DNA of 64,000 nt from Treponema sp. Marseille-Q4130 (GTDB lineage: Bacteria; Spirochaetota; Spirochaetia; Treponematales; Treponemataceae), in assembly GCF_014334325.1 (NCBI RefSeq), contig NZ_JACSET010000004.1:62001-126000 (forward strand). The letters run 5' to 3'. The position numbers were made by a program, and so were the translations under genes. The notes below the pieces were generated by a model, which did not search any database, was not told where the DNA came from, and saw only the letters and a program-made list of their open reading frames with translations. Below, in pieces: positions 1 to 64,000 of this stretch (position 1 is the stretch's first letter; every line of letters starts with the position of its first letter).

Positions 1-20
1 CTCATCATAAGAAAACACCA

Positions 21-233
21 ATGAATAAAAACGCTTATATTATTCATTTAGGAAGAAAAGAAGAATACCGCGAAACTCAAAACCTTGTATGTAAAAGTTT
101 TTGGAATGTATATCATCCAAGATGTCAGGAGCGCTATATTCTAAGACAACTACGAAATAATCCTACATTCATGCACAAATTCGATTATGTAAGGAAAAGC
201 CTCCGTGCAGGCACAAAAAAACAAGAGGAATAA
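21..233 (+). pseudogene. GNAT N-acetyltransferase, N-terminal remnant
   Basis: Seventy residues that read like the first 50-60 residues of a GNAT-family acetyltransferase: a beta strand, then an E-x(3)-ENL/QNL-type helix, then the FWNVY-P-C-E-Y-L pattern and a NPTFMHKFDYV strand typical of this subgroup. The rest of the acetyl-CoA fold is missing, and the reading frame runs into an unrelated basic tail (KSLRAGTKKQEE) and stops three bases before the next gene. The family is normally 150-200 residues, so this is a truncated, probably non-functional copy created by deletion. The upstream window edge hides any promoter, and no strong ribosome-binding site precedes the ATG. Family assignment is by pattern only and moderately sure. 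Confidence 0.5.
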
Positions 234-236
234 CCA

Positions 237-749
237 ATGCCCAGACCTGCGACAAAGGCCGATTTAATTCAAGCTTCAAACGAACAATTTGCAAAGCTGC
301 GGACTTTAATCGACGGAATGACCGACAAAGAAAAAGCCGCCGATATCTTTCCGAACGAACGCGATAAAAACGTGCGCGACGTTTTGGTTCACTTGTACGA
401 ATGGCACTGTCTTTTGCTGAATTGGATACGGTCAAATACAAAAGGAAAACCCGCCGCCTTTTTGCCTGAGCCCTATAATTGGAAAACCTATCCTGCAATG
501 AACGTCGGATTTTGGAAAAAGCACCGGGAAACGTCGTATGCCGTCGCCGAGAGCATGCTGAAAAAAACGCACAAAGAGGTTATGGCGCTTATCGAAACGT
601 TTTCCGACGAAGAACTTTTTTCCAAAGGCGCTTTCGATTGGACGGGCACGACGACGCTCGGCAGTTACTGCGTTTCGGCAATGTCGAGCCATTACGATTG
701 GGCAATCAAATGCTTGAAAAAGGCGTTGAAAAAATACAGGGAAAAATGA
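237..749 (+). CDS. ClbS/DfsB family four-helix bundle protein (DUF1706)
   Basis: A 170-residue cytosolic protein with no signal peptide, opening PRPATKADLI and continuing with an LIDGM helix, then VRDVLVHLYEWHCLLLNWI and a NVGFWKKH segment. This is the layout of the ClbS/DfsB (DUF1706) family, whose best-known member ClbS protects colibactin producers from their own toxin. Most members are of unknown substrate, so self-protection should not be assumed. Length matches the family. Start: ATG with AGAGGAA seven bases upstream, within the end of the preceding acetyltransferase remnant. It probably shares a transcript with the radical SAM gene 33 bases downstream. Confidence 0.8.
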   Translation: MPRPATKADLIQASNEQFAKLRTLIDGMTDKEKAADIFPNERDKNVRDVLVHLYEWHCLLLNWIRSNTKGKPAAFLPEPYNWKTYPAMNVGFWKKHRETSYAVAESMLKKTHKEVMALIETFSDEELFSKGAFDWTGTTTLGSYCVSAMSSHYDWAIKCLKKALKKYREK

Positions 750-782
750 AATATCCTGCAACCGGACTTTCAGGAATAACAA

Positions 783-1652
783 ATGCACTTTGTTCAAGTA
801 AAAGGAATTTTATCGGGTAAAAACGGCATGAACTTATACCGCGGCTGTACGCACGGGTGTATTTATTGCGACTCGCGAAGCGAATGCTATCGGTTTGCGC
901 ACGATTTTGAAGACATAGAAATAAAGGAAAACGCGATAGATTTGCTCGAAGACGCTTTGAGCCGGAAACGCAATAAGTGCATGATCGGTACGGGTTCTAT
1001 GACCGACCCGTATATGCCGCTTGAAGAAAAAATCGGCATGACGCGGAAAGCGATGGAAACCGTATACCGCCGCGGTTTCGGTTTTACCCTCATAACAAAA
1101 TCTCCGCGGGTACTGCGAGACCTCGATCTTTTGAAGGCCCTACACGAAAGGGCGAAATGCGTCGTGCAGATGACGCTGACAACATACGATGACGCTTTGT
1201 GCAAAATACTCGAACCGAATGTCGCCGTTACAAGCGAACGATTTGCGGCGCTTAAAACCCTGCGCGATGCGGGCATTCCCACTGTTGTGTGGCTCACGCC
1301 GATTCTTCCGTTTATCAATGATACGGCGGAAAACATCGAAGGTATTTTGCGCTATTGCATCGAAGCAAAAGTGATCGGCGTGATCTGCTTCGGCATGGGC
1401 GTAACGCTGAGAGACGGAAACCGCGAATATTTTTACAAAAACCTCGATAATTTTTTTCCCGGCTTAAAAGAAAAATATATCCGATGCTACGGCAACAGCT
1501 ATTCCCTTATGAGTGCGCACAATGCGTGCCTTATGAATTTATTCCGCACACGGTGTAAAGAAAACGGTATCGAAACGAATACCGATAAAATATTTTCGTA
1601 TTTGTCGGCTTTTGAAGATAAACAAACTGGCGCGCAGTTGATGCTGTTTTAA
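783..1652 (+). CDS. SPL-family radical SAM protein (spore photoproduct lyase-like)
   Basis: A 289-residue radical SAM enzyme. The iron-sulfur motif is at Cys22, Cys26 and Cys29 (RGCTHGCIYCD), followed by a partial TIM barrel with the family's GTGSMTDPYMPLE and TLITKSPRVLRD segments. Such proteins resemble spore photoproduct lyase but occur in non-sporulating bacteria, where the substrate is unknown; a treponeme does not sporulate, so the name is only a family label. The ATG start has AGGAA seven to eleven bases upstream. The gene is convergent with tyrS; 37 bases separate the two stops. Confidence 0.85.
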   Translation: MHFVQVKGILSGKNGMNLYRGCTHGCIYCDSRSECYRFAHDFEDIEIKENAIDLLEDALSRKRNKCMIGTGSMTDPYMPLEEKIGMTRKAMETVYRRGFGFTLITKSPRVLRDLDLLKALHERAKCVVQMTLTTYDDALCKILEPNVAVTSERFAALKTLRDAGIPTVVWLTPILPFINDTAENIEGILRYCIEAKVIGVICFGMGVTLRDGNREYFYKNLDNFFPGLKEKYIRCYGNSYSLMSAHNACLMNLFRTRCKENGIETNTDKIFSYLSAFEDKQTGAQLMLF

Positions 1653-1689
1653 CATCGCGCGGTGTTCCCGTGATCCGCTCCCCGCCACT

Positions 1690-2934
1690 TTATTTTACGA
1701 TAACGCGGATGATCCTCTTTTTGCCCGCTTTCAAAATAAACTCGCCGTCCTCATCCGCTTCTTTTATCGTGATGAGCGCGTGAATGTCTTTTACGACTCG
1801 TCCGTTTACCTGCGCGCCCCCCTGCTCGATGAGGCGGCGGTTGTCGCTCTTCGACGTACCGGGCTGTGCAATTGCAAAGAGATCGACTACTCCGATCCCC
1901 TCTTCGATCGCCTGCTTTGCGATTTCCGCCGTCGGCATGTGCGCTTTGTCACCTTCTCCGCCGAATGCGGCCTTTGCGCCCGAAAGCGCTTTGTCGGCTT
2001 CGGCTTTGCCGTGAATTACGGCGGTCGCTTCGTATGCAAGCCGCTCTTTCGCTTCGTTGATATTGCCGCCGCAGATTTTATCGATTTCTTCGATACTCAA
2101 AAACGTAAACAGCAAAAGGAATTTGCGCACGTCCGCATCGGCGACATTCCGCCAATATTGGAAAAAATCGTACACGCTCGTGAGCGAAGCGTCTAGGAAA
2201 ACCGCGCCGTGTTCGCTCTTGCCCATCTTTTGTCCGTCCGCGCGCATGATGAGCGGAAAGGTCAAACCGAAGCATTCGTGTTCGATATTTTTTTCCGTCG
2301 TGCCGCCGAGCTTTCTCCGGATCAAATCGACGCCCGCAGTGATATTGCCCCACTGGTCGTCGCCTCCGATCTGCAAAATACAGCCGTGCCGTTTGTGCAG
2401 CATGAGAAAATCGTAACTCTGCAAAAGCTGGTAATTGAATTCGATGAACGAAAGCCCCCGCTCGAGCCGCATTTTGTACGCTTCGAACGACAGCATTTTG
2501 TTGACGGAAAAACAGGAACCGATATCGCGTAAAAAATCGATATAGTTCAAATCCGCAAGCCAATTTTTATTGTTGTCCGAAAACGCCGTCTTGCCGTCGA
2601 AACCGATAAAGGCGTCGAGCTGTTTTTCTATGCGCGCGACGTTTTTGTCGAGCTCTTCATACGAAAGCATTTTACGCATTTCCGTTTTGCCGCTCGGATC
2701 CCCTATGCGCGCAGTCCCGCCGCCGATGAGCGCGATGCCGACATTCCCCGCAGAACGCAAATACCGCAGCGCAAAAAACGGAACCATGTGCCCGATGTGG
2801 AGACTCGGCCCCGTCGGATCGCAGCCGACGTAAAAAGTAATGGGACCCGAGTCCATGCGGGAAGAAAGAGAATCGATATCGGTACATTGAGAATAAAATC
2901 CCCGCGCTTTCAATTCGGCAAGCGTGCTGTTCAT
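1690..2934 (-). CDS. tyrS: tyrosyl-tRNA synthetase
   Basis: 414 residues, the usual length of bacterial TyrRS. It charges tRNA-Tyr in the cytoplasm. The class I signatures are clear: HIGH at residues 46-49 after the tyrosine-binding YVGCDPTGPSLH segment, an LQIGGDDQWGNI tyrosine/adenylate pocket near residue 195, and KMGKS as the KMSKS loop near residue 236. An S4-type RNA-binding domain closes the protein (GTSKSDNRRLIEQGGAQVNG). The ATG is preceded by AAGGATG, a good ribosome-binding site. It stands alone, facing away from the repeat region upstream. Confidence 0.97.
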   Translation of the reverse strand: MNSTLAELKARGFYSQCTDIDSLSSRMDSGPITFYVGCDPTGPSLHIGHMVPFFALRYLRSAGNVGIALIGGGTARIGDPSGKTEMRKMLSYEELDKNVARIEKQLDAFIGFDGKTAFSDNNKNWLADLNYIDFLRDIGSCFSVNKMLSFEAYKMRLERGLSFIEFNYQLLQSYDFLMLHKRHGCILQIGGDDQWGNITAGVDLIRRKLGGTTEKNIEHECFGLTFPLIMRADGQKMGKSEHGAVFLDASLTSVYDFFQYWRNVADADVRKFLLLFTFLSIEEIDKICGGNINEAKERLAYEATAVIHGKAEADKALSGAKAAFGGEGDKAHMPTAEIAKQAIEEGIGVVDLFAIAQPGTSKSDNRRLIEQGGAQVNGRVVKDIHALITIKEADEDGEFILKAGKKRIIRVIVK

Positions 2935-3092
2935 ACGTCATCCTTAATTATTAAAATCACATTTTCAAAAATACGTTTTCGATTTTATATGATTGAGGGG
3001 GTTAAGACAAGAGCGAAAAAATCCGAGCAGTGCGCGACTTGCAACGAGCACGAAGTGCGAAGTTCCCCGCGCAGGATTTTTTCGCGTCTCCC

Positions 3093-3555
3093 ATAAAAGA
3101 AAAACGCGCCAAGCGTTTTTCAACTCTCGACTTAAAAAATAATTCCGAGCAGTGCGGAGGAATTATGCGCGTCTCCTATAAAAGAAAAACGGTTCAGCCG
3201 TTTTTCACCTTCGGACTTAAAAAAATAATTTCGAGCAGTGCGGAGAAATCGCGAGCGTGTTAATAAAAGAAAAACGGCTTGGCCGTTTTTCGCCTCTCGA
3301 CTTCATCGAGCAAATCCGAGCAGTGCGCAACTTGCAACGAGCGCGAAGTTCCCCGCGCAGGATTTTTTTCGCGTCTCCTATCACACAGCGCGCCGTAAAC
3401 GTCGCACTGTGTGTGTCCTCATAAGGAATTGCAGTCGGCTTTCATACCTTTTATTACATCCGAAAGGATGAGGTATAAAAGCCTCCGCACGGATAAAAGA
3501 AAAACGGTTCGGCCGTTTTTCAACTCTCGACTTAAAAAATAATTCCGAGCAGTGG
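3093..3555 (+). repeat. 85-bp tandem hairpin repeat, four copies
   Basis: Units start at 3093, 3178, 3263 and 3493 with ATAAAAGAAAAACG. The first three are spaced exactly 85 bp apart; the fourth is displaced by an inserted segment. Each unit carries a GAAAAACGn...nCGTTTTTC hairpin, a CTCTCGACTTAAAAAATAA-type stretch, and TCCGAGCAGTGCGG. Stem tips differ between units (GCGC-type versus GGCC-type) yet still pair, so the fold is kept while sequence drifts. There are no unique spacers of even length, so this is not a CRISPR. Function unknown; each hairpin could act as a weak terminator. Confidence 0.75.
3325..3433 (+). repeat. 109-bp dispersed repeat, copy 1
   Basis: Begins GCGCAACTTGCAACGAGCGC and ends CCTCATAAGGAATTGCA. 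Nearly identical to 3800-3906; the main difference is one extra GT pair in the CACTGTGTGT tract. It contains a CACACAG...CTGTGTG inverted repeat. Confidence 0.8.
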
Positions 3556-3799
3556 CCGTTCGCGGCTTTCCAAAAACTTCAGTTTTTGGAAAGTTTCCTT
3601 GATTTACACTATGTGATGTTTAAAATTAAGTCATTGCGATATAAAGACTTAATTTTAAACTCGACAGGCTGTCGAAAAAGTAACCGACTTTTGAGACAGC
3701 CCGCTCACTACCGTATTTTTGTTGCGCAAAAATACGCGATCAGTCTGCAAAGCTGCGACACGGCATCCGTGCCGTGCATTGAATAAAGCGAAGTTCCCC

Positions 3800-3906
3800 G
3801 CGCAACTTGCAACGAGCGCGAAGTTCCCCGCGCAGGATTTTTTTCGCGTCTCCTATCACACAGCGCGCCGTAAACGTCGCACTGTGTGTCCTCATAAGGA
3901 ATTGCA
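3800..3906 (+). repeat. 107-bp dispersed repeat, copy 2
   Basis: Second copy of the segment at 3325-3433, ending 80 bases before the lipoprotein start. The front part (GCGAAGTTCCCCGCGCA) is itself partly repeated at 3788-3802, and a diverged copy sits at 3031-3090, so this segment has been copied more than once. Confidence 0.8.
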
Positions 3907-3985
3907 TTTTTTCCCAAAACCTCTTGCCTTGAACCTAACTTCAAGGTTTATATTATTAAAAGATACATAAATTAGGAGAACTTAT

Positions 3986-4819
3986 ATGAATAAAATTCAC
4001 ATCACAAGTATTTTTTTAATCGGTACGGCGGTTTTGGCAAACTGTAATCTTTTTACAAAAGAGCATCTCGAAATAAAAAAATTAGCTTCATCGCTTTCAT
4101 CCCCTGTCGGAATGGCTTTTGACAGCAAAGGCTATCTGTACATTGCAAACTGGAGTGCAAGGCGAATTGACCGTTACCGTTCGGGAAAAATCGAAACGGT
4201 TATAAAAGACATTCCCTCGCCCTCATGTTTTGCAATCGACAGCAAAGATACCTTATATGTTGCAACTTACAGCGGGGGTGTAATCTACAAAGTGCAAAAC
4301 GGTAAAAAAAGCAATTTTATTTCAGGGCTCAGTGTTGTTGCAGGCATAGCCTTTGATGATAACGGAAACCTGCTTGTCGCCGAGCGGGGCAAAAGCAGAG
4401 TTCTTTCCGTATCGCCTGAGGGAAAAATTTCGGTACTTGCCGACAAGGGCTTGACCACCCCTGTTGCAGCTATTCAGACGGGTAAAGACCGGTATGTCAT
4501 TAACGACATCACCGGAACAATCTATCTCTACCAAGCAAAAAATGCCAAGTTCACCGTTTTAAGCAAAACACTCAATGCTCCCGCAGCGGGGCTCATTCTC
4601 GATCCGTTTCAGCCTGATTCCGTTTTGACCGTCGATTACGGCGGCACGGGGCTCTACCGCATTTCGCTTACGGACGGAAAAACCGAGCAGCTTACCGATA
4701 AACCTATTTCTCCTGTTGGGCTTATTGCCGACACCGGTTCAAAGGAACTGTACATCGCAGCATGGGGAGATAATTCGCTCTATAAAATTACACTACAAAG
4801 GAGCCACCATGACGATTAA
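3986..4819 (+). CDS. NHL/SMP-30-like beta-propeller lipoprotein
   Basis: 277 residues. The N terminus is a short lipoprotein signal ending TAVLANC, so Cys20 is the likely lipidated residue. The mature part is a series of about six repeats of the form SPVGMAFDSKGYLYIAN / PSCFAIDSKDTLYVAT / VAGIAFDDNGNLLVAE, the blade pattern of NHL and SMP-30-like six-bladed propellers. No catalytic residues can be named; a binding or scaffold role at the cell envelope is likely. AGGAGA lies 8 bases before the ATG. Its last codons overlap the start of the downstream MerR gene, so the two are translationally coupled. Confidence 0.8.
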   Translation: MNKIHITSIFLIGTAVLANCNLFTKEHLEIKKLASSLSSPVGMAFDSKGYLYIANWSARRIDRYRSGKIETVIKDIPSPSCFAIDSKDTLYVATYSGGVIYKVQNGKKSNFISGLSVVAGIAFDDNGNLLVAERGKSRVLSVSPEGKISVLADKGLTTPVAAIQTGKDRYVINDITGTIYLYQAKNAKFTVLSKTLNAPAAGLILDPFQPDSVLTVDYGGTGLYRISLTDGKTEQLTDKPISPVGLIADTGSKELYIAAWGDNSLYKITLQRSHHDD

Positions 4820-5168
4820 AGAATTTGCTTTTAAACTCGGCGTAAGCGATTCGGCGCTACGCTACTATGAAAGAAAGGGAGTATTAAAGCCCATCCGCAG
4901 AAGAAAAAACGGGTATCGGGAATTTACGGAAACGGACATCGCATGGATGGAATTTGTTTTCCGCTTAAAAGCAACCGGTATGCCGATAGCTCAAATAGTC
5001 GAGTTTGCCGAACTTCGCGAAAAGGGAAACACCACCGCACCCGAGCGGCTCAAAATGCTTCAAGAACACGAAAAACGGCTTTTAGCGGAACTTGAAAACA
5101 AAACACACAGCTTAGCAAAAATCCGCGAAAAAATCGAATACTATAAAAAATTAGCAATGAGGAGGTAA
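4809..5168 (+). CDS. MerR family transcriptional regulator
   Basis: 119 residues from the ATG that overlaps the lipoprotein stop, with AAGGAG seven bases upstream. The winged helix-turn-helix is typical: TIKEFAFKLGVSDSALRYYERKG with the RYYE signature, then the wing region GYREFTETD and an LKATGMPIAQI helix. A dimerising coiled coil follows (ERLKMLQEHEKRLLAEL). There are no metal-binding cysteines, so it is of the drug, redox or metabolite-sensing kind. Close spacing to the SDR gene (4 bases) suggests it controls this small operon, as such regulators often do. Confidence 0.9.
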   Translation: MTIKEFAFKLGVSDSALRYYERKGVLKPIRRRKNGYREFTETDIAWMEFVFRLKATGMPIAQIVEFAELREKGNTTAPERLKMLQEHEKRLLAELENKTHSLAKIREKIEYYKKLAMRR

Positions 5169-5172
5169 AAAG

Positions 5173-5952
5173 ATGAAAAAATACGTAGTTATCACAGGTG
5201 CAAGTTCAGGCATCGGATACGAAGCGGCAAAGCGGTTTGCACAGCGCGGGAAAAATATCGTTGCGGTTGCACGAAATGAAGAAAAGCTCGCAAAGCTAAA
5301 AGCCGAAATTACCGGCATGGTTAATCCGCCTGTGGAGGTCATCATCAAAACGTACGACCTTACCCAAAAAGAAAATATCTATGCCGTATACAATTCCGTA
5401 AAAGACTTGGATATTGAAGCATGGATAAACAATGCGGGCTTCGGCGATTATTGCAGTGTGGGAAATCAAAACCTTGCAAAAATGGAAGATATGCTGAGCC
5501 TCAATATAGAAGCCGTTGCGCTTTTTTCAGCTTTGTATGTGCGGGACTTTGCAGACAAAGAACATACGCAACTTATCAATGTGTCTTCCGTCGGCGGGTA
5601 CACGATTGTTCCGACAGCGGTTACCTATCGCGCAACAAAGTTTTTCGTCGCCTCTTTTACCGAAGGCTTAAGCCGCGAGTTATCCGCAGCGGGAGCAAAA
5701 ATGAAAGCAAAGGTTTTTGCCCCTGCCGCCACAAAAACAAATTTCGGCAATATCGCCAATGACATCACAAACTACGATTACGACAAGGCATTCGGAAAGT
5801 ATCATTCATGCAAACAGGCTGTAGACTTTCTCATGCAGCTGTACGACAGCGATAAACCGCTCGGCATAGTAAACAGAGAAACCTTTGAGTTCAGCCTATC
5901 CGATTACCGCTTTCCTTATGTCCAAAAACCGCAAACCTTACAAAAGGTGTAG
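5173..5952 (+). CDS. SDR family NAD(P)-dependent oxidoreductase
   Basis: 259 residues with the classical short-chain dehydrogenase fold: TGASSGIG nucleotide motif at residues 8-15, NNAG near residue 88, catalytic Ser in INVSSVGG and Tyr/Lys in YRATK. ARN after the second strand hints at NADP preference. The substrate cannot be read from sequence. GAGGT lies 6-10 bases before the ATG. Third gene of the lipoprotein-MerR-SDR operon. Confidence 0.92.
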
Positions 5953-6167
5953 GAGTGATGAGGTTTCGCAATATCTGTACCGCCGACGGTACGCTTTTTC
6001 TTGATGACAAATCGTATAAGGTGTTTTATAATGTGGGTGCCTACGGTAAAGAAGATGAGCCTGAATTGAGCGCATTGTTGCAGTATCTTTGCGAGAGGCG
6101 GGCGACGAGCGGTTTTACACAGCACATCGATGCGCTTGTCGAAAAAGCGAAACGGAACGAAAAGTTT

Positions 6168-6176
6168 AGGAGTACG
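6168..6176 (+). repeat. target-site duplication, left copy
   Basis: AGGAGTACG, identical to 6313-6321, directly flanking the inserted 136-bp element. In the uninterrupted gene this encodes Arg-Ser-Thr. The duplicate is the expected scar of a staggered-cut insertion. Confidence 0.8.
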
Positions 6177-6312
6177 ATTATTGAACGTGTGCGCTCCCGC
6201 GCACGGCTAAAAACTTTTTCGGATGTTGATTCGAAGTCCGCGAAAGCGGACACGTAGAATCGGTTCTTTGCAGAACGAGCCGGAGGCTCTAGCATCCTGC
6301 AAAAGTTTTTAT
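6177..6312 (+). mobile_element. two-hairpin mobile repeat (MITE-like), long copy
   Basis: 136 bp bounded by a perfect 9-bp direct repeat. First hairpin: GTGCGC-TCCC-GCGCAC, followed by GGCT. Second: AAAAACTTTTTCGGATG pairing with CATCCTGCAAAAGTTTTT, with a TCG/CTGC internal loop. A 60-70-base loop sits at its tip, including a further AAGTCCGC/GCGGAC arm. A shorter copy with the same two hairpins lies at 37444-37516 (opposite strand), and a diverged one at 16091-16160. There is no coding capacity, so it would be moved by an enzyme encoded elsewhere. Confidence 0.75.
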
Positions 6313-6321
6313 AGGAGTACG
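6313..6321 (+). repeat. target-site duplication, right copy
   Basis: AGGAGTACG, right partner of 6168-6176. With the following TAT-ATG it also looks like a ribosome-binding site for the ATG at 6325. Confidence 0.8.
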
Positions 6322-6625
6322 TATATGTCGTTGAATATACGGGAAGATGATTTACGCATGGCAGGTGAAAAGATCGGTTTTGAACGGGGAATACGCAAAG
6401 GTCGACGCGATGGTATTACTGCGGGATCATATCAAGCAAAACGGGAAACGGCAAAGCTGATGCAGCGAGAAAGCTGTTCTGTCGATTTTATACAGCGGAT
6501 GACCGGTCTCTCGGAAGCGGAAATCGAAAATTTATGAGCGTTTCCTATCATACAGCCATTTCTTGACGCAAACCGCAGTTTGGCGTTATATACTTACAAA
6601 GAATATGTACGGAGAATAATAAGCA

Positions 6626-7276
6626 GTGCCGAATCAAACAGCCGATAGAACGATCCTTAAAGAATTAAGAGCGATAACAAAAGATAAGGCAAATTGGCAA
6701 ACGGCAATCGATGATGTCGCACCAAAACTCGGTAAACAATATTCGGAAGATGTAAAAGCAAAAGCCTTGTGGCTTCTCGGTGAAATGGGATTGCATTATC
6801 CTTCACACATACAACCGTATATTAAACAAATAGCCGATTATCTGAGAGACGACAATCCGAAACTGAGGGAACGATCGGTAAACGCATTGGGACGAATAGG
6901 CAGAGCGGACAAAGCTTTAATACTTCCCTATTTTGATACATTGATGGATATGCGCTGCGACACAGAGGAGGCGGTACGGCTTGCGTTTGTGTGGGCTTGT
7001 GAAAATATTGCAACGAATGCGCCGGAGTTTTTTTGCGACAAATTGGATTTATTTTATGCGTTGATATCGGATAAGGGAGAGCGAGTACGAATCGAAGCAC
7101 CTGAAATGTTTCGAGTGATGGGAAAACGGCTACCGCATTCCGTAGAGCCGTATTTGAAAAAATTGGAACGGTTTGCCGAACATGATTCGCATCCCGTTGT
7201 CCGTATTCACACGAGCGGTGCAATCCGCATAACGAAAAAAGCATTGGAGAAAAGCAAGCATGCCGCAGATGAGTAA
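6626..7276 (+). CDS. HEAT-repeat protein
   Basis: 216 residues, predicted soluble. It is built from paired helices of HEAT type: AKALWLLGEMGLHYPSHIQPYIKQI, LRERSVNALGRIGRADKALILPYFDTL, RIEAPEMFRVMGKRLPHSVEPYLKKL and VRIHTSGAIRITKKALEK. Such scaffolds bind proteins or, in the AlkD class, DNA; no AlkD catalytic pattern was recognised. The start is GTG, with CGGAGAAT ending nine bases before it. It overlaps the next gene by 17 bases, so the two are probably made together. Confidence 0.8.
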   Translation: MPNQTADRTILKELRAITKDKANWQTAIDDVAPKLGKQYSEDVKAKALWLLGEMGLHYPSHIQPYIKQIADYLRDDNPKLRERSVNALGRIGRADKALILPYFDTLMDMRCDTEEAVRLAFVWACENIATNAPEFFCDKLDLFYALISDKGERVRIEAPEMFRVMGKRLPHSVEPYLKKLERFAEHDSHPVVRIHTSGAIRITKKALEKSKHAADE

Positions 7277-7724
7277 GGGCGGAAAATATATTTTCGGCTG
7301 GTCGGTCATACGGGAAAACGGAAAAATAATTTTTCCGACATCGGCAGTAGAAGAATATAAATTACAAAAAGAACGGTACATTTACATCGTTTCCGGCAGC
7401 AAACAGACGGGCGGATTTTGCGTAATGAGCGAACCGCTGCTTTCCCGCTCAAAGCTGAATCACATCCTGAAAGAAAATCCGAACCTTGCGGAAAGGAACG
7501 TAAAAGAGGGAGAATTGATTTCATACAAGGGAAGAAAATACGGTTGGCTTCCCCTAAAAGATAACGGAGTTCGACTTACGCCGTCATTGATGCGGACGCT
7601 GGATATAAAAGCCGGAGACAAATTATTGGCGATCCGAAGCAGCGACATCGCATTTACTTTAGGCGCAAAAGGTGCATTGATACAAAAAGCACTTGAATAC
7701 GCGGGAGAAATAGCAGTTTTTTAA
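7260..7724 (+). CDS. conserved hypothetical protein, possible AbrB-like C-terminal half
   Basis: 154 residues, not firmly recognised. The first half contains GGKYIFGWSVIRENGKIIFPTSA and an IYIVSGSKQTGGFCVM strand pair; the second contains VRLTPSLMRTLDIKAGDKLLAIRSSDIAFTLG, which resembles the swapped-hairpin (SpoVT/AbrB) pattern of a beta strand, LxIxxGDKLL and another strand. Both halves show an ordered hydrophobic pattern. No membrane segment, no signal peptide. It overlaps the HEAT-repeat gene by 17 bases, suggesting a functional pair. AbrB similarity is inference only. Confidence 0.6.
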   Translation: MPQMSKGGKYIFGWSVIRENGKIIFPTSAVEEYKLQKERYIYIVSGSKQTGGFCVMSEPLLSRSKLNHILKENPNLAERNVKEGELISYKGRKYGWLPLKDNGVRLTPSLMRTLDIKAGDKLLAIRSSDIAFTLGAKGALIQKALEYAGEIAVF

Positions 7725-7737
7725 AACGGTACATCGA

Positions 7738-8877
7738 TCACAGAGGATAAAATTCAAATCCCGCCGTTCTGAGCTTATCGCCGATGCTGCCGTCAGTTTC
7801 GTCAACCGCTACAATATAATACGTCGTTCCGCTCGCTCTCGTTTCCGTCGTCACGGCGGCGGTAAAGCCTTTATCTTTCAGAGCGGCGACAAGCCTGTCG
7901 GCGTTGGCTTTTTCGCGGAACAAGCCGAGCTGCAATCTGCGAAGCGAACTGCCGCCACCCTGTGCGGCCGCCGCGCTTTGCCCTTGTTCGTCGCCCGTTC
8001 CCGTTTTCGACGCGCCGGATGATTCGGATCCGACGGCAACGTTTTGTACGGACTGCGATTGACCGCTATTTTTTTTCGATTCCGTTTTTTGTACCGCAGC
8101 CGCGCCCGCATCTTTTTCGGTACTTGCAATTTTTTCCGCCCCGCCGGAATCGATTTCGGGAAGAGCCGCTTCTTTCCGCGGCAAAAAATACCAAAACGGC
8201 GCCGGAAGGAGCTGCACGCCGCCTTTTACGATTCCCGTTTCAAGCGATGCGGGGAATTCTTTTTTCAACGCCGCAGCATAGGATGACTCCCCTGTAAGGT
8301 ACCACAGCGTCAAAAGGACTGCGGGTTTTACGCTTGCCATCGACTTGAACGACATATACGCTTTCAGCATGGTGACGCTCTCATCCAAATCGGCGCTCAC
8401 ATTCGCACGGCACAACTCTGCCCAAAGCGCATAGAGTTTGATCCGCGCCTGAATCGCTTCATCGTTCGAATTGCGCACTGCGGAGTTGAGATAGCGCTCC
8501 GCCGTCGTATAATCGCCTGAGCTGAGCGCACAGCGCACCGCATCAAGGACGAGCTGCTCCGACGATTTTTTCGGCATGCGGTCGGCATCGCCTGCGCTGA
8601 TAGCGGCGGCTTCGGCATAAGAAGCGCGCGCATCGTCGAAACGCGCAAGCTGTTCCTGAAGAGAGCCGAAAAACGCATAGAGCGCGCGTTTTTCTTTCGG
8701 GTCGGAAACTTTCGGTAAGTTTTCCGCGATATACGCAATCGACGCGTCGACGTTCGGCTTTGCCGCCGCGGCATCGGCAACGGCGCGGGCCGTAAGCGGA
8801 CGCGCTTCATCCGCCGCAAGGGGTAAAAGAAAAATTAATAATAATAAAACGGCAAACGAACTGCCTCGGCGCTTCAT
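7738..8877 (-). CDS. SPOR-domain envelope protein with helical repeats
   Basis: 379 residues: cleavable signal peptide (LLLLIFLLPLAADEA), an alanine-rich helical region of TPR character at about 30-230 (LYAFFGSLQEQLARFDDARASYAEA), a low-complexity Ser/Gly/Gln linker at about 255-310, and a SPOR domain at 310-379 (LRRLQLGLFREKANADRLV ... GFTAAVTTETRASG). SPOR domains bind denuded peptidoglycan glycan strands, often at division sites. Its ATG overlaps the TGA of the small membrane protein upstream (ATGA), with GGAAG as ribosome-binding site, so the two form an operon. Confidence 0.85.
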   Translation of the reverse strand: MKRRGSSFAVLLLLIFLLPLAADEARPLTARAVADAAAAKPNVDASIAYIAENLPKVSDPKEKRALYAFFGSLQEQLARFDDARASYAEAAAISAGDADRMPKKSSEQLVLDAVRCALSSGDYTTAERYLNSAVRNSNDEAIQARIKLYALWAELCRANVSADLDESVTMLKAYMSFKSMASVKPAVLLTLWYLTGESSYAAALKKEFPASLETGIVKGGVQLLPAPFWYFLPRKEAALPEIDSGGAEKIASTEKDAGAAAVQKTESKKNSGQSQSVQNVAVGSESSGASKTGTGDEQGQSAAAAQGGGSSLRRLQLGLFREKANADRLVAALKDKGFTAAVTTETRASGTTYYIVAVDETDGSIGDKLRTAGFEFYPL

Positions 8878-9185
8878 TTTCTTCCCGTCATCCGATTTTC
8901 GGCAGTATCTTTTTTGTCAACGCTTTCCGCATTTTTCAGCGCGTCCTTTGCCGCTTTCGCTTTTATCTTATCGATTTTTTTTGCCGCGATGCTTTTACCC
9001 TTGCCGAAGGAAAACGGCAGCGCGACAACGATACCCGCAACAAAGGATACGATGATCGTGATAAACACGGGTACGTTGTGAAACGTGTGAAAGATCACGT
9101 TGACGTCACAGACATTTCGGATATTAAATCCCGTAAACACCGCGATCAATACCGCAATCACTATAAAAATTATAAGACCGATCAT
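8874..9185 (-). CDS. small LapA-like inner-membrane protein
   Basis: About 103 residues: a first transmembrane helix (IGLIIFIVIAVLIAVFTGF), a short hydrophilic loop, a second helix (VFITIIVSFVAGIVVALPFSF), then a lysine/alanine-rich cytoplasmic tail. This two-helix layout with a conserved loop and coiled-coil tail matches LapA/LapM-type (DUF1049) proteins, which assist envelope assembly. I chose ATG at 9185 because GCGAGG sits five bases upstream; a GTG at 9191 is the alternative. Translationally coupled to the SPOR gene. Confidence 0.7.
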   Translation of the reverse strand: MIGLIIFIVIAVLIAVFTGFNIRNVCDVNVIFHTFHNVPVFITIIVSFVAGIVVALPFSFGKGKSIAAKKIDKIKAKAAKDALKNAESVDKKDTAENRMTGRK

Positions 9186-9324
9186 AATCACCTCGCAATC
9201 GAGTTTAAAAAGCTTAGTAGAGATTGTACTTTAAAAAAGCCGCTTGTGCAATTCGCCGCATTGCCGCGTGCGAATCGCTTCTCTACAGCCGGAGTCCTGC
9301 ACCTCTAAAAATCCGACCGAGTTT

Positions 9325-10695
9325 TCACAGCTGTCCTTTAAACGTCTGCCCCGAAAGCTCGGTCAAACGGAGCTCGACGAATTTTCCGATAAGCGATTTT
9401 TCCGCTTTAAATGCGACTCGCTCGTCCCGTTCCGTTTTTGCAAGGAGCTCCGCTTCGTCGTCGCGGCTCACCGATTCGACGAGAGCTTTTACCGTCGAAC
9501 CGACTCGCTTTTGCATCTCTTCCGCCGTAATTTTAAGCTGCATATCGATGATTTTTTGGAGGCGCGCTTTTTTTACTTCGAGCGGAATTTGATTCGGCAT
9601 CTTTGCCGCAGGCGTTCCTTCTCTCGGATTATAATAGTACATAAACGCATTTTCGTAGCGCACCGTCTTCATAAGATCGAGCGTTTCTTCGAAATCTTCG
9701 TCCGTCTCTCCCGGAAAACCGAGCATAACATCCGTCGTAAGCGATACGTCGGGAAGCGCGGCTCTTATGCGGTCGACGAGCGAAAGATAATGCTCGCGCG
9801 TATAGCGTCTGTTCATCGCCTGCAATATCTTCGTCGAACCGTGCTGCACCGGCAGGTGAATGTGGCGGCACAGTACATCGTTGTGCTTGATCGCATCGAT
9901 AAGGGCATCGCTCAAATCTTTCGGATGACTCGAAACGAAGCGCACCCATTCTATCGGCGAATTGTTTTTTTTAAGATGATCGGAAATAATAATTAATAAT
10001 TTTGCAAAGTCGGCATCGGCGTCGCAATACGAATTGACGTTCTGCCCGAGCAGCGTCACTTCTTTTACGCCGTACGATGAAAGCGCGTCGAGTTCCGAAA
10101 GCACTTCTCCAACGGGGCGCGACACTTCCCTCCCCCGCACATAGGGCACGATGCAGTACGTACAAAAATTATTGCAACCGTGCATGATGGGCACAAAGGT
10201 CGAAAAAGCTCCCGGCTCGGCGGAAATCGGTGCGAAGGTATACGACGGCGAATCGTCGAGAGGAGCCGCCCTCACCCCCTTTTCCGCAGCTTCGATGATA
10301 TCGCCGAAATATTTTTTTGCAAAAGTTCCGACGACGTAATCGATACACGGATAGTCTTCTTTGAGCGATGTAAGAAGGCGTTCGGCCATACAGCCGGTAA
10401 CCACAAGCGTAAGCGGCTTTGCGCCGTCGCGGACAAAAGCCTCGGCCTTTTCGAGCGTTTTCGATTTTGCGCCGGGCGTCTTTTGGCGCAGGGCTTTCAA
10501 TCCCGCGTACCAGCCGAGTCTGCCGAATATGCGGTTTTCGGCCGTCGCACGCACCGAACAGGTATTGATAACCGCGACGTCGGCGACTTGCGCGTCTTCG
10601 GCTTTTTGCCATCCGCGCGCGATAAACAGCCGTTCGATCGATGCGGACTCGGCGATATTCATTTGGCAACCGTATGTTTCAAAAAAGTACGTCAT
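9325..10695 (-). CDS. miaB: tRNA-2-methylthio-N6-dimethylallyladenosine synthase MiaB
   Basis: 456 residues. MiaB adds a methylthio group to i6A37 in tRNAs. The N-terminal domain has the auxiliary-cluster cysteines Cys10, Cys46 and Cys102; the radical SAM motif is Cys174, Cys178, Cys181 (HGCNNFCTYCIVP); a TRAM domain ends the protein (VGSTVKALVESV...LIGKFVELRLTEL). The absence of the RimO-type signatures and the ETYGCQMN start favour MiaB. The ATG has only a weak GTGGA upstream. A second copy of its first ~35 bases lies 240 bases upstream. Confidence 0.95.
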   Translation of the reverse strand: MTYFFETYGCQMNIAESASIERLFIARGWQKAEDAQVADVAVINTCSVRATAENRIFGRLGWYAGLKALRQKTPGAKSKTLEKAEAFVRDGAKPLTLVVTGCMAERLLTSLKEDYPCIDYVVGTFAKKYFGDIIEAAEKGVRAAPLDDSPSYTFAPISAEPGAFSTFVPIMHGCNNFCTYCIVPYVRGREVSRPVGEVLSELDALSSYGVKEVTLLGQNVNSYCDADADFAKLLIIISDHLKKNNSPIEWVRFVSSHPKDLSDALIDAIKHNDVLCRHIHLPVQHGSTKILQAMNRRYTREHYLSLVDRIRAALPDVSLTTDVMLGFPGETDEDFEETLDLMKTVRYENAFMYYYNPREGTPAAKMPNQIPLEVKKARLQKIIDMQLKITAEEMQKRVGSTVKALVESVSRDDEAELLAKTERDERVAFKAEKSLIGKFVELRLTELSGQTFKGQL

Positions 10696-10715
10696 ATTTC
10701 ATTCCACTTACATTT
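10660..10715 (-). repeat. miaB 5-prime end, functional copy of a duplicated segment
   Basis: The first twelve codons of miaB plus about 20 bases of leader. It matches 10897-10951 at nearly every position (ATTTGGCAACCGTATGTTTC on the plus strand is identical). The genuine gene continues only from this copy. Confidence 0.7.
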
Positions 10716-10726
10716 TTCAAAAATAG

Positions 10727-10896
10727 TACCGCGCACGGATGCGCGGATTTTGCCGAGCGAGAATTCGCACCCTCTCTTTCGCTTCGAAGAGAATTCTCGT
10801 GTTGTGAAAAAACACGACGTTTTTTCACAACGATCTTGCCTGCGGCCGCTCCACTTCGTTACGCGGGAATCGGCGTACGCACCTGCTTCGCCTCAT
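10727..10896. repeat. palindrome-bearing insert between the two miaB 5-prime copies
   Basis: About 170 bp with no gene. It contains a perfect 13-bp stem with a 5-base loop at 10801-10831 (GTTGTGAAAAAAC / GTTTTTTCACAAC) and a 9-bp stem at 10758-10799 (CGAGAATTC / GAATTCTCG). It lies between two copies of the miaB 5-prime end, so it looks like inserted or amplified DNA. Confidence 0.5.
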
Positions 10897-10951
10897 CATT
10901 TGGCAACCGTATGTTTCAAAATAATACGTCATTTACATTCCACTTTAATTT
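10897..10951 (-). pseudogene. duplicated miaB 5-prime fragment
   Basis: Encodes MTYYFETYGCQM and then runs into unrelated sequence. It lies just downstream of the folE2 stop and upstream of the real miaB start. It keeps the leader (ATTCCACTTTA on the plus strand) too, so promoter or leader sequence was duplicated with it. Confidence 0.55.
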
Positions 10952-11778
10952 TTTTTGCATTCCGTTTGCGCTCCGTATTCGGCATACGCATACGCATTGT
11001 GATTGTGGATGCTTTCGTAATTTTCCGCCTCGACGGAAAACCATGCAAACGGTTTTGAAATCGGAAAAGAGCGCAGCGCAAGATAGGTTTCGCGCACGAT
11101 GTCTTCGGCAAAGCGCGGGTTGTCATACGCGTGTTCGGTCACCCATTTTTCGTCCCTCCGTTTAAGCGCGGCATAGAGACCGCCCGATGAAGCGTTTTCG
11201 ATGACGGCGATGACGTCTTCGATCCAAAAAAAATCCGAATACAGCAATTTTACGCGCACCGTACCGCGCTGATTGTGCGCGCCGTAATCGCTGATCGCTT
11301 TCGAACACGGACACAGCGTTGCAACCGGCACCGAAACAGAAATAAAAAAATCGCGTTCGGTTTTTCCGACGCTTCCCTCATACGCGCACATATAACTCAT
11401 CATGCTTTTCGTGCCGGAGACCGGTGCGCTTTTTTCGATAAAAAACGGGAACGAAACGGTTCCGTAGGCGCGTGCGGCACAAAGCGTTGAGCGGATCTCA
11501 TCGAGCATATCGAAAAAGCGATGCATCGAAATATCGAAGCGATATTTGTGAAAGACTTCGATAAAACGGCTCATGTGCGTACCTTTGCAGTCGGCCGGCA
11601 AATCGACAAAGAGATCTACCGTCGCCGTCGTGTTTTGCGTTTTATTGATTTTATCGAGCACCGTCACGGGATAGTGTAAGCCCTTTACGCCGACTTTTTG
11701 CAGCGGCACACCCCGCGTATCATTTTCGCTTTGTATATCGCGCATCGCAGCACGGGATATTTTTTCGTCAGCGCTCAC
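10945..11778 (-). CDS. folE2: GTP cyclohydrolase FolE2 (type IB)
   Basis: Converts GTP to 7,8-dihydroneopterin triphosphate, the first step of folate (and queuosine) synthesis. Family marks: [26 protein letters not shown] at the front, THMSRFIEV, and the metal/catalytic segment [21 protein letters not shown] with its conserved cysteine. The open frame extends to 11823, inside folD. I prefer GTG at 11778, which overlaps the folD stop and follows GGAGAGAGG; ATG at 11745 is the other option and matches the usual family start. The gene forms an operon with folD. Confidence 0.9.
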
Positions 11779-12646
11779 GGCCTCTCTCCGCAGCTTCAAG
11801 CGTATTTTGCATGAGCATCGCAATCGTCATGGGACCGACCCCTCCCGGCACGGGAGTAATATACGATGCGATTTCTTTTACCGCATCGAAATCGACGTCG
11901 CCCGTCAAACGGAATCCGCTCTTTTTCGCCGCATCGGGAATGCGGTTCACACCGACATCGATGACGGCAGCACCTTCTTTTACCATATCCGCGCGGATCG
12001 TATTCGGCATACCCGCCGCCGAAATGACGATATCGGCATCCTTTGTGATCGTTTTCAAATCTTTCGTTCCCGTATGACAGAGCGTCACGGTGGCATTGCA
12101 GTCTCTGCGCGACAAAAGGAGGGCGAGCGGTTTTCCGACGATATTCGATCGACCGACGACGACCGCGCGCGCACCGGAGGTTTCGATGCGCATCGATTTG
12201 AGGAGCACGACGATGCCGTGCGGCGTACACGGAAGCGGCGCATCACAGCCTATGACGAGCTTTCCGATATTGACAGGATGAAAGCCGTCGACGTCTTTTT
12301 CGGGCGAAATCGCAAAGAGTATTTTACGTTCGTCGATGTGTTTGGGAAGCGGCAGCTGCACGAGAATGCCGTGAACGCTCTCGTCGCGATTGAGTTCTCC
12401 GATAAGCGAAAGGAGTTCCGCTTCGCTTGTGTTTTCGGGCAGCTCGACGGAACGGTCGTTCATACCCGCTTCCGAAAGCGCGTTCCGTTTGGCTCGCACG
12501 TATGAAAGGCTTGCGGGGTCGTTCCCGACGAGGATGACGGCGAGGCTCGGCTCAACGCCCTCCGATTTCAGTTCCGCCGTCCGAGAGGCAATACGTCCTC
12601 TGATATCCGCCGCCGTTTTTTTTCCGTCGATAATCACCGCACTCAT
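11768..12646 (-). CDS. folD: bifunctional methylenetetrahydrofolate dehydrogenase / cyclohydrolase
   Basis: 292 residues, normal FolD length. It interconverts 5,10-methylene-, methenyl- and 10-formyl-THF with NADP. Visible motifs: [20 protein letters not shown] with the catalytic YxxxK (Tyr/Lys), [10 protein letters not shown], the PCTPHGI segment, the [14 protein letters not shown] nucleotide site and the final [15 protein letters not shown]. The next gene, folE2, starts inside its last codons, linking pterin synthesis and one-carbon metabolism in one transcript. Confidence 0.97.
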
Positions 12647-12681
12647 CGTGTAACCTGCCCCGCTTCCGCATCGTTTTATGA

Positions 12682-12710
12682 TTGATAAAACCGCTTGAAA
12701 AAGATATACT
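12682..12710 (+). promoter_or_regulatory. sigma-70-type promoter for the barrel/lipoprotein pair
   Basis: TTGATA at 12682-12687, a 17-base spacer, TATACT at 12705-12710. The leader to the ATG at 12759 is about 40 bases and carries GAGGAAAG as ribosome-binding site. Confidence 0.6.
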
Positions 12711-12758
12711 GAACAATATATCTTTTTTTATAAAAATATGCTATCTATGTGAGGAAAG

Positions 12759-13346
12759 ATGAAACGCACCGTAGCGCTATGCTGTATATTATTTTTTTGC
12801 GCCGCCGCTTTTTTTGCCGCCGGCAAATCTCAAGGCGACGAATACGATGACGGTACGCAATTCCGCTATAAGATGAACGGCTCCGGCGATCAATATATCC
12901 AAATTTCGGTTATGCCGAGTTTTCCGCTCAACTTCAAAGGCAAGATGTATGTCGGAGGCGCTGCGGATCTCGGCTACCGGCGATTTATCACAGGATTGTT
13001 TGCCGTCGGCGGCAATATCATCGTCGGCTACCATCCGACGCTCGGCAGCAATATCTTCAACTTTTGGCCGGTAACGGCAAGCGTCACGTTTCAGCCGTCC
13101 GTGTGGCGCTTCGAATTTCCTCTTTCGATCGGAGCGGGTATCGCATTCGAAACCTATCAGAGCAGGAGATATTTTCCGGGCTTTGTGCTGCGACCCGAAG
13201 TCGGCGTATTTTACCGCATGTCGGAAAGCTGGTCGTTCGGAATCGGAAGCGTCTTTTTGTGGATGCCGCAGTGGTACAAAGATCCGAGCTATAATTTCGA
13301 CGGCCTCTTTTTGACGGCATCCGTTTCGGCACGGTATCATTTTTAA
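12759..13346 (+). CDS. small outer-membrane beta-barrel protein
   Basis: 195 residues: signal peptide (TVALCCILFFCAAAFFAAG), then alternating amphipathic strands such as YIQISVMPSFPLNF, KMYVGGAADLGYRRFITGLFAVGGNIIVGYHP, FEFPLSIGAGIAFETY and FGIGSVFLWMPQW, ending VSARYHF. A terminal Phe preceded by alternating residues is the usual outer-membrane barrel signal. The size suits eight strands (OmpW/OmpX-like), but no ligand is evident. Followed 9 bases later by a lipoprotein gene, probably its partner. Confidence 0.75.
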   Translation: MKRTVALCCILFFCAAAFFAAGKSQGDEYDDGTQFRYKMNGSGDQYIQISVMPSFPLNFKGKMYVGGAADLGYRRFITGLFAVGGNIIVGYHPTLGSNIFNFWPVTASVTFQPSVWRFEFPLSIGAGIAFETYQSRRYFPGFVLRPEVGVFYRMSESWSFGIGSVFLWMPQWYKDPSYNFDGLFLTASVSARYHF

Positions 13347-13355
13347 GGATTTTGT

Positions 13356-14471
13356 ATGAGGCGTATATTTTCCGTTTTAATAATTTTTTCCGCACTCGCG
13401 TGCGCCGTTTTTTTTACCGGCTGCCAGGACGTCATCTTTGCCAAAATCATGGGGGAGGTCGAACTCGAAGACGCGACGATAATCGGCCGCGTCAATGCGA
13501 TTGTCCGCTGTACATTTAACGGTCAAGAATATCTTTTTATTCCGAACGGCAGAGTATACGGAAAGCCTGCAAGTTCCGCATCGCACGGCGACTGGAACTT
13601 GATGTCGGACGGTCTGCCGAAACTTTCCTACGACTATTACAATAAAAAATTCGACGGCATTTACATCTACCAGCTCGCCGTGACTCAAAATACGCTCTAC
13701 GCGCTCGGCGCCGAGATTTATGAAAATACTGAAGAAGGCGAAAACATCGCCGGCAGTCGTTATCTGTATTACCTCAACGGAAGCACGTGGACACAATGCG
13801 ATGGAGCGGTTACCGGTTCTTCGGGTACGACGACGATATTTTGCACAAATACGATCGCCGCGGCAAATCGGACAGCGTATATCCGCATGAACGGAACGGT
13901 AAGCGAATTGAAAAATTCTCCTTCGAGCAGTTCGTATATTCAAAGTACCGCGACGTCCGTATTGGGAGACACGCCCGGCGAATCCACCGTCTCTGTCGTC
14001 TATGCAGGCGGCGTTTATTTTTTCAATTCGTGTTCCGCAACAAATGAAACGTCGAGTCCCGCAACGTACGTCTATTGGGCGAGCGGTTCCACTTTAAAAT
14101 ACGTTGCGGCAGGAACCGCCGCTTCAGCCGGAGCGAACGCGGTAAGCTGTTCTGCAAATATCACTTCCATAGCCGCAACGAACGATGCGATCATTTTGGG
14201 AACGAACGGACGCGGTCTCGAAAAGACGACAAATACGAGCGGCGTCCCCGGCTCATCGCTCACGAGCTTTTCGACAAACGCGGATTCGGCGCTCGGCTCC
14301 CCGTACATCATCCCCGCACTGCTCTGCGTCGATTCCGCCGCTACGGAAACAGGCGCAACACTCTATGCATCCGCGGACTTCAGACGAAAATCGAATTCGA
14401 GCGGAGGCAACTACAAAGATATCGGTCTCTGGTCGTATTATCCGTCACGCGGCAACTGGAACAGAGAATAG
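13356..14471 (+). CDS. putative lipoprotein, unrecognised family
   Basis: 371 residues. The signal peptide ends FFTGC, making Cys23 the lipidation site. The mature chain is rich in Ser, Thr, Gly and Ala with repeated short strands (GQEYLFIPNGRVYGKP, YLYYLNGSTWTQCDG, VVYAGGVYFFNSCS), suggesting a beta-propeller-like or beta-helical secreted domain. No family motif was recognised. AAGGA precedes the ATG, 9 bases after the barrel gene, so the pair is one operon from the promoter at 12682. Confidence 0.7.
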   Translation: MRRIFSVLIIFSALACAVFFTGCQDVIFAKIMGEVELEDATIIGRVNAIVRCTFNGQEYLFIPNGRVYGKPASSASHGDWNLMSDGLPKLSYDYYNKKFDGIYIYQLAVTQNTLYALGAEIYENTEEGENIAGSRYLYYLNGSTWTQCDGAVTGSSGTTTIFCTNTIAAANRTAYIRMNGTVSELKNSPSSSSYIQSTATSVLGDTPGESTVSVVYAGGVYFFNSCSATNETSSPATYVYWASGSTLKYVAAGTAASAGANAVSCSANITSIAATNDAIILGTNGRGLEKTTNTSGVPGSSLTSFSTNADSALGSPYIIPALLCVDSAATETGATLYASADFRRKSNSSGGNYKDIGLWSYYPSRGNWNRE

Positions 14472-14537
14472 GCGGTTTAAGAAAATCCCGCGTCCGGAAC
14501 TTGGAAAGTCAATTATAATCTCAAATATATCAAGGTA

Positions 14538-14574
14538 ATCTCGAAAAACTCATCTTTAGCGTTTTTTTCGAGAT
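14538..14574 (+). terminator. palindromic terminator-like repeat (ATCTCGAAAAA family)
   Basis: ATCTCGAAAAA pairs with the distal TTTTTTTCGAGAT; the loop carries CTTTAGCG. A 37-base relative, 33 of 37 matching, sits at 18897-18933. Placed 66 bases after the lipoprotein stop, it could end that transcript. Confidence 0.55.
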
Positions 14575-14726
14575 AAAGTTATAAAGAATCTCTTGAAAAA
14601 AATGCACCGAATTTAATTTACTTTTCCTAAAGATTGACACAGGCTCTTTTACTCGCTACTATTATTGAACCTATACGCATATACATTATTATAGACAAAA
14701 AAACAGTGCGCAAGTCAGGAGTGTTT

Positions 14727-16046
14727 ATGAACAATAGCAGGTGGGGACTTTTGCTGAGGCACGGTGCAATCATCCTATGTGCAGCGTTTTTAGCGGGCTG
14801 TATGAATCAAAAAACCGCTTCCGTCGCAGCGGATATCGATTTTTGGTCGTTTCCCAACTTTACTTCGGAAACGGGTGTGCAGGGTGATTTTGAAAAAGAG
14901 CTTATCGCCGCATTCGAAAAAGCGAATCCGTCCATCAACGTGCGCTTTACATCGATTAGTTTTACCGACGGAGCGGACAAAATCGAACAGGCGATCGCTT
15001 CAGGCAAAGCTCCCGATATCATATACGACGCGCCCGGTCGTATCATCGCATGGGCTGACAAGGGCTTGCTCGAACCTCTCGACGACGTACTCGCAACGGA
15101 AAAGCCGTATATCATGACGGGTATGCTTGCGGTTTCCGCAGGTAAAGATTTACGCACGTATATGTATCCGATGCACGAAGGTCCTTTTTCGATGGCATTC
15201 AATAAAGAGATGCTCGAAGATTTGGGGCTTCTTTCCCTTTTGCCGTACACTCGGCGCGACCGGCAGTGGACTGTCGCGGAGTATGAAAATCTTTTACGCG
15301 CGCTCAAATCGAAATTGCCGAAAGGCAAAACACCCGGCGTATTCTACTATAAAACGCAGGGCGGCGATCAGGGCACTCGTGCGTTTTTGGTCAACCTCTT
15401 CGGCAATGTATCGCTTTTGAATAACGATTATTCGCGCTATACGTTCAACACGCCCCAAGCGATAAAAAACGTCGCGTGGACGATGGACGCGATGAAAGAA
15501 GGCTTGCTGCTCGACGGCGCAAACCTTACATCGAATGACGCTATTGCTATGTTCGTTGCATCCGATGCGGCACACACGATTCTCTATTCGCCGCAGCTGA
15601 ACAAAATGTATGACGGAAAACGCAAATATCGCGGCAAAGATTTTACTCCGATATACATGCCTTTTCCGAACGATTCGGGCGCTCCGTCCCTCGAATTCAT
15701 CGTCGGCGGCGCCTGTGTGTTTAAAAACAAAAATCAAAATAAAATAGAAGCGGCGAAACGATTCCTGCACTTTATGGCGACGGATGAAGTATGGGCGCCG
15801 AAGCTCGTCGCCGCGACCGGCGGTTTCCCTGTAACTTCAAAGATCGAAATCGAAACCGACGATCCGGAGATATTGTATAATTCCGTACTGCAGAAATTCT
15901 TCGGCCAATACTACAACAATATAACCGGTTTTCCGGAAATGCGCGGCTATTGGAATACGGCCCTGAAGAACGCCGCAGCCGGAAGAAACATACAGGGCGT
16001 ACTGAATATTTTTGTTAAAAGTTCTGATGAATCGCTCAATAAATAA
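14727..16046 (+). CDS. extracellular sugar-binding lipoprotein (ABC family 1)
   Basis: 439 residues. Lipobox CAAFLAGC near residue 24, then the binding-protein fold: DIDFWSFPNFTSETG, FEKELIAAFEKANPSINVRF, GKAPDIIYDAPGRIIAWADKGLLEPLDD and a C-terminal AKRFLHFMATDE helix. It resembles MalE-type carbohydrate-binding proteins. No permease gene follows; the next gene is an MCP, so the protein may feed a chemoreceptor rather than a transporter, or serve a transporter encoded elsewhere. The start at 14727 is chosen because AGGAG lies eight bases upstream and the signal peptide begins there. Confidence 0.88.
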   Translation: MNNSRWGLLLRHGAIILCAAFLAGCMNQKTASVAADIDFWSFPNFTSETGVQGDFEKELIAAFEKANPSINVRFTSISFTDGADKIEQAIASGKAPDIIYDAPGRIIAWADKGLLEPLDDVLATEKPYIMTGMLAVSAGKDLRTYMYPMHEGPFSMAFNKEMLEDLGLLSLLPYTRRDRQWTVAEYENLLRALKSKLPKGKTPGVFYYKTQGGDQGTRAFLVNLFGNVSLLNNDYSRYTFNTPQAIKNVAWTMDAMKEGLLLDGANLTSNDAIAMFVASDAAHTILYSPQLNKMYDGKRKYRGKDFTPIYMPFPNDSGAPSLEFIVGGACVFKNKNQNKIEAAKRFLHFMATDEVWAPKLVAATGGFPVTSKIEIETDDPEILYNSVLQKFFGQYYNNITGFPEMRGYWNTALKNAAAGRNIQGVLNIFVKSSDESLNK

Positions 16047-16090
16047 AATGCAAAACGTGCTCGAACGGTGCGGTATTTTGTTAAGATTAT

Positions 16091-16160
16091 ATACGTGCGC
16101 GCTCGCGCACGGCTGCGGCATTTTCGAAAATCAATATTTTCTGCAATGCCGCGCTTTTTA
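16091..16160 (+). mobile_element. two-hairpin repeat, diverged copy in the MCP leader
   Basis: Same architecture as 6177-6312: GTGCGC-GCTC-GCGCAC, GGCT, then a stem GCGGCATT/AATGCCGC with a TTCG/CTGC internal loop and an AAAAT/ATTTT tip. The stem bases differ completely from the other copies while pairing is kept. It ends directly before the AAGGAAGGG ribosome-binding site of the MCP gene. Confidence 0.6.
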
Positions 16161-16170
16161 AGGAAGGGAT

Positions 16171-18306
16171 ATGAAATACGTTTTTTCGGACGGAAAGAAA
16201 CATAAAATATTTTCAATAAAAAACAAAATGATAACGGCGTTTGCGTTTTTTTCGCTTTCGATCGTACTCATTTCATGTATGGTATCGATAGCGCTCGCCT
16301 CTTTTTCACTCGTAAGCAATACGCGATACTTCCTCAACGAATTGGTGTTCAGCTCTTCAAAAGCGCTCGACGAACGCTCGAAGGCGATGTTCGAAAAACT
16401 GGAAGCCTTTTCCAATATCCCCGATATCCAGGAAGATACGCTGTCGTACCGTGCAAAAATCGAATTATTAAAAAATGAAATTCAACTGCAGCGACAGCGC
16501 GGTTGGCTCAATTTCGGTATCGGCGGAAAAAACGGCATACTCTACCGCACCGACAATAAAACCGAAAATGTTTCGACGGAAGATTGGTTTCGACGAGCGA
16601 TGACGGGTAAGTACGCCATCACGGAGCCGGTTTTTTCTTCCACGGAACGGATGTACGTATCCACGATTGCGATCCCGCTGCGCGATTTACAGGGCAAGAT
16701 CACCGGTGTTCTCAGTGCAACACTTTTGGGCGGTTCGCTGTCGAATCTCGTAAGCGATATGACGGTCGGAAAAACGGGAGCCGCATATCTGATCAGCCCC
16801 GACGGCATCATACTCGGAAACCGTCAGCCGGAAATATTGTATAAAAATATCTTTACCGAAGTGTTCGAACGCGAAAGCAAAGAATTTCAAGGTTTTCTCC
16901 GAAGCGCGTTGAGTTCGGGAAAATCTAACGTGAGTATTTCAAAAATAAATAATACGCGATATATCGCGGCAACATCTTCGATGCGCTACTCCGGCTGGAC
17001 GCTGCTGCTCATGGCGCCCGTTTCGGAATTCGTCGCGGAAAATATAACGACGCTTATTAAAACGTTTATTTTCATCGCCGTTTTGCAGCTCGTCATCGCG
17101 ATCATCATCGGATTCTTTATCGCCCGCCATATCGTCAAGCCGCTCAATTTGATGATCGATGCCCTGCACAATATTTCGCAAGGAGAAGGCGATCTCACCA
17201 TCGAACTGCCGGTCGTCGGCAGGGATGAAACGGGCATCCTCTCGACTTACTTCAACGAAACCATCACAAAACTCCGGAACTCGATCAAAAACGTCAGCAC
17301 CGGTTCATTCGAAATGAAAACCGTCGGATCCGATCTCGAAAGCAATATGGTGTCCGTAAGCGAATTTGTAAAAGCGATCACGGACAGCATCGAAGAATTG
17401 AGGGGTCATTTTACGGAACAGGAAAAAAGCGTTTCGGAAACGGCATCCGCGATCGAAGAAGTCATTAAAGCGATCCGCGCACTCCACGAAGATATAGACC
17501 GCCAGCTGAACGTCGTCGAAAAATCGACGGTGTCGTTGGACGGTATGACGAAGTTCGTAAGTTCCGTCGAAGAAAATATAAAGGGCGCGCAAAACACGAT
17601 GCAAAACCTCACATCGGCGACGGACTCCGGACGCGAAACGCTCACACGGGCAAACAATATATCGCAGCGGATATCCGAAGCGTCGGGCAGTTTGATCGAA
17701 GCGAGTGCCGTCATTCAGAATATAGCAAACCAGACAAACCTCTTGGCAATGAACGCAGCCATCGAAGCGGCTCACGCAGGTAAAGCGGGCAAGGGATTCG
17801 CCGTCGTCGCTTCGGAAATCAGAAAGCTCGCGGAAAGCTCGAGCGCACAAGGTCAAAAAATCACGACGACGCTCAAAAACATCATCGATGAAATCGAACA
17901 GCTCGCATCGTCCGCGTCGGGTGCAGTCGAAAAATTCAATTATATTTCAAGCTATTCGAACGAAGTATATAACGCCATCCAAAGCGTCGTCAAAGTGATG
18001 GACAAACAGGAAGAAAACAGCACGAGCATACGCGATATGATAAAAAATATCGGTACGACGACGAGCGGGGTAAAATACAATTCCGCAGAAATGCTCGCGA
18101 GCAGTGAAAATATCTTAACGCAGGCGACGCAGCTTGACGAACTCACCCGCGTTTTACGCAAAACGATGGATTCGATCGAATCGCAAGTCGATCTTATCAA
18201 TTCGGCGACACAGGAATCGATGGAAATCGCGATAAAAAACAAAGAATCCATCGACGGTCTCGTCGCCGAAGTCGGTAAATTCAAAACGCAGACGACGGAT
18301 ATGTAA
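16171..18306 (+). CDS. methyl-accepting chemotaxis protein
   Basis: 711 residues. First transmembrane helix at about 20-45, a periplasmic dCache-type sensor ([58 protein letters not shown]), second helix at about 293-315, a HAMP domain ([24 protein letters not shown]) and the signalling domain with the hairpin tip [15 protein letters not shown] and EIRKLAESS. It relays ligand binding to CheA/CheW. The neighbouring binding lipoprotein is a plausible ligand presenter. AAGGAAGGG precedes the ATG. Confidence 0.95.
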
Positions 18307-18438
18307 GCGCATAGCCTTCCGATTTTTACCGGATGATCTCATCCGTCTTGGACGAGAGAGACCGCTGCCGAAAAAACAGCACCGTTGCCGCATCGGCGGC
18401 GGAAAAATCGGAGCGCGCCCGCGAGGGTTTATTGAATT

Positions 18439-18816
18439 TTATTTTTCAAGCCAGCTTTTCAATATGCGGGCGACGGCATCGGGATTCGTTTTTGCCATGC
18501 GTGCGATATCGGTCGGATTTCGAACGGAAGTCCCCTGCCCCGTCTGCTTTCGCGGAGCGGTGAAGATGCCCCTTGCCGTGCCGTAGTCGATCGCTTCCTG
18601 CAAAACGGCGAGTTCGCGCAACACCTGCCGTTCATCGCGGGGATCATACTTTCCGAGCCTTCGGATCGTGGCAGTAAGCGAACTCCGTTCGCTGTCTGAA
18701 AGATGCAGATACCGGAAAACGGCTTCGCTCGCATCGCTCCCCAATTCGCCGAGCAAAATCGCCGCTTTTTGAATTCCGGGTATATTCGGATACGCCGTTT
18801 TGATAAAATCGCTCAT
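18439..18816 (-). CDS. FliG N-terminal-like protein with FliF-like tail
   Basis: 125 residues. Positions 10-85 match the FliG N-terminal domain: IQKAAILLGELGSDASEAVFRYLHLSDSERSSL, ATIRRLGKYDPRDERQVLRELAVL. The middle and C-terminal motor domains of FliG (330 residues) are absent. Instead the last 20 residues, KTNPDAVARILKSWLEK, look like the C terminus of the MS-ring protein FliF, the helix that docks onto FliG-N. It may be a small export-ring or motor accessory. GAGG lies six bases before the ATG. It stands alone among sensory genes. Confidence 0.6.
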   Translation of the reverse strand: MSDFIKTAYPNIPGIQKAAILLGELGSDASEAVFRYLHLSDSERSSLTATIRRLGKYDPRDERQVLRELAVLQEAIDYGTARGIFTAPRKQTGQGTSVRNPTDIARMAKTNPDAVARILKSWLEK

Positions 18817-18896
18817 GTATGCCTCGAAAATCGCAGAATGCCGACCGTCGTTTTATTTGATATACTGTATCGGAAATCGTACAAAAAAGATAGGGC

Positions 18897-18933
18897 ATCT
18901 CGAAAAACTGACCTTTAGCGATTTTTTCGCGAT
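18897..18933. repeat. ATCTCGAAAAA-family palindrome, second copy
   Basis: 37 bases, 33 identical to 14538-14574, with the same CTTTAGCG loop. It lies upstream of two divergently transcribed genes, so it cannot be a simple terminator for either. Confidence 0.5.
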
Positions 18934-18991
18934 ACTGACGAGTTGTAAGTCGCTGTAGTATCGCGAGCTACAACATCGCATTTTCAAAGTT

Positions 18992-19019
18992 ACCTCTAAA
19001 AACTGCAATTTTTAGAGGT
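18992..19019 (+). terminator. hairpin ACCTCTAAAAA / TTTTTAGAGGT
   Basis: Perfect 11-bp stem with a 6-base loop, 86 bases before the GGDEF gene start. It lacks a T-run after the stem, so its role as terminator or leader structure is open. Confidence 0.45.
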
Positions 19020-19105
19020 TCCCGATAGTACATTTTTTTGTTTTATATTATAATAAAAGGGTTGTTTACCTATCGTCTGAGGTATAGACAGGAGGGAGGG
19101 TTCTT

Positions 19106-20269
19106 GTGGTATTCACGTATGTCGTCGCCTATTTTTCCGTAGCCGTCGTCTGTTTCGCTATTGCCGTTGTCATCGGAACAAAGCTCACACGCGATGTCGG
19201 AAGCGAATTGGAAATGCGCGCATTCAAAGGCGTCATTTCCGCATACGCCGTTTTTTTAATAACGAACGCGGTATGGGTATGGTGCAATTACGGCTACCTT
19301 CCCGCTTCATGGGGCTATCTGCTGAGCAGCATGAATATAATCGCACTGGGCTTGTGCGCATTCTTTTGGTTCCAATACACGGAATTGAAACTGCAGTCGA
19401 CGCTGTGGCAATCGAAAGTATTTCGCTATATCTACCCCATACCGATGTGCATCATCGCGTTGCTCGCTCTTTCATCTTCTTTTACGGGATGGCTTTTTTA
19501 TTACACGGCCGAGGGCAAGTATGTACACGGTCCGCTCTACACTCTTCAGCTCGTACTCGATATTTTCTATCTTGCATTCGCATCCGTTCATGCCGTCATC
19601 GTTTCCAAGCGTACAAAAATCGCTGCAAAGAAAAAAGAATACTTTACGCTCATCGCGTTTTTGTTTTGCCCCTTCGCCGCCGGTGTCATCGATGCGATAA
19701 TCCCGAACTTGCCGATCGTGGAAACGGCGATGCTGTTTGCAATCTTTATCGTTTTTGCAAATCTTCAAGAATCGCAGATTTACAGCGACGCGCTCACAGG
19801 ATTGAACAACAGGCGGCTCGCCGACGAATGGCTTTCGAATAAGCTCCCGTCGGTTTCCCCGCTTCGCCCGCTCTATTTTTTTATCACCGATATAAACAGT
19901 TTTAAACACATCAACGATACGTACGGACATTTGGAAGGCGATAACGCGATCAAAACCGTCGCGGAAACATTTCAGGATATCGGACGGCTGTATCACAGTT
20001 TTATCGCACGCTGGGGCGGAGATGAATTTATCATAATCGCCGAAGCCCAACACATACCGGAGCCGGAATCGTTCATGCAAACGATACGGGATATGCTTAT
20101 CGAAAAATTGCAAAAGAGAGAACTTCCGTACGAACTGACGCTCAGCATCGGCTATGCGATATGTACCGCAGCCGACGAATCTCCGGCATCTTTCATCGGC
20201 CGTGCGGACAATATGCTGTATGAGGATAAAAACAGGTATTACCGTACAGGAAAACACATCAGAAGATAA
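19106..20269 (+). CDS. membrane diguanylate cyclase (GGDEF)
   Basis: 387 residues: about seven transmembrane helices in residues 1-220, then a GGDEF domain (DALTGLNNRRLADEW, FITDINSFKHINDTYGHLEGD, RWGGDEFIIIAE). It makes cyclic di-GMP from two GTP. The active-site GGDEF is intact. The inhibitory I-site, normally RxxD just before the active site, reads RLYH, so product inhibition is probably lost. The GTG start follows GGAGGGAGGG by five bases, an unusually strong site compensating for GTG. Confidence 0.93.
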   Translation: MVFTYVVAYFSVAVVCFAIAVVIGTKLTRDVGSELEMRAFKGVISAYAVFLITNAVWVWCNYGYLPASWGYLLSSMNIIALGLCAFFWFQYTELKLQSTLWQSKVFRYIYPIPMCIIALLALSSSFTGWLFYYTAEGKYVHGPLYTLQLVLDIFYLAFASVHAVIVSKRTKIAAKKKEYFTLIAFLFCPFAAGVIDAIIPNLPIVETAMLFAIFIVFANLQESQIYSDALTGLNNRRLADEWLSNKLPSVSPLRPLYFFITDINSFKHINDTYGHLEGDNAIKTVAETFQDIGRLYHSFIARWGGDEFIIIAEAQHIPEPESFMQTIRDMLIEKLQKRELPYELTLSIGYAICTAADESPASFIGRADNMLYEDKNRYYRTGKHIRR

Positions 20270-20301
20270 ACGCAGGGCGGGTCTTTAAGAAGTTCCGATG
20301 C

Positions 20302-20336
20302 GGCTGTCCGAAAAGCACCAGACTTTTGAGACAGCC
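20302..20336 (+). terminator. GGCTGTC...GACAGCC palindrome
   Basis: GGCTGTCCGAAAAG ... CTTTTGAGACAGCC followed by TTATTTCTTT. Same family as 3667-3701. It lies 33 bases after the GGDEF stop and is likely its terminator. Confidence 0.6.
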
Positions 20337-20416
20337 TTATTTCTTTAATGTACTTGTGTGATACCGCAAAAGCCGTATAATTTAATTTACATTTAATTTT
20401 TATTTTTAATTTTTTC

Positions 20417-20445
20417 TTGCGCGTTTTTCGTTCTTGTAGTATACT
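20417..20445 (+). promoter_or_regulatory. promoter of the sugar-uptake operon
   Basis: TTGCGC at 20417-20422, 17-base spacer, TATACT at 20440-20445, then a ~35-base leader with GGAGGAAA before the ATG at 20487. Confidence 0.55.
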
Positions 20446-20486
20446 TATTCGGATATAGCTTTTCCAAAGTATGGAGGAAAAAGAAT

Positions 20487-21767
20487 ATGAAAAAAATGAT
20501 GATGCTGTGCGCGATCGCCGCCGCAGCGCTCATGGTGACTTCGTGCAACAAAAAGCCCGAAGCCGTCACCATCGAGTTTTGGACGCATGAAGATGCTAAC
20601 CGCCAAAAGCTTGAAGACCGCTACATTCAGGAATTTACTGCAGCTCACCCGAACGTCACGGTAAACGTAACGCGACAGGGTGCCGCAAAGCTCATCGAGC
20701 TCGTTCAGACGGCTTTTGCCGCCGGAAGCGGTCCGACGATGTTCAACCTTTCCATAAACGATGAATACCCCTATATTACGGCAGGCCGCGTCGCTGCGAT
20801 GAACTACAAAGCGGCAGGCTATAAAGACGCTTCGGAAGTCATCAATGCGTATGCGCCGAAAATGCTCGACCCCGTTACGGTAAACGGACAGGTATATGGA
20901 CTCCCGCTCGAATTGACGAACTGGTGCATCTATATCAATAAAAAAGTATTCCGTTCGGCAGGTCTCGATCCCGAAAAAGATTATCCGAAAACGTGGGAAG
21001 ACATGGTAAAAATTTCCCAAAAGATCGTTATCAGAAACGGCGACATCATTACGCGGCGCGGCTACGACTTCCGCTACAAATATTATCTTGAAAACAACGT
21101 CCCGATGGTGGAACAGCTCGGCGGGAAGCTTATCAGCGACGACGGAAAAGAAGCGATCGTCGGAAAGGACGCATGGGTCGCGTTCCTCACGTATATGCAG
21201 CAATGGGGTCCGAACGGTTTGAATCTCGGCTCTCCGACATACAAAGCGGGACGCTCTGTGTTCAATGCGGACAACAACGACCTCGCAATGTGCTCGACCG
21301 GTTTATATCAGGAAGCACGCATACGGCATGACAACCCCTCTTTCTACGAATCGGGCGAATGGATGGTCGTTCCGTATCCGAAATTCGAAAACGCCGTCAA
21401 AGACGTCGCAGCATGCTATTACGGCCACTATTACATGGTCAACGCCGATGCAACGAAAGCTCAGCAGGAAGCGGCATGGCAGCTCATCTCCTATATGCTC
21501 AGCCACGGCGAAGAGTACCTTTCCGAGGTCAATATCATCCAACCGACGACGGCGCTTTTAAATAGCGACACGTTCAAAAAGATGCCGTATTCCAGCGTAT
21601 TCGCAGGTGACCTCGAACGCGGACACATCGTGTACTACGGATCAAGTTCAACCGCGATCCAGAGCGCGATCGGAACGGCGGTTGAGAGCGTTATGCTGCA
21701 AAACGTATCGCCCGAAACCGCTTACAACACGCTCAAAAAGACCGTTCAGGAATTGATCGAACAGTAA
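20487..21767 (+). CDS. sugar ABC transporter substrate-binding lipoprotein
   Basis: 426 residues, lipobox LMVTSC (Cys20). Family 1 binding-protein marks: VTIEFWTHEDANRQKLEDRYIQEFTAAHPNV, GSGPTMFNLSINDEYPYITAGRV, LPLELTNWCIYINKKVFRSAGLDPEKDYPKTWEDM. It captures a carbohydrate for the permeases at 22884 and 23835. Two hairpins (21776-21818 and 21855-21886) follow the stop, which would lower read-through and keep binding protein in excess. No ATPase gene is in the locus, so a shared MsiK/UgpC-type ATPase elsewhere is likely. Confidence 0.93.
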   Translation: MKKMMMLCAIAAAALMVTSCNKKPEAVTIEFWTHEDANRQKLEDRYIQEFTAAHPNVTVNVTRQGAAKLIELVQTAFAAGSGPTMFNLSINDEYPYITAGRVAAMNYKAAGYKDASEVINAYAPKMLDPVTVNGQVYGLPLELTNWCIYINKKVFRSAGLDPEKDYPKTWEDMVKISQKIVIRNGDIITRRGYDFRYKYYLENNVPMVEQLGGKLISDDGKEAIVGKDAWVAFLTYMQQWGPNGLNLGSPTYKAGRSVFNADNNDLAMCSTGLYQEARIRHDNPSFYESGEWMVVPYPKFENAVKDVAACYYGHYYMVNADATKAQQEAAWQLISYMLSHGEEYLSEVNIIQPTTALLNSDTFKKMPYSSVFAGDLERGHIVYYGSSSTAIQSAIGTAVESVMLQNVSPETAYNTLKKTVQELIEQ

Positions 21768-21775
21768 TTTGAAAA

Positions 21776-21818
21776 TGTGAGTTGTAATTCGCGATACTGC
21801 AGTGGGATACAACTCACA
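21776..21818 (+). repeat. hairpin after the binding-protein gene
   Basis: TGTGAGTTGTA and TACAACTCACA form a perfect 11-bp stem, nine bases after the stop. The loop contains TTCGCGATACTGCAGTGGGA. Probably an mRNA 3-prime stabiliser. Confidence 0.5.
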
Positions 21819-21854
21819 GTTACAGGACGGTTTTCTCACTGTAATAACAAAAGG

Positions 21855-21891
21855 GGCTGTCCGAAAACTCTTGTTTTTGGACAGCTTTTTT
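21855..21891 (+). terminator. intrinsic terminator between binding protein and PHP gene
   Basis: GCTGTCCGAAAAC pairs with GTTTTTGGACAGC and is followed by TTTTTT. A classical terminator within the operon, so the downstream permease genes would depend on read-through or their own promoter. Confidence 0.75.
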
Positions 21892-21959
21892 ATGCCGATT
21901 ATCCTATCACCGATAAACAGGTTTTATACTTTAACGTATCGGATCATTCGGAGCAGCAG

Positions 21960-22787
21960 GTGGATTTTTTTACGCAGGACGAAGTGAATCTTCATACGCA
22001 TTGCAAATACTGTAGACATGCCGTCGGGGATGTGAGCGACTATGTCGACGAAGCTCGAAAAGACGGAATCAGATTGCTCGGCATGAGCGATCACTGTCCC
22101 GTGCCTGACGACAGGTGGCACAGCGCCCGTATGTTTTATTCCGAAATCGACGATTACCAAAGGGACTGTGAAAACGCGATACGCAATGCAGGTGATATGC
22201 ACATCTTCCGCGGATTCGAAACCGACTACCACAAAGATTACGTTTCATATTATCGCGACGAACTGCTCGGCGAACGGGGCTTCGACTATCTCCTGCTGGC
22301 CGTCCACAATTATTATGCGCCTGACGGAAGCGATATCATGATCCCCGACTGTCCGATAAACGATAAAGCCGTGCTGCACACGTATACGAAAACGCTTATC
22401 GAAGGTATGCAGTCGGGATTATTTTTGTATGCGGTACACCCCGACCTCTTTGCCGCATCCTATCTCGAATGGGACGAGGAAGCGAAAGCCTGTTCGCGCG
22501 ATATCCTCGCATGCGCAGAAGCCGTGCACATGCCGATAGAGATAAACGGTCAGGGCATCCGCGCAAAAAAAGTCGTATCGTCGAGCGGCGAGCGTTACCG
22601 TTATCCGATTCAGGAATTTTGGAATCTCGCCGCCGAATACGACGTCTCTGTCGTCACTGCGGCCGACTGCCACAAACCGGAAGATATGCTCTCGTCGAGG
22701 AAAGCGTGCAAAGAAATCGCTGCAAAAGCGAATCTCACGTTTGCGCGATATGCGATCGACGAAAACCGAAAGATCGTCATACGCTGA
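21960..22787 (+). CDS. PHP-domain phosphatase (histidinol-phosphatase-like)
   Basis: About 275 residues from GTG at 21960, with GGAG six bases upstream; the longer open frame would read through the terminator and is unlikely. PHP metal ligands are visible: NLHTHCKYCRH (HxH), MSDHCPVP, FRGFETDY (Glu), LAVHNYY, YAVHPDLF and TAADCHKP. The family hydrolyses histidinol phosphate or other small phosphate esters. Its position between a binding protein and permeases favours a sugar-phosphate-related role over histidine synthesis. Confidence 0.8.
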   Translation: MDFFTQDEVNLHTHCKYCRHAVGDVSDYVDEARKDGIRLLGMSDHCPVPDDRWHSARMFYSEIDDYQRDCENAIRNAGDMHIFRGFETDYHKDYVSYYRDELLGERGFDYLLLAVHNYYAPDGSDIMIPDCPINDKAVLHTYTKTLIEGMQSGLFLYAVHPDLFAASYLEWDEEAKACSRDILACAEAVHMPIEINGQGIRAKKVVSSSGERYRYPIQEFWNLAAEYDVSVVTAADCHKPEDMLSSRKACKEIAAKANLTFARYAIDENRKIVIR

Positions 22788-22883
22788 AAAGTGTGCTTTG
22801 CCGGAGCGCCATTATCGTATGGAGGAATGATACAAAGCATCGTCTGAAATATCGTCATCGCTTTTTTATGGAGGAAATTAAAA

Positions 22884-23810
22884 ATGGCTAAAACAGTAAA
22901 ACACTACAGCATCGAAAAACAGCAGGCGCGGTGGGGATTTGCGTTTACCCTGCCGAGCCTTGTCTTCTTTGCCGTATTCAGTTTTTATCCGATCATCAAC
23001 GCATGTATCACGAGTCTTACAAACAAACAGGCGATTTCGCGGACGTCGAAATTCGTCGGTTTGCACAATTACGTGTATCTCTTTACGCGCGACAACGGCG
23101 GCTTTTCGCTTTTAAACTCCATGCGGGCGACTATCACTTTTACCTTCGGCACCTTTGTTCCGATGGTCATCCTCGCGCTCATCCTTGCGGTACTGCTCAT
23201 GCAGCTGCGCCGTTCGTCGCAAAAAGGCTTTTTTCAAATTTCGTTCTACATGCCCGCCGTTCTTTCATCCGTCGTCGCCGCCGCAATTTGGATGATTCTC
23301 TTCGATCCGCGCGGGCTTTTCAATCAGCTGTCAAATGCGATTTTACTTACGAAAGGAAAAGATTACCAGTGGCTCACCGACAATACGATGCTGCAGATTT
23401 CCACGATGATCGTATACTTTTGGAAATACATCGGCTATTTCGTCATCCTCTTTATCACGGGGCTCGCTTCGATCCCGCCTTCCATCTACGAAGCCGCGAC
23501 GGTAGACGGGTCGAACAAGTGGCATGCGTTTTTTCATATCACGCTGCCGCTCTTAAAACCGACGATCGTGCTCGTGTCCATCATGGCGATGCTCCAGTGT
23601 TTGAAAACCTTCAGCACGCAGTATATGTTCGCGCAGGGAGGTGCGGCGCGGCATCCCATCGACGTCATCACGATGAATATCTACTTTACGGGTATCAGAA
23701 ACGGTCAGCTCGGCAGAGCGAGCGCCATGTCGATCATATTATTTTTAATAATGCTGCTGTTCACCTATCTGCAGTTCACGCTGTCGAAAACCGACGATGT
23801 GGAATATTAA
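22884..23810 (+). CDS. sugar ABC transporter permease (MalF/UgpA type)
   Basis: 308 residues, six predicted membrane helices. Opens with the cytoplasmic EKQQARWGFAFTLPSLVFFAVFSFYPI helix; the ATPase-docking EAA loop is IYEAATVDGSNKWHAFFHITLP near residue 210. Pairs with the MalG-type permease 24 bases downstream. GGAGG-type site (ATGGAGGAAA) precedes the ATG. Confidence 0.95.
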   Translation: MAKTVKHYSIEKQQARWGFAFTLPSLVFFAVFSFYPIINACITSLTNKQAISRTSKFVGLHNYVYLFTRDNGGFSLLNSMRATITFTFGTFVPMVILALILAVLLMQLRRSSQKGFFQISFYMPAVLSSVVAAAIWMILFDPRGLFNQLSNAILLTKGKDYQWLTDNTMLQISTMIVYFWKYIGYFVILFITGLASIPPSIYEAATVDGSNKWHAFFHITLPLLKPTIVLVSIMAMLQCLKTFSTQYMFAQGGAARHPIDVITMNIYFTGIRNGQLGRASAMSIILFLIMLLFTYLQFTLSKTDDVEY

Positions 23811-23834
23811 TAAGCGCATTTTATTGGAGTTGCT

Positions 23835-24716
23835 ATGAATACAAATAAATATGTCGGAAGAGTGGGTATCGGAGAGATCGTCGCGTGGATAGCGCTTTTT
23901 ATCGTATTCTTTTTTACGATAACGCCGATCCTCTTTATGTTCGTCGCGTCGTTTATGGATGCGCGCCAAATTCTCGCAATGCCATTCCGCTGGATCCCCT
24001 CCCGCGCGTACTTTACGAGCAAAAACAGAACGTTTTTAACAAATTTTATTAAAGCGATTTTCGGCAACAATCAAAATCCGGTATATATGCGCAATATCGC
24101 AAACTCGCTCATCGTCGCACTCACGTGTGCGGCAACGACGGTTTTGCTCGCCTCTCTTTGCGGTTACGGACTTGCGAAATTCAAATTCAAATCGCGGAAT
24201 CTTATCTTTATGTCGATCATGGCAACGATGATGATACCGTTCGAAGCGATTATGATCCCGCTGTACATGGTCGCAACGAGCATGCACATGATAAACACCT
24301 ACCAGGGACTCATCATCCCCTTCCTCGTATCGGCTTTCGGCGTCTTTCAAATGAGACAGTATCTTTTGACTTTCCCGACCGAATACCTCGATGCGGCGCG
24401 CGTCGACGGCTACAACGAATTCAACATCTACAGCCGCATCGTTTTGCCGAACTGCGGACCGGTCATAGCCACACTCGGCATCCTTTCGTTCAGAAATCAG
24501 TGGGACAACCTTTTGTGGCCGCTCCTCGTCGCGCAGAGCGAAAAGATGAAAACGATCCCGCTGTACATCACGAAATTCAGCGAAGAAAAACAAACCGATG
24601 AAGGCGCTATGATGGCGTGCGCGCTCCTTGCATCGATTCCGATGTTCATACTCTTCGGCGCCCTGTCGAAATACTTTATCGGAGGAGCGGAAGTCTACGA
24701 ATCGAGAAAAGGCTGA
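23835..24716 (+). CDS. sugar ABC transporter permease (MalG/UgpE type)
   Basis: 293 residues, six membrane helices; EAA loop EYLDAARVDGYNEFNIYSRIVLP near residue 195; C-terminal YFIGGAEVYESRKG is typical of the MalG branch. Forms the channel with the preceding permease. No ATP-binding subunit follows; a weak hairpin near 24729-24765 may end the transcript. Confidence 0.95.
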   Translation: MNTNKYVGRVGIGEIVAWIALFIVFFFTITPILFMFVASFMDARQILAMPFRWIPSRAYFTSKNRTFLTNFIKAIFGNNQNPVYMRNIANSLIVALTCAATTVLLASLCGYGLAKFKFKSRNLIFMSIMATMMIPFEAIMIPLYMVATSMHMINTYQGLIIPFLVSAFGVFQMRQYLLTFPTEYLDAARVDGYNEFNIYSRIVLPNCGPVIATLGILSFRNQWDNLLWPLLVAQSEKMKTIPLYITKFSEEKQTDEGAMMACALLASIPMFILFGALSKYFIGGAEVYESRKG

Positions 24717-24804
24717 AACACTTTTGACGGTCTGTCCGAAAATGTAAAAACTCGGACGTTTTTTTCGAATTCGGCAGGCGGCTTCGGATAGCACTGAAGC
24801 CGCT

Positions 24805-26337
24805 TCAAAATCGGCGACGCTCTTTCAGCGCTTCGTACTGCTGCGTCCGCTTCATGAGTTCGGCGTTCACTTTTTCGGCGCCGTACTCTTCGACGAGCGT
24901 TTTATCGCCCGAATAGAGCGAGCGACCGAATCCGAGAGCGCGGCCTTCGATCGTGCAGCCGATGCTTTCGAGCATCGTCGGAAACATATCGTAGGGTGCA
25001 AATCGCCTGTTCTTTTGCACGGATTGCGGAGGTGTCAAAGCGGAATTGACGATGAGGTCGAGCCAGCGCCGTTCGGCGTTCGCACCGTGAACGGGACTTT
25101 CATCGACGATAAAATTATTGTGCGGCGCGACGAGAAAATTGTGATCGCCCATGATGACGACGGTCGTATTATCCCACCACGGCTCGCCTTTCATCCAGCC
25201 GATGAGTTCGCTCACCTGTTTGTCGGCGCAGCGAATAACGTTCATAACTTGGCGCTTATCCGTATCGGGGCAGAGCGGACACTTGTAGCCGTCCGGAAAA
25301 TGCGTGTCGACGGTAAGCATGCCGAAAAAAAACGGTTCATCGCCCTTTCCCAATTCTTCGAGTTCGCGACGGGCGAGCGGATAGAGCTTTTGATCCTCGA
25401 ATCCCCAAAACACTTGATAGTTCATCGGAATCAAACCCTGCGCTTTGTACCAATGAATGTCGTGAATTTCGACACCGTGGTTTTCGAGAAAGATGTCGCG
25501 GTTTTCAAACTGTTTGTCGCTCCCGAACGAAAAGCGGCAGCGGTAGCCGTTTTCGCTTAAAATATCGGTCAGCGCGACGGCGCCTTGCAGACAGCTGAGT
25601 TTTCCGTCTTCATTTTTTGCAAAGGGAGAAAAATACGGCAGTCCGCTGAATTTCGAAATGATGCCCGCAGCCGTCCACGACGTACCGTCAAGGTTTTCTC
25701 CTCCTCCGAGTTTTTCGTTTTGGCTGAAATTGACGTTCGCCTTTGCGAGCGACGTGATACCGGGCATGAGGTTTTCACGAAGGAGGCCGCCCTCTTCGAT
25801 CGACGTAAACGAAGATTCGACCGACTCCATAAAGATGACGACGAGGTTTCGCTTTTTTTCGGGGAAGGTAATACGGGTCAAGGCGGGATCGACATAGTGC
25901 GCATCGTAAAAATCGGAATGCACCGGAGTTTTGTGCACTTCGTATAAAATCGCAGGATATTTCCACGCACGGAGCATAACGACGGTTATCGCGGCGCCCA
26001 AAATCAGATACGAAATGCCGAATACGAAACACTTGTCCGCATCCGCCAAAACCGAATGGAATTTCCGCCCCGTGATTTTTTTATACGCTTTTGCGAGGGC
26101 GAAATTGCACAGCAGAACGAGGGCGTATATGCTTGCTGCCGGCAGGATGACGCCTTTACAATACGATAAAAACGTTCCCGAATCGTGCCCCTTCATATTT
26201 GCGCCGACGACGAAAAACACCGCATAGGCATTGTCCATCGGATACTCTATTAGAGACCAGCGAAGCGCAAATAAGAGAGCGACGGCAAGAACGCATAAAA
26301 AATGGGCGATGATTAATTTAATTGATATTCTACGCAT
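24805..26337 (-). CDS. LTA synthase / MdoB-like phosphoglycerol transferase
   Basis: 510 residues: four to five N-terminal membrane helices (to about residue 145), then an external alkaline-phosphatase-fold sulfatase domain. Metal and nucleophile regions: VVIFMESVESSF, LDGTSWTAAGIISKFSGLPY (nucleophile Thr/Ser, close to the MdoB GTSWT pattern), DTHFPDG and VVIMGDHN. Relatives move phosphoglycerol or phosphoethanolamine onto glucans, teichoic acid or glycolipids outside the membrane. Start site lacks a clear Shine-Dalgarno. It faces the glycosyltransferase genes across a 195-base gap. Confidence 0.85.
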   Translation of the reverse strand: MRRISIKLIIAHFLCVLAVALLFALRWSLIEYPMDNAYAVFFVVGANMKGHDSGTFLSYCKGVILPAASIYALVLLCNFALAKAYKKITGRKFHSVLADADKCFVFGISYLILGAAITVVMLRAWKYPAILYEVHKTPVHSDFYDAHYVDPALTRITFPEKKRNLVVIFMESVESSFTSIEEGGLLRENLMPGITSLAKANVNFSQNEKLGGGENLDGTSWTAAGIISKFSGLPYFSPFAKNEDGKLSCLQGAVALTDILSENGYRCRFSFGSDKQFENRDIFLENHGVEIHDIHWYKAQGLIPMNYQVFWGFEDQKLYPLARRELEELGKGDEPFFFGMLTVDTHFPDGYKCPLCPDTDKRQVMNVIRCADKQVSELIGWMKGEPWWDNTTVVIMGDHNFLVAPHNNFIVDESPVHGANAERRWLDLIVNSALTPPQSVQKNRRFAPYDMFPTMLESIGCTIEGRALGFGRSLYSGDKTLVEEYGAEKVNAELMKRTQQYEALKERRRF

Positions 26338-26351
26338 GAATCACAAATCCG

Positions 26352-26379
26352 TTGCGCTACTGTAACAAAAAAGTATAAT
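26352..26379 (+). promoter_or_regulatory. promoter toward the WecA-like gene
   Basis: TTGCGC at 26352-26357, 16-base spacer, TATAAT at 26374-26379. It lies in the gap between the divergent sulfatase and WecA-like genes. A second TATAAT at 26523-26528 lies five bases before the WecA-like ATG, without a good -35. Confidence 0.5.
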
Positions 26380-26532
26380 CTGTACAATACGTACGGCGCA
26401 ACCGAATCACAACCCCGAAGCAAATCGCAGGATTATTAAACCCTCCGCACGAATAAAAGCAAAAGCGAGCGTGCACATGAACGAGCGAGATGTTGCAAAA
26501 GGCGCTTCTATACGGTATCATATATAATCAAT

Positions 26533-27570
26533 ATGTGGATTTCAACCGTTCTCTCATTTGCATTGAGCGCTTGCTCTTTCCCCTTTATCATAGCACTCTG
26601 CAAACGCTATCAGCTCTACGATCCCGTAAGCGCGAGAAAAATCCACTCCGGCAATATCCCCCGCTTGGGCGGCATCGGTATCGTCGGTGCATATTACGTG
26701 AGCCTGTGCGTCTATTCGCTTGTTTTAAAAAGGCTTTCCCTCTTGATCCTTCTTCCGATTTTTATTTCCGGTCTCATTATCTTTGCGTTCGGCGTATTGG
26801 ACGATCTGCGTGCCATGCGGCCGGTATATAAACTCATCGCACAGATTATCGCCGCATGCATCGTCATATACGGAGGCTTCGAATACCGGCAAATATTCGG
26901 TATCATCCTGCCGCGCTGGATAAGCGTACCGTTGACGGTCCTTTGGATCATCAGCATAATCAACGCGTATAATCTTATCGACGGTCTCGACGGTTTATGC
27001 GGCGGACTTGTCCTCCTTACGGCGCTTACGCTTTTTATCCTTTTTCATACGATCGCAAATCCGATCGCACAAGCGTTTTTACTGATTGCGGCTTCCGTAT
27101 TCGGTTTTCTTTTGTTTAACGAACCGCCTGCAAAAATTTTTATGGGCGACGGCGGAAGTCAATTTTTAGGTTTTATCATAGCGACGGCGCCGCTGTGCCT
27201 TGCTTCGCAGTCATTCGAATTTAATAAACTGCTGATGATGTGCGTACTCATGTCGATTCCGATGCTGGACACGCTCGCCGCCATTTGGCGCCGCCTTCGC
27301 GATCATCGTCCCATCATGAGTCCCGACCGCTCGCACTTGCACCATAAATTGCTCAATATCGGCTTTACTGCCAAACAGGCAATGATTACGCTTGTTGCCA
27401 TTCAAGCGATTCTGTGCAGTGCGGTTTGTTTTACGATATGCTTGAACAGAACACAGAGTACCGTTTTGCTTTCCATCACATACGCTTTTATGATTTTCTT
27501 TTTTTCGATAATTCATTTTATAAACAGGGCTGTCAATAAGAGAAAGAGCGCGGAAACGGAATTAAACTGA
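26533..27570 (+). CDS. WecA/MraY-family polyprenyl-phosphate glycosyl-1-phosphate transferase
   Basis: 345 residues, about ten membrane helices. Family motifs in order: KIHSGNIPRLGGIGIV, the metal-binding FGVLDDLRAMRP, NAYNLIDGLDGLCGG, MGDGGSQFLGF and SPDRSHLHHKLL, the last matching WecA/TagO rather than MraY. It loads a sugar phosphate on undecaprenyl phosphate, the starting step for surface glycans. No Shine-Dalgarno precedes the ATG. Next gene is a cytosolic-type glycosyltransferase that could extend the lipid-linked sugar. Confidence 0.92.
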   Translation: MWISTVLSFALSACSFPFIIALCKRYQLYDPVSARKIHSGNIPRLGGIGIVGAYYVSLCVYSLVLKRLSLLILLPIFISGLIIFAFGVLDDLRAMRPVYKLIAQIIAACIVIYGGFEYRQIFGIILPRWISVPLTVLWIISIINAYNLIDGLDGLCGGLVLLTALTLFILFHTIANPIAQAFLLIAASVFGFLLFNEPPAKIFMGDGGSQFLGFIIATAPLCLASQSFEFNKLLMMCVLMSIPMLDTLAAIWRRLRDHRPIMSPDRSHLHHKLLNIGFTAKQAMITLVAIQAILCSAVCFTICLNRTQSTVLLSITYAFMIFFFSIIHFINRAVNKRKSAETELN

Positions 27571-27622
27571 TGCCGGTAAAAACCGTACACGCGGCGTATT
27601 GCGATATATTTTCGAGGAGTCG

Positions 27623-28687
27623 ATGACGAAGCTTCTTATCAACGGAAATTTTTTGTGCCGGAATCTCACCGGCATCGAGCGCTTTGCATGGGAAATCTGT
27701 GCGCGGTTCGATGCGCTCCTCGCTTCATCCGACGACGTATCGATTTTCGTTCCGGTAAACGCAAAGCGTGTTCCCGAATACGCTCATATCAAAATTATTA
27801 AATCGGATACGGCGCTCAAGAGCTTTCCGCTTTGGGATACAGTCGTATTCGCAAAAGCATGCCGCACTCACGGCGCAATTGCGCTCGACTTTTCAAATAC
27901 GGCGCCGCTCGGAAAAACCTGCGGCGTAGCGTTTATCCACGACATATACGCAAAAGACTTTCCGAACGATTTCACGTCCTTCCGCGACAAGCTCGTCGCC
28001 GCCTATTGCCGCTTCCATTACCGGAATATCTGCAAAAACGCGCGCCTCGTCTGCACCGTGTCGCATTTCAGCAAAGAGAGAATTGCGAGCGTCTACGGCG
28101 TTCCGGAAAGCCGCATTGCCGTCATCGAAAACGGCTGGGAGCATTTTAATGAAGTGCAATCCGATGCGGGCGTCTTTGTGCGTTTTCCTAAATTAAAAAA
28201 TAACAATTATTATTTTACGCTCGGCAGTTTGAGCAAACGGAAAAATCTCGCATGGATAGCATCTCATGCGGCTCGGTATGCAAACGAGCTTTTTGCCGTC
28301 AGCGGAAAAGCGATCAGCGCTCTCGTGCCGCGCGAACTCGAATCGCTGAAAAAACTTTCAAATGTCGTGCTTTTGGGTTACGTATCGGACGGAGAAGTAA
28401 AAGCGCTCATGGAAGCATGCAAAGCCTTTATCTTTCCGTCGTATTATGAAGGCTTCGGCATACCGCCGCTCGAAGCGCTTTCGTGCGGCACACGCGTCAT
28501 CTGCGCAAACTCGGCGAGTCTGCCGGAAATCTATCGAAACTGCGTGCACTATATCGATCCGAAAAATTCTGCCGTCGACCTTCCATCCCTGCTTGCACAG
28601 CCTGTGACCGCTCCCGATGAAATCCTCGCTGCCTACACGTATGAAAACGCCGCGAAAAAATTATACGCCGCGCTCAACAGCTTGTAG
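27623..28687 (+). CDS. glycosyltransferase, GT4 family (GT-B fold)
   Basis: 354 residues from ATG at 27623, which has GAGGAG five bases upstream (a longer frame to 27599 lacks one). N-terminal NLTGIERFAWEICARF is the donor-side glycine loop of WsaF/mannosyltransferase-like enzymes; C-terminal YFTLGSLSKRKNL and PSYYEGFGIPPLEALSCGTRVI carry the E-x7-E motif for nucleotide-sugar binding. Retaining transferase, sugar unknown. Likely cotranscribed with the WecA-like gene. Confidence 0.92.
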   Translation: MTKLLINGNFLCRNLTGIERFAWEICARFDALLASSDDVSIFVPVNAKRVPEYAHIKIIKSDTALKSFPLWDTVVFAKACRTHGAIALDFSNTAPLGKTCGVAFIHDIYAKDFPNDFTSFRDKLVAAYCRFHYRNICKNARLVCTVSHFSKERIASVYGVPESRIAVIENGWEHFNEVQSDAGVFVRFPKLKNNNYYFTLGSLSKRKNLAWIASHAARYANELFAVSGKAISALVPRELESLKKLSNVVLLGYVSDGEVKALMEACKAFIFPSYYEGFGIPPLEALSCGTRVICANSASLPEIYRNCVHYIDPKNSAVDLPSLLAQPVTAPDEILAAYTYENAAKKLYAALNSL

Positions 28688-28772
28688 TCTTATCGGCAGG
28701 ACTGCTGCAAGTCGATAAAAGCCGAATACGAAATTCGCTTTTACGTATACTCGAGATCGCTTTCACGTTTCA

Positions 28773-28801
28773 TTGAAAAATATTTTCCCTTGCGCTATAC
28801 T
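28773..28801 (+). promoter_or_regulatory. promoter giving a probable leaderless mRNA
   Basis: TTGAAA at 28773-28778, 17-base spacer, TATACT at 28796-28801. Only eight bases (TTTCAATT) separate the -10 box from the ATG at 28810, and none resembles a Shine-Dalgarno. Confidence 0.65.
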
Positions 28802-28809
28802 TTTCAATT

Positions 28810-31515
28810 ATGACTCATTTTCTCTATACTCTTATCATCTATCCGCTCTATCAAATCATAGAATTCGCATTTAAATTTTTCGGCGATGTTTTCAAAGATA
28901 CCGGTATCTCCGTCATCGGCGTCAGCATGTCCGTTTCGATACTCTGCCTGCCTCTGTATATCGTCGCCGAACGGTGGCAGCAGATCGAACGCGATACGCA
29001 AAAAGCGCTTGAAGGCGGCGTAAAGCGCATCAAATCGGTTTTTTCAGGTGACGAACAATACATGATGCTTTCGACGTATTACCGACAGCACCGCTATCAC
29101 CCGCTCATGGCGCTCCGCTCTTCGTTCGGCCTTTTAATTCAAATTCCGTTTTTTATCGCAGCCTACGTTTTTCTTTCAAATCTGTCCGCGCTGAGAGGCG
29201 AACACTTTTTGTTTATCCGCGACATGGGAGCCGAAGACGCTCTCTTCCGCATCGGAAACTTTCCCGTAAACGTGCTTCCGATCGCGATGACGCTTATCAA
29301 TATCGTCGCAGGCGCCGTCTATACGAAAGGCTTTAAGCTTAAAGACAAACTGCAGATTTACGGTATGGCGCTCGTGTTTCTCGTCCTCCTGTACAAATCG
29401 CCTGCGGGACTCGTCCTCTACTGGACGATGAACAACGTCTTTTCGCTCGTAAAAAACATTTTCTACAAAATAAAACGACCGCTTCTTGTCCTGTATGTCA
29501 TACTGTGCACCTGCATTTTAGGAGCCGATTATTTTTTGCTCTTCAAACACGGTGGTCTTTTGCACAAACGGCTTTTGCTCGTCTCCGTCATTTCGCTGCT
29601 GCTTCTCGTACCGCTCGCCGTAAAGCTTTTGCAGCGCCTGCTCGACACAGCCCTTTCCCCGCTCGTCGAAGATAAAAAGCTGCGCTTTGCGCTTTTTATC
29701 GCTTCGGCCGTCTCGCTGTGCCTGCTCGCAGGCTTTGTGATCCCTTCCTACGTTATCAATTCTTCCGCCGTGGAATTCGCCGACGTCGACGGCTACGGAA
29801 GCCCGATCGCCTTTTTGCTCGAGTCAACGACCCAGATGCTCGGTCTCTGCATCTTTTGGCCGGTGTGCATTTACTTTTTATTCAGTGTCCGCATACAAAC
29901 GCTCATCACGCTTTTTTTGACAACGACGCTCATAGCGGGCATGGTCAACACTTTTTGCTTTTCGGGCGATTACGGAACACTTTCGCGCCTCATCACTTTT
30001 TCGACATCGATTGCGCGGCCGCCGATATTAATAATAATTATCAATATCCTTACCATGCTTGCGGTCATCGCTTTTCCGATCGTCGTCGTCGCGCTCCGGC
30101 GGCAGAAGATTTTACAAGGCATCGTATCCGTCGTCCTCATCGCAGAATGCGCCGTAACCGCCTTTCACGCTTTTTCGATACAGAGCGCATACCGCTCGTA
30201 TAAAAAAGATATTGCGCATTCGATTGAAGAAGCGTCTTCGGTTACTCCGGTATTTCACTTGTCGAAAGACAAATTAAACGTCGTCACCTTTATGCTCGAC
30301 AGAGCGGAAAACGCCTACGTCAAACCGATATTCGACGCGTATCCCGAATTGTACGATCAGTTCGAAGGTTTTACCCTGTATAAAAACACGGTGTCCTATA
30401 ATCAGGGAACGCTGCTCGGCGCGCCCCCGCTTTACGGCGGCTACGAATACACGCCCTACGAAATGAACAAGCGTGCCGACGAAAAACTCGTCGACAAACA
30501 CAATGAAGCGCTGCTCACCGTGCCGCGCATCCTTACCGAACAGGCCGATTTTCTGGCAACGGTTTCCGATTTGAGCTGGGCGAACTACAGCTGGATCCCC
30601 GACATGAGCATCTGCGATCCGTACGAAAAGATCACCGGCGTCAATACCGAGCGGAAATACACGAGCCTTTGGATAAAACAAAATTCCGACAAAGTAAAAC
30701 CGAATATCACGAGTACCGCCCTCAAACGCAATCTCGTGTGGTTCAGCTTGTTTAAAATGGTTCCCGTCGTCATGAGAGACAGCGTGTACGACGACGGATC
30801 GTGGTGGTCGTCGGACAGCCGGACAAACGACAATACGGAATTCATCGACTACTATTCGGCTCTCGCGTTTTTGCCCGAGCTCACCGATTTTACCGCCGAC
30901 ACGAATATGTACTGCATGATCGTAAACGAAACGACGCATTCCAATCAAACGCTGCAGGCACCGGACTTTACGCCTGCGGCAAAGGTAACCGACAGAGGCC
31001 CTGAAGCCATCGCGGATTTCGGCGGCATAGGCGGAAACGTCGCAGCTTTCAAACTGCTCGGAAAGTGGTTCGACTATTTGAAAGCGAACGGCTGCTACGA
31101 CAATACGCGCATCATCCTCGCAGCCGATCACGGTATCGGAACGTCGGACGGCAAAAAACTCGACTTTCCCGATGACTGGCCGATGGCATACAATCCCGAT
31201 CACCTGCACCCGCTTTTGCTCGTAAAGGATTTCAACGCTTCGGGAACTCTGACGATCAATCACGATTTTATGACAAACGCCGATGTACCGTCGATCACGC
31301 TGAAAGATATCGTAAAAAATCCTGTCAATCCGTTTACCGAAAAACCGATCGCCCCGATTCCGCCGAGCGAAAAAAAAGCGTCGGGCGTCGTGCTGACGCA
31401 TAACTGGCAGCCGGGCGCAAATTTGATTAATAAATTTCGCGTGCCCGATGCGGACTGGTACACGATTTCAAAGGATATGTTCGACGCTGCAAACTGGCAG
31501 CAGGGCGTTCACTGA
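28810..31515 (+). CDS. YidC-like insertase fused to sulfatase-fold transferase
   Basis: 901 residues. Residues 1-225 are YidC/Oxa1-like: IIYPLYQIIEFAFKFF, ISVIGVSMSVSILCLPLYIVAERWQ, HPLMALRSSFGLLIQIPFFIAAYVFLS, YKSPAGLVLYWTMNNVFSLVKN. Residues 225-465 add several membrane helices. Residues 485-860 form an external alkaline-phosphatase-like domain (NVVTFMLDRAENAYVKPIF, NQGTLLGAPPLYGGY as candidate nucleophile, ILAADHGIGTSDG metal site, PDHLHPLLLVKD). The true YidC must be encoded elsewhere; this one is probably an envelope-polymer transferase that uses the insertase fold. It has a promoter at 28773 and no Shine-Dalgarno. Confidence 0.8.
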   Translation: MTHFLYTLIIYPLYQIIEFAFKFFGDVFKDTGISVIGVSMSVSILCLPLYIVAERWQQIERDTQKALEGGVKRIKSVFSGDEQYMMLSTYYRQHRYHPLMALRSSFGLLIQIPFFIAAYVFLSNLSALRGEHFLFIRDMGAEDALFRIGNFPVNVLPIAMTLINIVAGAVYTKGFKLKDKLQIYGMALVFLVLLYKSPAGLVLYWTMNNVFSLVKNIFYKIKRPLLVLYVILCTCILGADYFLLFKHGGLLHKRLLLVSVISLLLLVPLAVKLLQRLLDTALSPLVEDKKLRFALFIASAVSLCLLAGFVIPSYVINSSAVEFADVDGYGSPIAFLLESTTQMLGLCIFWPVCIYFLFSVRIQTLITLFLTTTLIAGMVNTFCFSGDYGTLSRLITFSTSIARPPILIIIINILTMLAVIAFPIVVVALRRQKILQGIVSVVLIAECAVTAFHAFSIQSAYRSYKKDIAHSIEEASSVTPVFHLSKDKLNVVTFMLDRAENAYVKPIFDAYPELYDQFEGFTLYKNTVSYNQGTLLGAPPLYGGYEYTPYEMNKRADEKLVDKHNEALLTVPRILTEQADFLATVSDLSWANYSWIPDMSICDPYEKITGVNTERKYTSLWIKQNSDKVKPNITSTALKRNLVWFSLFKMVPVVMRDSVYDDGSWWSSDSRTNDNTEFIDYYSALAFLPELTDFTADTNMYCMIVNETTHSNQTLQAPDFTPAAKVTDRGPEAIADFGGIGGNVAAFKLLGKWFDYLKANGCYDNTRIILAADHGIGTSDGKKLDFPDDWPMAYNPDHLHPLLLVKDFNASGTLTINHDFMTNADVPSITLKDIVKNPVNPFTEKPIAPIPPSEKKASGVVLTHNWQPGANLINKFRVPDADWYTISKDMFDAANWQQGVH

Positions 31516-31543
31516 TCGAAAAAACTTCGCTGTATACCGCGAG

Positions 31544-33310
31544 TTACAACATCGTATAAGTGCACGAAAGAGAGAGCTCAACGCCGTGTGCAAAGGAGCC
31601 GCTCACGTTTTTATTGTTAAAAACAAAGGCATACGAAGTTTGCGCACCGAATTGAAAATGCTTATTTAAAATATAGTTTCCTTTCAGCGTAATGCAGTTC
31701 GTATACTGCACAATTCCCGTAAGGCGATAAGTGCGCGCAAGAGCTTCTGCATCCGAAGCGGAAAGCCCCCCCTGTGCGCCGCCATGCTCTTTATATATTT
31801 TATACAGTACGGAAGGATAATAGCTGTAATATTTTTTGCCGTTTATCTCGATTTGGTTGCCGAAAAGACCGAACGAGTTCGTGCCGTGCGCGACAAAGAG
31901 GTATTCGAAATCCGCCGACCATTTGCGCGGCTGCACGTAGCCGACTCTCGCCTGTGCTCCGATGCAGTCAGGACCGAAGGGAGTGCCGATCCACGAACAG
32001 ATCGGCGTACTGCCCTTGCTCTGCATATTAAAACGTTCGCGGTACAGCGACCATTCGGCACCCTGCTTGACATAGCAAAACGGCGTCGTATAGACGGCTT
32101 CTGTCGTCGCAATCCAATAGCCGCCCCTGCTTTCGGGAAAGGTCAGCTCTACGCCGAGCTGCGCGCCAAAACTGTCGGGAAATGTTCTTCCCGTTTGCGA
32201 TTTCAGTTCGTTTGCCGACTGTATTTCGTTTTGCGCATACAATCCGTATATGCGGACGTTTTTACACGGCACGATATCGAAATCGATACCCATATACGCG
32301 CAGACGTACGCTTCGCCGTAATAGGGTTCTTCCTCTTTGCCGATATATTCCGTCCAAGCGCCGAACGAATGCATGATCATGAGCGGATTTAAAAAGCGAA
32401 GTTCGAACGGACGGGAGACGAGCGTCCCTTCGATAACACCCGCGCGTATCCATTTAAAAGGCGAAGCTTCGATTCTGTGTGTATATAAAAATTTATCCCG
32501 TGCGATTTCGACGACGTTCATGCCGTACCTGATGTGCGGCGAATAGAGATTGAACTGTACGTATGCGTCCGTTTCGAAGGTCGAATTATAAATGATGCTG
32601 CCTGTCTGCGTCTTTCCGATGCGCATTCCCTCGTGTGCAACATTGACATTGACGCCCCATTTGTTAAAATACGCTCCGACGCTTCCGTAAGCATTACGCG
32701 GCCACAAAAAATCGAAATCGTTAAAATCGTAGGGCAGATTCGTAACGTTTCCGTCTTCCGACATTCCCCAAAAGCTCTTTGCAAAGCACGGATCCGTTTG
32801 GATAACAAAGGCGTCTCCGAACGTAAGATAAATCGGAACGGTGATAAAGGGGTCTGACGCTTCGCTTCCGATAAACGACGATGCCGCTCCGTAAGTTTTC
32901 CGTCCCGCGTGTCCCGTATAATCGGTCGCAAACGTCCAATCGATATCGCCCGAGCTTTTGTACATAAGAGAAGGCTTTGCAAGCACATTGAAGCCGAACG
33001 CCACATCTCCGTATTTCAGAGAAAACGCATCGCGCTTCAAAAACGCTTGCGCTTTTTCATAGAGCATTTTGCCCGAAGCCGACAGCAGATCGTAATCGAT
33101 ATCGGCTATATACATTTTGATTTCCGAAACGGAAAGCGGCGCATTGTCCGCAAGGGACGTTCTTCCCGATTCGGAGTTGAGCATATACAGGGCGTCGTAT
33201 ATCCAATGCCCCGACGGAATAAGCTGCTGAGAACTGTGAATTTGCGCAAAGCAAAAATGCGAAATCGATAAGAGAACGCACAGCGTGCAGATTTTTTTTA
33301 CGTTTGTCAT
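31544..33310 (-). CDS. Wzi-like capsule-assembly outer-membrane protein
   Basis: 588 residues with signal peptide (KICTLCVLLSISHFCFAQ). Helical front (LIPSGHWIYDALYMLNSESGR...LSVSEIKMYIADIDYDLLS) followed by many beta strands (FGFNVLAKPSLMYKS, WGVNVNVAHEGMRIGKTQTGSIIYN), the order seen in Wzi, which anchors surface polysaccharide. Sits with the envelope transferases. No Shine-Dalgarno precedes the ATG; a promoter at 33317-33345 would place the transcript start at the ATG. Confidence 0.75.
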   Translation of the reverse strand: MTNVKKICTLCVLLSISHFCFAQIHSSQQLIPSGHWIYDALYMLNSESGRTSLADNAPLSVSEIKMYIADIDYDLLSASGKMLYEKAQAFLKRDAFSLKYGDVAFGFNVLAKPSLMYKSSGDIDWTFATDYTGHAGRKTYGAASSFIGSEASDPFITVPIYLTFGDAFVIQTDPCFAKSFWGMSEDGNVTNLPYDFNDFDFLWPRNAYGSVGAYFNKWGVNVNVAHEGMRIGKTQTGSIIYNSTFETDAYVQFNLYSPHIRYGMNVVEIARDKFLYTHRIEASPFKWIRAGVIEGTLVSRPFELRFLNPLMIMHSFGAWTEYIGKEEEPYYGEAYVCAYMGIDFDIVPCKNVRIYGLYAQNEIQSANELKSQTGRTFPDSFGAQLGVELTFPESRGGYWIATTEAVYTTPFCYVKQGAEWSLYRERFNMQSKGSTPICSWIGTPFGPDCIGAQARVGYVQPRKWSADFEYLFVAHGTNSFGLFGNQIEINGKKYYSYYPSVLYKIYKEHGGAQGGLSASDAEALARTYRLTGIVQYTNCITLKGNYILNKHFQFGAQTSYAFVFNNKNVSGSFAHGVELSLSCTYTML

Positions 33311-33316
33311 ATCGTT

Positions 33317-33345
33317 ATGATAATGATATTCGAGCAGAATGTCGA
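33317..33345 (-). promoter_or_regulatory. promoter giving a probable leaderless wzi-like mRNA
   Basis: On the minus strand: TCGACA (33345-33340), 17-base spacer, TATCAT (33322-33317), then AACGAT and the ATG at 33310. Six bases from -10 to start. Confidence 0.5.
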
Positions 33346-33422
33346 GATTTTATTCGTTCGTGGGATCAAGCGTTCGCCGTAAAGTGCGGGCGTATCTTTT
33401 CTGCACATGCGTATGCAGGATT

Positions 33423-34922
33423 TTAAAAACAGCGCTTCACGTACAGTTTCCAATCGCTTGTCGTTTGAAAGACGTCGGAACCCTTGTTATAAAAGCCGAA
33501 TTTTTGATACAAAAAAAACGACAGCCCCGCATAATAATTTTTATACACGCAGTGTTCGTAGGCTGCGTTTCCGTACCAGATGAGGTTGTACCCCGAAGAA
33601 CCTTCGGGAGGAGCGGAACCGGGTATCGTGTAAAACGCGCTGAACGCTCCGTCGAGAACAAAAGTTCCCGCGCGAAGGTTCGCCGCTCTAAAGCCCGCCT
33701 TTGCGTTCCCGCCGATGCCCAAATCGTAGAGACGCTGTTCGCTTCCGTCGTATATCGATTTTCGCTTGTTCGCTTTGAGATTAAAATAATAATCCGACGC
33801 GCCCAAGTATGTAGCTCCGATGCCGCTTTTCCACTCGAGCGTCCACGCGTGGGCGAGCTCGTGCTTTTGACGAACCGAAAAACCGAACGAATTGTTTTGA
33901 TAATTCACATCCGTCGCCATGATAAAATCATACGACAGATCGAGGGCAAGCGTCGTCGCAAGCGTATCGCTCGCATCGAAAACCCACGAGCGCAGCAATC
34001 CGTTTGCAAATATTTTTATGTCGTAATAATTTCCGTCAAAGCCCGCGTCGGTCGAAAGCGTAAACTGTTCGAAGGGCTTTTGTACGTCGCGCACGTACGG
34101 GCTTCCGTATACGAGGTCGAAACCGATGCCGCCTGAGACGGCATTTCGGTAACCGTCGTCTTTATAAGCTTTGTCGGAAAAATCGAAGGCGGTATCGATG
34201 TGATCGGCCGACAAGCGAATCGAAAACTCTTCGATCCGGTCTTTTTCCCGCGGCGCTTTTTCTCCGGTGAGGAACCGGTTTAATGCGGCCTGCGGGCTTG
34301 CGATCCATGAAAGATAGGGATACTTGTCGTCGAGAGAAAGGTAGATACGGTGAAACATTTCGCCCAAAAAACTTCCGCCGATCGGCGTATGGATGACGTC
34401 GTTAAACGAAGGCGGCTCGTTTTCCATCGTATATTCCCACATCAGCGATCCGAAAGCCGCAAACGCAAAGGATTGCCAAAAATTAAAACCGTTCGCCCTG
34501 CCCGCCGCAAAGTACACCGACCCCTGATACGGATGACCGATTTGGTTTACTTCGAATTCGTCCTGATCCCACACCCACGGATGCGTGATATTGTGAGCCA
34601 TCGTCGAAAGGGAAATGTCGGCGAATTCCGATCGCGTGACAACTCGGTTAAACGTCGTTATAAAAATATTGAACGAAAAGACTTCGCCCGCGGCGATTGC
34701 ACCGTGCCGGAAATCCGCTTTCGTAAATTCCGCTTCTTCGAAATCGCGTTCAGCCTTTTCAGCGCCGTCGTCCGTACCCTCTTTACCGAAAACGCTATCA
34801 GCCTTTTCAGTAAAATCGATCGCTTGGGTTTCGGCAATATCGCCCGCATTTTGTTGTGCGTAAACAGCGGTACAAACGCACAACAAAAGCATACAAGCCG
34901 ACAGCCGTATATTTTTTTTCAT
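33423..34922 (-). CDS. DUF3943 outer-membrane protein
   Basis: 499 residues: signal peptide (MLLLCVCTAVYAQ), acidic linker, then the DUF3943 block: NITHPWVWDQDEFEVNQIGHPYQGSVYFAAGRANGF, FAAFGSLMWEYTMENEPPSFNDVIHTPIGGSFLGE. The rest is barrel-like strands ending KLYVKRCF. Function unknown; the block resembles lipid-modifying or PAP2-associated barrel proteins. Same orientation as the Wzi-like gene, 112 bases upstream of it, probably same transcription unit or twin barrels of one surface system. Confidence 0.8.
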   Translation of the reverse strand: MKKNIRLSACMLLLCVCTAVYAQQNAGDIAETQAIDFTEKADSVFGKEGTDDGAEKAERDFEEAEFTKADFRHGAIAAGEVFSFNIFITTFNRVVTRSEFADISLSTMAHNITHPWVWDQDEFEVNQIGHPYQGSVYFAAGRANGFNFWQSFAFAAFGSLMWEYTMENEPPSFNDVIHTPIGGSFLGEMFHRIYLSLDDKYPYLSWIASPQAALNRFLTGEKAPREKDRIEEFSIRLSADHIDTAFDFSDKAYKDDGYRNAVSGGIGFDLVYGSPYVRDVQKPFEQFTLSTDAGFDGNYYDIKIFANGLLRSWVFDASDTLATTLALDLSYDFIMATDVNYQNNSFGFSVRQKHELAHAWTLEWKSGIGATYLGASDYYFNLKANKRKSIYDGSEQRLYDLGIGGNAKAGFRAANLRAGTFVLDGAFSAFYTIPGSAPPEGSSGYNLIWYGNAAYEHCVYKNYYAGLSFFLYQKFGFYNKGSDVFQTTSDWKLYVKRCF

Positions 34923-35060
34923 AGAGCCGCCTTTATACAGCGGTACTGTACCATAAAAAATGTCGCCTGTAAACGGTACGCATTTTACTGTTTTATGTTT
35001 TGTTGATTGAAACGGCGATCCGTGATAAAATGGCGCGTATATGAACAGACAGGAGTTTTT

Positions 35061-36311
35061 ATGCAGACGGCGTTATTTTTATACATAGATCCGGGAACGG
35101 GCAGTATGCTCTTTTCGATCCTCATCGGAGCGGCTGCGACGCTTTTTTTTCTCGGCAAAGCGGCGCTTTTAAAACTGAAATTGTTTTTTTCGGGAAAACG
35201 CGGCAAGGGAGCTCAAGCCGCCGACGCGTCGTATAAACAGTACGTCGTCTATTGCGAAGGAAAACAATATTGGAACGTCTTTAAACCCGTCGCGGACGAA
35301 TTCGAAAAACGGCGGCTTCCACTCATCTACTACACATCGGCCGAAGACGATCCTATTTTCGAACAGCAGTATCAATTTGTTAAAGCGGAATATATCGGCG
35401 AAGGAAACGCCGCATTTGCACGCCTCAACCTTTTAAGCGCGGGCATCGTTTTGATGACGACGCCCGGTCTCAACGTGTATCAGCTCAAGCGCAGCAAAAA
35501 CGTAGGTCACTATTCGCATGTGCTCCACATGCCGAACGACGCGACAACGTACCGCCTCTTCGGCCTCGACTACTTCGATTCCGTGCTGCTCACCGGCGAT
35601 TATCAAAAAGCGGATATCCGTGCGCTCGAAGCTCAGCGCGGCATCGCGAAAAAAGAGCTCGTCACCGTCGGCTGTACCTATCTCGATGTGCTTGCGCAAA
35701 AGATCAAAGCGATTCCCGAAGAAGAACATCACGTCTTTACGGTGCTCGTCTCTCCGTCGTGGGGAGATGTCGGCGTTTTAAAAAAATACGGCGAACGCCT
35801 CCTCGATCCGCTTGCCGCGACGGGATGGCGTATTATTGTGCGTCCGCACCCGCAATCGAAAAAGTCTGAAGCCGATATGCTCGACCGTCTTGAAAAGCGT
35901 TACAAAGACAGCAAAAACGTCGAATGGGATTACAATCGCGACAATATCTACGCGATGAAAAAAGCGGATATAATGATTTCCGATTTTTCCGGTATCATAT
36001 TCGATTATGCATTTTTATGCGATAAACCGGTCATGTACGTCAACGCCGACATGGATCTGCGCCCCTATGACGCCTACGATCTGCAAAAAGAGTTATGGCA
36101 GTTTGCAATGTTGAAAAAGATCGGCATCAAACTCGATGAAGCGGATTTTTCGTCGATCAAAGACGTCATTCAGAACGCGAGCGACAGCCCTGCCCTCGCC
36201 GCCGGACGGAAAGAAGCGAAAGCGGCCGCGTGGATGTACGAAGGCAAAGCCGGCGCGAATATCGTCGACTTTATGATCGAAACCGTAAACGCGCTTAAAG
36301 CCGCCGTATAA
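35061..36311 (+). CDS. CDP-glycerol:polyglycerophosphate transferase-like protein
   Basis: 416 residues from ATG at 35061 (AGGAG five bases upstream). One N-terminal membrane anchor (GTGSMLFSILIGAAATLFFLG), then a GT-B fold of the TagF/TagB type: YVVYCEGKQYWNVFKPVADEF, VGHYSHVLHMPNDATTYRLFGLDYFDSVLLTGDY, a conserved VLVSPSWGDVGVLKKYG loop, IIVRPHPQSKKSE and DIMISDFSGIIFDYAFLCDKPVMYVN. Family members polymerise glycerol phosphate. In a bacterium without classical teichoic acid it may build the phosphoglycerol part of a membrane glycolipid, together with the enzyme at 24805. Confidence 0.82.
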   Translation: MQTALFLYIDPGTGSMLFSILIGAAATLFFLGKAALLKLKLFFSGKRGKGAQAADASYKQYVVYCEGKQYWNVFKPVADEFEKRRLPLIYYTSAEDDPIFEQQYQFVKAEYIGEGNAAFARLNLLSAGIVLMTTPGLNVYQLKRSKNVGHYSHVLHMPNDATTYRLFGLDYFDSVLLTGDYQKADIRALEAQRGIAKKELVTVGCTYLDVLAQKIKAIPEEEHHVFTVLVSPSWGDVGVLKKYGERLLDPLAATGWRIIVRPHPQSKKSEADMLDRLEKRYKDSKNVEWDYNRDNIYAMKKADIMISDFSGIIFDYAFLCDKPVMYVNADMDLRPYDAYDLQKELWQFAMLKKIGIKLDEADFSSIKDVIQNASDSPALAAGRKEAKAAAWMYEGKAGANIVDFMIETVNALKAAV

Positions 36312-37433
36312 TCAGCAGATGCAGGCTACGGAGCGCACAATCGCTTCGAGCGAATCCTTCCGCGTTTCGAATTCGCGGACGAGTTTTATCTGTGTGCGGG
36401 CGCGGTCGAGGTTGTGAGATTCACGGTCTGTCTTAAAATAGCGGTCGCCTTCGATATAGTCGGCGAGAAAGCGCATGCCGCATTCGAGCGTCATAATCTT
36501 TGCTCCTACAGGAAGCAGGCGAAGCTCGCTTTCGGTGAGCGTACCGCGCGAGCCTGCGATATATCCCTCCGCACCGGCGCGGAATAATTTTTCGTCAAGG
36601 CACACCTTCGACAGATCCCTTTCGTCTTCGGCACCCGTGCTCGCGCCGAAGCGTATCGCATCTCCGAAATCGAAACCCGCAAAACCCGGCATCACCGTAT
36701 CCAAATCGATAACGCATAAACCTTTGCGCGTCTCCTTGTCGAGGAGCACGTTATTGAGCTTCGCATCGTTGTGCGTCACGCGGAGGGGAAGGACGCCCTC
36801 GCTGTATGCGTCGGCGTATACGCGCATATCGCGTTCGTGTGAGATATAAAAATCGATTTCGTCCCGAACGGATGCCGCTCTGCCGCACGCGTCGCGCTTT
36901 ACCGTATCGATAAAATCGCGGTAGCGCTTCGGCGTATCGTGAAAAGCGGGAATCGTTTCATGCAGAGAAGATGCCGGAAAATCGGAGAGAAGATATTGAA
37001 ATGTGCCGAACGCATAAGAGGCGTTGTAAAAATCGGTTTCGCTTTGCGCGGCGTCTATACTCAGCGCGTCTTCGATAAAACGATACGCCCTCCAGCACGC
37101 GCCTTTTTTGCTTCGGGTATAGAGAGCACCCTCTTTATTTTTAATAAAGGTCATCGCTTCACGCGACGCGTCTCCTCCGTTTTTAATAATTTTTTCTGCA
37201 AGGAACGAAGTAACGCGCCAGATATTGTCCATGAGCGCGTCAACGTCTTTGAATACGTCGGTATTGATACGCTGTACGATATAACGGTTTTCTTTTCCGC
37301 CGTCGTCATAGGTTGCAAAAAAAGTGTCGTTTATGTGGCCGCTTCCGAAGCGGACGCACGAGCGGCAGACTCCGGAAAACGGATAGGATGAGAGGATATC
37401 GCGTATTTCCGCGTTTCGCTCTTCGCCGATCAT
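36312..37433 (-). CDS. NahK-like phosphotransferase (APH fold)
   Basis: About 373 residues with an aminoglycoside-phosphotransferase fold: RFGSGHINDTFFATY ATP loop, YIVQRINTDVFKDVDALMDNI, the Brenner motif THNDAKLNNVLL and the metal-binding CVIDLDTVMPGFAGFDFGDAIR. The pattern matches N-acetylhexosamine 1-kinase. The open frame extends to 37472, but that start lies inside the two-hairpin repeat; ATG at 37433 has GGGAG five bases upstream and is preferred (ATG at 37445 also possible). Likely phosphorylates the sugar imported by the adjacent ABC system. Confidence 0.85.
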   Translation of the reverse strand: MIGEERNAEIRDILSSYPFSGVCRSCVRFGSGHINDTFFATYDDGGKENRYIVQRINTDVFKDVDALMDNIWRVTSFLAEKIIKNGGDASREAMTFIKNKEGALYTRSKKGACWRAYRFIEDALSIDAAQSETDFYNASYAFGTFQYLLSDFPASSLHETIPAFHDTPKRYRDFIDTVKRDACGRAASVRDEIDFYISHERDMRVYADAYSEGVLPLRVTHNDAKLNNVLLDKETRKGLCVIDLDTVMPGFAGFDFGDAIRFGASTGAEDERDLSKVCLDEKLFRAGAEGYIAGSRGTLTESELRLLPVGAKIMTLECGMRFLADYIEGDRYFKTDRESHNLDRARTQIKLVREFETRKDSLEAIVRSVACIC

Positions 37434-37443
37434 AAGGACTCCC

Positions 37444-37516
37444 ATAAAAACTTTTGCAGGATGTTTCGACATCCGAAAAAGTTTTTAGCCGTGCGCGTAA
37501 GCGCACACGTTGAATA
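37444..37516 (-). mobile_element. two-hairpin repeat, short copy in the kinase leader
   Basis: On the minus strand: GTGCGC-TTAC-GCGCAC, GGCT, then AAAAACTTTTTCGGATG-TCGAAA-CATCCTGC and AAAAGTTTTT, matching the copy at 6177 almost base for base except for its long loop. It ends at TAT directly before GGGAG, the kinase ribosome-binding site. No target duplication could be seen here. Confidence 0.75.
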
Positions 37517-37645
37517 GTCGAGTTTGCGAAATACGGTATATCATATCTATTCTGTTTTTATCAAAACGATACACATACACTTCTTCTGCAAACATCCGTG
37601 CAAACTCGAGATAAAAAGCGACGGCGATATTTCAGACGGCGCTTT

Positions 37646-39679
37646 TTATCGTACCTCCTTTCGACCGCTCAATCCGCCGGAAGACTTCATGCTGAAATCG
37701 AGGCAAAAGGGCGGCGGCGAAGCGTGCATTCTGCTCCAAATATCGGCAAGCGGAGATTCGCTTTCGCGGATATTCGCAAAGTTGCGGGAAAGCGTTTTGT
37801 ACGCTTCATCTTTTTTTCCGAGCGATGCGCATGCCCTGCCGTACGCGACGGCAAGGGAATCGCTGTTTTTCCACGCATCGGGAAGCGAGCTATAGAGTTC
37901 GATCGCTTTTTCATAGCGTTCCGTTTGTACGAGGAGGGCTGCGTATTCTTCGGCAACGGAGACGTCCGCATAAAATCCTGCAGCCCGGGAAGCGCACTCA
38001 TAATGCGAAAGCGCTCCGGCAATATCGTTTTTGAAAAGCGCAAGCTGCGCGAGATTTCTCTGCGTCCACGCGGTGCTGCACGCTTTTTCGGCATTGAACC
38101 AACACGATGCGGCACCTTCTTCATCGCCGTTTTCCATTTTCATAAGGCCCAAGTGATAGAATGCATTCCACGGGGGCATCTCTTTCGAAGCGGCTATGTA
38201 TGCTTCAAGCAGTTCCTGCCATTTTCTCCCTGTCATAAATTGCCCCGGACCGTCTTCGGGGGCGCGATACGGAAAGCTTCCTTCCGTAAGCAAAAGCCGC
38301 CACTGGTTTTGCTCGTCCGAAAAACAAAAGGCCGCAGACGGCGGTATATCGCTTTCGCCCTGCATCATCCGCCGCTCTTTTTCGAGCGCGCCCCACTCCC
38401 CCGCATCGGAAAGCGTTTTTGAAATCGGAAGATCGGCTTCAGCCGCATAGGATGCGTCGAGCAAATCGAGCTTTGACGTGTCGATCGAATCGCGTACGCG
38501 GCGCTCGACGGCGCTCGCGGCGAGATTCCAATCGTTCGATGCGGCATCGCTTACCGATACGCAAAGAAGTCCGAAAGCCTGCGTCCACTCCCACCTGTCA
38601 CGCGGGGGCATACTGACGCCGTGGAGCTGCGTTTGCGAAAGCCCCGCCTGTATTTCAAAGTAGCGGCAGTCGGCACTTTCCTCTTCCCCTTCGCGTGCGC
38701 CAAGCGACGTTTCGGCTTCCCCTGCGAGAAAACTCCCCCAATGCCTCCCGCCGCGGCAGTTTCCCCAGCAAAACATTTTACGGTATGAAAGCTCTCCGGT
38801 CGAAACGTCGAACAAACCCGCGCCGTCTTTTTCGAGGGCTGCTTCCCACGGATGGGATTCGTCGGTACAGTTAAAAAAGTATTCGCTCGAAAAAGGTATG
38901 CGCGCAGGATAGGACAGGTCGATGTCGGGAGCTATGGGAAAAAACGGCATACGGCCGTAACCGAAAGTCGGTCTGCCGTTTTGATCATCCGGCGTTTTAT
39001 ACAGGGCATGACGGGAAGAAGCGAACACGCGGGACGAGTCCGTCTGCGGCACTGCGATATTCGTCCAATAATAAACGGAAAGCGGCTCGTCGTTTATATT
39101 GAAGATGACCGGATGCGCGTACAAAAAATGCGAGGATGAGGGAAGATGAAAATCGATTTGCCAAAAAAAATCTTTGCACCGCTCATACGAATACATGCGC
39201 AGAAATTCTTCACCGTCCGATGCGCGCACCGACGCAAAGCCGACGGTCGAACAGGTTGTAAACGCGTGCCCGTACTGTCCCACATTCCATTCAATGCCGC
39301 CTGAAAACCACGCATTGCGTATGGCGAGATTTGCCGGCTGGAGCACTCCGTTTTTGTACAAAAGCTCGCGCCCCTCCGTTTTGTCGACGAGCGACCAAAG
39401 CCGCCCTCCCCAATCGGGAAGAAATTCCGCTTTGATAAAATCGTTTTCCATGACGATCGTGCGGATATCGCATTCCTTTCTGTTACGGTCGTATCTGTCC
39501 TGCACCGTATACGGCAAAATCCGATAACCGCATGAAAAACCCGCTCCGCTCAAACAAAAGGGCGGCGTTCCTTTGCAAAACTCGACGCGCATATCGTGTT
39601 CGCGAGAGCGGAAATGCGGCAGCGGGTTTTCCCCCTGCAAAAGTGCGGCGGATATTTTTTCGGTCGAAGCATATATCAT
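37646..39679 (-). CDS. DUF5107 and TPR protein, sugar-related
   Basis: 677 residues from ATG at 39679 (GAGAGG ten bases upstream; a longer frame runs into the permease gene). Residues 70-430 are a beta-sandwich like galactose mutarotases (IKAEFLPDWGGRLWSLVDK, NAWFSGGIEWNVGQYGHAF, GGRHWGSFLAGEAETSL), the DUF5107 family. Residues 510-660 are TPR repeats (NAFYHLGLMKMENGDEEGAASCWFNAEKA, RNLAQLALFKNDIAGALSHYECA). Cytosolic, no signal peptide. In the sugar operon it probably binds or modifies an imported glycan. Confidence 0.8.
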   Translation of the reverse strand: MIYASTEKISAALLQGENPLPHFRSREHDMRVEFCKGTPPFCLSGAGFSCGYRILPYTVQDRYDRNRKECDIRTIVMENDFIKAEFLPDWGGRLWSLVDKTEGRELLYKNGVLQPANLAIRNAWFSGGIEWNVGQYGHAFTTCSTVGFASVRASDGEEFLRMYSYERCKDFFWQIDFHLPSSSHFLYAHPVIFNINDEPLSVYYWTNIAVPQTDSSRVFASSRHALYKTPDDQNGRPTFGYGRMPFFPIAPDIDLSYPARIPFSSEYFFNCTDESHPWEAALEKDGAGLFDVSTGELSYRKMFCWGNCRGGRHWGSFLAGEAETSLGAREGEEESADCRYFEIQAGLSQTQLHGVSMPPRDRWEWTQAFGLLCVSVSDAASNDWNLAASAVERRVRDSIDTSKLDLLDASYAAEADLPISKTLSDAGEWGALEKERRMMQGESDIPPSAAFCFSDEQNQWRLLLTEGSFPYRAPEDGPGQFMTGRKWQELLEAYIAASKEMPPWNAFYHLGLMKMENGDEEGAASCWFNAEKACSTAWTQRNLAQLALFKNDIAGALSHYECASRAAGFYADVSVAEEYAALLVQTERYEKAIELYSSLPDAWKNSDSLAVAYGRACASLGKKDEAYKTLSRNFANIRESESPLADIWSRMHASPPPFCLDFSMKSSGGLSGRKEVR

Positions 39680-39693
39680 ACGATAAAATCCTC

Positions 39694-40566
39694 TCAGCCC
39701 TTGATCGCTCCGCTCGTCACTCCGGTGATGACTTTTTCCGAAAGAAAAAGATACAAGATAAACGTCGGCAAAAACACGATGACGACGCTCGCAAACATAC
39801 CGCCCCAGTCGCCCGTGTAGCGCATCGACTGAATCATATTGTAGAGTCCGACGGCGACAGGACGTACGGAAGTTCTGTTTGCGAATATGAGCGACATAAA
39901 ATATTCGTTCCACACGGTGATAAAATTGAAAATGCTCATCGTTACGATACCGGGCTGTGCGAGCGGAAAGATGATAATCCAAAACGTCATTATAGGATGA
40001 CAGCCGTCTATAGCCGCAGCTTCTTCGTACGACGGGCTCAAATTTCTGAAAAATGCGGAAAGGTAAAATACGCCGAAGGGAATGTTCATCGCCGTATACA
40101 GAAAGATAATAAGGGCGCGATTGTTCGTCAAATGCAGCTGCGACACAAGACCGAACAGAGGCATGATAACCATTATAAGCGGTATGCCGAGCCCCGCAGC
40201 GAACATATTTTGCAGCAGCGCGTTTCCTTTGAATTTAAAACGGGAAAGCACGTAGGCTGCGGGTGCGGAAATGACGACGATCGCCGTACAGGATGCGAGC
40301 GTGTACAAAAGTGAGTTCATAAAAAACACCGAAACCTTTTGCGTATTCCACGCTTTTATGTAATTGTCCAAGTGAAAGCCGCTTTCGAATTTGAACATGT
40401 GGTCGGAAAAAATTTCCTGGGACGTTGAAAAAGAAGCGAACACTACCCAGCCGATGAGGATAAACGTAAACAAAACCCACAGACTCACAAGCGTATACTT
40501 TGCAATACCGAAACAGTTTCGACTCGTATTCGATTTGCCTCTATACATTTTATTAAATTCGGACAT
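39694..40566 (-). CDS. sugar ABC transporter permease (MalG type)
   Basis: 290 residues, six helices; EAA loop SYEEAAAIDGCHPIMTFWIIIFP near residue 180. GGGAGG precedes the ATG. It follows the other permease by 13 bases. Confidence 0.95.
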   Translation of the reverse strand: MSEFNKMYRGKSNTSRNCFGIAKYTLVSLWVLFTFILIGWVVFASFSTSQEIFSDHMFKFESGFHLDNYIKAWNTQKVSVFFMNSLLYTLASCTAIVVISAPAAYVLSRFKFKGNALLQNMFAAGLGIPLIMVIMPLFGLVSQLHLTNNRALIIFLYTAMNIPFGVFYLSAFFRNLSPSYEEAAAIDGCHPIMTFWIIIFPLAQPGIVTMSIFNFITVWNEYFMSLIFANRTSVRPVAVGLYNMIQSMRYTGDWGGMFASVVIVFLPTFILYLFLSEKVITGVTSGAIKG

Positions 40567-40579
40567 CGTATGCCTCCCG

Positions 40580-41494
40580 TCACACTTCCGTGTCGTCGTT
40601 TTTCACGATCCGGCTTGTCAACAAAAACACGACGACAACGATGAGCATCATGATAATACCGATTGCGGCTCCGGCACCGGTATCGCGTGCCGTATTCGCC
40701 GCAGATGAAGAGCCGAACACGAGTTCGTACATATAATTCATCGGTGCGACGGTATCGTTCGAAAGATTTACCGGACTGAACAGCTGCCCCCACACGAAAA
40801 AACCGACGGTATATACCGTCCACATAACGAGGTTCGTGCGCGCGACACCGCGCAAAAACGGAACGGTTATATGTATAAAGCGCTGCCAACCGTTGCATCC
40901 GTCAAGCAGCGCCGCTTCGTAATAATCGCGCGGAATCTGCTCGATGCCGCTCATAAAGATAAGCATGTGATAACCGACCATACCGAAACAATATGCGACG
41001 AGCATGCTCCAAAAGAGATTGCCCGGTCCCGTCCACAATATCTTTTCCGCTCCCCGAAGGATGCCCATGCTATGGAGCACGCCGTGGAGCAAACCGTAGT
41101 CGGGATTGTAGATGTAATTGATCCACATCGTTCCCATAGCGACGGCGCTCACGACGTTCGGAAGATAGATGGCGCTTCTGAAAAACGCTTTTGCGCGGAT
41201 GCCGCTCGACAGGATGACGGCGAAAAGCAAACTCACGAACATCGTGCCGAGTCCGCCCGTAAACCAAATGCGCGCGATATTGAACATCGACTGCAAAAAA
41301 ATCGGCGTTGAAAATAATTTTTTATAATTGCCGAAACCGAAAAATTTCCAGCCTGCAACGGGCTCGGAAATACTTTCGATACGGAAAAAACTCATGACGA
41401 AGGTTCTGACTGTCGGATACAAAAAGAACAGCGCATAGCATATAAGAGCGGGCGTCAAAAAGACGACAATCATCATTTTATTTTTTTTGAGCAT
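40580..41494 (-). CDS. sugar ABC transporter permease (MalF type)
   Basis: 304 residues from ATG at 41494 (CAGGACGG upstream; the longer frame to 41599 has no membrane-protein character). Opens MLKKNKMMIVVFLTPALICY; EAA loop YYEAALLDGCNGWQRFIHITVP. Pairs with the MalG-type permease downstream. Confidence 0.93.
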   Translation of the reverse strand: MLKKNKMMIVVFLTPALICYALFFLYPTVRTFVMSFFRIESISEPVAGWKFFGFGNYKKLFSTPIFLQSMFNIARIWFTGGLGTMFVSLLFAVILSSGIRAKAFFRSAIYLPNVVSAVAMGTMWINYIYNPDYGLLHGVLHSMGILRGAEKILWTGPGNLFWSMLVAYCFGMVGYHMLIFMSGIEQIPRDYYEAALLDGCNGWQRFIHITVPFLRGVARTNLVMWTVYTVGFFVWGQLFSPVNLSNDTVAPMNYMYELVFGSSSAANTARDTGAGAAIGIIMMLIVVVVFLLTSRIVKNDDTEV

Positions 41495-41571
41495 GGCAAA
41501 ACCGTCCTGAGTAATGAAAAGAACACGGTCGACTTCTTCGCTCCGGAGACGATCGGAGCCGTCCGGAAATT

Positions 41572-41597
41572 GCGGGGCGCACGACAGTGCGCCCCGC
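41572..41597 (-). repeat. strong hairpin between binding-protein and permease genes
   Basis: Perfect 11-bp GC-rich stem GCGGGGCGCAC / GTGCGCCCCGC with a GACA loop and no T-run. Located 98 bases after the binding-protein stop. Such hairpins often protect the upstream message from decay, giving more binding protein than permease. Confidence 0.55.
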
Positions 41598-41694
41598 ATG
41601 TCTCTCGGCTGCCTCCGAAAACCGCAGCTTTCAGAGCTTGTTTTTTAAATGACCCTTTTTCTAATGACACTTTTTGAAATCGATGTCCGTTTTG

Positions 41695-42933
41695 TTATTT
41701 TGTCATTGCATCCGCAAACGACTTTGCCGTATGTGTACCGACGATGAGTTTTGCGAAATTTTCTTTTATCTTTGCGTTTACATCGGGACTGTCTTCCATG
41801 CCGCAGGCATACGGAAAACGCTTCGTCGTCGAATCGACGATCACTTTCGCATCGGCAAGCTGAGGAGGCCACGACGAATCGTTTGCGACCGGAATGCCGA
41901 TGCTTTCGGATGCAAGCCGCTCGTCCCATTTACCCGTAGTCATATAGACGATAAAGCGGAACGCTTCTTCGGCGTGCTTGGAATTCTTATTGATGCCGAA
42001 ACTCTGAGCTCCGAAATTGTTCGCTTCCGTACCGTCGCCTGCAGGCGAAATCGCCGGCCACGCAAATGCTCCCCAGTTCATATCGGGTGCATTCCCTTTG
42101 ATTTCATTCGGAAGCCATGTACCGTTGAGATACATCGCCGCCTTCCCCGTTGCTATATCTTCAACCTGTCCCGCAGGATAAATATTCGCCGCCGCTTTCG
42201 GAATGATGTATCCGTTTTTCGCCATATTTTCCCAAATCTTTCCGAACTCAAGCACTTGCGGACCGGTAAAATCGTTGTTTTTTACCATGTCAAGCGCGGC
42301 ATCTTTACCGACGAGCCTGTCCATACAATAGCCGAATAGAGCCGCCATATATGCGTCGTCGACGGTGATGCCGTACACGCCGATCGCTTTGAGCTTTGCG
42401 CACGCATCGAGCATTTCATCCCATGTTGCGGGCACGGAAGCGATGCCGGCTTTTACGAAGAGGTCTTTATTGTACATCGTGACGAAAGCCGAAGGCTGAT
42501 ACGGAATATTTTTTACCGTGCCGCCCGCCAAATCGCGCACGATGGAAAGAAGCGAATTGTTTACGATATCTTTATACGCTTTACCGCCTGTCGTCGGATA
42601 TGTCTTTTCGATAAACGAATCGAGAGGCAAAAGATACTTTCCCCACGCATTGACAACGCGTTCGATATCTTCATCGAAGAGGTCGATGGACTCTCCGGCA
42701 TCGAGCGCCGGCTGGAGCGTTTTTCTGATTTCCCTGCCGTTGAAATTGACGTCGATTTTGATACCGGTTTCTTTTTCGAATTCCCGTACCGCTTCGGCGA
42801 TAACCTGCCCCTGCGGCTCGGCTTCGTTCCACATACTCCAATACACAATTTTTTCACTTTTTTTGCCGCCGCAGCTTATAAAAAGCGCAGCGCACATAAA
42901 GACCGCACATACCGCCCGAATCGATTTTTTCAT
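41695..42933 (-). CDS. sugar ABC transporter substrate-binding lipoprotein
   Basis: 413 residues from ATG at 42933, preceded by AGGGGGATGT. Lipobox AALFISC, then EKIVYWSMWNEAEPQGQVIAEAVREFEKETGIKIDVNF, AAMYLNGTWLPNEIKG, AFRFIVYMTTGKWDERLASESIGIPV, all typical of family 1 carbohydrate-binding proteins. First gene of the operon binding protein-permease-permease-DUF5107. The AraC-type gene is divergent, 193 bases away. Confidence 0.93.
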   Translation of the reverse strand: MKKSIRAVCAVFMCAALFISCGGKKSEKIVYWSMWNEAEPQGQVIAEAVREFEKETGIKIDVNFNGREIRKTLQPALDAGESIDLFDEDIERVVNAWGKYLLPLDSFIEKTYPTTGGKAYKDIVNNSLLSIVRDLAGGTVKNIPYQPSAFVTMYNKDLFVKAGIASVPATWDEMLDACAKLKAIGVYGITVDDAYMAALFGYCMDRLVGKDAALDMVKNNDFTGPQVLEFGKIWENMAKNGYIIPKAAANIYPAGQVEDIATGKAAMYLNGTWLPNEIKGNAPDMNWGAFAWPAISPAGDGTEANNFGAQSFGINKNSKHAEEAFRFIVYMTTGKWDERLASESIGIPVANDSSWPPQLADAKVIVDSTTKRFPYACGMEDSPDVNAKIKENFAKLIVGTHTAKSFADAMTK

Positions 42934-43126
42934 ACATCCCCCTATTGAAAATCCTAAAACCCGTATCGCACTCAACGGCTTCCGCACAGCAGAAAACGTC
43001 AATTTTCGAAGATGTCGTTTCAAAGATGCCGTATCGATAAAAGTGTATCATGTGAATTTTCAGTTGTATTTGCACGATACGGTGTAAAATTTGTCATTTT
43101 CGAAAAATCGATGTATACTCGGAGCT

Positions 43127-44050
43127 ATGGATATCGACAGCACTGCACAGTATACGCCGTTTTATCCGCAAAAATTGATTTCCGTCGATGCGATCGTAAC
43201 CGTTCACTATTTCGAATACCGAAGCAGGTTTTCTTTTGCAGGAGAACGTCACGATTTTTGGGAACTCGTGTGCGTCGACAAGGGCGAAATCGAAATATAC
43301 GACGGAAAGGCATGGTCGCGCCTTCGCCGCGGGCAGATGAGATTTCACAAACCGAACGAATTTCACGCACTCAAAGCGAACGGCATCGTTTCCCCGAACG
43401 TCATCGTCGTTTCATTTATCTGCACATCTCGCGCAATCGATTTTTTCAGAGACAAAACCTTTTCGTATACGCAAAGCGAACAGTCGCTGCTCGCCGAAAT
43501 CATCGCGCACGCGCGGAACCTGTTCGCCACTCCGCTCGATGATCCCTACCTGACGAAAATGGAAGCGCGAACTTCGGCTCCTCCGTGGGAAGCGCAGCTC
43601 ATCGTCTCCAATCTTGAACTGCTTTTGCTGTCGCTGTATCGCACACATACCGAAGGGGAGCATACCAAACAGACACATGTAAGCTCTTACGCGCGCTTAT
43701 CGTATGAAGATGCAATCGTCAAAGCGGCGCTCGATTATTTCAATAAAAATCTGTTTCGGATGCTCCGTTCCGACGAAATCTGCGAAAACGTGCACGTCAG
43801 CTACGATCTTCTCAAAAGCATCTTTTCAAAACGATTCGGCTGCGGTCCGATGAAATACTTTGCACGCATGCGCATCGACGAAATAAAAACGCTCATACGC
43901 AATTCGGTTATGAACGTTTCGGAACTCGCATCCCATTTCGGCTATTCGTCGATCCATTATTTTTCGCGCCAGTTTAAAAATGAAACCGGCATGTCGCCGA
44001 CTGAGTATGCGACATCGATTAAAGCGAAAACGGAAAAGAAATTCGGCTGA
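43127..44050 (+). CDS. AraC family transcriptional regulator
   Basis: 307 residues from ATG at 43127 (GGAG two to six bases upstream). N-terminal cupin-like sensor (HDFWELVCVDKGEIEIYDGKAWSRLRRGQMRFHKPNEFHAL); C-terminal double helix-turn-helix (MLRSDEICENVHVSYDLLKSIFSKRFGCGPMKYF, VSELASHFGYSSIHYFSRQFKNETGMSPTEY). Divergent to the sugar operon at 42933, which it most likely activates in response to the imported sugar. Confidence 0.93.
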   Translation: MDIDSTAQYTPFYPQKLISVDAIVTVHYFEYRSRFSFAGERHDFWELVCVDKGEIEIYDGKAWSRLRRGQMRFHKPNEFHALKANGIVSPNVIVVSFICTSRAIDFFRDKTFSYTQSEQSLLAEIIAHARNLFATPLDDPYLTKMEARTSAPPWEAQLIVSNLELLLLSLYRTHTEGEHTKQTHVSSYARLSYEDAIVKAALDYFNKNLFRMLRSDEICENVHVSYDLLKSIFSKRFGCGPMKYFARMRIDEIKTLIRNSVMNVSELASHFGYSSIHYFSRQFKNETGMSPTEYATSIKAKTEKKFG

Positions 44051-44062
44051 ACGCACTTCGTA

Positions 44063-46057
44063 TTACGCAAAAAGGGATTTGATCTCTTTTGCGTAGATCT
44101 TCGTGATCTTATAGCGCATCATTTCGCCTTTTGCGTTGACTTCTTTTCCGGCTTCGAAACTGTTCGGAAGCAGTACGAAGCGGTTGATCCGCTCACAGGT
44201 GCGGAAGCCCGTCTTTTCGTTCACGCGGCGTTCGATCTCTTCGCGGAAAAACATCTGCACTTCGTTCGATTCAAGCAGGCTCTCCCACGAACTGTACATG
44301 ACAAGAGAGGTGTTCGCCCATTCGGTGAGCACGTCTTTTGCCGGAACGATGAGGGCTGCGATATATTTTTTATCCTGCCCGACGATCATAACGCGTTCGA
44401 TATAGGGGCTGTTCAAAAGAGCGGCTTCGATAACCGCGGGTTCGATATTTTCTCCGCCGAGCAATACGATCGTATCCTTCGCGCGGCCGGTGATTTTGAT
44501 TTCATTGTCCTGCGTCATCATGCCGATGTCGCCCGTGTTGAGCCAGCCGTCTTTATCGATAACCTGAGCCGTCAAATCGGGACGCTCGTAGTAGCCTTTC
44601 ATGATTTGGCGACCTCTCGCTTCGACGATGCCTTTTTTGCCGGGCGGAAGCGCTTCGGTACCGAGCGAGCCGTCTTCGTTGAGCGAAACGACGCGCACTT
44701 CGGCCGCAGGGAATACGACGCCGACGCAGCCCGAGCGAGGCTTTAAAGGATTGCGCACCGAAAGAACGGGAGCCGCTTCGGTAATGCCGTAGCCTTCGAG
44801 GAGATTGAAACCGATCGCGTGATAGAACGAATCGATATCGCTTTGCAGCGCTCCACCTCCGGAAATCGCCGCGACCATGTGACCGCCGAGCACTGCGCGG
44901 ATCTTTTTAAAGACGACGACTTTGCAGATGCCGTACCACGGGGCGAGAAGTATAAACGGAACGATGCCGTACAAAACGTCGAAGATGCGCGTGCCGTTTC
45001 TGTAGCGGCACACGCGGCCCCTCACACGGTCGCTCGCCCACGAAAACGCTTTTCCGATTTTGATCGCAAGGTTGAACGAAAACTGCGTCACGCTGTTTTC
45101 TTTTTTCATCTGGCGGAAAATGCCGTTTGCAAGCGATTCCCACAGGCGGGGGACGCCGCACATCCACGTCGGATGAACTTTTGCCATATCGGAAAGCATG
45201 ATAGCGGCCGACGGTTTCGAATACGCGATGCTGCTTTTGAGCGCGACGATAAAATACTGGAACGCGCGCTCGAAACTGTGCCATACGGGAAGCACCGACA
45301 GCCAAATGTCTTCGTCCTTCGTCGTCGGAAGGGCAAGCTTTACCGCTTCGCACTGCGCGATATAGTTGTCGTGCGTAAGCATAACGCCTTTGGGAGTTCC
45401 TGTCGTTCCCGACGTAAAGATGATCGTCGCCGTTTCATCGGCGCCCGTTTTATCCATTTCAGCTTCAACCGCTTTTCGCTCTTTTTCGGAAGCGTGGCGT
45501 CCTTTGTCCTCAAGATCGATGTATTTCCAAATTTTGATTTCGCGGGCTTTCGCCTGTTTTTTTATCTCATCGTCCGTAGGCGAATCGATGAGGATAACGG
45601 TTTTCAGAGTCGGCACGTCCGTTCCGCAGTCGAAGAGCTTTTGCAGCTGCTTTTGATTTTCAAAAATACAGATTTCGCATTTGACGAAATTCAAAATGAA
45701 CGCCATTTCGGTGCCCGTCGAATCGAGCCCTCGGGGAATATCGGTTGCGCCGAGCGACAAAATCGCGTGGTCGAGTATAAACCATTCGCGTCGGTTGTCG
45801 CACATGAGGCCGATAAAAGCTCCGCGCGTTACGCCGATCTTTTGCAGCGCGCACGCCGTTTCGACGACGCGGTTATAAACGCGCTTGTAGCTGTAGTGCT
45901 CGTATTCGCCGACTTCGTTTTTTACGATCTGCAGCGTATAGTCGGGATAGGCTTCGGCTCGGGCGCGAAGCAAAAGCGGTATGTTATGCGGCAGCTTTTC
46001 CGCCGCATCTTTTTCAAAAAGCGATTTGATTTTTTCAATCGTTTTACTCGTGTTCAT
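44063..46057 (-). CDS. long-chain fatty acid-CoA ligase (AMP-binding)
   Basis: 664 residues. P-loop IIFTSGTTGTPKGVMLTHDN near residue 213, then VLPVWHSFERAFQY, GYGITEAAPVLSVRN (A5), GWLNTGDIGMMTQDNEIKITGRAKDTIVLLGGENIEP (A7/A8) and a C-terminal lysine segment. The sequence is of the FadD15/FAA1-like class of bacterial long-chain acyl-CoA synthetases. It activates host-derived fatty acids for lipid synthesis, useful in treponemes that depend on serum lipids. GGGAGAAG precedes the ATG. Monocistronic. Confidence 0.93.
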   Translation of the reverse strand: MNTSKTIEKIKSLFEKDAAEKLPHNIPLLLRARAEAYPDYTLQIVKNEVGEYEHYSYKRVYNRVVETACALQKIGVTRGAFIGLMCDNRREWFILDHAILSLGATDIPRGLDSTGTEMAFILNFVKCEICIFENQKQLQKLFDCGTDVPTLKTVILIDSPTDDEIKKQAKAREIKIWKYIDLEDKGRHASEKERKAVEAEMDKTGADETATIIFTSGTTGTPKGVMLTHDNYIAQCEAVKLALPTTKDEDIWLSVLPVWHSFERAFQYFIVALKSSIAYSKPSAAIMLSDMAKVHPTWMCGVPRLWESLANGIFRQMKKENSVTQFSFNLAIKIGKAFSWASDRVRGRVCRYRNGTRIFDVLYGIVPFILLAPWYGICKVVVFKKIRAVLGGHMVAAISGGGALQSDIDSFYHAIGFNLLEGYGITEAAPVLSVRNPLKPRSGCVGVVFPAAEVRVVSLNEDGSLGTEALPPGKKGIVEARGRQIMKGYYERPDLTAQVIDKDGWLNTGDIGMMTQDNEIKITGRAKDTIVLLGGENIEPAVIEAALLNSPYIERVMIVGQDKKYIAALIVPAKDVLTEWANTSLVMYSSWESLLESNEVQMFFREEIERRVNEKTGFRTCERINRFVLLPNSFEAGKEVNAKGEMMRYKITKIYAKEIKSLFA

Positions 46058-46201
46058 CGGGCTTCTCCCATAAAAGCTCTCATAAAATAATCACTGCGCC
46101 GACCGGATCTAAGGTCCGTAAAAAGCGCATTCATGTGATTATTTATTTTGACAAAAACAGGGGATTATGTCAAGATAGAAACAACAGTCTGTCGGATCAC
46201 C

Positions 46202-48334
46202 TTATATTTTAAATTTGGCGACTTCCAGTGCCAAATTGTCGATGCTCGTTTTATTTTTCTGCGTTATTTCGTTTACTTCTTCCACCGCATTCGATATCTG
46301 TTCCGCGCCGCTCGCGATTTCGTTCATACTGTCGGTGGTTTCCCGCGTTATGTCGGAAAGCTTTTGCATTTCGCTGCCGATCTGTCGGCCGCCGACGAGC
46401 ATTTCCGCCGCTCCCGCTTTCACTTCGTCGGTCACCTTGTTAATTTGCGTTATCGCATCGCGCACACGGCGGCTGTCCGCGCTCTGTTCGGCGATGGTTT
46501 CGATGATCGAATCTTCTTTGTCGGATATCATGTGTACCGATTCATATACATCGATAAACGTTTTTTCCGCCTGCATACCCGCTTCGATGAGACGGCCAAT
46601 GATTTCGGTCGATTCTTGAATAACGGCACCGATCTGTTTTCCCTGCGTGTTGGATTGTTCGGCAAGCTTTCGAATTTCATCGGCGACGACGGCAAAACCT
46701 TTCCCCGATTCGCCTGCGTGAGCGGCTTCGATGGCCGCATTCATTGCCAGGAGGTTCGTTTGGTTTGCAATATTTTGGATAATTTCACTCGCTTCGAGAA
46801 GCGATTCCGATCGTTCGGCAATCTGCTTGACGACTTCGTTCGCCGTCTTCGCTCCGTCTTTTCCGACTTTCGTTTTACCGTACACTTCTTTGATCAAGTC
46901 GTTGTTTTGCATGAGCGTGTCGTTGATGCGGGCAGTGCTTTCCGCCGTATGCGTTATAAGGACTGAAGACTGCTTAATGTGTTCGGCCTGCAAGTCAATA
47001 CTCGATACGAGCCGGTTCAGATTTCCGTTGATCTGTTCAACGGCGGAAACGGTTTCGGTAACGGCAGCCGCTTGCACAAGAGATTTTTCTTTTACGGACA
47101 TAACATTCGCGCCGATCTGTCTGATGCTTGCCGCCGTCTCTTCCATATTGCCCGATAAATCGGAACCGATAGCACGCATCTTGTCGGCCTCATCGCGAAG
47201 TACGCATATCATTGCATTACTGTGTCCTATAGCCGTATTGAGGTGTGTCATAAGGCTTCCGATTTCGTCGTTGCGTTTTACTTCGACTCTGTCGGTCAAA
47301 TCGCCTGAAGCGATTTTTCCGAGTACGGTTTCGAGTCGTTTGAAAAAGCGTTTCAAATGGCGGGCAAAGAGAATGGCGAGCGTAAAATAGACGACGAACA
47401 TCAAAAGGCCGATTACAATCATGCTCCGGATAAGTGTATAAAAAATTGAAAAGATTTCATTTTGCTCCACGACGACAACGAGTTTCCAACCGAGTTCCGA
47501 AAGCGGGAACACGTATGCTTGACGCTTTTTCCCGTCGAGATCGACAAGGACGGAACCGTCTTCGAGCGCTTCTATTTCCGTATAAGCGGGGACTTGCGTT
47601 TCGCTTACGTTTTTAAAATTGAATTGAGGATGCATCGGATCGGCCAAAATGAGTCCGTCGTTTTGCAAAAGCATACAATAGCCCGTATTTCCGACGCGGA
47701 CGTCGCCTATAAATGAAGTCAAATCGGAAAGAGCGATATCGAGTCCTATGCAGCCGATAAAATCGCCGGATGTATTTTTTACGCTTCGAACGATGGAAAA
47801 CAGGAGTACGCCGTCTCCCGAAGGGTACGCTTCGGTTACGACAGTCTTACCGTCCGCCAGAGCGGCATTTTTATACCACATACGTCCGCGAGGATCGAAA
47901 CCTTTCGGCACTTGGGTATCCGTAAGCCCCGCCAAACCGCCCCATTTCGTTCCCATATAGATTTCTTCGAATTCGCTGTAATGCTTTTTAAATTGCCGGA
48001 ACTCGGCGTTGATGGCCTGCTCGACTTCGCCGCCGTGGCTGTACGTCCTGCCGCTTTGCCCGGCTTCCTCAGTATAATTGTAAATCGTTTCATCGGCATT
48101 CCGTACGACCGGAGAGTCGGCAAGCATATCAACGACATTTTTACCGTTTCGTATAAATATATCGACGGATTTTTTTATATTGGAAAATTGCTGTGCGGTA
48201 ACTTCATCGAATGTATCGTGTCTTTTTTCGTACAGCTGAAAACCGACAACCGCACATATAAACGAAACGATCGAAATGATCGTTATAGTAACCGCACGTA
48301 AAAACCGAAATGTAATTGAAGGAGCTTTTTTCAT
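46202..48334 (-). CDS. methyl-accepting chemotaxis protein
   Basis: 710 residues from ATG at 48334 (GAGAGGA nine bases upstream). Transmembrane helix 15-40, dCache sensor ([54 protein letters not shown]), second helix about 303-330, HAMP, then signalling domain with tip [35 protein letters not shown]. The WY-x-x-A pattern of the sensor suggests an amino-acid-type ligand, which is inference. Alone in its transcription unit. Confidence 0.95.
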
Positions 48335-48603
48335 CGTAATGTAATCCTCTCGTTGCACATCATCTTTCTGTTCCGGACATAGGATTTTATTATTTTACAC
48401 AGCTGTGATTATTTTATATTATTTTTTATTTATCTTCAAGCAAGCGACAGAGCTTTGACAGAGCACGAGACTGTCGACAAAAGGAGGGGAAAGGCTGCCG
48501 ACGCCGAAAAGAAAATTTATTAATATAGCGTTTGAAACGAAACACTACATGCGTCTCTAACGACTGCTGCTTTTAGAAGTTTCCGCTTATTTGCTATGCC
48601 GCT

Positions 48604-50625
48604 TTACTTGCCGCGTTTTTCGGCTTTTGTGCGCTTACGCTTCATCGCGATTATGCTGAAGTTTATCGTCTTTTCCGTTTCCATGCCGGGAGCAAGATCG
48701 ATCGGCCAATGCATTGCGGCGCACAGCGTCATCGCCGCGGGAACGATTTTTCCGACTGCCGATTCGGGACGCCGGAACGTGATCGGCATAAAAGAAAGGG
48801 CGCAGCTTTCGTTCGGCTCACACATAAACGAAAGCGAATTTTCGGCATCGGAAAGCTGAACGGCCGACACATCCGAAATAATGCCCGACGGAGAGAGTGC
48901 GGCGGACGATTGTGCCGAATCGCTTTCAAAGCGCGTATCCCCCGATGCGATTTCGATCGTATACGGAGTAAAATCGACGGGATCGTAATTGGCTTGTGCG
49001 AAATTCGATTCGACGACGAAATCGGCACGAAGCGCTTCGGCACTTTCGTTTTTTACGATGTACTGCAGCGTAAAGCCGTTCGAATTCGCCGCGTATTTTT
49101 TTCGTACGGATAACGCCTGTTTTTTCTCGCCGAATTCGCCGGAAAATAAAAGCTGCACTTCTTTGTGCTGCGGAGAAAATTTTTGTTCGGTATATTGCGC
49201 TCGTAAAAACGTCTCCCGATTTTCACATTTGCCTTGCACATAGCCTTTGACGTCGGTATCGGAGAGGATATAATCGATAAAGAGCGAACGGACGTAATCG
49301 TCGGTACAGCCGTCGAAGGCTTCCATGCGGCTCAAATTGTCGGCGTAATTGCCCGCGCTCTGCATGACGTCGAGTTCGGAGATTGCCCCTGCCGTCCTCG
49401 TTATGCATGCCGTAAAGCCCGTCATGCGGAACATATATTCGTCGATGCCGTCGGCGTTGTAATCGAAACGGGATGCGGCCTCTTCGAATTCGCTGCACTC
49501 GCGGATGATCTTTTCCGCTTCGGAAAGGTTTTTAAAAGCGATCCTGCGATAGGCTGCGCGCACGAGCGGAGAGCTTGCAGTGCTCACAAAGCCTTCCCCG
49601 CTTTGGGCTGCCCAGAGTTTTTCGCGCGCGACTTTTTTGCGCGCTTTATCGCCGTGACATTGATTGGCAAGCATACTCACGTACAGCATGCGGTTGCACA
49701 GCGCCTGGCTTTCGGGATAGGTTTGCAAAAAATCGTAGATCGTAACGGGATAGCCGTCGCTTTTCGAAACCGCCGTATACGGCACTTTCGCCCACTGCGC
49801 GATTTCCGCATCGATACCGGCTGTGATAAAAGCGGGAACGCGGGCGCCGGCCGTCTTCAAGTAAGCACCGGGATACGAAAAGCGCAACGTACCCGAGAAT
49901 TGAGCAGAAGCGCTGTCGGCAAGTTTTTGCAAGTACCCCGATTGCAAAAGCTTTTGAAATTCCGCATGCGTCAGCTGTATATCGACAAAGCGTTCCGAAG
50001 AGGCGGCATCGTACGCATCGCCCCTCACGCTTTTTTTTACCGCAGCAAAAAGAGAGGCCAAATACTCTTCGGCGGGAACGTCGAGAGACGGTTTATGTTT
50101 TCGGTAAACGGGGATTATCGTTACGGATTTACCGCGGTCGAACATGATGACGGGAAGGTACGACTGTTTTGCAGGAGGAATAAGCGAGCTGTCGAGCACG
50201 ACGTATTCCATACCGCAGGTTTGAAAGCTCGTCACGAGGGACGCGTCCCAGCTCGAAGCACACAGCGTCATGCCGCGCGGACGCTTTCCGAGCGTCTGCC
50301 GTATTTCGGCGGAAAGCAATTCGATTTGATCGGTGCGGTCTTTCGGATACAAAAGCGGAAAGACGGGATTGTAAAATCCCCCTCCGAACACTTCTATCTG
50401 CCTGCGGGAGATGAGTTGCTGCAATATCGCAAGAAATTCGGGATGCTTTTTTTTGAAAAACTGCAATTCGTTTCCGTTAAACGAAAAAGCCATACAAAAA
50501 CAGGGGTTGGCGTATAAAAATTTTGCCGCCGGTTTGTAGACCTCCAGATAATCTTTTTCGCTGTCGGAAACCGTTTTGCCGGCCGGTGTTGACTCGAGGC
50601 CGAAACAGATACATAGCGCCTTCAC
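48604..50625 (-). CDS. GH57 4-alpha-glucanotransferase homologue, catalytic Glu missing
   Basis: 673 residues, GTG start with AAGGAG 13 bases upstream. The order of GH57 elements is present: IEVFGGGFYNPVFPLLYPKDRTDQIELL, KRPRGMTLCASSWDASL, a helical AREKLWAAQSGEGF stretch, then the C-terminal beta domain FDYNADGIDEYMF...GAISELDV with NYADNLSRMEAFDG. In active enzymes the region equivalent to residues 118-126 reads G-x-W-L-x-E-R-x-W, the Glu being the nucleophile; here that position is Ala123 and the Arg is Ser. It may be a glucan-binding pseudoenzyme. Confidence 0.75.
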   Translation of the reverse strand: MKALCICFGLESTPAGKTVSDSEKDYLEVYKPAAKFLYANPCFCMAFSFNGNELQFFKKKHPEFLAILQQLISRRQIEVFGGGFYNPVFPLLYPKDRTDQIELLSAEIRQTLGKRPRGMTLCASSWDASLVTSFQTCGMEYVVLDSSLIPPAKQSYLPVIMFDRGKSVTIIPVYRKHKPSLDVPAEEYLASLFAAVKKSVRGDAYDAASSERFVDIQLTHAEFQKLLQSGYLQKLADSASAQFSGTLRFSYPGAYLKTAGARVPAFITAGIDAEIAQWAKVPYTAVSKSDGYPVTIYDFLQTYPESQALCNRMLYVSMLANQCHGDKARKKVAREKLWAAQSGEGFVSTASSPLVRAAYRRIAFKNLSEAEKIIRECSEFEEAASRFDYNADGIDEYMFRMTGFTACITRTAGAISELDVMQSAGNYADNLSRMEAFDGCTDDYVRSLFIDYILSDTDVKGYVQGKCENRETFLRAQYTEQKFSPQHKEVQLLFSGEFGEKKQALSVRKKYAANSNGFTLQYIVKNESAEALRADFVVESNFAQANYDPVDFTPYTIEIASGDTRFESDSAQSSAALSPSGIISDVSAVQLSDAENSLSFMCEPNESCALSFMPITFRRPESAVGKIVPAAMTLCAAMHWPIDLAPGMETEKTINFSIIAMKRKRTKAEKRGK

Positions 50626-50770
50626 TTTGGCTTAAAAACTCCTTCCGGCTATTCTACACTATCTTCGCCATATTTTAAAGGTGTTTTTCCATTTTTATCG
50701 ATTTTTTTGTCGTCAATTTCGGAATTTTTCGCTCCTGCTGCGACGCGATTTTTGGTATACCCTTAAAAAA

Positions 50771-51334
50771 TCACCGTACAGGATAATCGCTGAGCCACGA
50801 AACGTTCCACACCGCGCACGCGATGACGAGGATCGCCAAAAGGATCATGACGAGTACGTGCCGGTTCAGACCCTCGTTTTTCGCCCGAGCGATATCTATT
50901 CTGTAACGAAGCGATGAGAGAACGGGCAGTACGAACACGAAAGAGAGCATACAGCTCGCCGCGATAATGAGGGCGTCGACGGGACTTGCGCTTTCGGAAA
51001 GAGAAAGGAGCACGATGAGGTATGAAGCGGCGCATTCCCCTGTCTGCATTACCGACGGAGTTTTCATGAAGAACCCTATTCCCGACAAAAGCGCCGTAAA
51101 TACGAGGAGCGCGGCAAGAGGATAGAGTTCCGAAACGCCGAGCGGAGAGAGAAAATGTACGGCGATGAGTTCCGTGAAAAATGTCGCCGCAAGGGCGGAA
51201 ACGCCGCATTGAAGAGCGGGACGAAAAACGCTTTTATCGAAAGCGACGCTTAAAGCTGCGGTGCGTTCGAGTCCGATACCGTAAAATAGGACGGCCGAAG
51301 CGTAAAACGCATAATACAAAACGATATCAATCAT
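50771..51334 (-). CDS. rnfA: RnfA-like membrane subunit, divergent
   Basis: 187 residues from ATG at 51334, overlapping the rnfE-like stop by 8 bases. Six membrane helices of RnfA/RnfE/NqrD/NqrE layout (IDIVLYYAFYASAVLFYGIGLERTAALS, ELYPLAALLVFTALLSGIGFFMK, ASYLIVLLSL). Normal RnfA carries a conserved LGLCPFLGVS-type cysteine in the first helix for a shared iron-sulfur centre; here it reads FYGIGLERTAALS with no cysteine. Assigned mainly by position and topology, so the symbol is tentative. Last gene of the operon. Confidence 0.6.
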   Translation of the reverse strand: MIDIVLYYAFYASAVLFYGIGLERTAALSVAFDKSVFRPALQCGVSALAATFFTELIAVHFLSPLGVSELYPLAALLVFTALLSGIGFFMKTPSVMQTGECAASYLIVLLSLSESASPVDALIIAASCMLSFVFVLPVLSSLRYRIDIARAKNEGLNRHVLVMILLAILVIACAVWNVSWLSDYPVR

Positions 51335-51944
51335 GGCTCGTCTCCGCTTTTTCGGCAGGCGCAGATTTCGCTGCGATAAACACGGAAACGGCGAGGATGA
51401 GCGCCAGAGCGATAAGAGCGCCGGGGATCGTTGCGAAAAACGACACGGATGCGATGCGCCCCGAATCGAACAGCACTTTTTCCGCAATACCGCGAGGCCC
51501 GATATACGTGATCGTTCCGAAACCGACAATATCGCGCAGCAAAAAAAATGCAAGCGCGAAACAGGAAAAAAGCGCTGCAGCGCTCATATTCCGTTTTAAA
51601 ATCGATTTTACACCCATCGTTTCGTCACTCGGAACAAAGCCCGCAACGAATGCGGAAACTGCCGGCACGTAGAGTGCAAAGCCGAGTGTAAGGGCTGCAA
51701 GCGGAAGAAGCGCCGTAAGGATCTGTCGAAAAAGCATCGTAAGAGAGACGATGAACGACATAAAAAGCAGATTTCCGATCCGAACGAATTCGAGCTTGCG
51801 GATCGCGTCACGCAACAGCGTCGCGGCGAAAACGAGCATAAAAACTTCGGCAACGAGGATGAGACCGTACGCAAAGCGGCCGGGAAACGGAATCATACAG
51901 GCAAGGGACGCCGAAAAATACAGCGGAACGAATCTTTTGCGCAT
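51327..51944 (-). CDS. rnfE: RnfE-like membrane subunit, divergent
   Basis: 205 residues from ATG at 51944 (GGAGGAAAG upstream), sharing one base with the rnfG-like stop (TGATG). Six helices; segments RKLEFVRIGNLLFMSFIVSLTMLFRQIL and AALTLGFALYVPAVSAFVAGFV follow the RnfE order. The NPVxVxxLGLCP-type motif with its conserved cysteine is replaced by RFVPLYFSASLACMIP. Identity rests on order C-D-G-E-A and topology. Confidence 0.6.
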   Translation of the reverse strand: MRKRFVPLYFSASLACMIPFPGRFAYGLILVAEVFMLVFAATLLRDAIRKLEFVRIGNLLFMSFIVSLTMLFRQILTALLPLAALTLGFALYVPAVSAFVAGFVPSDETMGVKSILKRNMSAAALFSCFALAFFLLRDIVGFGTITYIGPRGIAEKVLFDSGRIASVSFFATIPGALIALALILAVSVFIAAKSAPAEKAETSHD

Positions 51945-52411
51945 CACGGTCTTTCCTCCTCGATGCGTATGAGACGGGGAATGCGCTCCGCCCAATATCG
52001 GATCTGGCTTTTCGCTCCGCCGCTTTCGATCGCAGCATATACACGGCCGTGCAATCCCGCTATGCCTACAAAGCGTGCGGTATGCCTTCCGTCCGAGATA
52101 AAAACCGCAGGAAGAGGTCCGTACATCGTTTCCATACGTACGATGCACGCATAGCCGCTCACGCTTCCGCCTTTTACGCTGAAACACGCCGCACTCGACG
52201 ATACGGGAGCATCGAAATCGACAAAGTCTCCGATATGCCACACTCCCGGCTCGGCTTCTTCGAGCACGCGCGCTATTTCGGTTTTAATTCCCGCCTGCCC
52301 GGCGCCCTTCGTAAAAATCGCCGCGACGGACAACACGACGGCGAGCAATACGATGCAGCCTGCGAAAATGCCGTACTCCTGCAATGCTTCTTTTGAAAAT
52401 CGCTCCGTCAT
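51944..52411 (-). CDS. rnfG: RnfG-like subunit lacking the flavinylation motif
   Basis: 155 residues, one N-terminal membrane helix (YGIFAGCIVLLAVVLSVAAIF), then a periplasmic domain (TEIARVLEEAEPGVWHI, GYACIVRMETMYGPLPAVFI). Family RnfG proteins are about 180-210 residues and end with an S/D-G-A-T/S-x-x-T/S site where FMN is attached by Ftp/ApbE to Thr. No such site is present; the equivalent end reads ESGGAKSQIRYW. Overlaps rnfD by ATGA. Confidence 0.6.
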   Translation of the reverse strand: MTERFSKEALQEYGIFAGCIVLLAVVLSVAAIFTKGAGQAGIKTEIARVLEEAEPGVWHIGDFVDFDAPVSSSAACFSVKGGSVSGYACIVRMETMYGPLPAVFISDGRHTARFVGIAGLHGRVYAAIESGGAKSQIRYWAERIPRLIRIEEERP

Positions 52412-53484
52412 CGCCCTGCCCTTCCTTTACGGTTTTCCGCAAGTGCGGCACGCAGCCGCGCCGCATCCCGCTTGTCTTCAGCGGCTTGAATGAGCGGCGA
52501 AACGACGTTCGCACACAAAAGCGTAAAGATCATTCCTGCCGGCGACATACCGCAGCCGGCGATCAAAAATGCGAAAATGCCTGCAAGCATACCGTAGAGT
52601 ATTTTTCCGTACTTCGAGAGCGGCAGCGTGCCGTACTGCTGCACGACGAACACCGTATAAAAGAGCGTTCCTCCGGTACACAGCGCTAAAATCATATCGC
52701 CCTGCTCTGCGACGCCCCCCGCAATCGCGGGACCGGCAAAGCGCACAAGGAGCGCATACGCGATCACAAAGCAGCTCGGAACGAGCAGCCCCTGCATACC
52801 CCATGCAAACAAAACGATCGACGATAAAAGCGTCAGCGCATTGAATCGAAAGGCGGGGATGACCGAATGCGTATCCCACAAAAGCGAAATATAACCGTCC
52901 GGGATCGAAATATTGGCAAAACCGAATACCGTATTGTTGAGCGTTTCCGTTATCGCTCGGTCGATGCCCGTAATCGGAAATATGCCGTTTTGAATCAACA
53001 CGAACGAAGGATTTTTAATCTGCAGCATATCGCGCGTTAAATCGCTTTCGGGAAAAGCGCTCATGCCGATCATCCATGCGACGGCGGCGATGAGGACGGC
53101 GCTGTTCGCCCAGTCTCCCGCAAAGGGTCCCGAAAGGTATTTTAACAAAAGCACCGTACAAAACGCGATGCAAAAAACCGTTACGGGAGAAAAGGTCGAC
53201 GGAAGCAGCATCCCCGCGACGATTCCCTGCACGATATCGGAAAGCGGCGAGAGGCGGCAGCGCTCGATACGCTTTGCATACAACAAGTCGGCGGCAAAAA
53301 AGCCGGCAAGCGACGAAGCGATGACGAGGAGCGCACCGTAACTTTTCGTCGCCGCAAGCATGAGCACTTGCAGAGCCAGCAAAAGCGCCGTGACAAGTAA
53401 AACGTTTTTCGTCGACGGGGACAAGTATAAAAAAGGACGTTCGATTTTTTTTGTCCGCAAAAGCGCGGCCGTCGTATCGTTCAT
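52408..53484 (-). CDS. rnfD: RnfD-like membrane subunit lacking the SGAT flavin motif
   Basis: 358 residues from ATG at 53484, with AGGAG seven bases upstream; overlaps the rnfC stop by ATGA. About ten helices in the RnfD/NqrB arrangement: ADLLYAKRIERCRLSPLSDIVQGIVAGMLLPSTFSP, GDWANSAVLIAAVAWMIG, LNNTVFGFANISIPDGYISLLWD, GTLFYTVFVVQQYGTLPLSKYGKILYG. The D-x-x-SGAT covalent-FMN motif found before the LNNT...PEGY segment in normal RnfD is not found; the equivalent reads GIDRAITETLNNT. Fold recognised, cofactor site apparently lost. Confidence 0.72.
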   Translation of the reverse strand: MNDTTAALLRTKKIERPFLYLSPSTKNVLLVTALLLALQVLMLAATKSYGALLVIASSLAGFFAADLLYAKRIERCRLSPLSDIVQGIVAGMLLPSTFSPVTVFCIAFCTVLLLKYLSGPFAGDWANSAVLIAAVAWMIGMSAFPESDLTRDMLQIKNPSFVLIQNGIFPITGIDRAITETLNNTVFGFANISIPDGYISLLWDTHSVIPAFRFNALTLLSSIVLFAWGMQGLLVPSCFVIAYALLVRFAGPAIAGGVAEQGDMILALCTGGTLFYTVFVVQQYGTLPLSKYGKILYGMLAGIFAFLIAGCGMSPAGMIFTLLCANVVSPLIQAAEDKRDAARLRAALAENRKGRAGR

Positions 53485-54887
53485 GTCGGTTCTCCTGAAT
53501 ATCGTATGCGCTTTATCGCTTGGCTTATCGACAGTCTTGAAGGACATACCGAATTGCACAGTCCGCAGCCCGAACACAGAACTGCCGATTCGATGTATTC
53601 TTTCGACGCTTCGGCTCCGCCCGATGCATGCCGATACAATATATCGGGCGACAGATGACGGGGACAGACGACGCGGCATTCACCGCAGCGCACACAAGGC
53701 AATTCTCTCTGATCGGGGATACGGTGCATCGGCAAAAACGAAACAGATTTGACGTATTTCGTCACCGGAGCGTCGAGACTCGCGGCAAAGCTTCCGAGCA
53801 TGAGGCCGTTTATGATGACGGCGGCGGGATGGCGCTTCAATCCGCCGCATTGTTCGGCAAGGAAGCGCATCGTCGTTCCTATGCGGACTTTCATAAGACC
53901 CGCCGCCGGTACACATTCACCCGAAACGTACACATATTGTTCGACGCAGGGCACACCGCAGCGAACCGCATTGTGCACCGCTATCATCGAAGACGCATCG
54001 GCAAAAACGCATTCCGGAGAAATGTCGCCGAACGGCTTTTCTTTCACCGATTTTTTTACCGCATCGATTATTTCATTGCGGAAACCGGCCGGGTATTCGG
54101 TGATGTCGACGGGAACGAAGCATACGGGGACGGGAGCATCTTTGACGCGATCGAAGCCGAACGCCTGCAATGCCGACTGCATCGACGACGGCGTGACGCG
54201 AGCTTTCGCTTCGTGCGCCGTGTTTGCCGTCCGCTCCCGGCGCTCAGCTTGTCCCTTTTGCATTTCCGCAGCATCGTATGCGAAGACTATAGCGGCGTCT
54301 CCGAGCGCACGGGAAGTGATAAAGGCTCCCGTTTGTATATCTTTGAAAAACGCTTTCGATAAAACGGAATCGGTAACGCGCTTGGGATCGTCGTCATAGA
54401 GGCGCACGACGAGTACGCGGCGGTCTTTTATTCCGGTTTCGTCGATTTGAGACGCGAGGGATACGGGTTCGGTCGTATCGAAAGTATTGATGACGCCCGC
54501 ATCCGCGATCCTCTGAACGATTACCGATGCGGGGAGCGCTCTCCAATTTTCGAAAGAGCGCTTTTTTCCGAGATAGGAAAATCTCCCCGACAGGCGGATT
54601 TTTACCGCGCTCTCTTCGCACCCGTTCGGGCTGACGCACGGAACGATATCTTCGACGATACCGGGTACGCTTGCATGGAGCTTTGCACCGTAACGCTCGC
54701 CCGCATTCAAAGAAGGAGCGGCTATGACATCGCCTTCCTGCACGCGGTCACCCCGACGGACGAGACAGACGGAAGCGCCGTGAGCTTCGTGAGACAGCGG
54801 AATCGTCACGACCGGCTGCAAAAAACCGTTTACGGCACCTTTGACGAGGTTTCCTTCGCTCGTGTATATGGCGGGAATCATCTTCAT
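53481..54887 (-). CDS. rnfC: RnfC-like subunit with 4Fe-4S motifs but no NADH/FMN loop
   Basis: 468 residues. The barrel-sandwich front (VVTIPLSHEAHGASVCLVRRGDRVQEGDVIAAPSL...LHASVPGIVEDIVP), the SLBB-like middle (VRIGTTMRFLAEQCGGLKRHPAAVIINGLMLGS) and two ferredoxin motifs (Cys398, 401, 404, 408 and Cys438, 441, 444, 448) are clear. But the glycine-rich GxGGAGFPTHVKL loop and the NGAECEPYLTADHR segment that bind FMN and NADH are replaced by NTFDTTEPVSLASQI and RLYDDDPKRVTDSVL. So electron transfer through the clusters is possible while NADH oxidation is doubtful. ATG overlaps the preceding stop by ATGA. Confidence 0.78.
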   Translation of the reverse strand: MKMIPAIYTSEGNLVKGAVNGFLQPVVTIPLSHEAHGASVCLVRRGDRVQEGDVIAAPSLNAGERYGAKLHASVPGIVEDIVPCVSPNGCEESAVKIRLSGRFSYLGKKRSFENWRALPASVIVQRIADAGVINTFDTTEPVSLASQIDETGIKDRRVLVVRLYDDDPKRVTDSVLSKAFFKDIQTGAFITSRALGDAAIVFAYDAAEMQKGQAERRERTANTAHEAKARVTPSSMQSALQAFGFDRVKDAPVPVCFVPVDITEYPAGFRNEIIDAVKKSVKEKPFGDISPECVFADASSMIAVHNAVRCGVPCVEQYVYVSGECVPAAGLMKVRIGTTMRFLAEQCGGLKRHPAAVIINGLMLGSFAASLDAPVTKYVKSVSFLPMHRIPDQRELPCVRCGECRVVCPRHLSPDILYRHASGGAEASKEYIESAVLCSGCGLCNSVCPSRLSISQAIKRIRYSGEPT

Positions 54888-56281
54888 CGCATTTTACTCC
54901 GTACTAAGAGGATCGCCGGCATACAGAGCGCAAAAGCGAGGAGCAGCGTGTGCAAAAGCCCTCCGCCGCCCGAAGCCGAAAACGCATATCCCGTATGTAT
55001 ACGAGAGCCCTGTGCTTTTATTAATTTTTCAACTGCGGGATAGGGCAGCGCATCGATATCGCCGAGTGCCGCATCGTAAAAATTTTTATCGAATACCATA
55101 GAGACGCTCGTCTCCGAAATTCCCGCCTCGCCGTCGGAAAAACGCGGAAAGACGACGCTGTCACCCGTCTTCGGATGCTTTTCATGCGCGCTTTGTGCAT
55201 TTACCGAACGGTACGGAGCGGTTTTCGTATTCCAGCACCACGCAACGTATTCGTCGAGCGTCGGAAAATTCCCCGCCGACGATTGCGCACGGGCGGAAGG
55301 AAATGCGAGCTCGGATGCGCGGGGAAAAGGAGAAGCGGCAAAGCCGACCGAAAACGCGGACAAAAGAGACGCGACGAAAAGAGAAGCGATGCTTGAAGCG
55401 CAGGCGGCCGTTCCGCGAAACGTCGTTTTCGTAAAAAACGGAATCGCCCGAGCGGGCAGGATAGGAACAAGCGTAAACCGGTAACGCGCTTCGTACAATC
55501 GCTCGCCCGTCGAAAACGCGGCAAGCGCGGATAGGGTACCGGCGGCAAGCGGCACAAAAAGCAGGGCGCTTCTAAGCGAGGACGCACATGCGATAATGAA
55601 AGATACGGCAAAAAAGGCGATAAGTGCAGGATTCGTTTTGAGTGCCGAAAATGCGCCCCGCCTTCCCCACAATCTCAGCGCGATAAAAAGCGCATACAAA
55701 AAGAGGCAAGCCGATGCCGCAACAGCATACAAGGGTACACATGAGGCAAACAAAACAGGAAAAAGCGCAGCAGCAAAAAAGACCGCACGGTGCGGAGATA
55801 AAAAACACAAGAGAAGCGCAAAGACAGTACAGATGAGCGGCACGATAAACGGATAGACGCCCTGCGTATCGATGCCCGCCGCTATGCCCGCCGCGCGGAA
55901 TTCTCGTACGGCATCTTCGGCAAGCGGCGCATACCGGTCTTCGATATAGTAGAGCCGATACTGTGCACCTCTGTCGAAAAAATACGCCTTGCGTTTTGCA
56001 AGATAGCCGTCCGCATCGGCAAAAGCGAGCGCGAGAGACACTTCGGGAGAATGCATCGGAAGCGTAAGCGGAAGCCGCTGAGAAGAAAGGCTTATGACGT
56101 TTTCACATCCGGCACGCTTTAAAACGTCGACCGCATAATCGTCATCAGAAGCGTCGTCGACATACACGATACGGTAACGCTCCCACAGATTTCCCGTCGG
56201 CACCGTCCGAAAAATGAAAAGAAGGGAAAGAGAGACCAAAGCGATGCTGCAAAAAATTAACATTTTTTTTACTGCGGTCAT
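54884..56281 (-). CDS. membrane protein of the Rnf-like operon, family unrecognised
   Basis: 465 residues from about ATG at 56281 (ATG 56263 also possible). First membrane helix (MLIFCSIALVSLSLLFIF), an external alpha/beta stretch of about 150 residues (RYRIVYVDDASDDDYAVDVLKRAGCENVISLSSQ), five or six helices at about 150-290, a second external region with a WCWNTKTAPYRS segment, and a final helix. No cysteine motif or cofactor site recognised. Five bases after the PAP2 gene and overlapping rnfC, so it belongs to the operon. Confidence 0.75.
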   Translation of the reverse strand: MTAVKKMLIFCSIALVSLSLLFIFRTVPTGNLWERYRIVYVDDASDDDYAVDVLKRAGCENVISLSSQRLPLTLPMHSPEVSLALAFADADGYLAKRKAYFFDRGAQYRLYYIEDRYAPLAEDAVREFRAAGIAAGIDTQGVYPFIVPLICTVFALLLCFLSPHRAVFFAAALFPVLFASCVPLYAVAASACLFLYALFIALRLWGRRGAFSALKTNPALIAFFAVSFIIACASSLRSALLFVPLAAGTLSALAAFSTGERLYEARYRFTLVPILPARAIPFFTKTTFRGTAACASSIASLFVASLLSAFSVGFAASPFPRASELAFPSARAQSSAGNFPTLDEYVAWCWNTKTAPYRSVNAQSAHEKHPKTGDSVVFPRFSDGEAGISETSVSMVFDKNFYDAALGDIDALPYPAVEKLIKAQGSRIHTGYAFSASGGGGLLHTLLLAFALCMPAILLVRSKMR

Positions 56282-56286
56282 AGTTT

Positions 56287-56769
56287 CTACTGCAGCAGCG
56301 CAAATGCAAATCCGATTGAAAAACCGATCAAAAGACCGACGATCACTTCGAGCGGCGTGTGCCCCTGCACTTCCTTTATCGGCGTATACGCGATGATCTT
56401 TTGCCGGTCGAGTTCTTTTCCGATTTCGTTCAAGCGCTTGGCCTGAATACCGCTTGCCCGTCTCACGCCGAGCGCATCGCGCACCGTGACGAGCAAAAAA
56501 CACAGAGACAATATGAATACATCGGAGTGAATCCCCGAGTGAAAACCGATAGACGTCGTCAGAGCCGAAACGATCGCGGAATGGCTCGACGGAAGACTCC
56601 CCGTCCGCCACACCATCATTTCAAAGAGTACGGACAAGCTGCGGATTTTATGAGACAGCAAAGCAATGATCGTTTTTAAAAACTGTGAACAAAACCAGCT
56701 GCAGATGCACGCCAAAAAAATGGGGTTCGCTAAAAAGAGTTTCAGTTGTTCTTTTACCGACAGCAACAT
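56287..56769 (-). CDS. divergent PAP2 family protein (DUF212)
   Basis: 160 residues, four to five membrane helices. The DUF212 signature is clear: RTGSLPSSHSAIVSALTTSIGFHSGI, then VRDALGVRRASGIQAKRLNEI and ELLGHTPLEV-like KEVQGHTPLEVIVGLLIG. These are PAP2-like acid phosphatases of unknown substrate, perhaps a lipid phosphate. First gene of the transcript running through the Rnf-like genes. No Shine-Dalgarno; the promoter at 56777-56805 puts the start site at or next to the ATG. Confidence 0.9.
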   Translation of the reverse strand: MLLSVKEQLKLFLANPIFLACICSWFCSQFLKTIIALLSHKIRSLSVLFEMMVWRTGSLPSSHSAIVSALTTSIGFHSGIHSDVFILSLCFLLVTVRDALGVRRASGIQAKRLNEIGKELDRQKIIAYTPIKEVQGHTPLEVIVGLLIGFSIGFAFALLQ

Positions 56770-56776
56770 ATCTTTT

Positions 56777-56805
56777 ATTGTACCACGACAGCGGCTTTTT
56801 TACAA
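56777..56805 (-). promoter_or_regulatory. promoter giving a probable leaderless operon mRNA
   Basis: Minus strand: TTGTAA (56805-56800), 17-base spacer, TACAAT (56782-56777), then AAAAGAT and the ATG at 56769. Seven bases from -10 to ATG, none forming a Shine-Dalgarno. Confidence 0.6.
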
Positions 56806-56881
56806 CACTCACGCGCCGCATTGCACGCACACACGTATCGCGTACCTGCTCGCGCGGCGCACCCGGGTCATATTTCGTCCC

Positions 56882-57997
56882 TCAATCGGGAATCACGAAC
56901 TCATATGAATACGCGTTTTCGCCGTTCCGCGAAATCATTCCCAAAAAATTACCGTGCTTTCCGAAAACCGCAATCGATTTGCCACCGCCCGCCGCACAGA
57001 AATTGTTCAGTGTATCTGCGCTGTACACGAAACTCATATCGCTCACCGCATCCGTACCGTTTGGCGCGCAGACGCCTCCCGCTTTTTCAAACATCGACGA
57101 AGCAAGCGGACGCCCGTGTTTGAAATCGTCTTCGTATTCGGGAAAGATGTGCGCCGTACCGAAGCCGCATTCGGCTGCAAGGAGAGCGGTCATCGTCTGT
57201 ATCTTTTCGCGTACTTCGCTTTGTACGTCTTCTCCCGAATGCGGGGTATGTTCCGACGCGTCCGCCTTACATAAAGCGGATTGTGTTTTTTGCATATCGG
57301 AAATCGTTTGATACACCGACTGAATCGTAAACGGCGCAAGCGATGAAAAGCCTGCAGCGTCTTCGAGGCGAAAGCTTCCGACCGAAAGCCGCCTCAAACC
57401 CGCAAGGTGGGCTGCACTTTTACAACACGATCCGATATCGCGGGCAAGGCTTCTGATGTATGTCCCTTTTGAAACCGAAAAGCGGACACGGACGGCTTTT
57501 ACGCGATCGCCCGCTTCGAATAAAAACTCTTTCGCTTCGGAAGCATATACGGTAACGGGACGAGAGGGCATTTCGGCGCTGCGTCCGCTCCGCGCAATAT
57601 CGCTTGCCCGCTCGCCGTTTATGTGCAGCGCGGAAAAAAGCGGAGGCGTCTGCAGTATACCTCCCGTATAATGCTTGATTGCGGAAAGGACATCATCTTT
57701 TTTCGGAAGAGGCGCGGTTTTAGCAATTTTTCCGGTGTATTCGAGCGTATCGGTTTCGACACCGAATTCGATAACGGCGTCGTAGATTTTATTAAAAGAA
57801 GTGATGTATGAGGCAATGCGCGTGAGAGAGCCGGTACACACGACGAGGAGACCGGAGGCGAAGCTGTCAAGCGTTCCCGTATGTCCGACTTTTTTCGTAT
57901 CGAGCGCGCGCTTGATCGAAAAGAGAGATGAAAAACTTGTCAGACCCGGCCTCTTTGCAAAAAGAACGATGCCGCTCTGATGTGGTATATTTGTCAT
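56882..57997 (-). CDS. truB: tRNA pseudouridine-55 synthase TruB
   Basis: 371 residues, slightly longer than the usual 300. It makes pseudouridine 55 in tRNAs. Catalytic segment HTGTLDSFASGLLVVCTGSLTRI with the nucleophile Asp, then KIYDAVIEFGVETDTLEYTGK, PPLFSALHINGERASDIARSGR and SKGTYIRSLARDIG. Extra length is an insert around 230-290 and the C-terminal PUA-like tail. A TATAAT nine bases before the ATG hints at its own start; the toxin gene ends 27 bases upstream. Confidence 0.95.
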   Translation of the reverse strand: MTNIPHQSGIVLFAKRPGLTSFSSLFSIKRALDTKKVGHTGTLDSFASGLLVVCTGSLTRIASYITSFNKIYDAVIEFGVETDTLEYTGKIAKTAPLPKKDDVLSAIKHYTGGILQTPPLFSALHINGERASDIARSGRSAEMPSRPVTVYASEAKEFLFEAGDRVKAVRVRFSVSKGTYIRSLARDIGSCCKSAAHLAGLRRLSVGSFRLEDAAGFSSLAPFTIQSVYQTISDMQKTQSALCKADASEHTPHSGEDVQSEVREKIQTMTALLAAECGFGTAHIFPEYEDDFKHGRPLASSMFEKAGGVCAPNGTDAVSDMSFVYSADTLNNFCAAGGGKSIAVFGKHGNFLGMISRNGENAYSYEFVIPD

Positions 57998-58024
57998 AGA
58001 AAATTAATTATATATCGTCATATT

Positions 58025-58678
58025 TCAAGACGACAGCGGAGCAAAATCAAATACTCTCTGAGGCGAACGTATCATTTCCTGCAAACGTATGACGACGGCA
58101 TCCCAATCAAATATTCCGTCCGTCAATTCAATGGGCTCACCGGTAAAATCTATTTCATCAAAATACACAAGCGCTTTAAGAGGAATAAAAACATTCGTTT
58201 CATCGAATTTTTGCCGATAAGCGCTTAACATAGCGTTTAAATCGATTTTTGAAGATAAATACGCTATATCGACAAAATCTTTGAGGCGCGTGCCGTTACG
58301 GACAATTGCCGAAAGTTTCATCGCTGCGATATCTTCAAAACTTGCAAAACGTATTCCGTCTTTTACTTCCAACGGTTTTACCAGCGGATAGTTATAACCG
58401 ATACAATCGATAAATATACCGCGCGATTCTCCCTTTAATGTATTTTTTGCACGGTATCGTTCTATAAAGTCATATCGCGTTTTCAGATGTTTATATAAAT
58501 CTTCAACGGAAATGTCACACGGACTAAACAAGTCCAAGTCAACGCTTTTTCTATGCCCCAGCCGTAATGCGATCGATGTACCGCCCACCAAAAAGAAATC
58601 GGTAAACAGAGAATCGGACATGAGTGCTTTTAAGAGTTCAAGTGTTTTCGGCGCAACGACATCCGCCTGTAGCTCCAC
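58025..58678 (-). CDS. AbiEii/AbiGii-type nucleotidyltransferase toxin
   Basis: 217 residues. Nucleotidyltransferase core FLVGGTSIALRLGHRKSVDLDLF (Gly32-Gly33, Asp47, Asp49), then FASFEDIAAMKLSAIVRNGTRLKDFVDIAYL, the usual DUF1814 pattern. Family toxins such as AbiEii/MenA modify tRNA or nucleotides and are held in check by a partner. Overlaps its partner gene by 49 bases. Placed between rbfA and truB, where an intact RNA-processing operon is normally expected. Confidence 0.85.
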   Translation of the reverse strand: MELQADVVAPKTLELLKALMSDSLFTDFFLVGGTSIALRLGHRKSVDLDLFSPCDISVEDLYKHLKTRYDFIERYRAKNTLKGESRGIFIDCIGYNYPLVKPLEVKDGIRFASFEDIAAMKLSAIVRNGTRLKDFVDIAYLSSKIDLNAMLSAYRQKFDETNVFIPLKALVYFDEIDFTGEPIELTDGIFDWDAVVIRLQEMIRSPQRVFDFAPLSS

Positions 58679-58956
58679 AGATCCTCCTTATCCAAATTAA
58701 ACAACGCACATGCCCATGCCGCCTCGCGCGCTTCAAGATACGGCAATTCTTTTACAATTTTTCTAACTCCTTCATATCCGCCGTACAATTGATACATAGC
58801 ATAATAATCGGACTCCATACCGTATTCCAGCACGCGTTCTACGACAACAGATTTCATACGCTGCCAATCCCACGCAGGAGCAGTAGTATCGTATTCCCAT
58901 AAAATTGTATTTGAAACGGTTTCTTTTTTATGTATGTGCCAGTCATCGAAAAACAT
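58630..58956 (-). CDS. DUF6922-like antitoxin-type partner
   Basis: 108 residues: FFDDWHIHKKETVSNTILWEYDTTAPAWDWQRMKSVVVERVLEYG, then YYAMYQLYGGYEGVRKIVKELPYL and FNLDKEDLWSYRR. This small helical family sits directly before nucleotidyltransferase toxins in many genomes and is taken to be the antitoxin. AGGAA precedes the ATG. No DNA-binding motif was recognised. Confidence 0.8.
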   Translation of the reverse strand: MFFDDWHIHKKETVSNTILWEYDTTAPAWDWQRMKSVVVERVLEYGMESDYYAMYQLYGGYEGVRKIVKELPYLEAREAAWACALFNLDKEDLWSYRRMSLRRKHLNS

Positions 58957-59018
58957 ACGAATTTCCTGTAAAAATTATCACCGGAGTTTTATCGTTCCGT
59001 CTCCTGCGCCTCTGAAGC

Positions 59019-59405
59019 CTACTCTGTGCCGGCCGTTTCCGAATCCGCGTCCCGCTCTTCCCTTTCAAGCTCGTTCAGCTTTTGCACCATTTCAAAACCT
59101 TCTTTCATCGCCGTATCGACGTAAAAGGTCAAATGCGGAAACTGGCGGATACGGAGCTTTTTTGCAATCGCCGACTGGATAAAGCCCGCGGCGCTGTTTA
59201 AACCTTCGACGCCCGTCTTTACCTGCGCGTCGGGAAGAAAACTCGAAACGTAAACTTTTCCGTAGCACAGATCGTTCGACACGTCGACGCGGTTTACCGT
59301 CAAAAACGTCGACACTCGCGGATCTTTTACCTGCTCGGTGATAATGAGCTTTGAGATTTCATCGCGCAGCTGATCGCCGAGTCGCTGCATGCGGTACTGC
59401 TTCAC
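59019..59405 (-). CDS. rbfA: ribosome-binding factor A
   Basis: 128 residues from GTG at 59405, overlapping the infB stop (GTGA). It helps mature the 16S 5-prime end. KH-like fold: MQRLGDQLRDEISKLIITEQVKDPRVSTFLTVNRVDVSNDLCYGKVYVSSF, FIQSAIAKKLRIRQFPHLTFYVDTAM. The family start pattern (x-x-R-x-x-R-L-x-x-Q) agrees with this start rather than the longer frame. Confidence 0.93.
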   Translation of the reverse strand: MKQYRMQRLGDQLRDEISKLIITEQVKDPRVSTFLTVNRVDVSNDLCYGKVYVSSFLPDAQVKTGVEGLNSAAGFIQSAIAKKLRIRQFPHLTFYVDTAMKEGFEMVQKLNELEREERDADSETAGTE

Positions 59406-62032
59406 TCTTTTTCGCCCTCGCCCGCATCGGCGGCAGCGGCTTCTTCGGCAAGCGAATCGCCGAGCTTTCTCGCCACTTTGATGAGTTCGAACGCTTCGAG
59501 CGTATCGCCGACTTGGATATCCTGCCAATCTTCGATGCCGACGCCGCACTCGTAACCCGCAGCGACTTCTTTCGCATCGTCTTTAAAGCGCTTGAGCGAT
59601 GAAATCTTTCCGGTGAATTTGACGATCCCGTCGCGTATGAGGTGAACGCTGCCGCTCCGCTTGATGATACCGTCGGTAACATAGCAGCCTGCGATGACAC
59701 CGATGCGCGGTACTTTGAACGTATTGCGCACTTCAAGCGTACCGGTAACTTCTTCTTTCGTATCGGGCGTGAGCATACCTTCCATCGCCGCCTGCACTTC
59801 TTCGACGGCTTTGTAGATGATCGAATATTTTCTGATTTCGACACGCTCCTGATCGGCCAGCAGTTTTGCTTTCGCCGTCGGACGCACATTGAATCCGATA
59901 ATGATCGCATTGCGGTCGGCGCTCGCAAGCGTAACGTCGCTTTCGTTGATGGCTCCCGCCGACGAATGGATGACGACGAGACGGATATCCTTTGTCGAAA
60001 GTTTTTCGAGCGCGGTTTTGAGCGCTTCGGCCGAACCCTGCAAGTCCGCTTTGATGATGACACGGAATTCTTTGACGTTGCTCGCGTCGATCGTCTGGTA
60101 AAGATTTTCGAGCGTAACTTTTTTGACCGCGCGCGCTTCTTCGAAGCGTTTCAATTCCTGCCGTTTTACCGAAACTTCGCGCGCGTCTTTTTCGCTTTCC
60201 GTCACTTGGAACGGATCGCCCGCATTCGGCATACTTTCAATACCGAGCACTTCGACGGGCATGGACGGAGAGGCTTCCTGAATGCGTTTTCCGCGATCGT
60301 TGAACATAGCCCGCACGTGACCTGAGTAAATACCTGCGACAAAAGGATCGCCTTGATGAAGCGTACCGCGCTGCACGACGACCGTCGCGACGATACCGCG
60401 CCCCTGATCGACCCTCGATTCGAGGATCTTTCCTTCGGCGCGGCAGTTGTAGTCGGCTTTCAATTCAAGCATTTCCGCCTGCAGCAAAACCGCATCGAGA
60501 AGATCGTCTATGCCTTCGCCTTTGAGCGCGCTGATATTGACATACTGCGTATCGCCGCCCCAATCCTCAGGCGTAAGCCCGCGCTCGGAAAGCTGCGTGC
60601 GCACGCGGTCGGGATTCGCTTCCGGCTTATCGATTTTATTGACCGCGACGATGATCGGAACCTTTGCGTCTTTTGCATGATTGATCGCTTCAAGCGTCTG
60701 AGGCATCACTCCGTCGTCTGCCGCGACGACGAGAACGACGATATCGGTTACCTGCGCGCCGCGCGCCCTCATCATCGTAAACGCTTCGTGACCGGGCGTA
60801 TCGAGGAAAGTGATCGTACCCTTGGGCGTCGACACCGAATACGCGCCGATCGACTGGGTAATGCCGCCGAACTCTCCATCGGCGACATGCGAATGGCGGA
60901 TCGCGTCGAGCGTTTTCGTTTTGCCGTGATCGACATGTCCCATAACGGTGACGATGGGCGGACGCGGCTTTACCGTTTCCGCATTGTCTTTTTCGCTTTC
61001 GATGACGGTTTCATCGTACAAACTGACGAGGTGAACTTCGCAGCCGTATTCGGATGCGACGAGCGTCGCCGTATCGGAATCTATCGATTGGTTGATCGTA
61101 ACCATCATGCCCTGCGACATGAGCTTTTGAATGATATCGGACGCCTTTAAATTCATCTTGCGCGCGAGATCGGAAACGGAAATCGATTCCATGATATCGA
61201 TCGATTTCGGTACTGCATTCGCAATCGTTTCGGTTTTTTTCTTTTGCGCGAAAAATTTATCGTCTTCGAGCTGTTCGTCGGTTTTGCGGTAAACCTGTTT
61301 TTTGCCTTTGAACGATTTTTTTGCAGGTCCCTTCGGAGGCGGAACTGCAGCGGGAGAACCGTATCCTCCCGGCCTCGCTCCTCCGCCGAATCCCGGTCGC
61401 GCGTTTTGAAAACCGGGACGAGCGCTTCTGCCCTGAAAGCCCCCCGTCCGCGGACCTGTAAATCCGGGACGAGCTCCCCTTCCCTGGGGATATCCGCCCT
61501 GTTGGTTTTCACGTTCTCTGTTTTGATACCCTGCGCGCGCCTGCGCTCCGGTAAAGCCCGTGCTGTCGCGGTACGGACGAGTGCCGTATCCCGTCCCTTG
61601 GGGACGAGGCGAAGAAGCGCGGTAAGACGAACGGCTTCTGTCGGAAAGATTACCCGCTTTGACATTGGGACGGACGGCGTTGAAATCGAAGGCTTTTTTT
61701 ACCGGCGCTGCGGCAGCGCTTTTTATCGGTTTCGCGGAAACATCGCCCGCCGGCTGCACTACGTTCGCGTACGAAACGGGTGGCGTCTTTTTTTCGACGG
61801 CTGCCGGTTCTGCGGGTTCGGACAGCTTTTGCACGGGCGGAACCTGCGAATCCGTCTTTACGACAATGCGCGGTTTTTCCGGTTTTGCAACATCGGCCGC
61901 TTTGGAAGCGCGCTTAACGATGACGACGCGCTTTTGTTTTTTTTCCGCAGGAGACGCGGGAGCTTTATCGGCCGCCGGCTGCTTTTTGTGATGAATTACG
62001 AATTCGGGCTTTTTTTCTACTTCATCCGCCAT
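59402..62032 (-). CDS. infB: translation initiation factor IF-2
   Basis: 876 residues. The G domain has [12 protein letters not shown] (G1), DTPGHEAF (G3) and [16 protein letters not shown] (G4); domains II, III and IV follow. An N-terminal IF2N-like helical domain is at about 280-340 ([26 protein letters not shown]). The first ~250 residues are disordered, with a lysine/alanine/proline part and a Gly-Arg-rich part at about 130-240 ([20 protein letters not shown]). In operon with nusA (8 bases upstream) and rbfA. Confidence 0.97.
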
Positions 62033-62040
62033 AAATGTTT

Positions 62041-63513
62041 TTATTCCTCGTCCTCTTTAAATTCAAACTCGACACCGCACTTTGGACAATGTGTCATATC
62101 GAGTGTAATCACCGCGCCGCATTCCGGACAGTGGTATACTTCTTCATCTTCATCACCGCCGGTTTTTTCCGCATCGCTTTCAGGAGCACTTTCTTCTTCT
62201 ACAAATTCGACGGTATTTTTAATAATCGCATCGACGCCGTCGATATCGCTTTCCGTCAATCCTTCGATATGCTTTAAGCCGCCGTTGTCGTAAGCTTCGA
62301 CAAACTGTTCGATATCCTCTATGCCGGCATTTTTAAGAATTTCGGCAACACGTGCGTCCACGCCGGGCAGTTCGGCGACGGTTTTAATTTCGTCGTAATC
62401 GTCGTCGCTCGTATCGTCGCTGAAAAGATTTTGCGCCGTCTGCATCGTAACAGATTCGGACAGATCCATTTCCGCCGCCTGCTCTTGAGTTTTAACGTCA
62501 ATGCTCCAGTCGCACAGCTTGTTTGCAAGGCGTACGTTTTGTCCCTGTTTTCCGATCGCAAGCGAAAACTGGCTGTCTTCGACGATCGCGAGCGCTTGAC
62601 GTTTTTCCTGATCGAGGATAAACACGCGCTCGACTTGAGCGGGTGAAAGCGCATTTTTAATAAACACTGCAGGGTCGGGATCGAATTTCAAAACATCGAT
62701 TTTTTCGCCGAGCAGCTCCCGTATAACGTTTTGGATGCGCACACCTTTTAAGCCGACGCAGGCACCTACGGGATCGACGTCTTCGCGGTTTGAAGATACG
62801 GCGATCTTCGTGCGGTGTCCCGCATCGCGCACAATTTTGACGATTTCGATCGTACCGTCGGCGATTTCGGGCACTTCCATTTCGATTATCGAACGCACGA
62901 GTTCGGGATCGCTCCTCGAAAGGATAACCTGCAGCCCCGTCGATATGCGCCTGAGGTTGACGATGAGCGCTTTGATGCGGTCGTCTTTTTCATAGTGTTC
63001 CCTCGGCGATTGGAATTTAAACGGGAGCACGCCTTCGAGCTTTCCCGCATTTCCGAGATCGACGTAGATGTCGCCGTTTCGTTCGTATTGATAATAGCAC
63101 ACGACGATTTCGCCGATTTTATTTTTATATTCGTTATACAATGTATCGCGGTAGCTTTCGTTGAGTTCCTGATGAGCGGTTTGTTTTCCCGTCGTAACGG
63201 CGGAACGGTCGAAGGTTTTCGGATCTTCGAGAATATCGATTTCGTCGCCGAGCTCCACTTCATCGCTGAGTTTTTTCGCGTCTTCGAGTTCGATTTCCGT
63301 CACCGGATCGTATACGCCGTCGACGACCGTTTTTCGAGAATAGATGGATACGTCCGACATATCGTCGTTGAATTTGACGATCGCGTTATCGGCTGTTCCG
63401 TAGGTGCGTTTATATGCGGCTTTGAGCGCGTTTTCGATGATCGTTTTTACCGAATCTTCGGAATATCCTTTTTCCTGTATCAACTGACGGATCGCCTCTG
63501 CCATTTCCGACAT
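62041..63513 (-). CDS. nusA: transcription factor NusA with C-terminal zinc ribbon
   Basis: 490 residues. N-terminal domain, S1 domain (KIGEIVVCYYQYERNGDIYVDLGNAGKLEGVLPFKFQ), KH domains (DPVGACVGLKGVRIQNVIRELLGEKIDVLKFDPD; VEDSQFSLAIGKQGQNVRLANKLCDWSIDV), an HhH-type repeat (LPGVDARVAEILKNAGIEDIEQF), and an added tail with two CPxCG knuckles (YHCPECGAVI, THCPKCGVEF) forming a zinc ribbon. AGGAGG lies nearby upstream. Modulates pausing and termination. Confidence 0.96.
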   Translation of the reverse strand: MSEMAEAIRQLIQEKGYSEDSVKTIIENALKAAYKRTYGTADNAIVKFNDDMSDVSIYSRKTVVDGVYDPVTEIELEDAKKLSDEVELGDEIDILEDPKTFDRSAVTTGKQTAHQELNESYRDTLYNEYKNKIGEIVVCYYQYERNGDIYVDLGNAGKLEGVLPFKFQSPREHYEKDDRIKALIVNLRRISTGLQVILSRSDPELVRSIIEMEVPEIADGTIEIVKIVRDAGHRTKIAVSSNREDVDPVGACVGLKGVRIQNVIRELLGEKIDVLKFDPDPAVFIKNALSPAQVERVFILDQEKRQALAIVEDSQFSLAIGKQGQNVRLANKLCDWSIDVKTQEQAAEMDLSESVTMQTAQNLFSDDTSDDDYDEIKTVAELPGVDARVAEILKNAGIEDIEQFVEAYDNGGLKHIEGLTESDIDGVDAIIKNTVEFVEEESAPESDAEKTGGDEDEEVYHCPECGAVITLDMTHCPKCGVEFEFKEDEE

Positions 63514-63572
63514 GGAAAACCTCCTAATGCTGTCCCAACAAAATTAATAATTAATAAAATAAATACAAGCCG

Positions 63573-64000
63573 TTACTGCACGAACTTCGCTTTCGCTATC
63601 TCCCCATAAGGCACCGTAACCGCCTCTCCTTTTTCAGTTTCCATCGTAAGAGCCGTGTCATCGGCACTTACGATTTTTCCGCCTATCCAATCGTTTTCTT
63701 TTTTGTTCCACACGCGCACGGATCTTCCTATGAACAGAGAAAACTCCGCAGCGTTTTTTATATTGCGGTCGATACCGGGTGAAGTAAGTTCCATCGATGT
63801 ATTGTCGGTGCCGAGCAGCGCTTCAAGGCGGGGAAGCAGAGCATGGTGAACGCGGGAGCAGTCGTTTACGCTTATGTTCCGATCCGGATCTTTCGGTGCG
63901 ATGACCGCAAGGATTTTCGTCACCGTCTTTGCCGGAACGATTTTCAATTCGATAAGATGATAGCCCAGCCCTTCTACGAGCGGAGCGCATTCCGAATAGT
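63573..64000 (-). CDS. rimP: ribosome maturation factor RimP, partial
   Basis: The 3-prime part of the gene; the start lies beyond the window. It reads ECAPLVEGLGYHLIELKIV near the edge, then DRNISVNDCSRVHHALLPRLEALL, the SPGIDRNIKNAAEFSLFIGRSVRV signature and a C-terminal Sm-like domain ending EIAKAKFVQ. RimP aids 30S assembly. It heads the rimP-nusA-infB-rbfA operon; 59 bases separate it from nusA. Confidence 0.93.
   Translation of the reverse strand, partial: YSECAPLVEGLGYHLIELKIVPAKTVTKILAVIAPKDPDRNISVNDCSRVHHALLPRLEALLGTDNTSMELTSPGIDRNIKNAAEFSLFIGRSVRVWNKKENDWIGGKIVSADDTALTMETEKGEAVTVPYGEIAKAKFVQ

What the first reader, a model, noticed from the sequence alone, without database searches (positions are those of the whole stretch)
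50771..54887. Rnf-like operon stripped of almost all cofactor sites
Seen: five tightly coupled genes in the order C-D-G-E-A, each overlapping the next by 1-8 bases. RnfC keeps both 4Fe-4S motifs but lacks the GGAGFPT and AECEPYLT segments for FMN/NADH. RnfD lacks SGAT, RnfG lacks the Thr flavinylation site, and the RnfA-like and RnfE-like proteins lack the helix-1 cysteine. No rnfB lies next to them. Known: classical Rnf passes electrons from ferredoxin (RnfB) through covalent flavins to NAD. Inference: this complex cannot do that; it may be a scaffold, a transporter, or a ferredoxin-driven ion pump with a new partner.
Basis: partly seen in the sequence, partly recalled or inferred. Interest (0 to 1): 0.85.

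Follow-up and report, generated by a model that had tools for sequence, protein, structure and literature searches.

The report
Rnf-like complex without its electron carriers
Spirochaetes related to the syphilis agent carry a well-preserved membrane complex that descends from the Rnf ion pump but has lost nearly every site that holds its electron carriers, so it must do something other than the job its name implies.

Summary
Five overlapping minus-strand genes (C-D-G-E-A, 50771-54887) form a divergent second rnf operon in a Treponema close to T. socranskii, whose genome also has a canonical rnfCDGEA-B operon. C, D, E and A are specific homologues of RnfC, D, E and A; G links to RnfG only through weak intermediates. 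The RnfC FMN/NAD loops, the RnfD and RnfG flavin threonines and conserved RnfA/E [2Fe-2S] cysteines are missing across the genus sample; RnfC's two [4Fe-4S] motifs persist. Sites decay stepwise across the order, yet the genes are under purifying selection and D is present in 85 of 85 high-quality genomes of the genus, 17 of which show no canonical RnfA/E. T. pallidum's only RnfD is of this type, which argues against the proposed flavin-dependent RNF pump there. I conclude it is a neofunctionalised Rnf without a recognisable transmembrane electron path. The mechanism (transporter or scaffold with an Fe-S cap) is inferred; no structure model was obtained.

The parts
54884..56281 (-). U: 465-aa membrane protein of no known family (N-terminal TM, extracytoplasmic domain, further TMs, second extracytoplasmic domain, C-terminal TM by hydropathy; sidedness inferred); overlaps C by 4 bases
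   Evidence: (match in 314 of 390 sampled genomes of the order)
53481..54887 (-). RnfC-like, 468 aa; eight Cys of two [4Fe-4S] clusters kept; FMN/NAD loops replaced (GVINTF for GGASFPT; DDDPKRVTD for ECEPYLTVD)
52408..53484 (-). RnfD-like, 358 aa; no flavinylation Thr motif, riboflavin Asp replaced, riboflavin Asn kept; new conserved IPAFRFN motif
51944..52411 (-). G slot, 155 aa: one TM plus a small domain; probable RnfG relic without the Thr-flavin motif
51327..51944 (-). RnfE-like membrane protein, 205 aa, no conserved [2Fe-2S] cysteines
50771..51334 (-). RnfA-like membrane protein, 187 aa, no conserved [2Fe-2S] cysteines at the ligand sites
56287..56769 (-). DUF212 (divergent PAP2) gene just upstream; conserved neighbour, also in T. 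pallidum
48604..50625 (-). GH57 alpha-amylase/glucanotransferase-like gene just downstream; conserved neighbour
50626..50770 (-). place where X (RnfB-like, about 200 aa) lies in most relatives; gene absent here and no orthologue found elsewhere in the genome

Best explanation
This is an old second rnf operon (DUF212-U-C-D-G-E-A, with an RnfB-like gene X in most relatives) of the spirochaete order that contains Treponema. It has been neofunctionalised into a complex with no recognisable electron path across the membrane. Shown: single-branch separation from canonical Rnf, stepwise loss of cofactor sites in the order, purifying selection, presence in genomes where canonical RnfA/E is not found, and presence as the only RnfD in T. 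pallidum. Inferred: the A/E pair, an alternating-access module in Rnf, together with D and U now acts as a redox-independent transport or scaffold machine, while RnfC (and X where present) forms a [4Fe-4S]-bearing cytoplasmic cap that is structural or senses/gates with the cell's redox state. I put about 0.9 on the loss of the relay and about 0.4 on the transport/scaffold role.
For: Profile-profile matches: C-RnfC 100%, D-RnfD 99.6%, E-RnfE 91% (0.2% with RnfA), A-RnfA 84% (0.1% with RnfE), X-RnfB 99.5%; the A profile finds three solved sequences, all RnfA, E 7e-7 to 1e-5. Sites lost with eight Fe-S Cys kept 32 of 32. X lacks the PF04060-type motif in 77 of 77 confirmed X proteins (two overlapping sets), canonical RnfB has it in 21 of 21. 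D at E<=1e-20 in 171 of 200 genomes of the genus and 85 of 85 high-quality ones; PF02508 in 68 of those 85. dN/dS 0.10-0.24 in all six genes. U in 314 of 390 genomes of the order. Trees: one branch separates the U-linked from the canonical rows, 100/100 for C and 100/96 for D. Five genomes without a PF02508 match have one RnfD each, four of the five no FMN_bind domain.
Against: The transport/scaffold role has no direct evidence: no structure model was obtained and no substrate is suggested. The riboflavin Asn of RnfD is kept, so a non-covalent flavin cannot be excluded. The Fe-S clusters of C (and X) could still do peripheral electron transfer. The E profile found no solved RnfE and G matched no RnfG directly. 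C and X also cross-match RnfB (92.5%) and RnfC (84%) through their ferredoxin motifs. U and X are absent from the T. pallidum locus, so they are not indispensable everywhere.
Confidence: 0.45

Rival explanations
1. Peripheral redox enzyme: electrons move only on the cytoplasmic side, from ferredoxin or flavodoxin through X and/or RnfC [4Fe-4S] clusters to an unknown soluble partner; the membrane subunits are just an anchor.
For: Eight cluster Cys of C 32 of 32 and eight of X 35 of 35 are invariant while the other cofactor sites are lost; X keeps the RnfB part that lies away from the membrane.
Against: X is absent in the window, in 15 of 72 assessable relatives and at the T. pallidum locus. Membrane subunits show dN/dS like that of C, more than a mere anchor would seem to need.
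Confidence: 0.22
2. It is still a flavin-dependent, flavodoxin- or ferredoxin-driven ion pump (the published view for T. pallidum), using non-covalent flavins or unrecognised sites.
For: Published hypothesis (PMC7512555, PMC11717252 passages); riboflavin Asn of RnfD conserved.
Against: Loss of AE1 cysteines, FMN-G and FMN-D threonines, riboflavin Asp, FMN/NAD loops and B8; ligand mutants for B8, AE1, FMN-G and riboflavin are null in A. woodii. Four of five checked genomes that have only this operon lack FMN_bind proteins.
Confidence: 0.1
3. Assembly factor, regulator or decoy for the canonical Rnf complex of the same cell.
For: Same C-D-G-E-A order as the canonical operon of the same genome, and homology to it.
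Against: 17 of 85 high-quality genomes of the genus have it with no PF02508 match, and T. pallidum has no second RnfD.
Confidence: 0.05
4. A decaying operon without function.
For: Progressive loss of cofactor sites; a split RnfC reading frame in one relative; in-frame stops in U of a few genomes.
Against: dN/dS 0.10-0.24, D in 85 of 85 high-quality genomes, new conserved motifs, kept in the 1.14-Mb T. pallidum genome.
Confidence: 0.02

Closest known systems
Canonical Rnf complex (RnfABCDGE; A. woodii, C. tetanomorphum, A. vinelandii structures; own-genome operon on contig C17)
   Same: Gene order C-D-G-E-A as in the own-genome canonical operon, subunit homology for C, D, E, A, and RnfB-like X in relatives; two [4Fe-4S] motifs in RnfC
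   Different: No FMN/NAD loops in C, no flavin Thr in D or G, no conserved [2Fe-2S] Cys in A/E, no B8 motif in X; extra gene U
Na+-NQR (NqrABCDEF)
   Same: Proposed to be a duplicated rnf operon that lost rnfB (PMC4014512 passages); its RnfC equivalent NqrA lost its redox cofactors (PMC11889175, PMC12174285 passages)
   Different: NQR kept the transmembrane relay and added NqrF; here the relay sites are lost, RnfC keeps its Fe-S clusters and U rather than NqrF is the added gene
T. pallidum 'noncanonical RNF' (tp0151 = rnfD)
   Same: Same locus type: DUF212-C-D-G-E-A-GH57 in the 1,139,633-bp genome G225
   Different: Published as a flavin-dependent pump; the sequence lacks the flavin, [2Fe-2S] and NAD sites, and lacks U and X
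NQR/RNF-like flavinylated electron-transfer systems (eLife 2021, PMC8238504, passages)
   Same: Built around an NqrB/RnfD homologue
   Different: Those have an FMN-binding domain and an NqrF-type NAD domain; this operon has neither

Membership tests
Rnf (ferredoxin:NAD+ oxidoreductase complex) | Homologues of RnfC, D, E, A in one operon | tested here: met
   (E by profile-profile only; no solved RnfE found)
Rnf (ferredoxin:NAD+ oxidoreductase complex) | RnfG with Thr-flavin motif | tested here: not met
   [ST]GAT 0 of 79; homology to RnfG only via weak intermediates
Rnf (ferredoxin:NAD+ oxidoreductase complex) | RnfD covalent FMN Thr and riboflavin Asn/Asp | tested here: not met
   Thr lost, Asp lost, Asn kept
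Rnf (ferredoxin:NAD+ oxidoreductase complex) | Four Cys of the RnfA/E [2Fe-2S] cluster | tested here: not met
Rnf (ferredoxin:NAD+ oxidoreductase complex) | RnfC FMN/NAD-binding loops | tested here: not met
   0 of 80
Rnf (ferredoxin:NAD+ oxidoreductase complex) | RnfC two [4Fe-4S] clusters | tested here: met
   eight Cys 32 of 32 (motifs only; no iron measured)
Rnf (ferredoxin:NAD+ oxidoreductase complex) | RnfB with B8 (PF04060) and polyferredoxin domain | tested here: not met
   absent in the window; X of relatives lacks the PF04060-type motif, 0 of 77
Rnf (ferredoxin:NAD+ oxidoreductase complex) | Fd:NAD+ activity coupled to ion transport | not testable with these tools
   needs purified complex
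Na+-NQR | NqrF (FAD/2Fe-2S NADH dehydrogenase subunit) in the operon | tested here: not met
   no such gene among DUF212-U-C-D-G-E-A-GH57
Na+-NQR | Flavinylated NqrB and NqrC | tested here: not met
   (motifs only)

The most novel reading that the evidence does not exclude
A third functional branch of the Rnf/Nqr superfamily exists: an order-wide spirochaete complex that keeps the Rnf scaffold but works without moving electrons across the membrane, with a new subunit U, and it is the only 'Rnf' of T. pallidum, so the proposed RNF chemiosmotic pump there does not exist in that form.
Probability: 0.55. Interest if true: 0.88.

Novelty: new variant of a known kind. Interest (0 to 1): 0.8.

Why it matters
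Rnf is treated as a marker of ferredoxin-driven ion pumping, and genes such as tp0151 are annotated and modelled that way in the syphilis spirochaete. If the family has lost its transmembrane electron path, the current model of T. pallidum energy conservation needs another ion pump. It would also be a second neofunctionalisation of a duplicated rnf operon besides NQR, and the intermediate lineages give a natural series in which the cofactor sites disappear one after another, so a non-redox role of the Rnf scaffold becomes testable.

Tried and rejected
Rejected: pseudogene decay (purifying selection); helper of canonical Rnf (17 of 85 high-quality genomes show no PF02508 match); shifted flavin or cysteine sites (alignments; the only frequent Cys in A, C128 in 36 of 50, does not align with a ligand by my reading; the one [ST][GAS]AT among 80 D proteins, in L126, lies at residue 37); RnfB relocated elsewhere in the genome (one search found 16 matches confined to ferredoxin motifs; one search found one PF04060 protein, beside the canonical operon).

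Led nowhere: Pfam, NCBIfam and PDB searches with U and G gave only scattered weak matches. Structure prediction of G was accepted after many busy replies but had not finished at the last poll; U could not be submitted, so no fold search was made. The key T. pallidum RNF paper (Deka 2015, mBio) is not held. PMC12223175 has no mention of the locus names I searched.

Samples and dropped rows. Alignments used part of what was available: A1 30 of 37 D; of the sequences inside my length limits, A2 32 of 78 C, A3 51 of 72 G, A4 44 of 52 E, A5 50 of 67 A, A6 35 of 49 X, A8 49 of 74 U. Genes were picked by position and length, which can go wrong: in L065 the E and A rows are in fact the next genes; I cite no count from that set. 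Trees used 31 C and 33 D rows chosen by me, L219 (split RnfC) left out. X presence: 8 of 80 loci not assessable. The tables are cut; I cite their tallies.
Full report
WHAT IS THERE. The window belongs to a 2.79-Mb genome (G000, 99.8% complete). The nearest named record is T. socranskii subsp. socranskii, 91% identical over the D protein. On the minus strand six genes overlap head to tail: U 54884-56281, C 53481-54887, D 52408-53484, G 51944-52411, E 51327-51944, A 50771-51334. A DUF212 (divergent PAP2) gene lies upstream and a GH57 gene downstream. The same genome has a canonical operon on contig C17: rnfC-D-G-E-A followed by a short RnfB. It has one ApbE and 11 FMN_bind domains, one of them the canonical RnfG and none in the window locus.

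HOMOLOGY. Family models recognise C and D but not G, E, A or U. Profile-profile comparison with canonical subunits from 21 loci of the genus gave: C with RnfC 100%, D with RnfD 99.6%, E with RnfE 91% and RnfA 0.2%, A with RnfA 84% and RnfE 0.1%, X with RnfB 99.5%. C and X also cross-match RnfB (92.5%) and RnfC (84%) through ferredoxin motifs. G matched RnfG at 0.9% and U nothing above about 5%. Against solved structures the A profile finds three sequences, all RnfA; the E profile finds no Rnf chain. Of five E and A proteins from other families of the order, two E and one A give weak PF02508 matches, below the curated cut-off. For G the link to RnfG is a chain of weak matches: genus G to f5 G 72%, genus G to L232/L228 G 15%, L232/L228 G to RnfG 75%. 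RnfG ancestry is likely but not shown.

LOST AND KEPT SITES. Aligned to canonical proteins, the RnfC loop GGASFPT is GVINTF, ECEPYLT is DDDPKRV and YPQGGEK is YPAGF; the RnfD flavin motif SAAT aligns near KNPS. The riboflavin ligand N123 of A. woodii RnfD is kept while D249 aligns with Gln in the window and Trp in the profile consensus (residue roles from PMC11889175 passages). None of 80 C proteins has either loop, none of 79 G proteins has [ST]GAT, one of 80 D proteins has [ST][GAS]AT but at residue 37, and 78 of 80 C proteins keep both 4Fe-4S motifs. The 21 canonical loci give 21, 20, 20 and 21 for these four; the exception is L176 for both D and G. No Cys at the RnfA/E ligand sites is conserved; the window's E protein has a lone helix-1 Cys beside the site. 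The A. woodii study reports that mutants of the B8, AE1, FMN-G and riboflavin ligands neither grow autotrophically nor catalyse Fd:NAD reduction (passages).

THE MISSING RNFB. Relatives carry a seventh gene X between A and GH57: present in 57, absent in 15, not assessable in 8 of 80 named loci. X is about 200 aa with one N-terminal hydrophobic segment and eight invariant Cys, 35 of 35. For two X proteins scanned the best NCBIfam model is RnfB, positions 98-202 of 292. That motif marks the B8 domain which in Rnf hands electrons to the in-membrane cluster. The window genome has no X elsewhere. RnfB relatives in L228 and L230 still have the Cys pattern, in L230 as a variant.

DISTRIBUTION AND AGE. 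The D protein matches at E<=1e-20 in 171 of 200 genomes of the genus and 85 of 85 high-quality ones. PF02508 matches in 135 of 200 and 68 of 85, so 17 high-quality genomes have this operon's D without a detected canonical RnfA/E. Five of those, picked by me, have one RnfD each, of this type, and four of the five have no FMN_bind domain. U matches in 314 of 390 sampled genomes of the order, 172 of 195 high-quality ones and 72 of 91 genera. I fetched 36 relatives (31 of the genus, five of other families); they show the order U-C-D-G-E-A as far as contigs reach and my ORF picking is right (cut short: L053, L061, L066; not cleanly split: L065). All six genes show dN/dS of 0.10-0.24 against two T. 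socranskii records.

A STEPWISE SERIES. Loci from other families carry the same U-linked operon at earlier stages. L232 keeps SGAT in D, two Cys each in E and A and a GAT motif in G, with altered RnfC loops; its contig ends after A. L228 keeps the Cys pairs and SGAT in G but has SGAS in D. L230 has lost one E Cys and the G motif and has SAST in D. L070, of the same family as L230, keeps only that SAST. The f5 loci and Treponemataceae shown have none of these sites, except a lone E Cys in L216/L217. RnfC cluster motifs persist in every row readable there (L219, with a split RnfC, is not). Trees of C and D put all 22 U-linked rows on one side of one branch (100/100 and 100/96); L232 is nearest canonical in the C tree, while the D tree leaves the deepest U-linked rows unresolved and flags L215 as a long branch.

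T. PALLIDUM. Genome G225 is one contig of 1,139,633 bp, the published size of T. pallidum Nichols (PMC3769245 passage). It has a single PF03116 match, of the divergent type, at 174 kb, in the order DUF212-C-D-G-E-A-GH57, with no U or X match and no room for either. All eight RnfC cluster Cys are present; the flavin, NAD and [2Fe-2S] motifs are absent. Papers assign tp0151 as rnfD of a flavodoxin-oxidising complex that makes an ion gradient (PMC11371664 passage) and place a flavin-dependent RNF in its energy metabolism (PMC7512555 and PMC11717252 passages); PMC7512555 calls it noncanonical. Two FMN_bind proteins exist elsewhere in that genome, so flavinylation has other possible targets. I did not run PF02508 or ApbE searches on G225. 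That tp0151 is the gene I see at 174 kb is inferred from there being one RnfD.

HOW IT MAY WORK. Shown: the complex lacks the recognised sites of the transmembrane relay but is conserved. Inferred: since RnfA/E acts by alternating access in the A. woodii model (PMC11889175 passages), the A/E-D core may have become a redox-independent transporter or scaffold, with RnfC (and X) as an Fe-S cap. The RnfE gate arginine is not conserved; the RnfA glutamate equivalent is Glu in 40 of 50 but Gly in the window (positions matched by eye), so I do not claim Na+ as substrate. The conserved DUF212 and GH57 neighbours are a lead towards envelope or glycan work, nothing more.

NOVELTY. In searches (open-licence PMC only), the listed titles and abstract starts, and the passages I read, did not describe cofactor loss in this family; full texts were not read and the 2015 mBio paper is not held. 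The closest precedent is NQR, proposed as an rnf duplicate that lost RnfB (PMC4014512 passages) and whose NqrA lost the RnfC cofactors (PMC11889175, PMC12174285 passages). By the membership tests this is not a functional Rnf; it is an Rnf-derived variant.

Noticed in passing
L003:9569-9850 (own genome, contig C17): The canonical operon's RnfB is only 93 aa: TM plus FeS domain, without the polyferredoxin part. Of 20 other canonical loci fetched, 18 have 265-287 aa, L172 156 and L175 95.
   Followed up: partly
own genome, 11 places outside the window: Eleven FMN_bind domains, eight of them in open frames of 594-752 aa, against one ApbE match; four relatives without canonical Rnf have none.
   Followed up: no
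L219 about 5530-6806 (oriented): RnfC of this relative is read as two open frames of 228 and 175 aa, a possible frameshift or gene fission.
   Followed up: no
L216, L217 E protein: A single helix-1 Cys (GLCP) persists in the E protein of one genus although the other [2Fe-2S] ligands are gone.
   Followed up: no
window 52408-53484 and relatives: The RnfD GETS-region motif reads IADRG in f5 loci and IPAFR(F/Y)N in most Treponemataceae shown, a newly conserved Arg-containing motif.
   Followed up: partly
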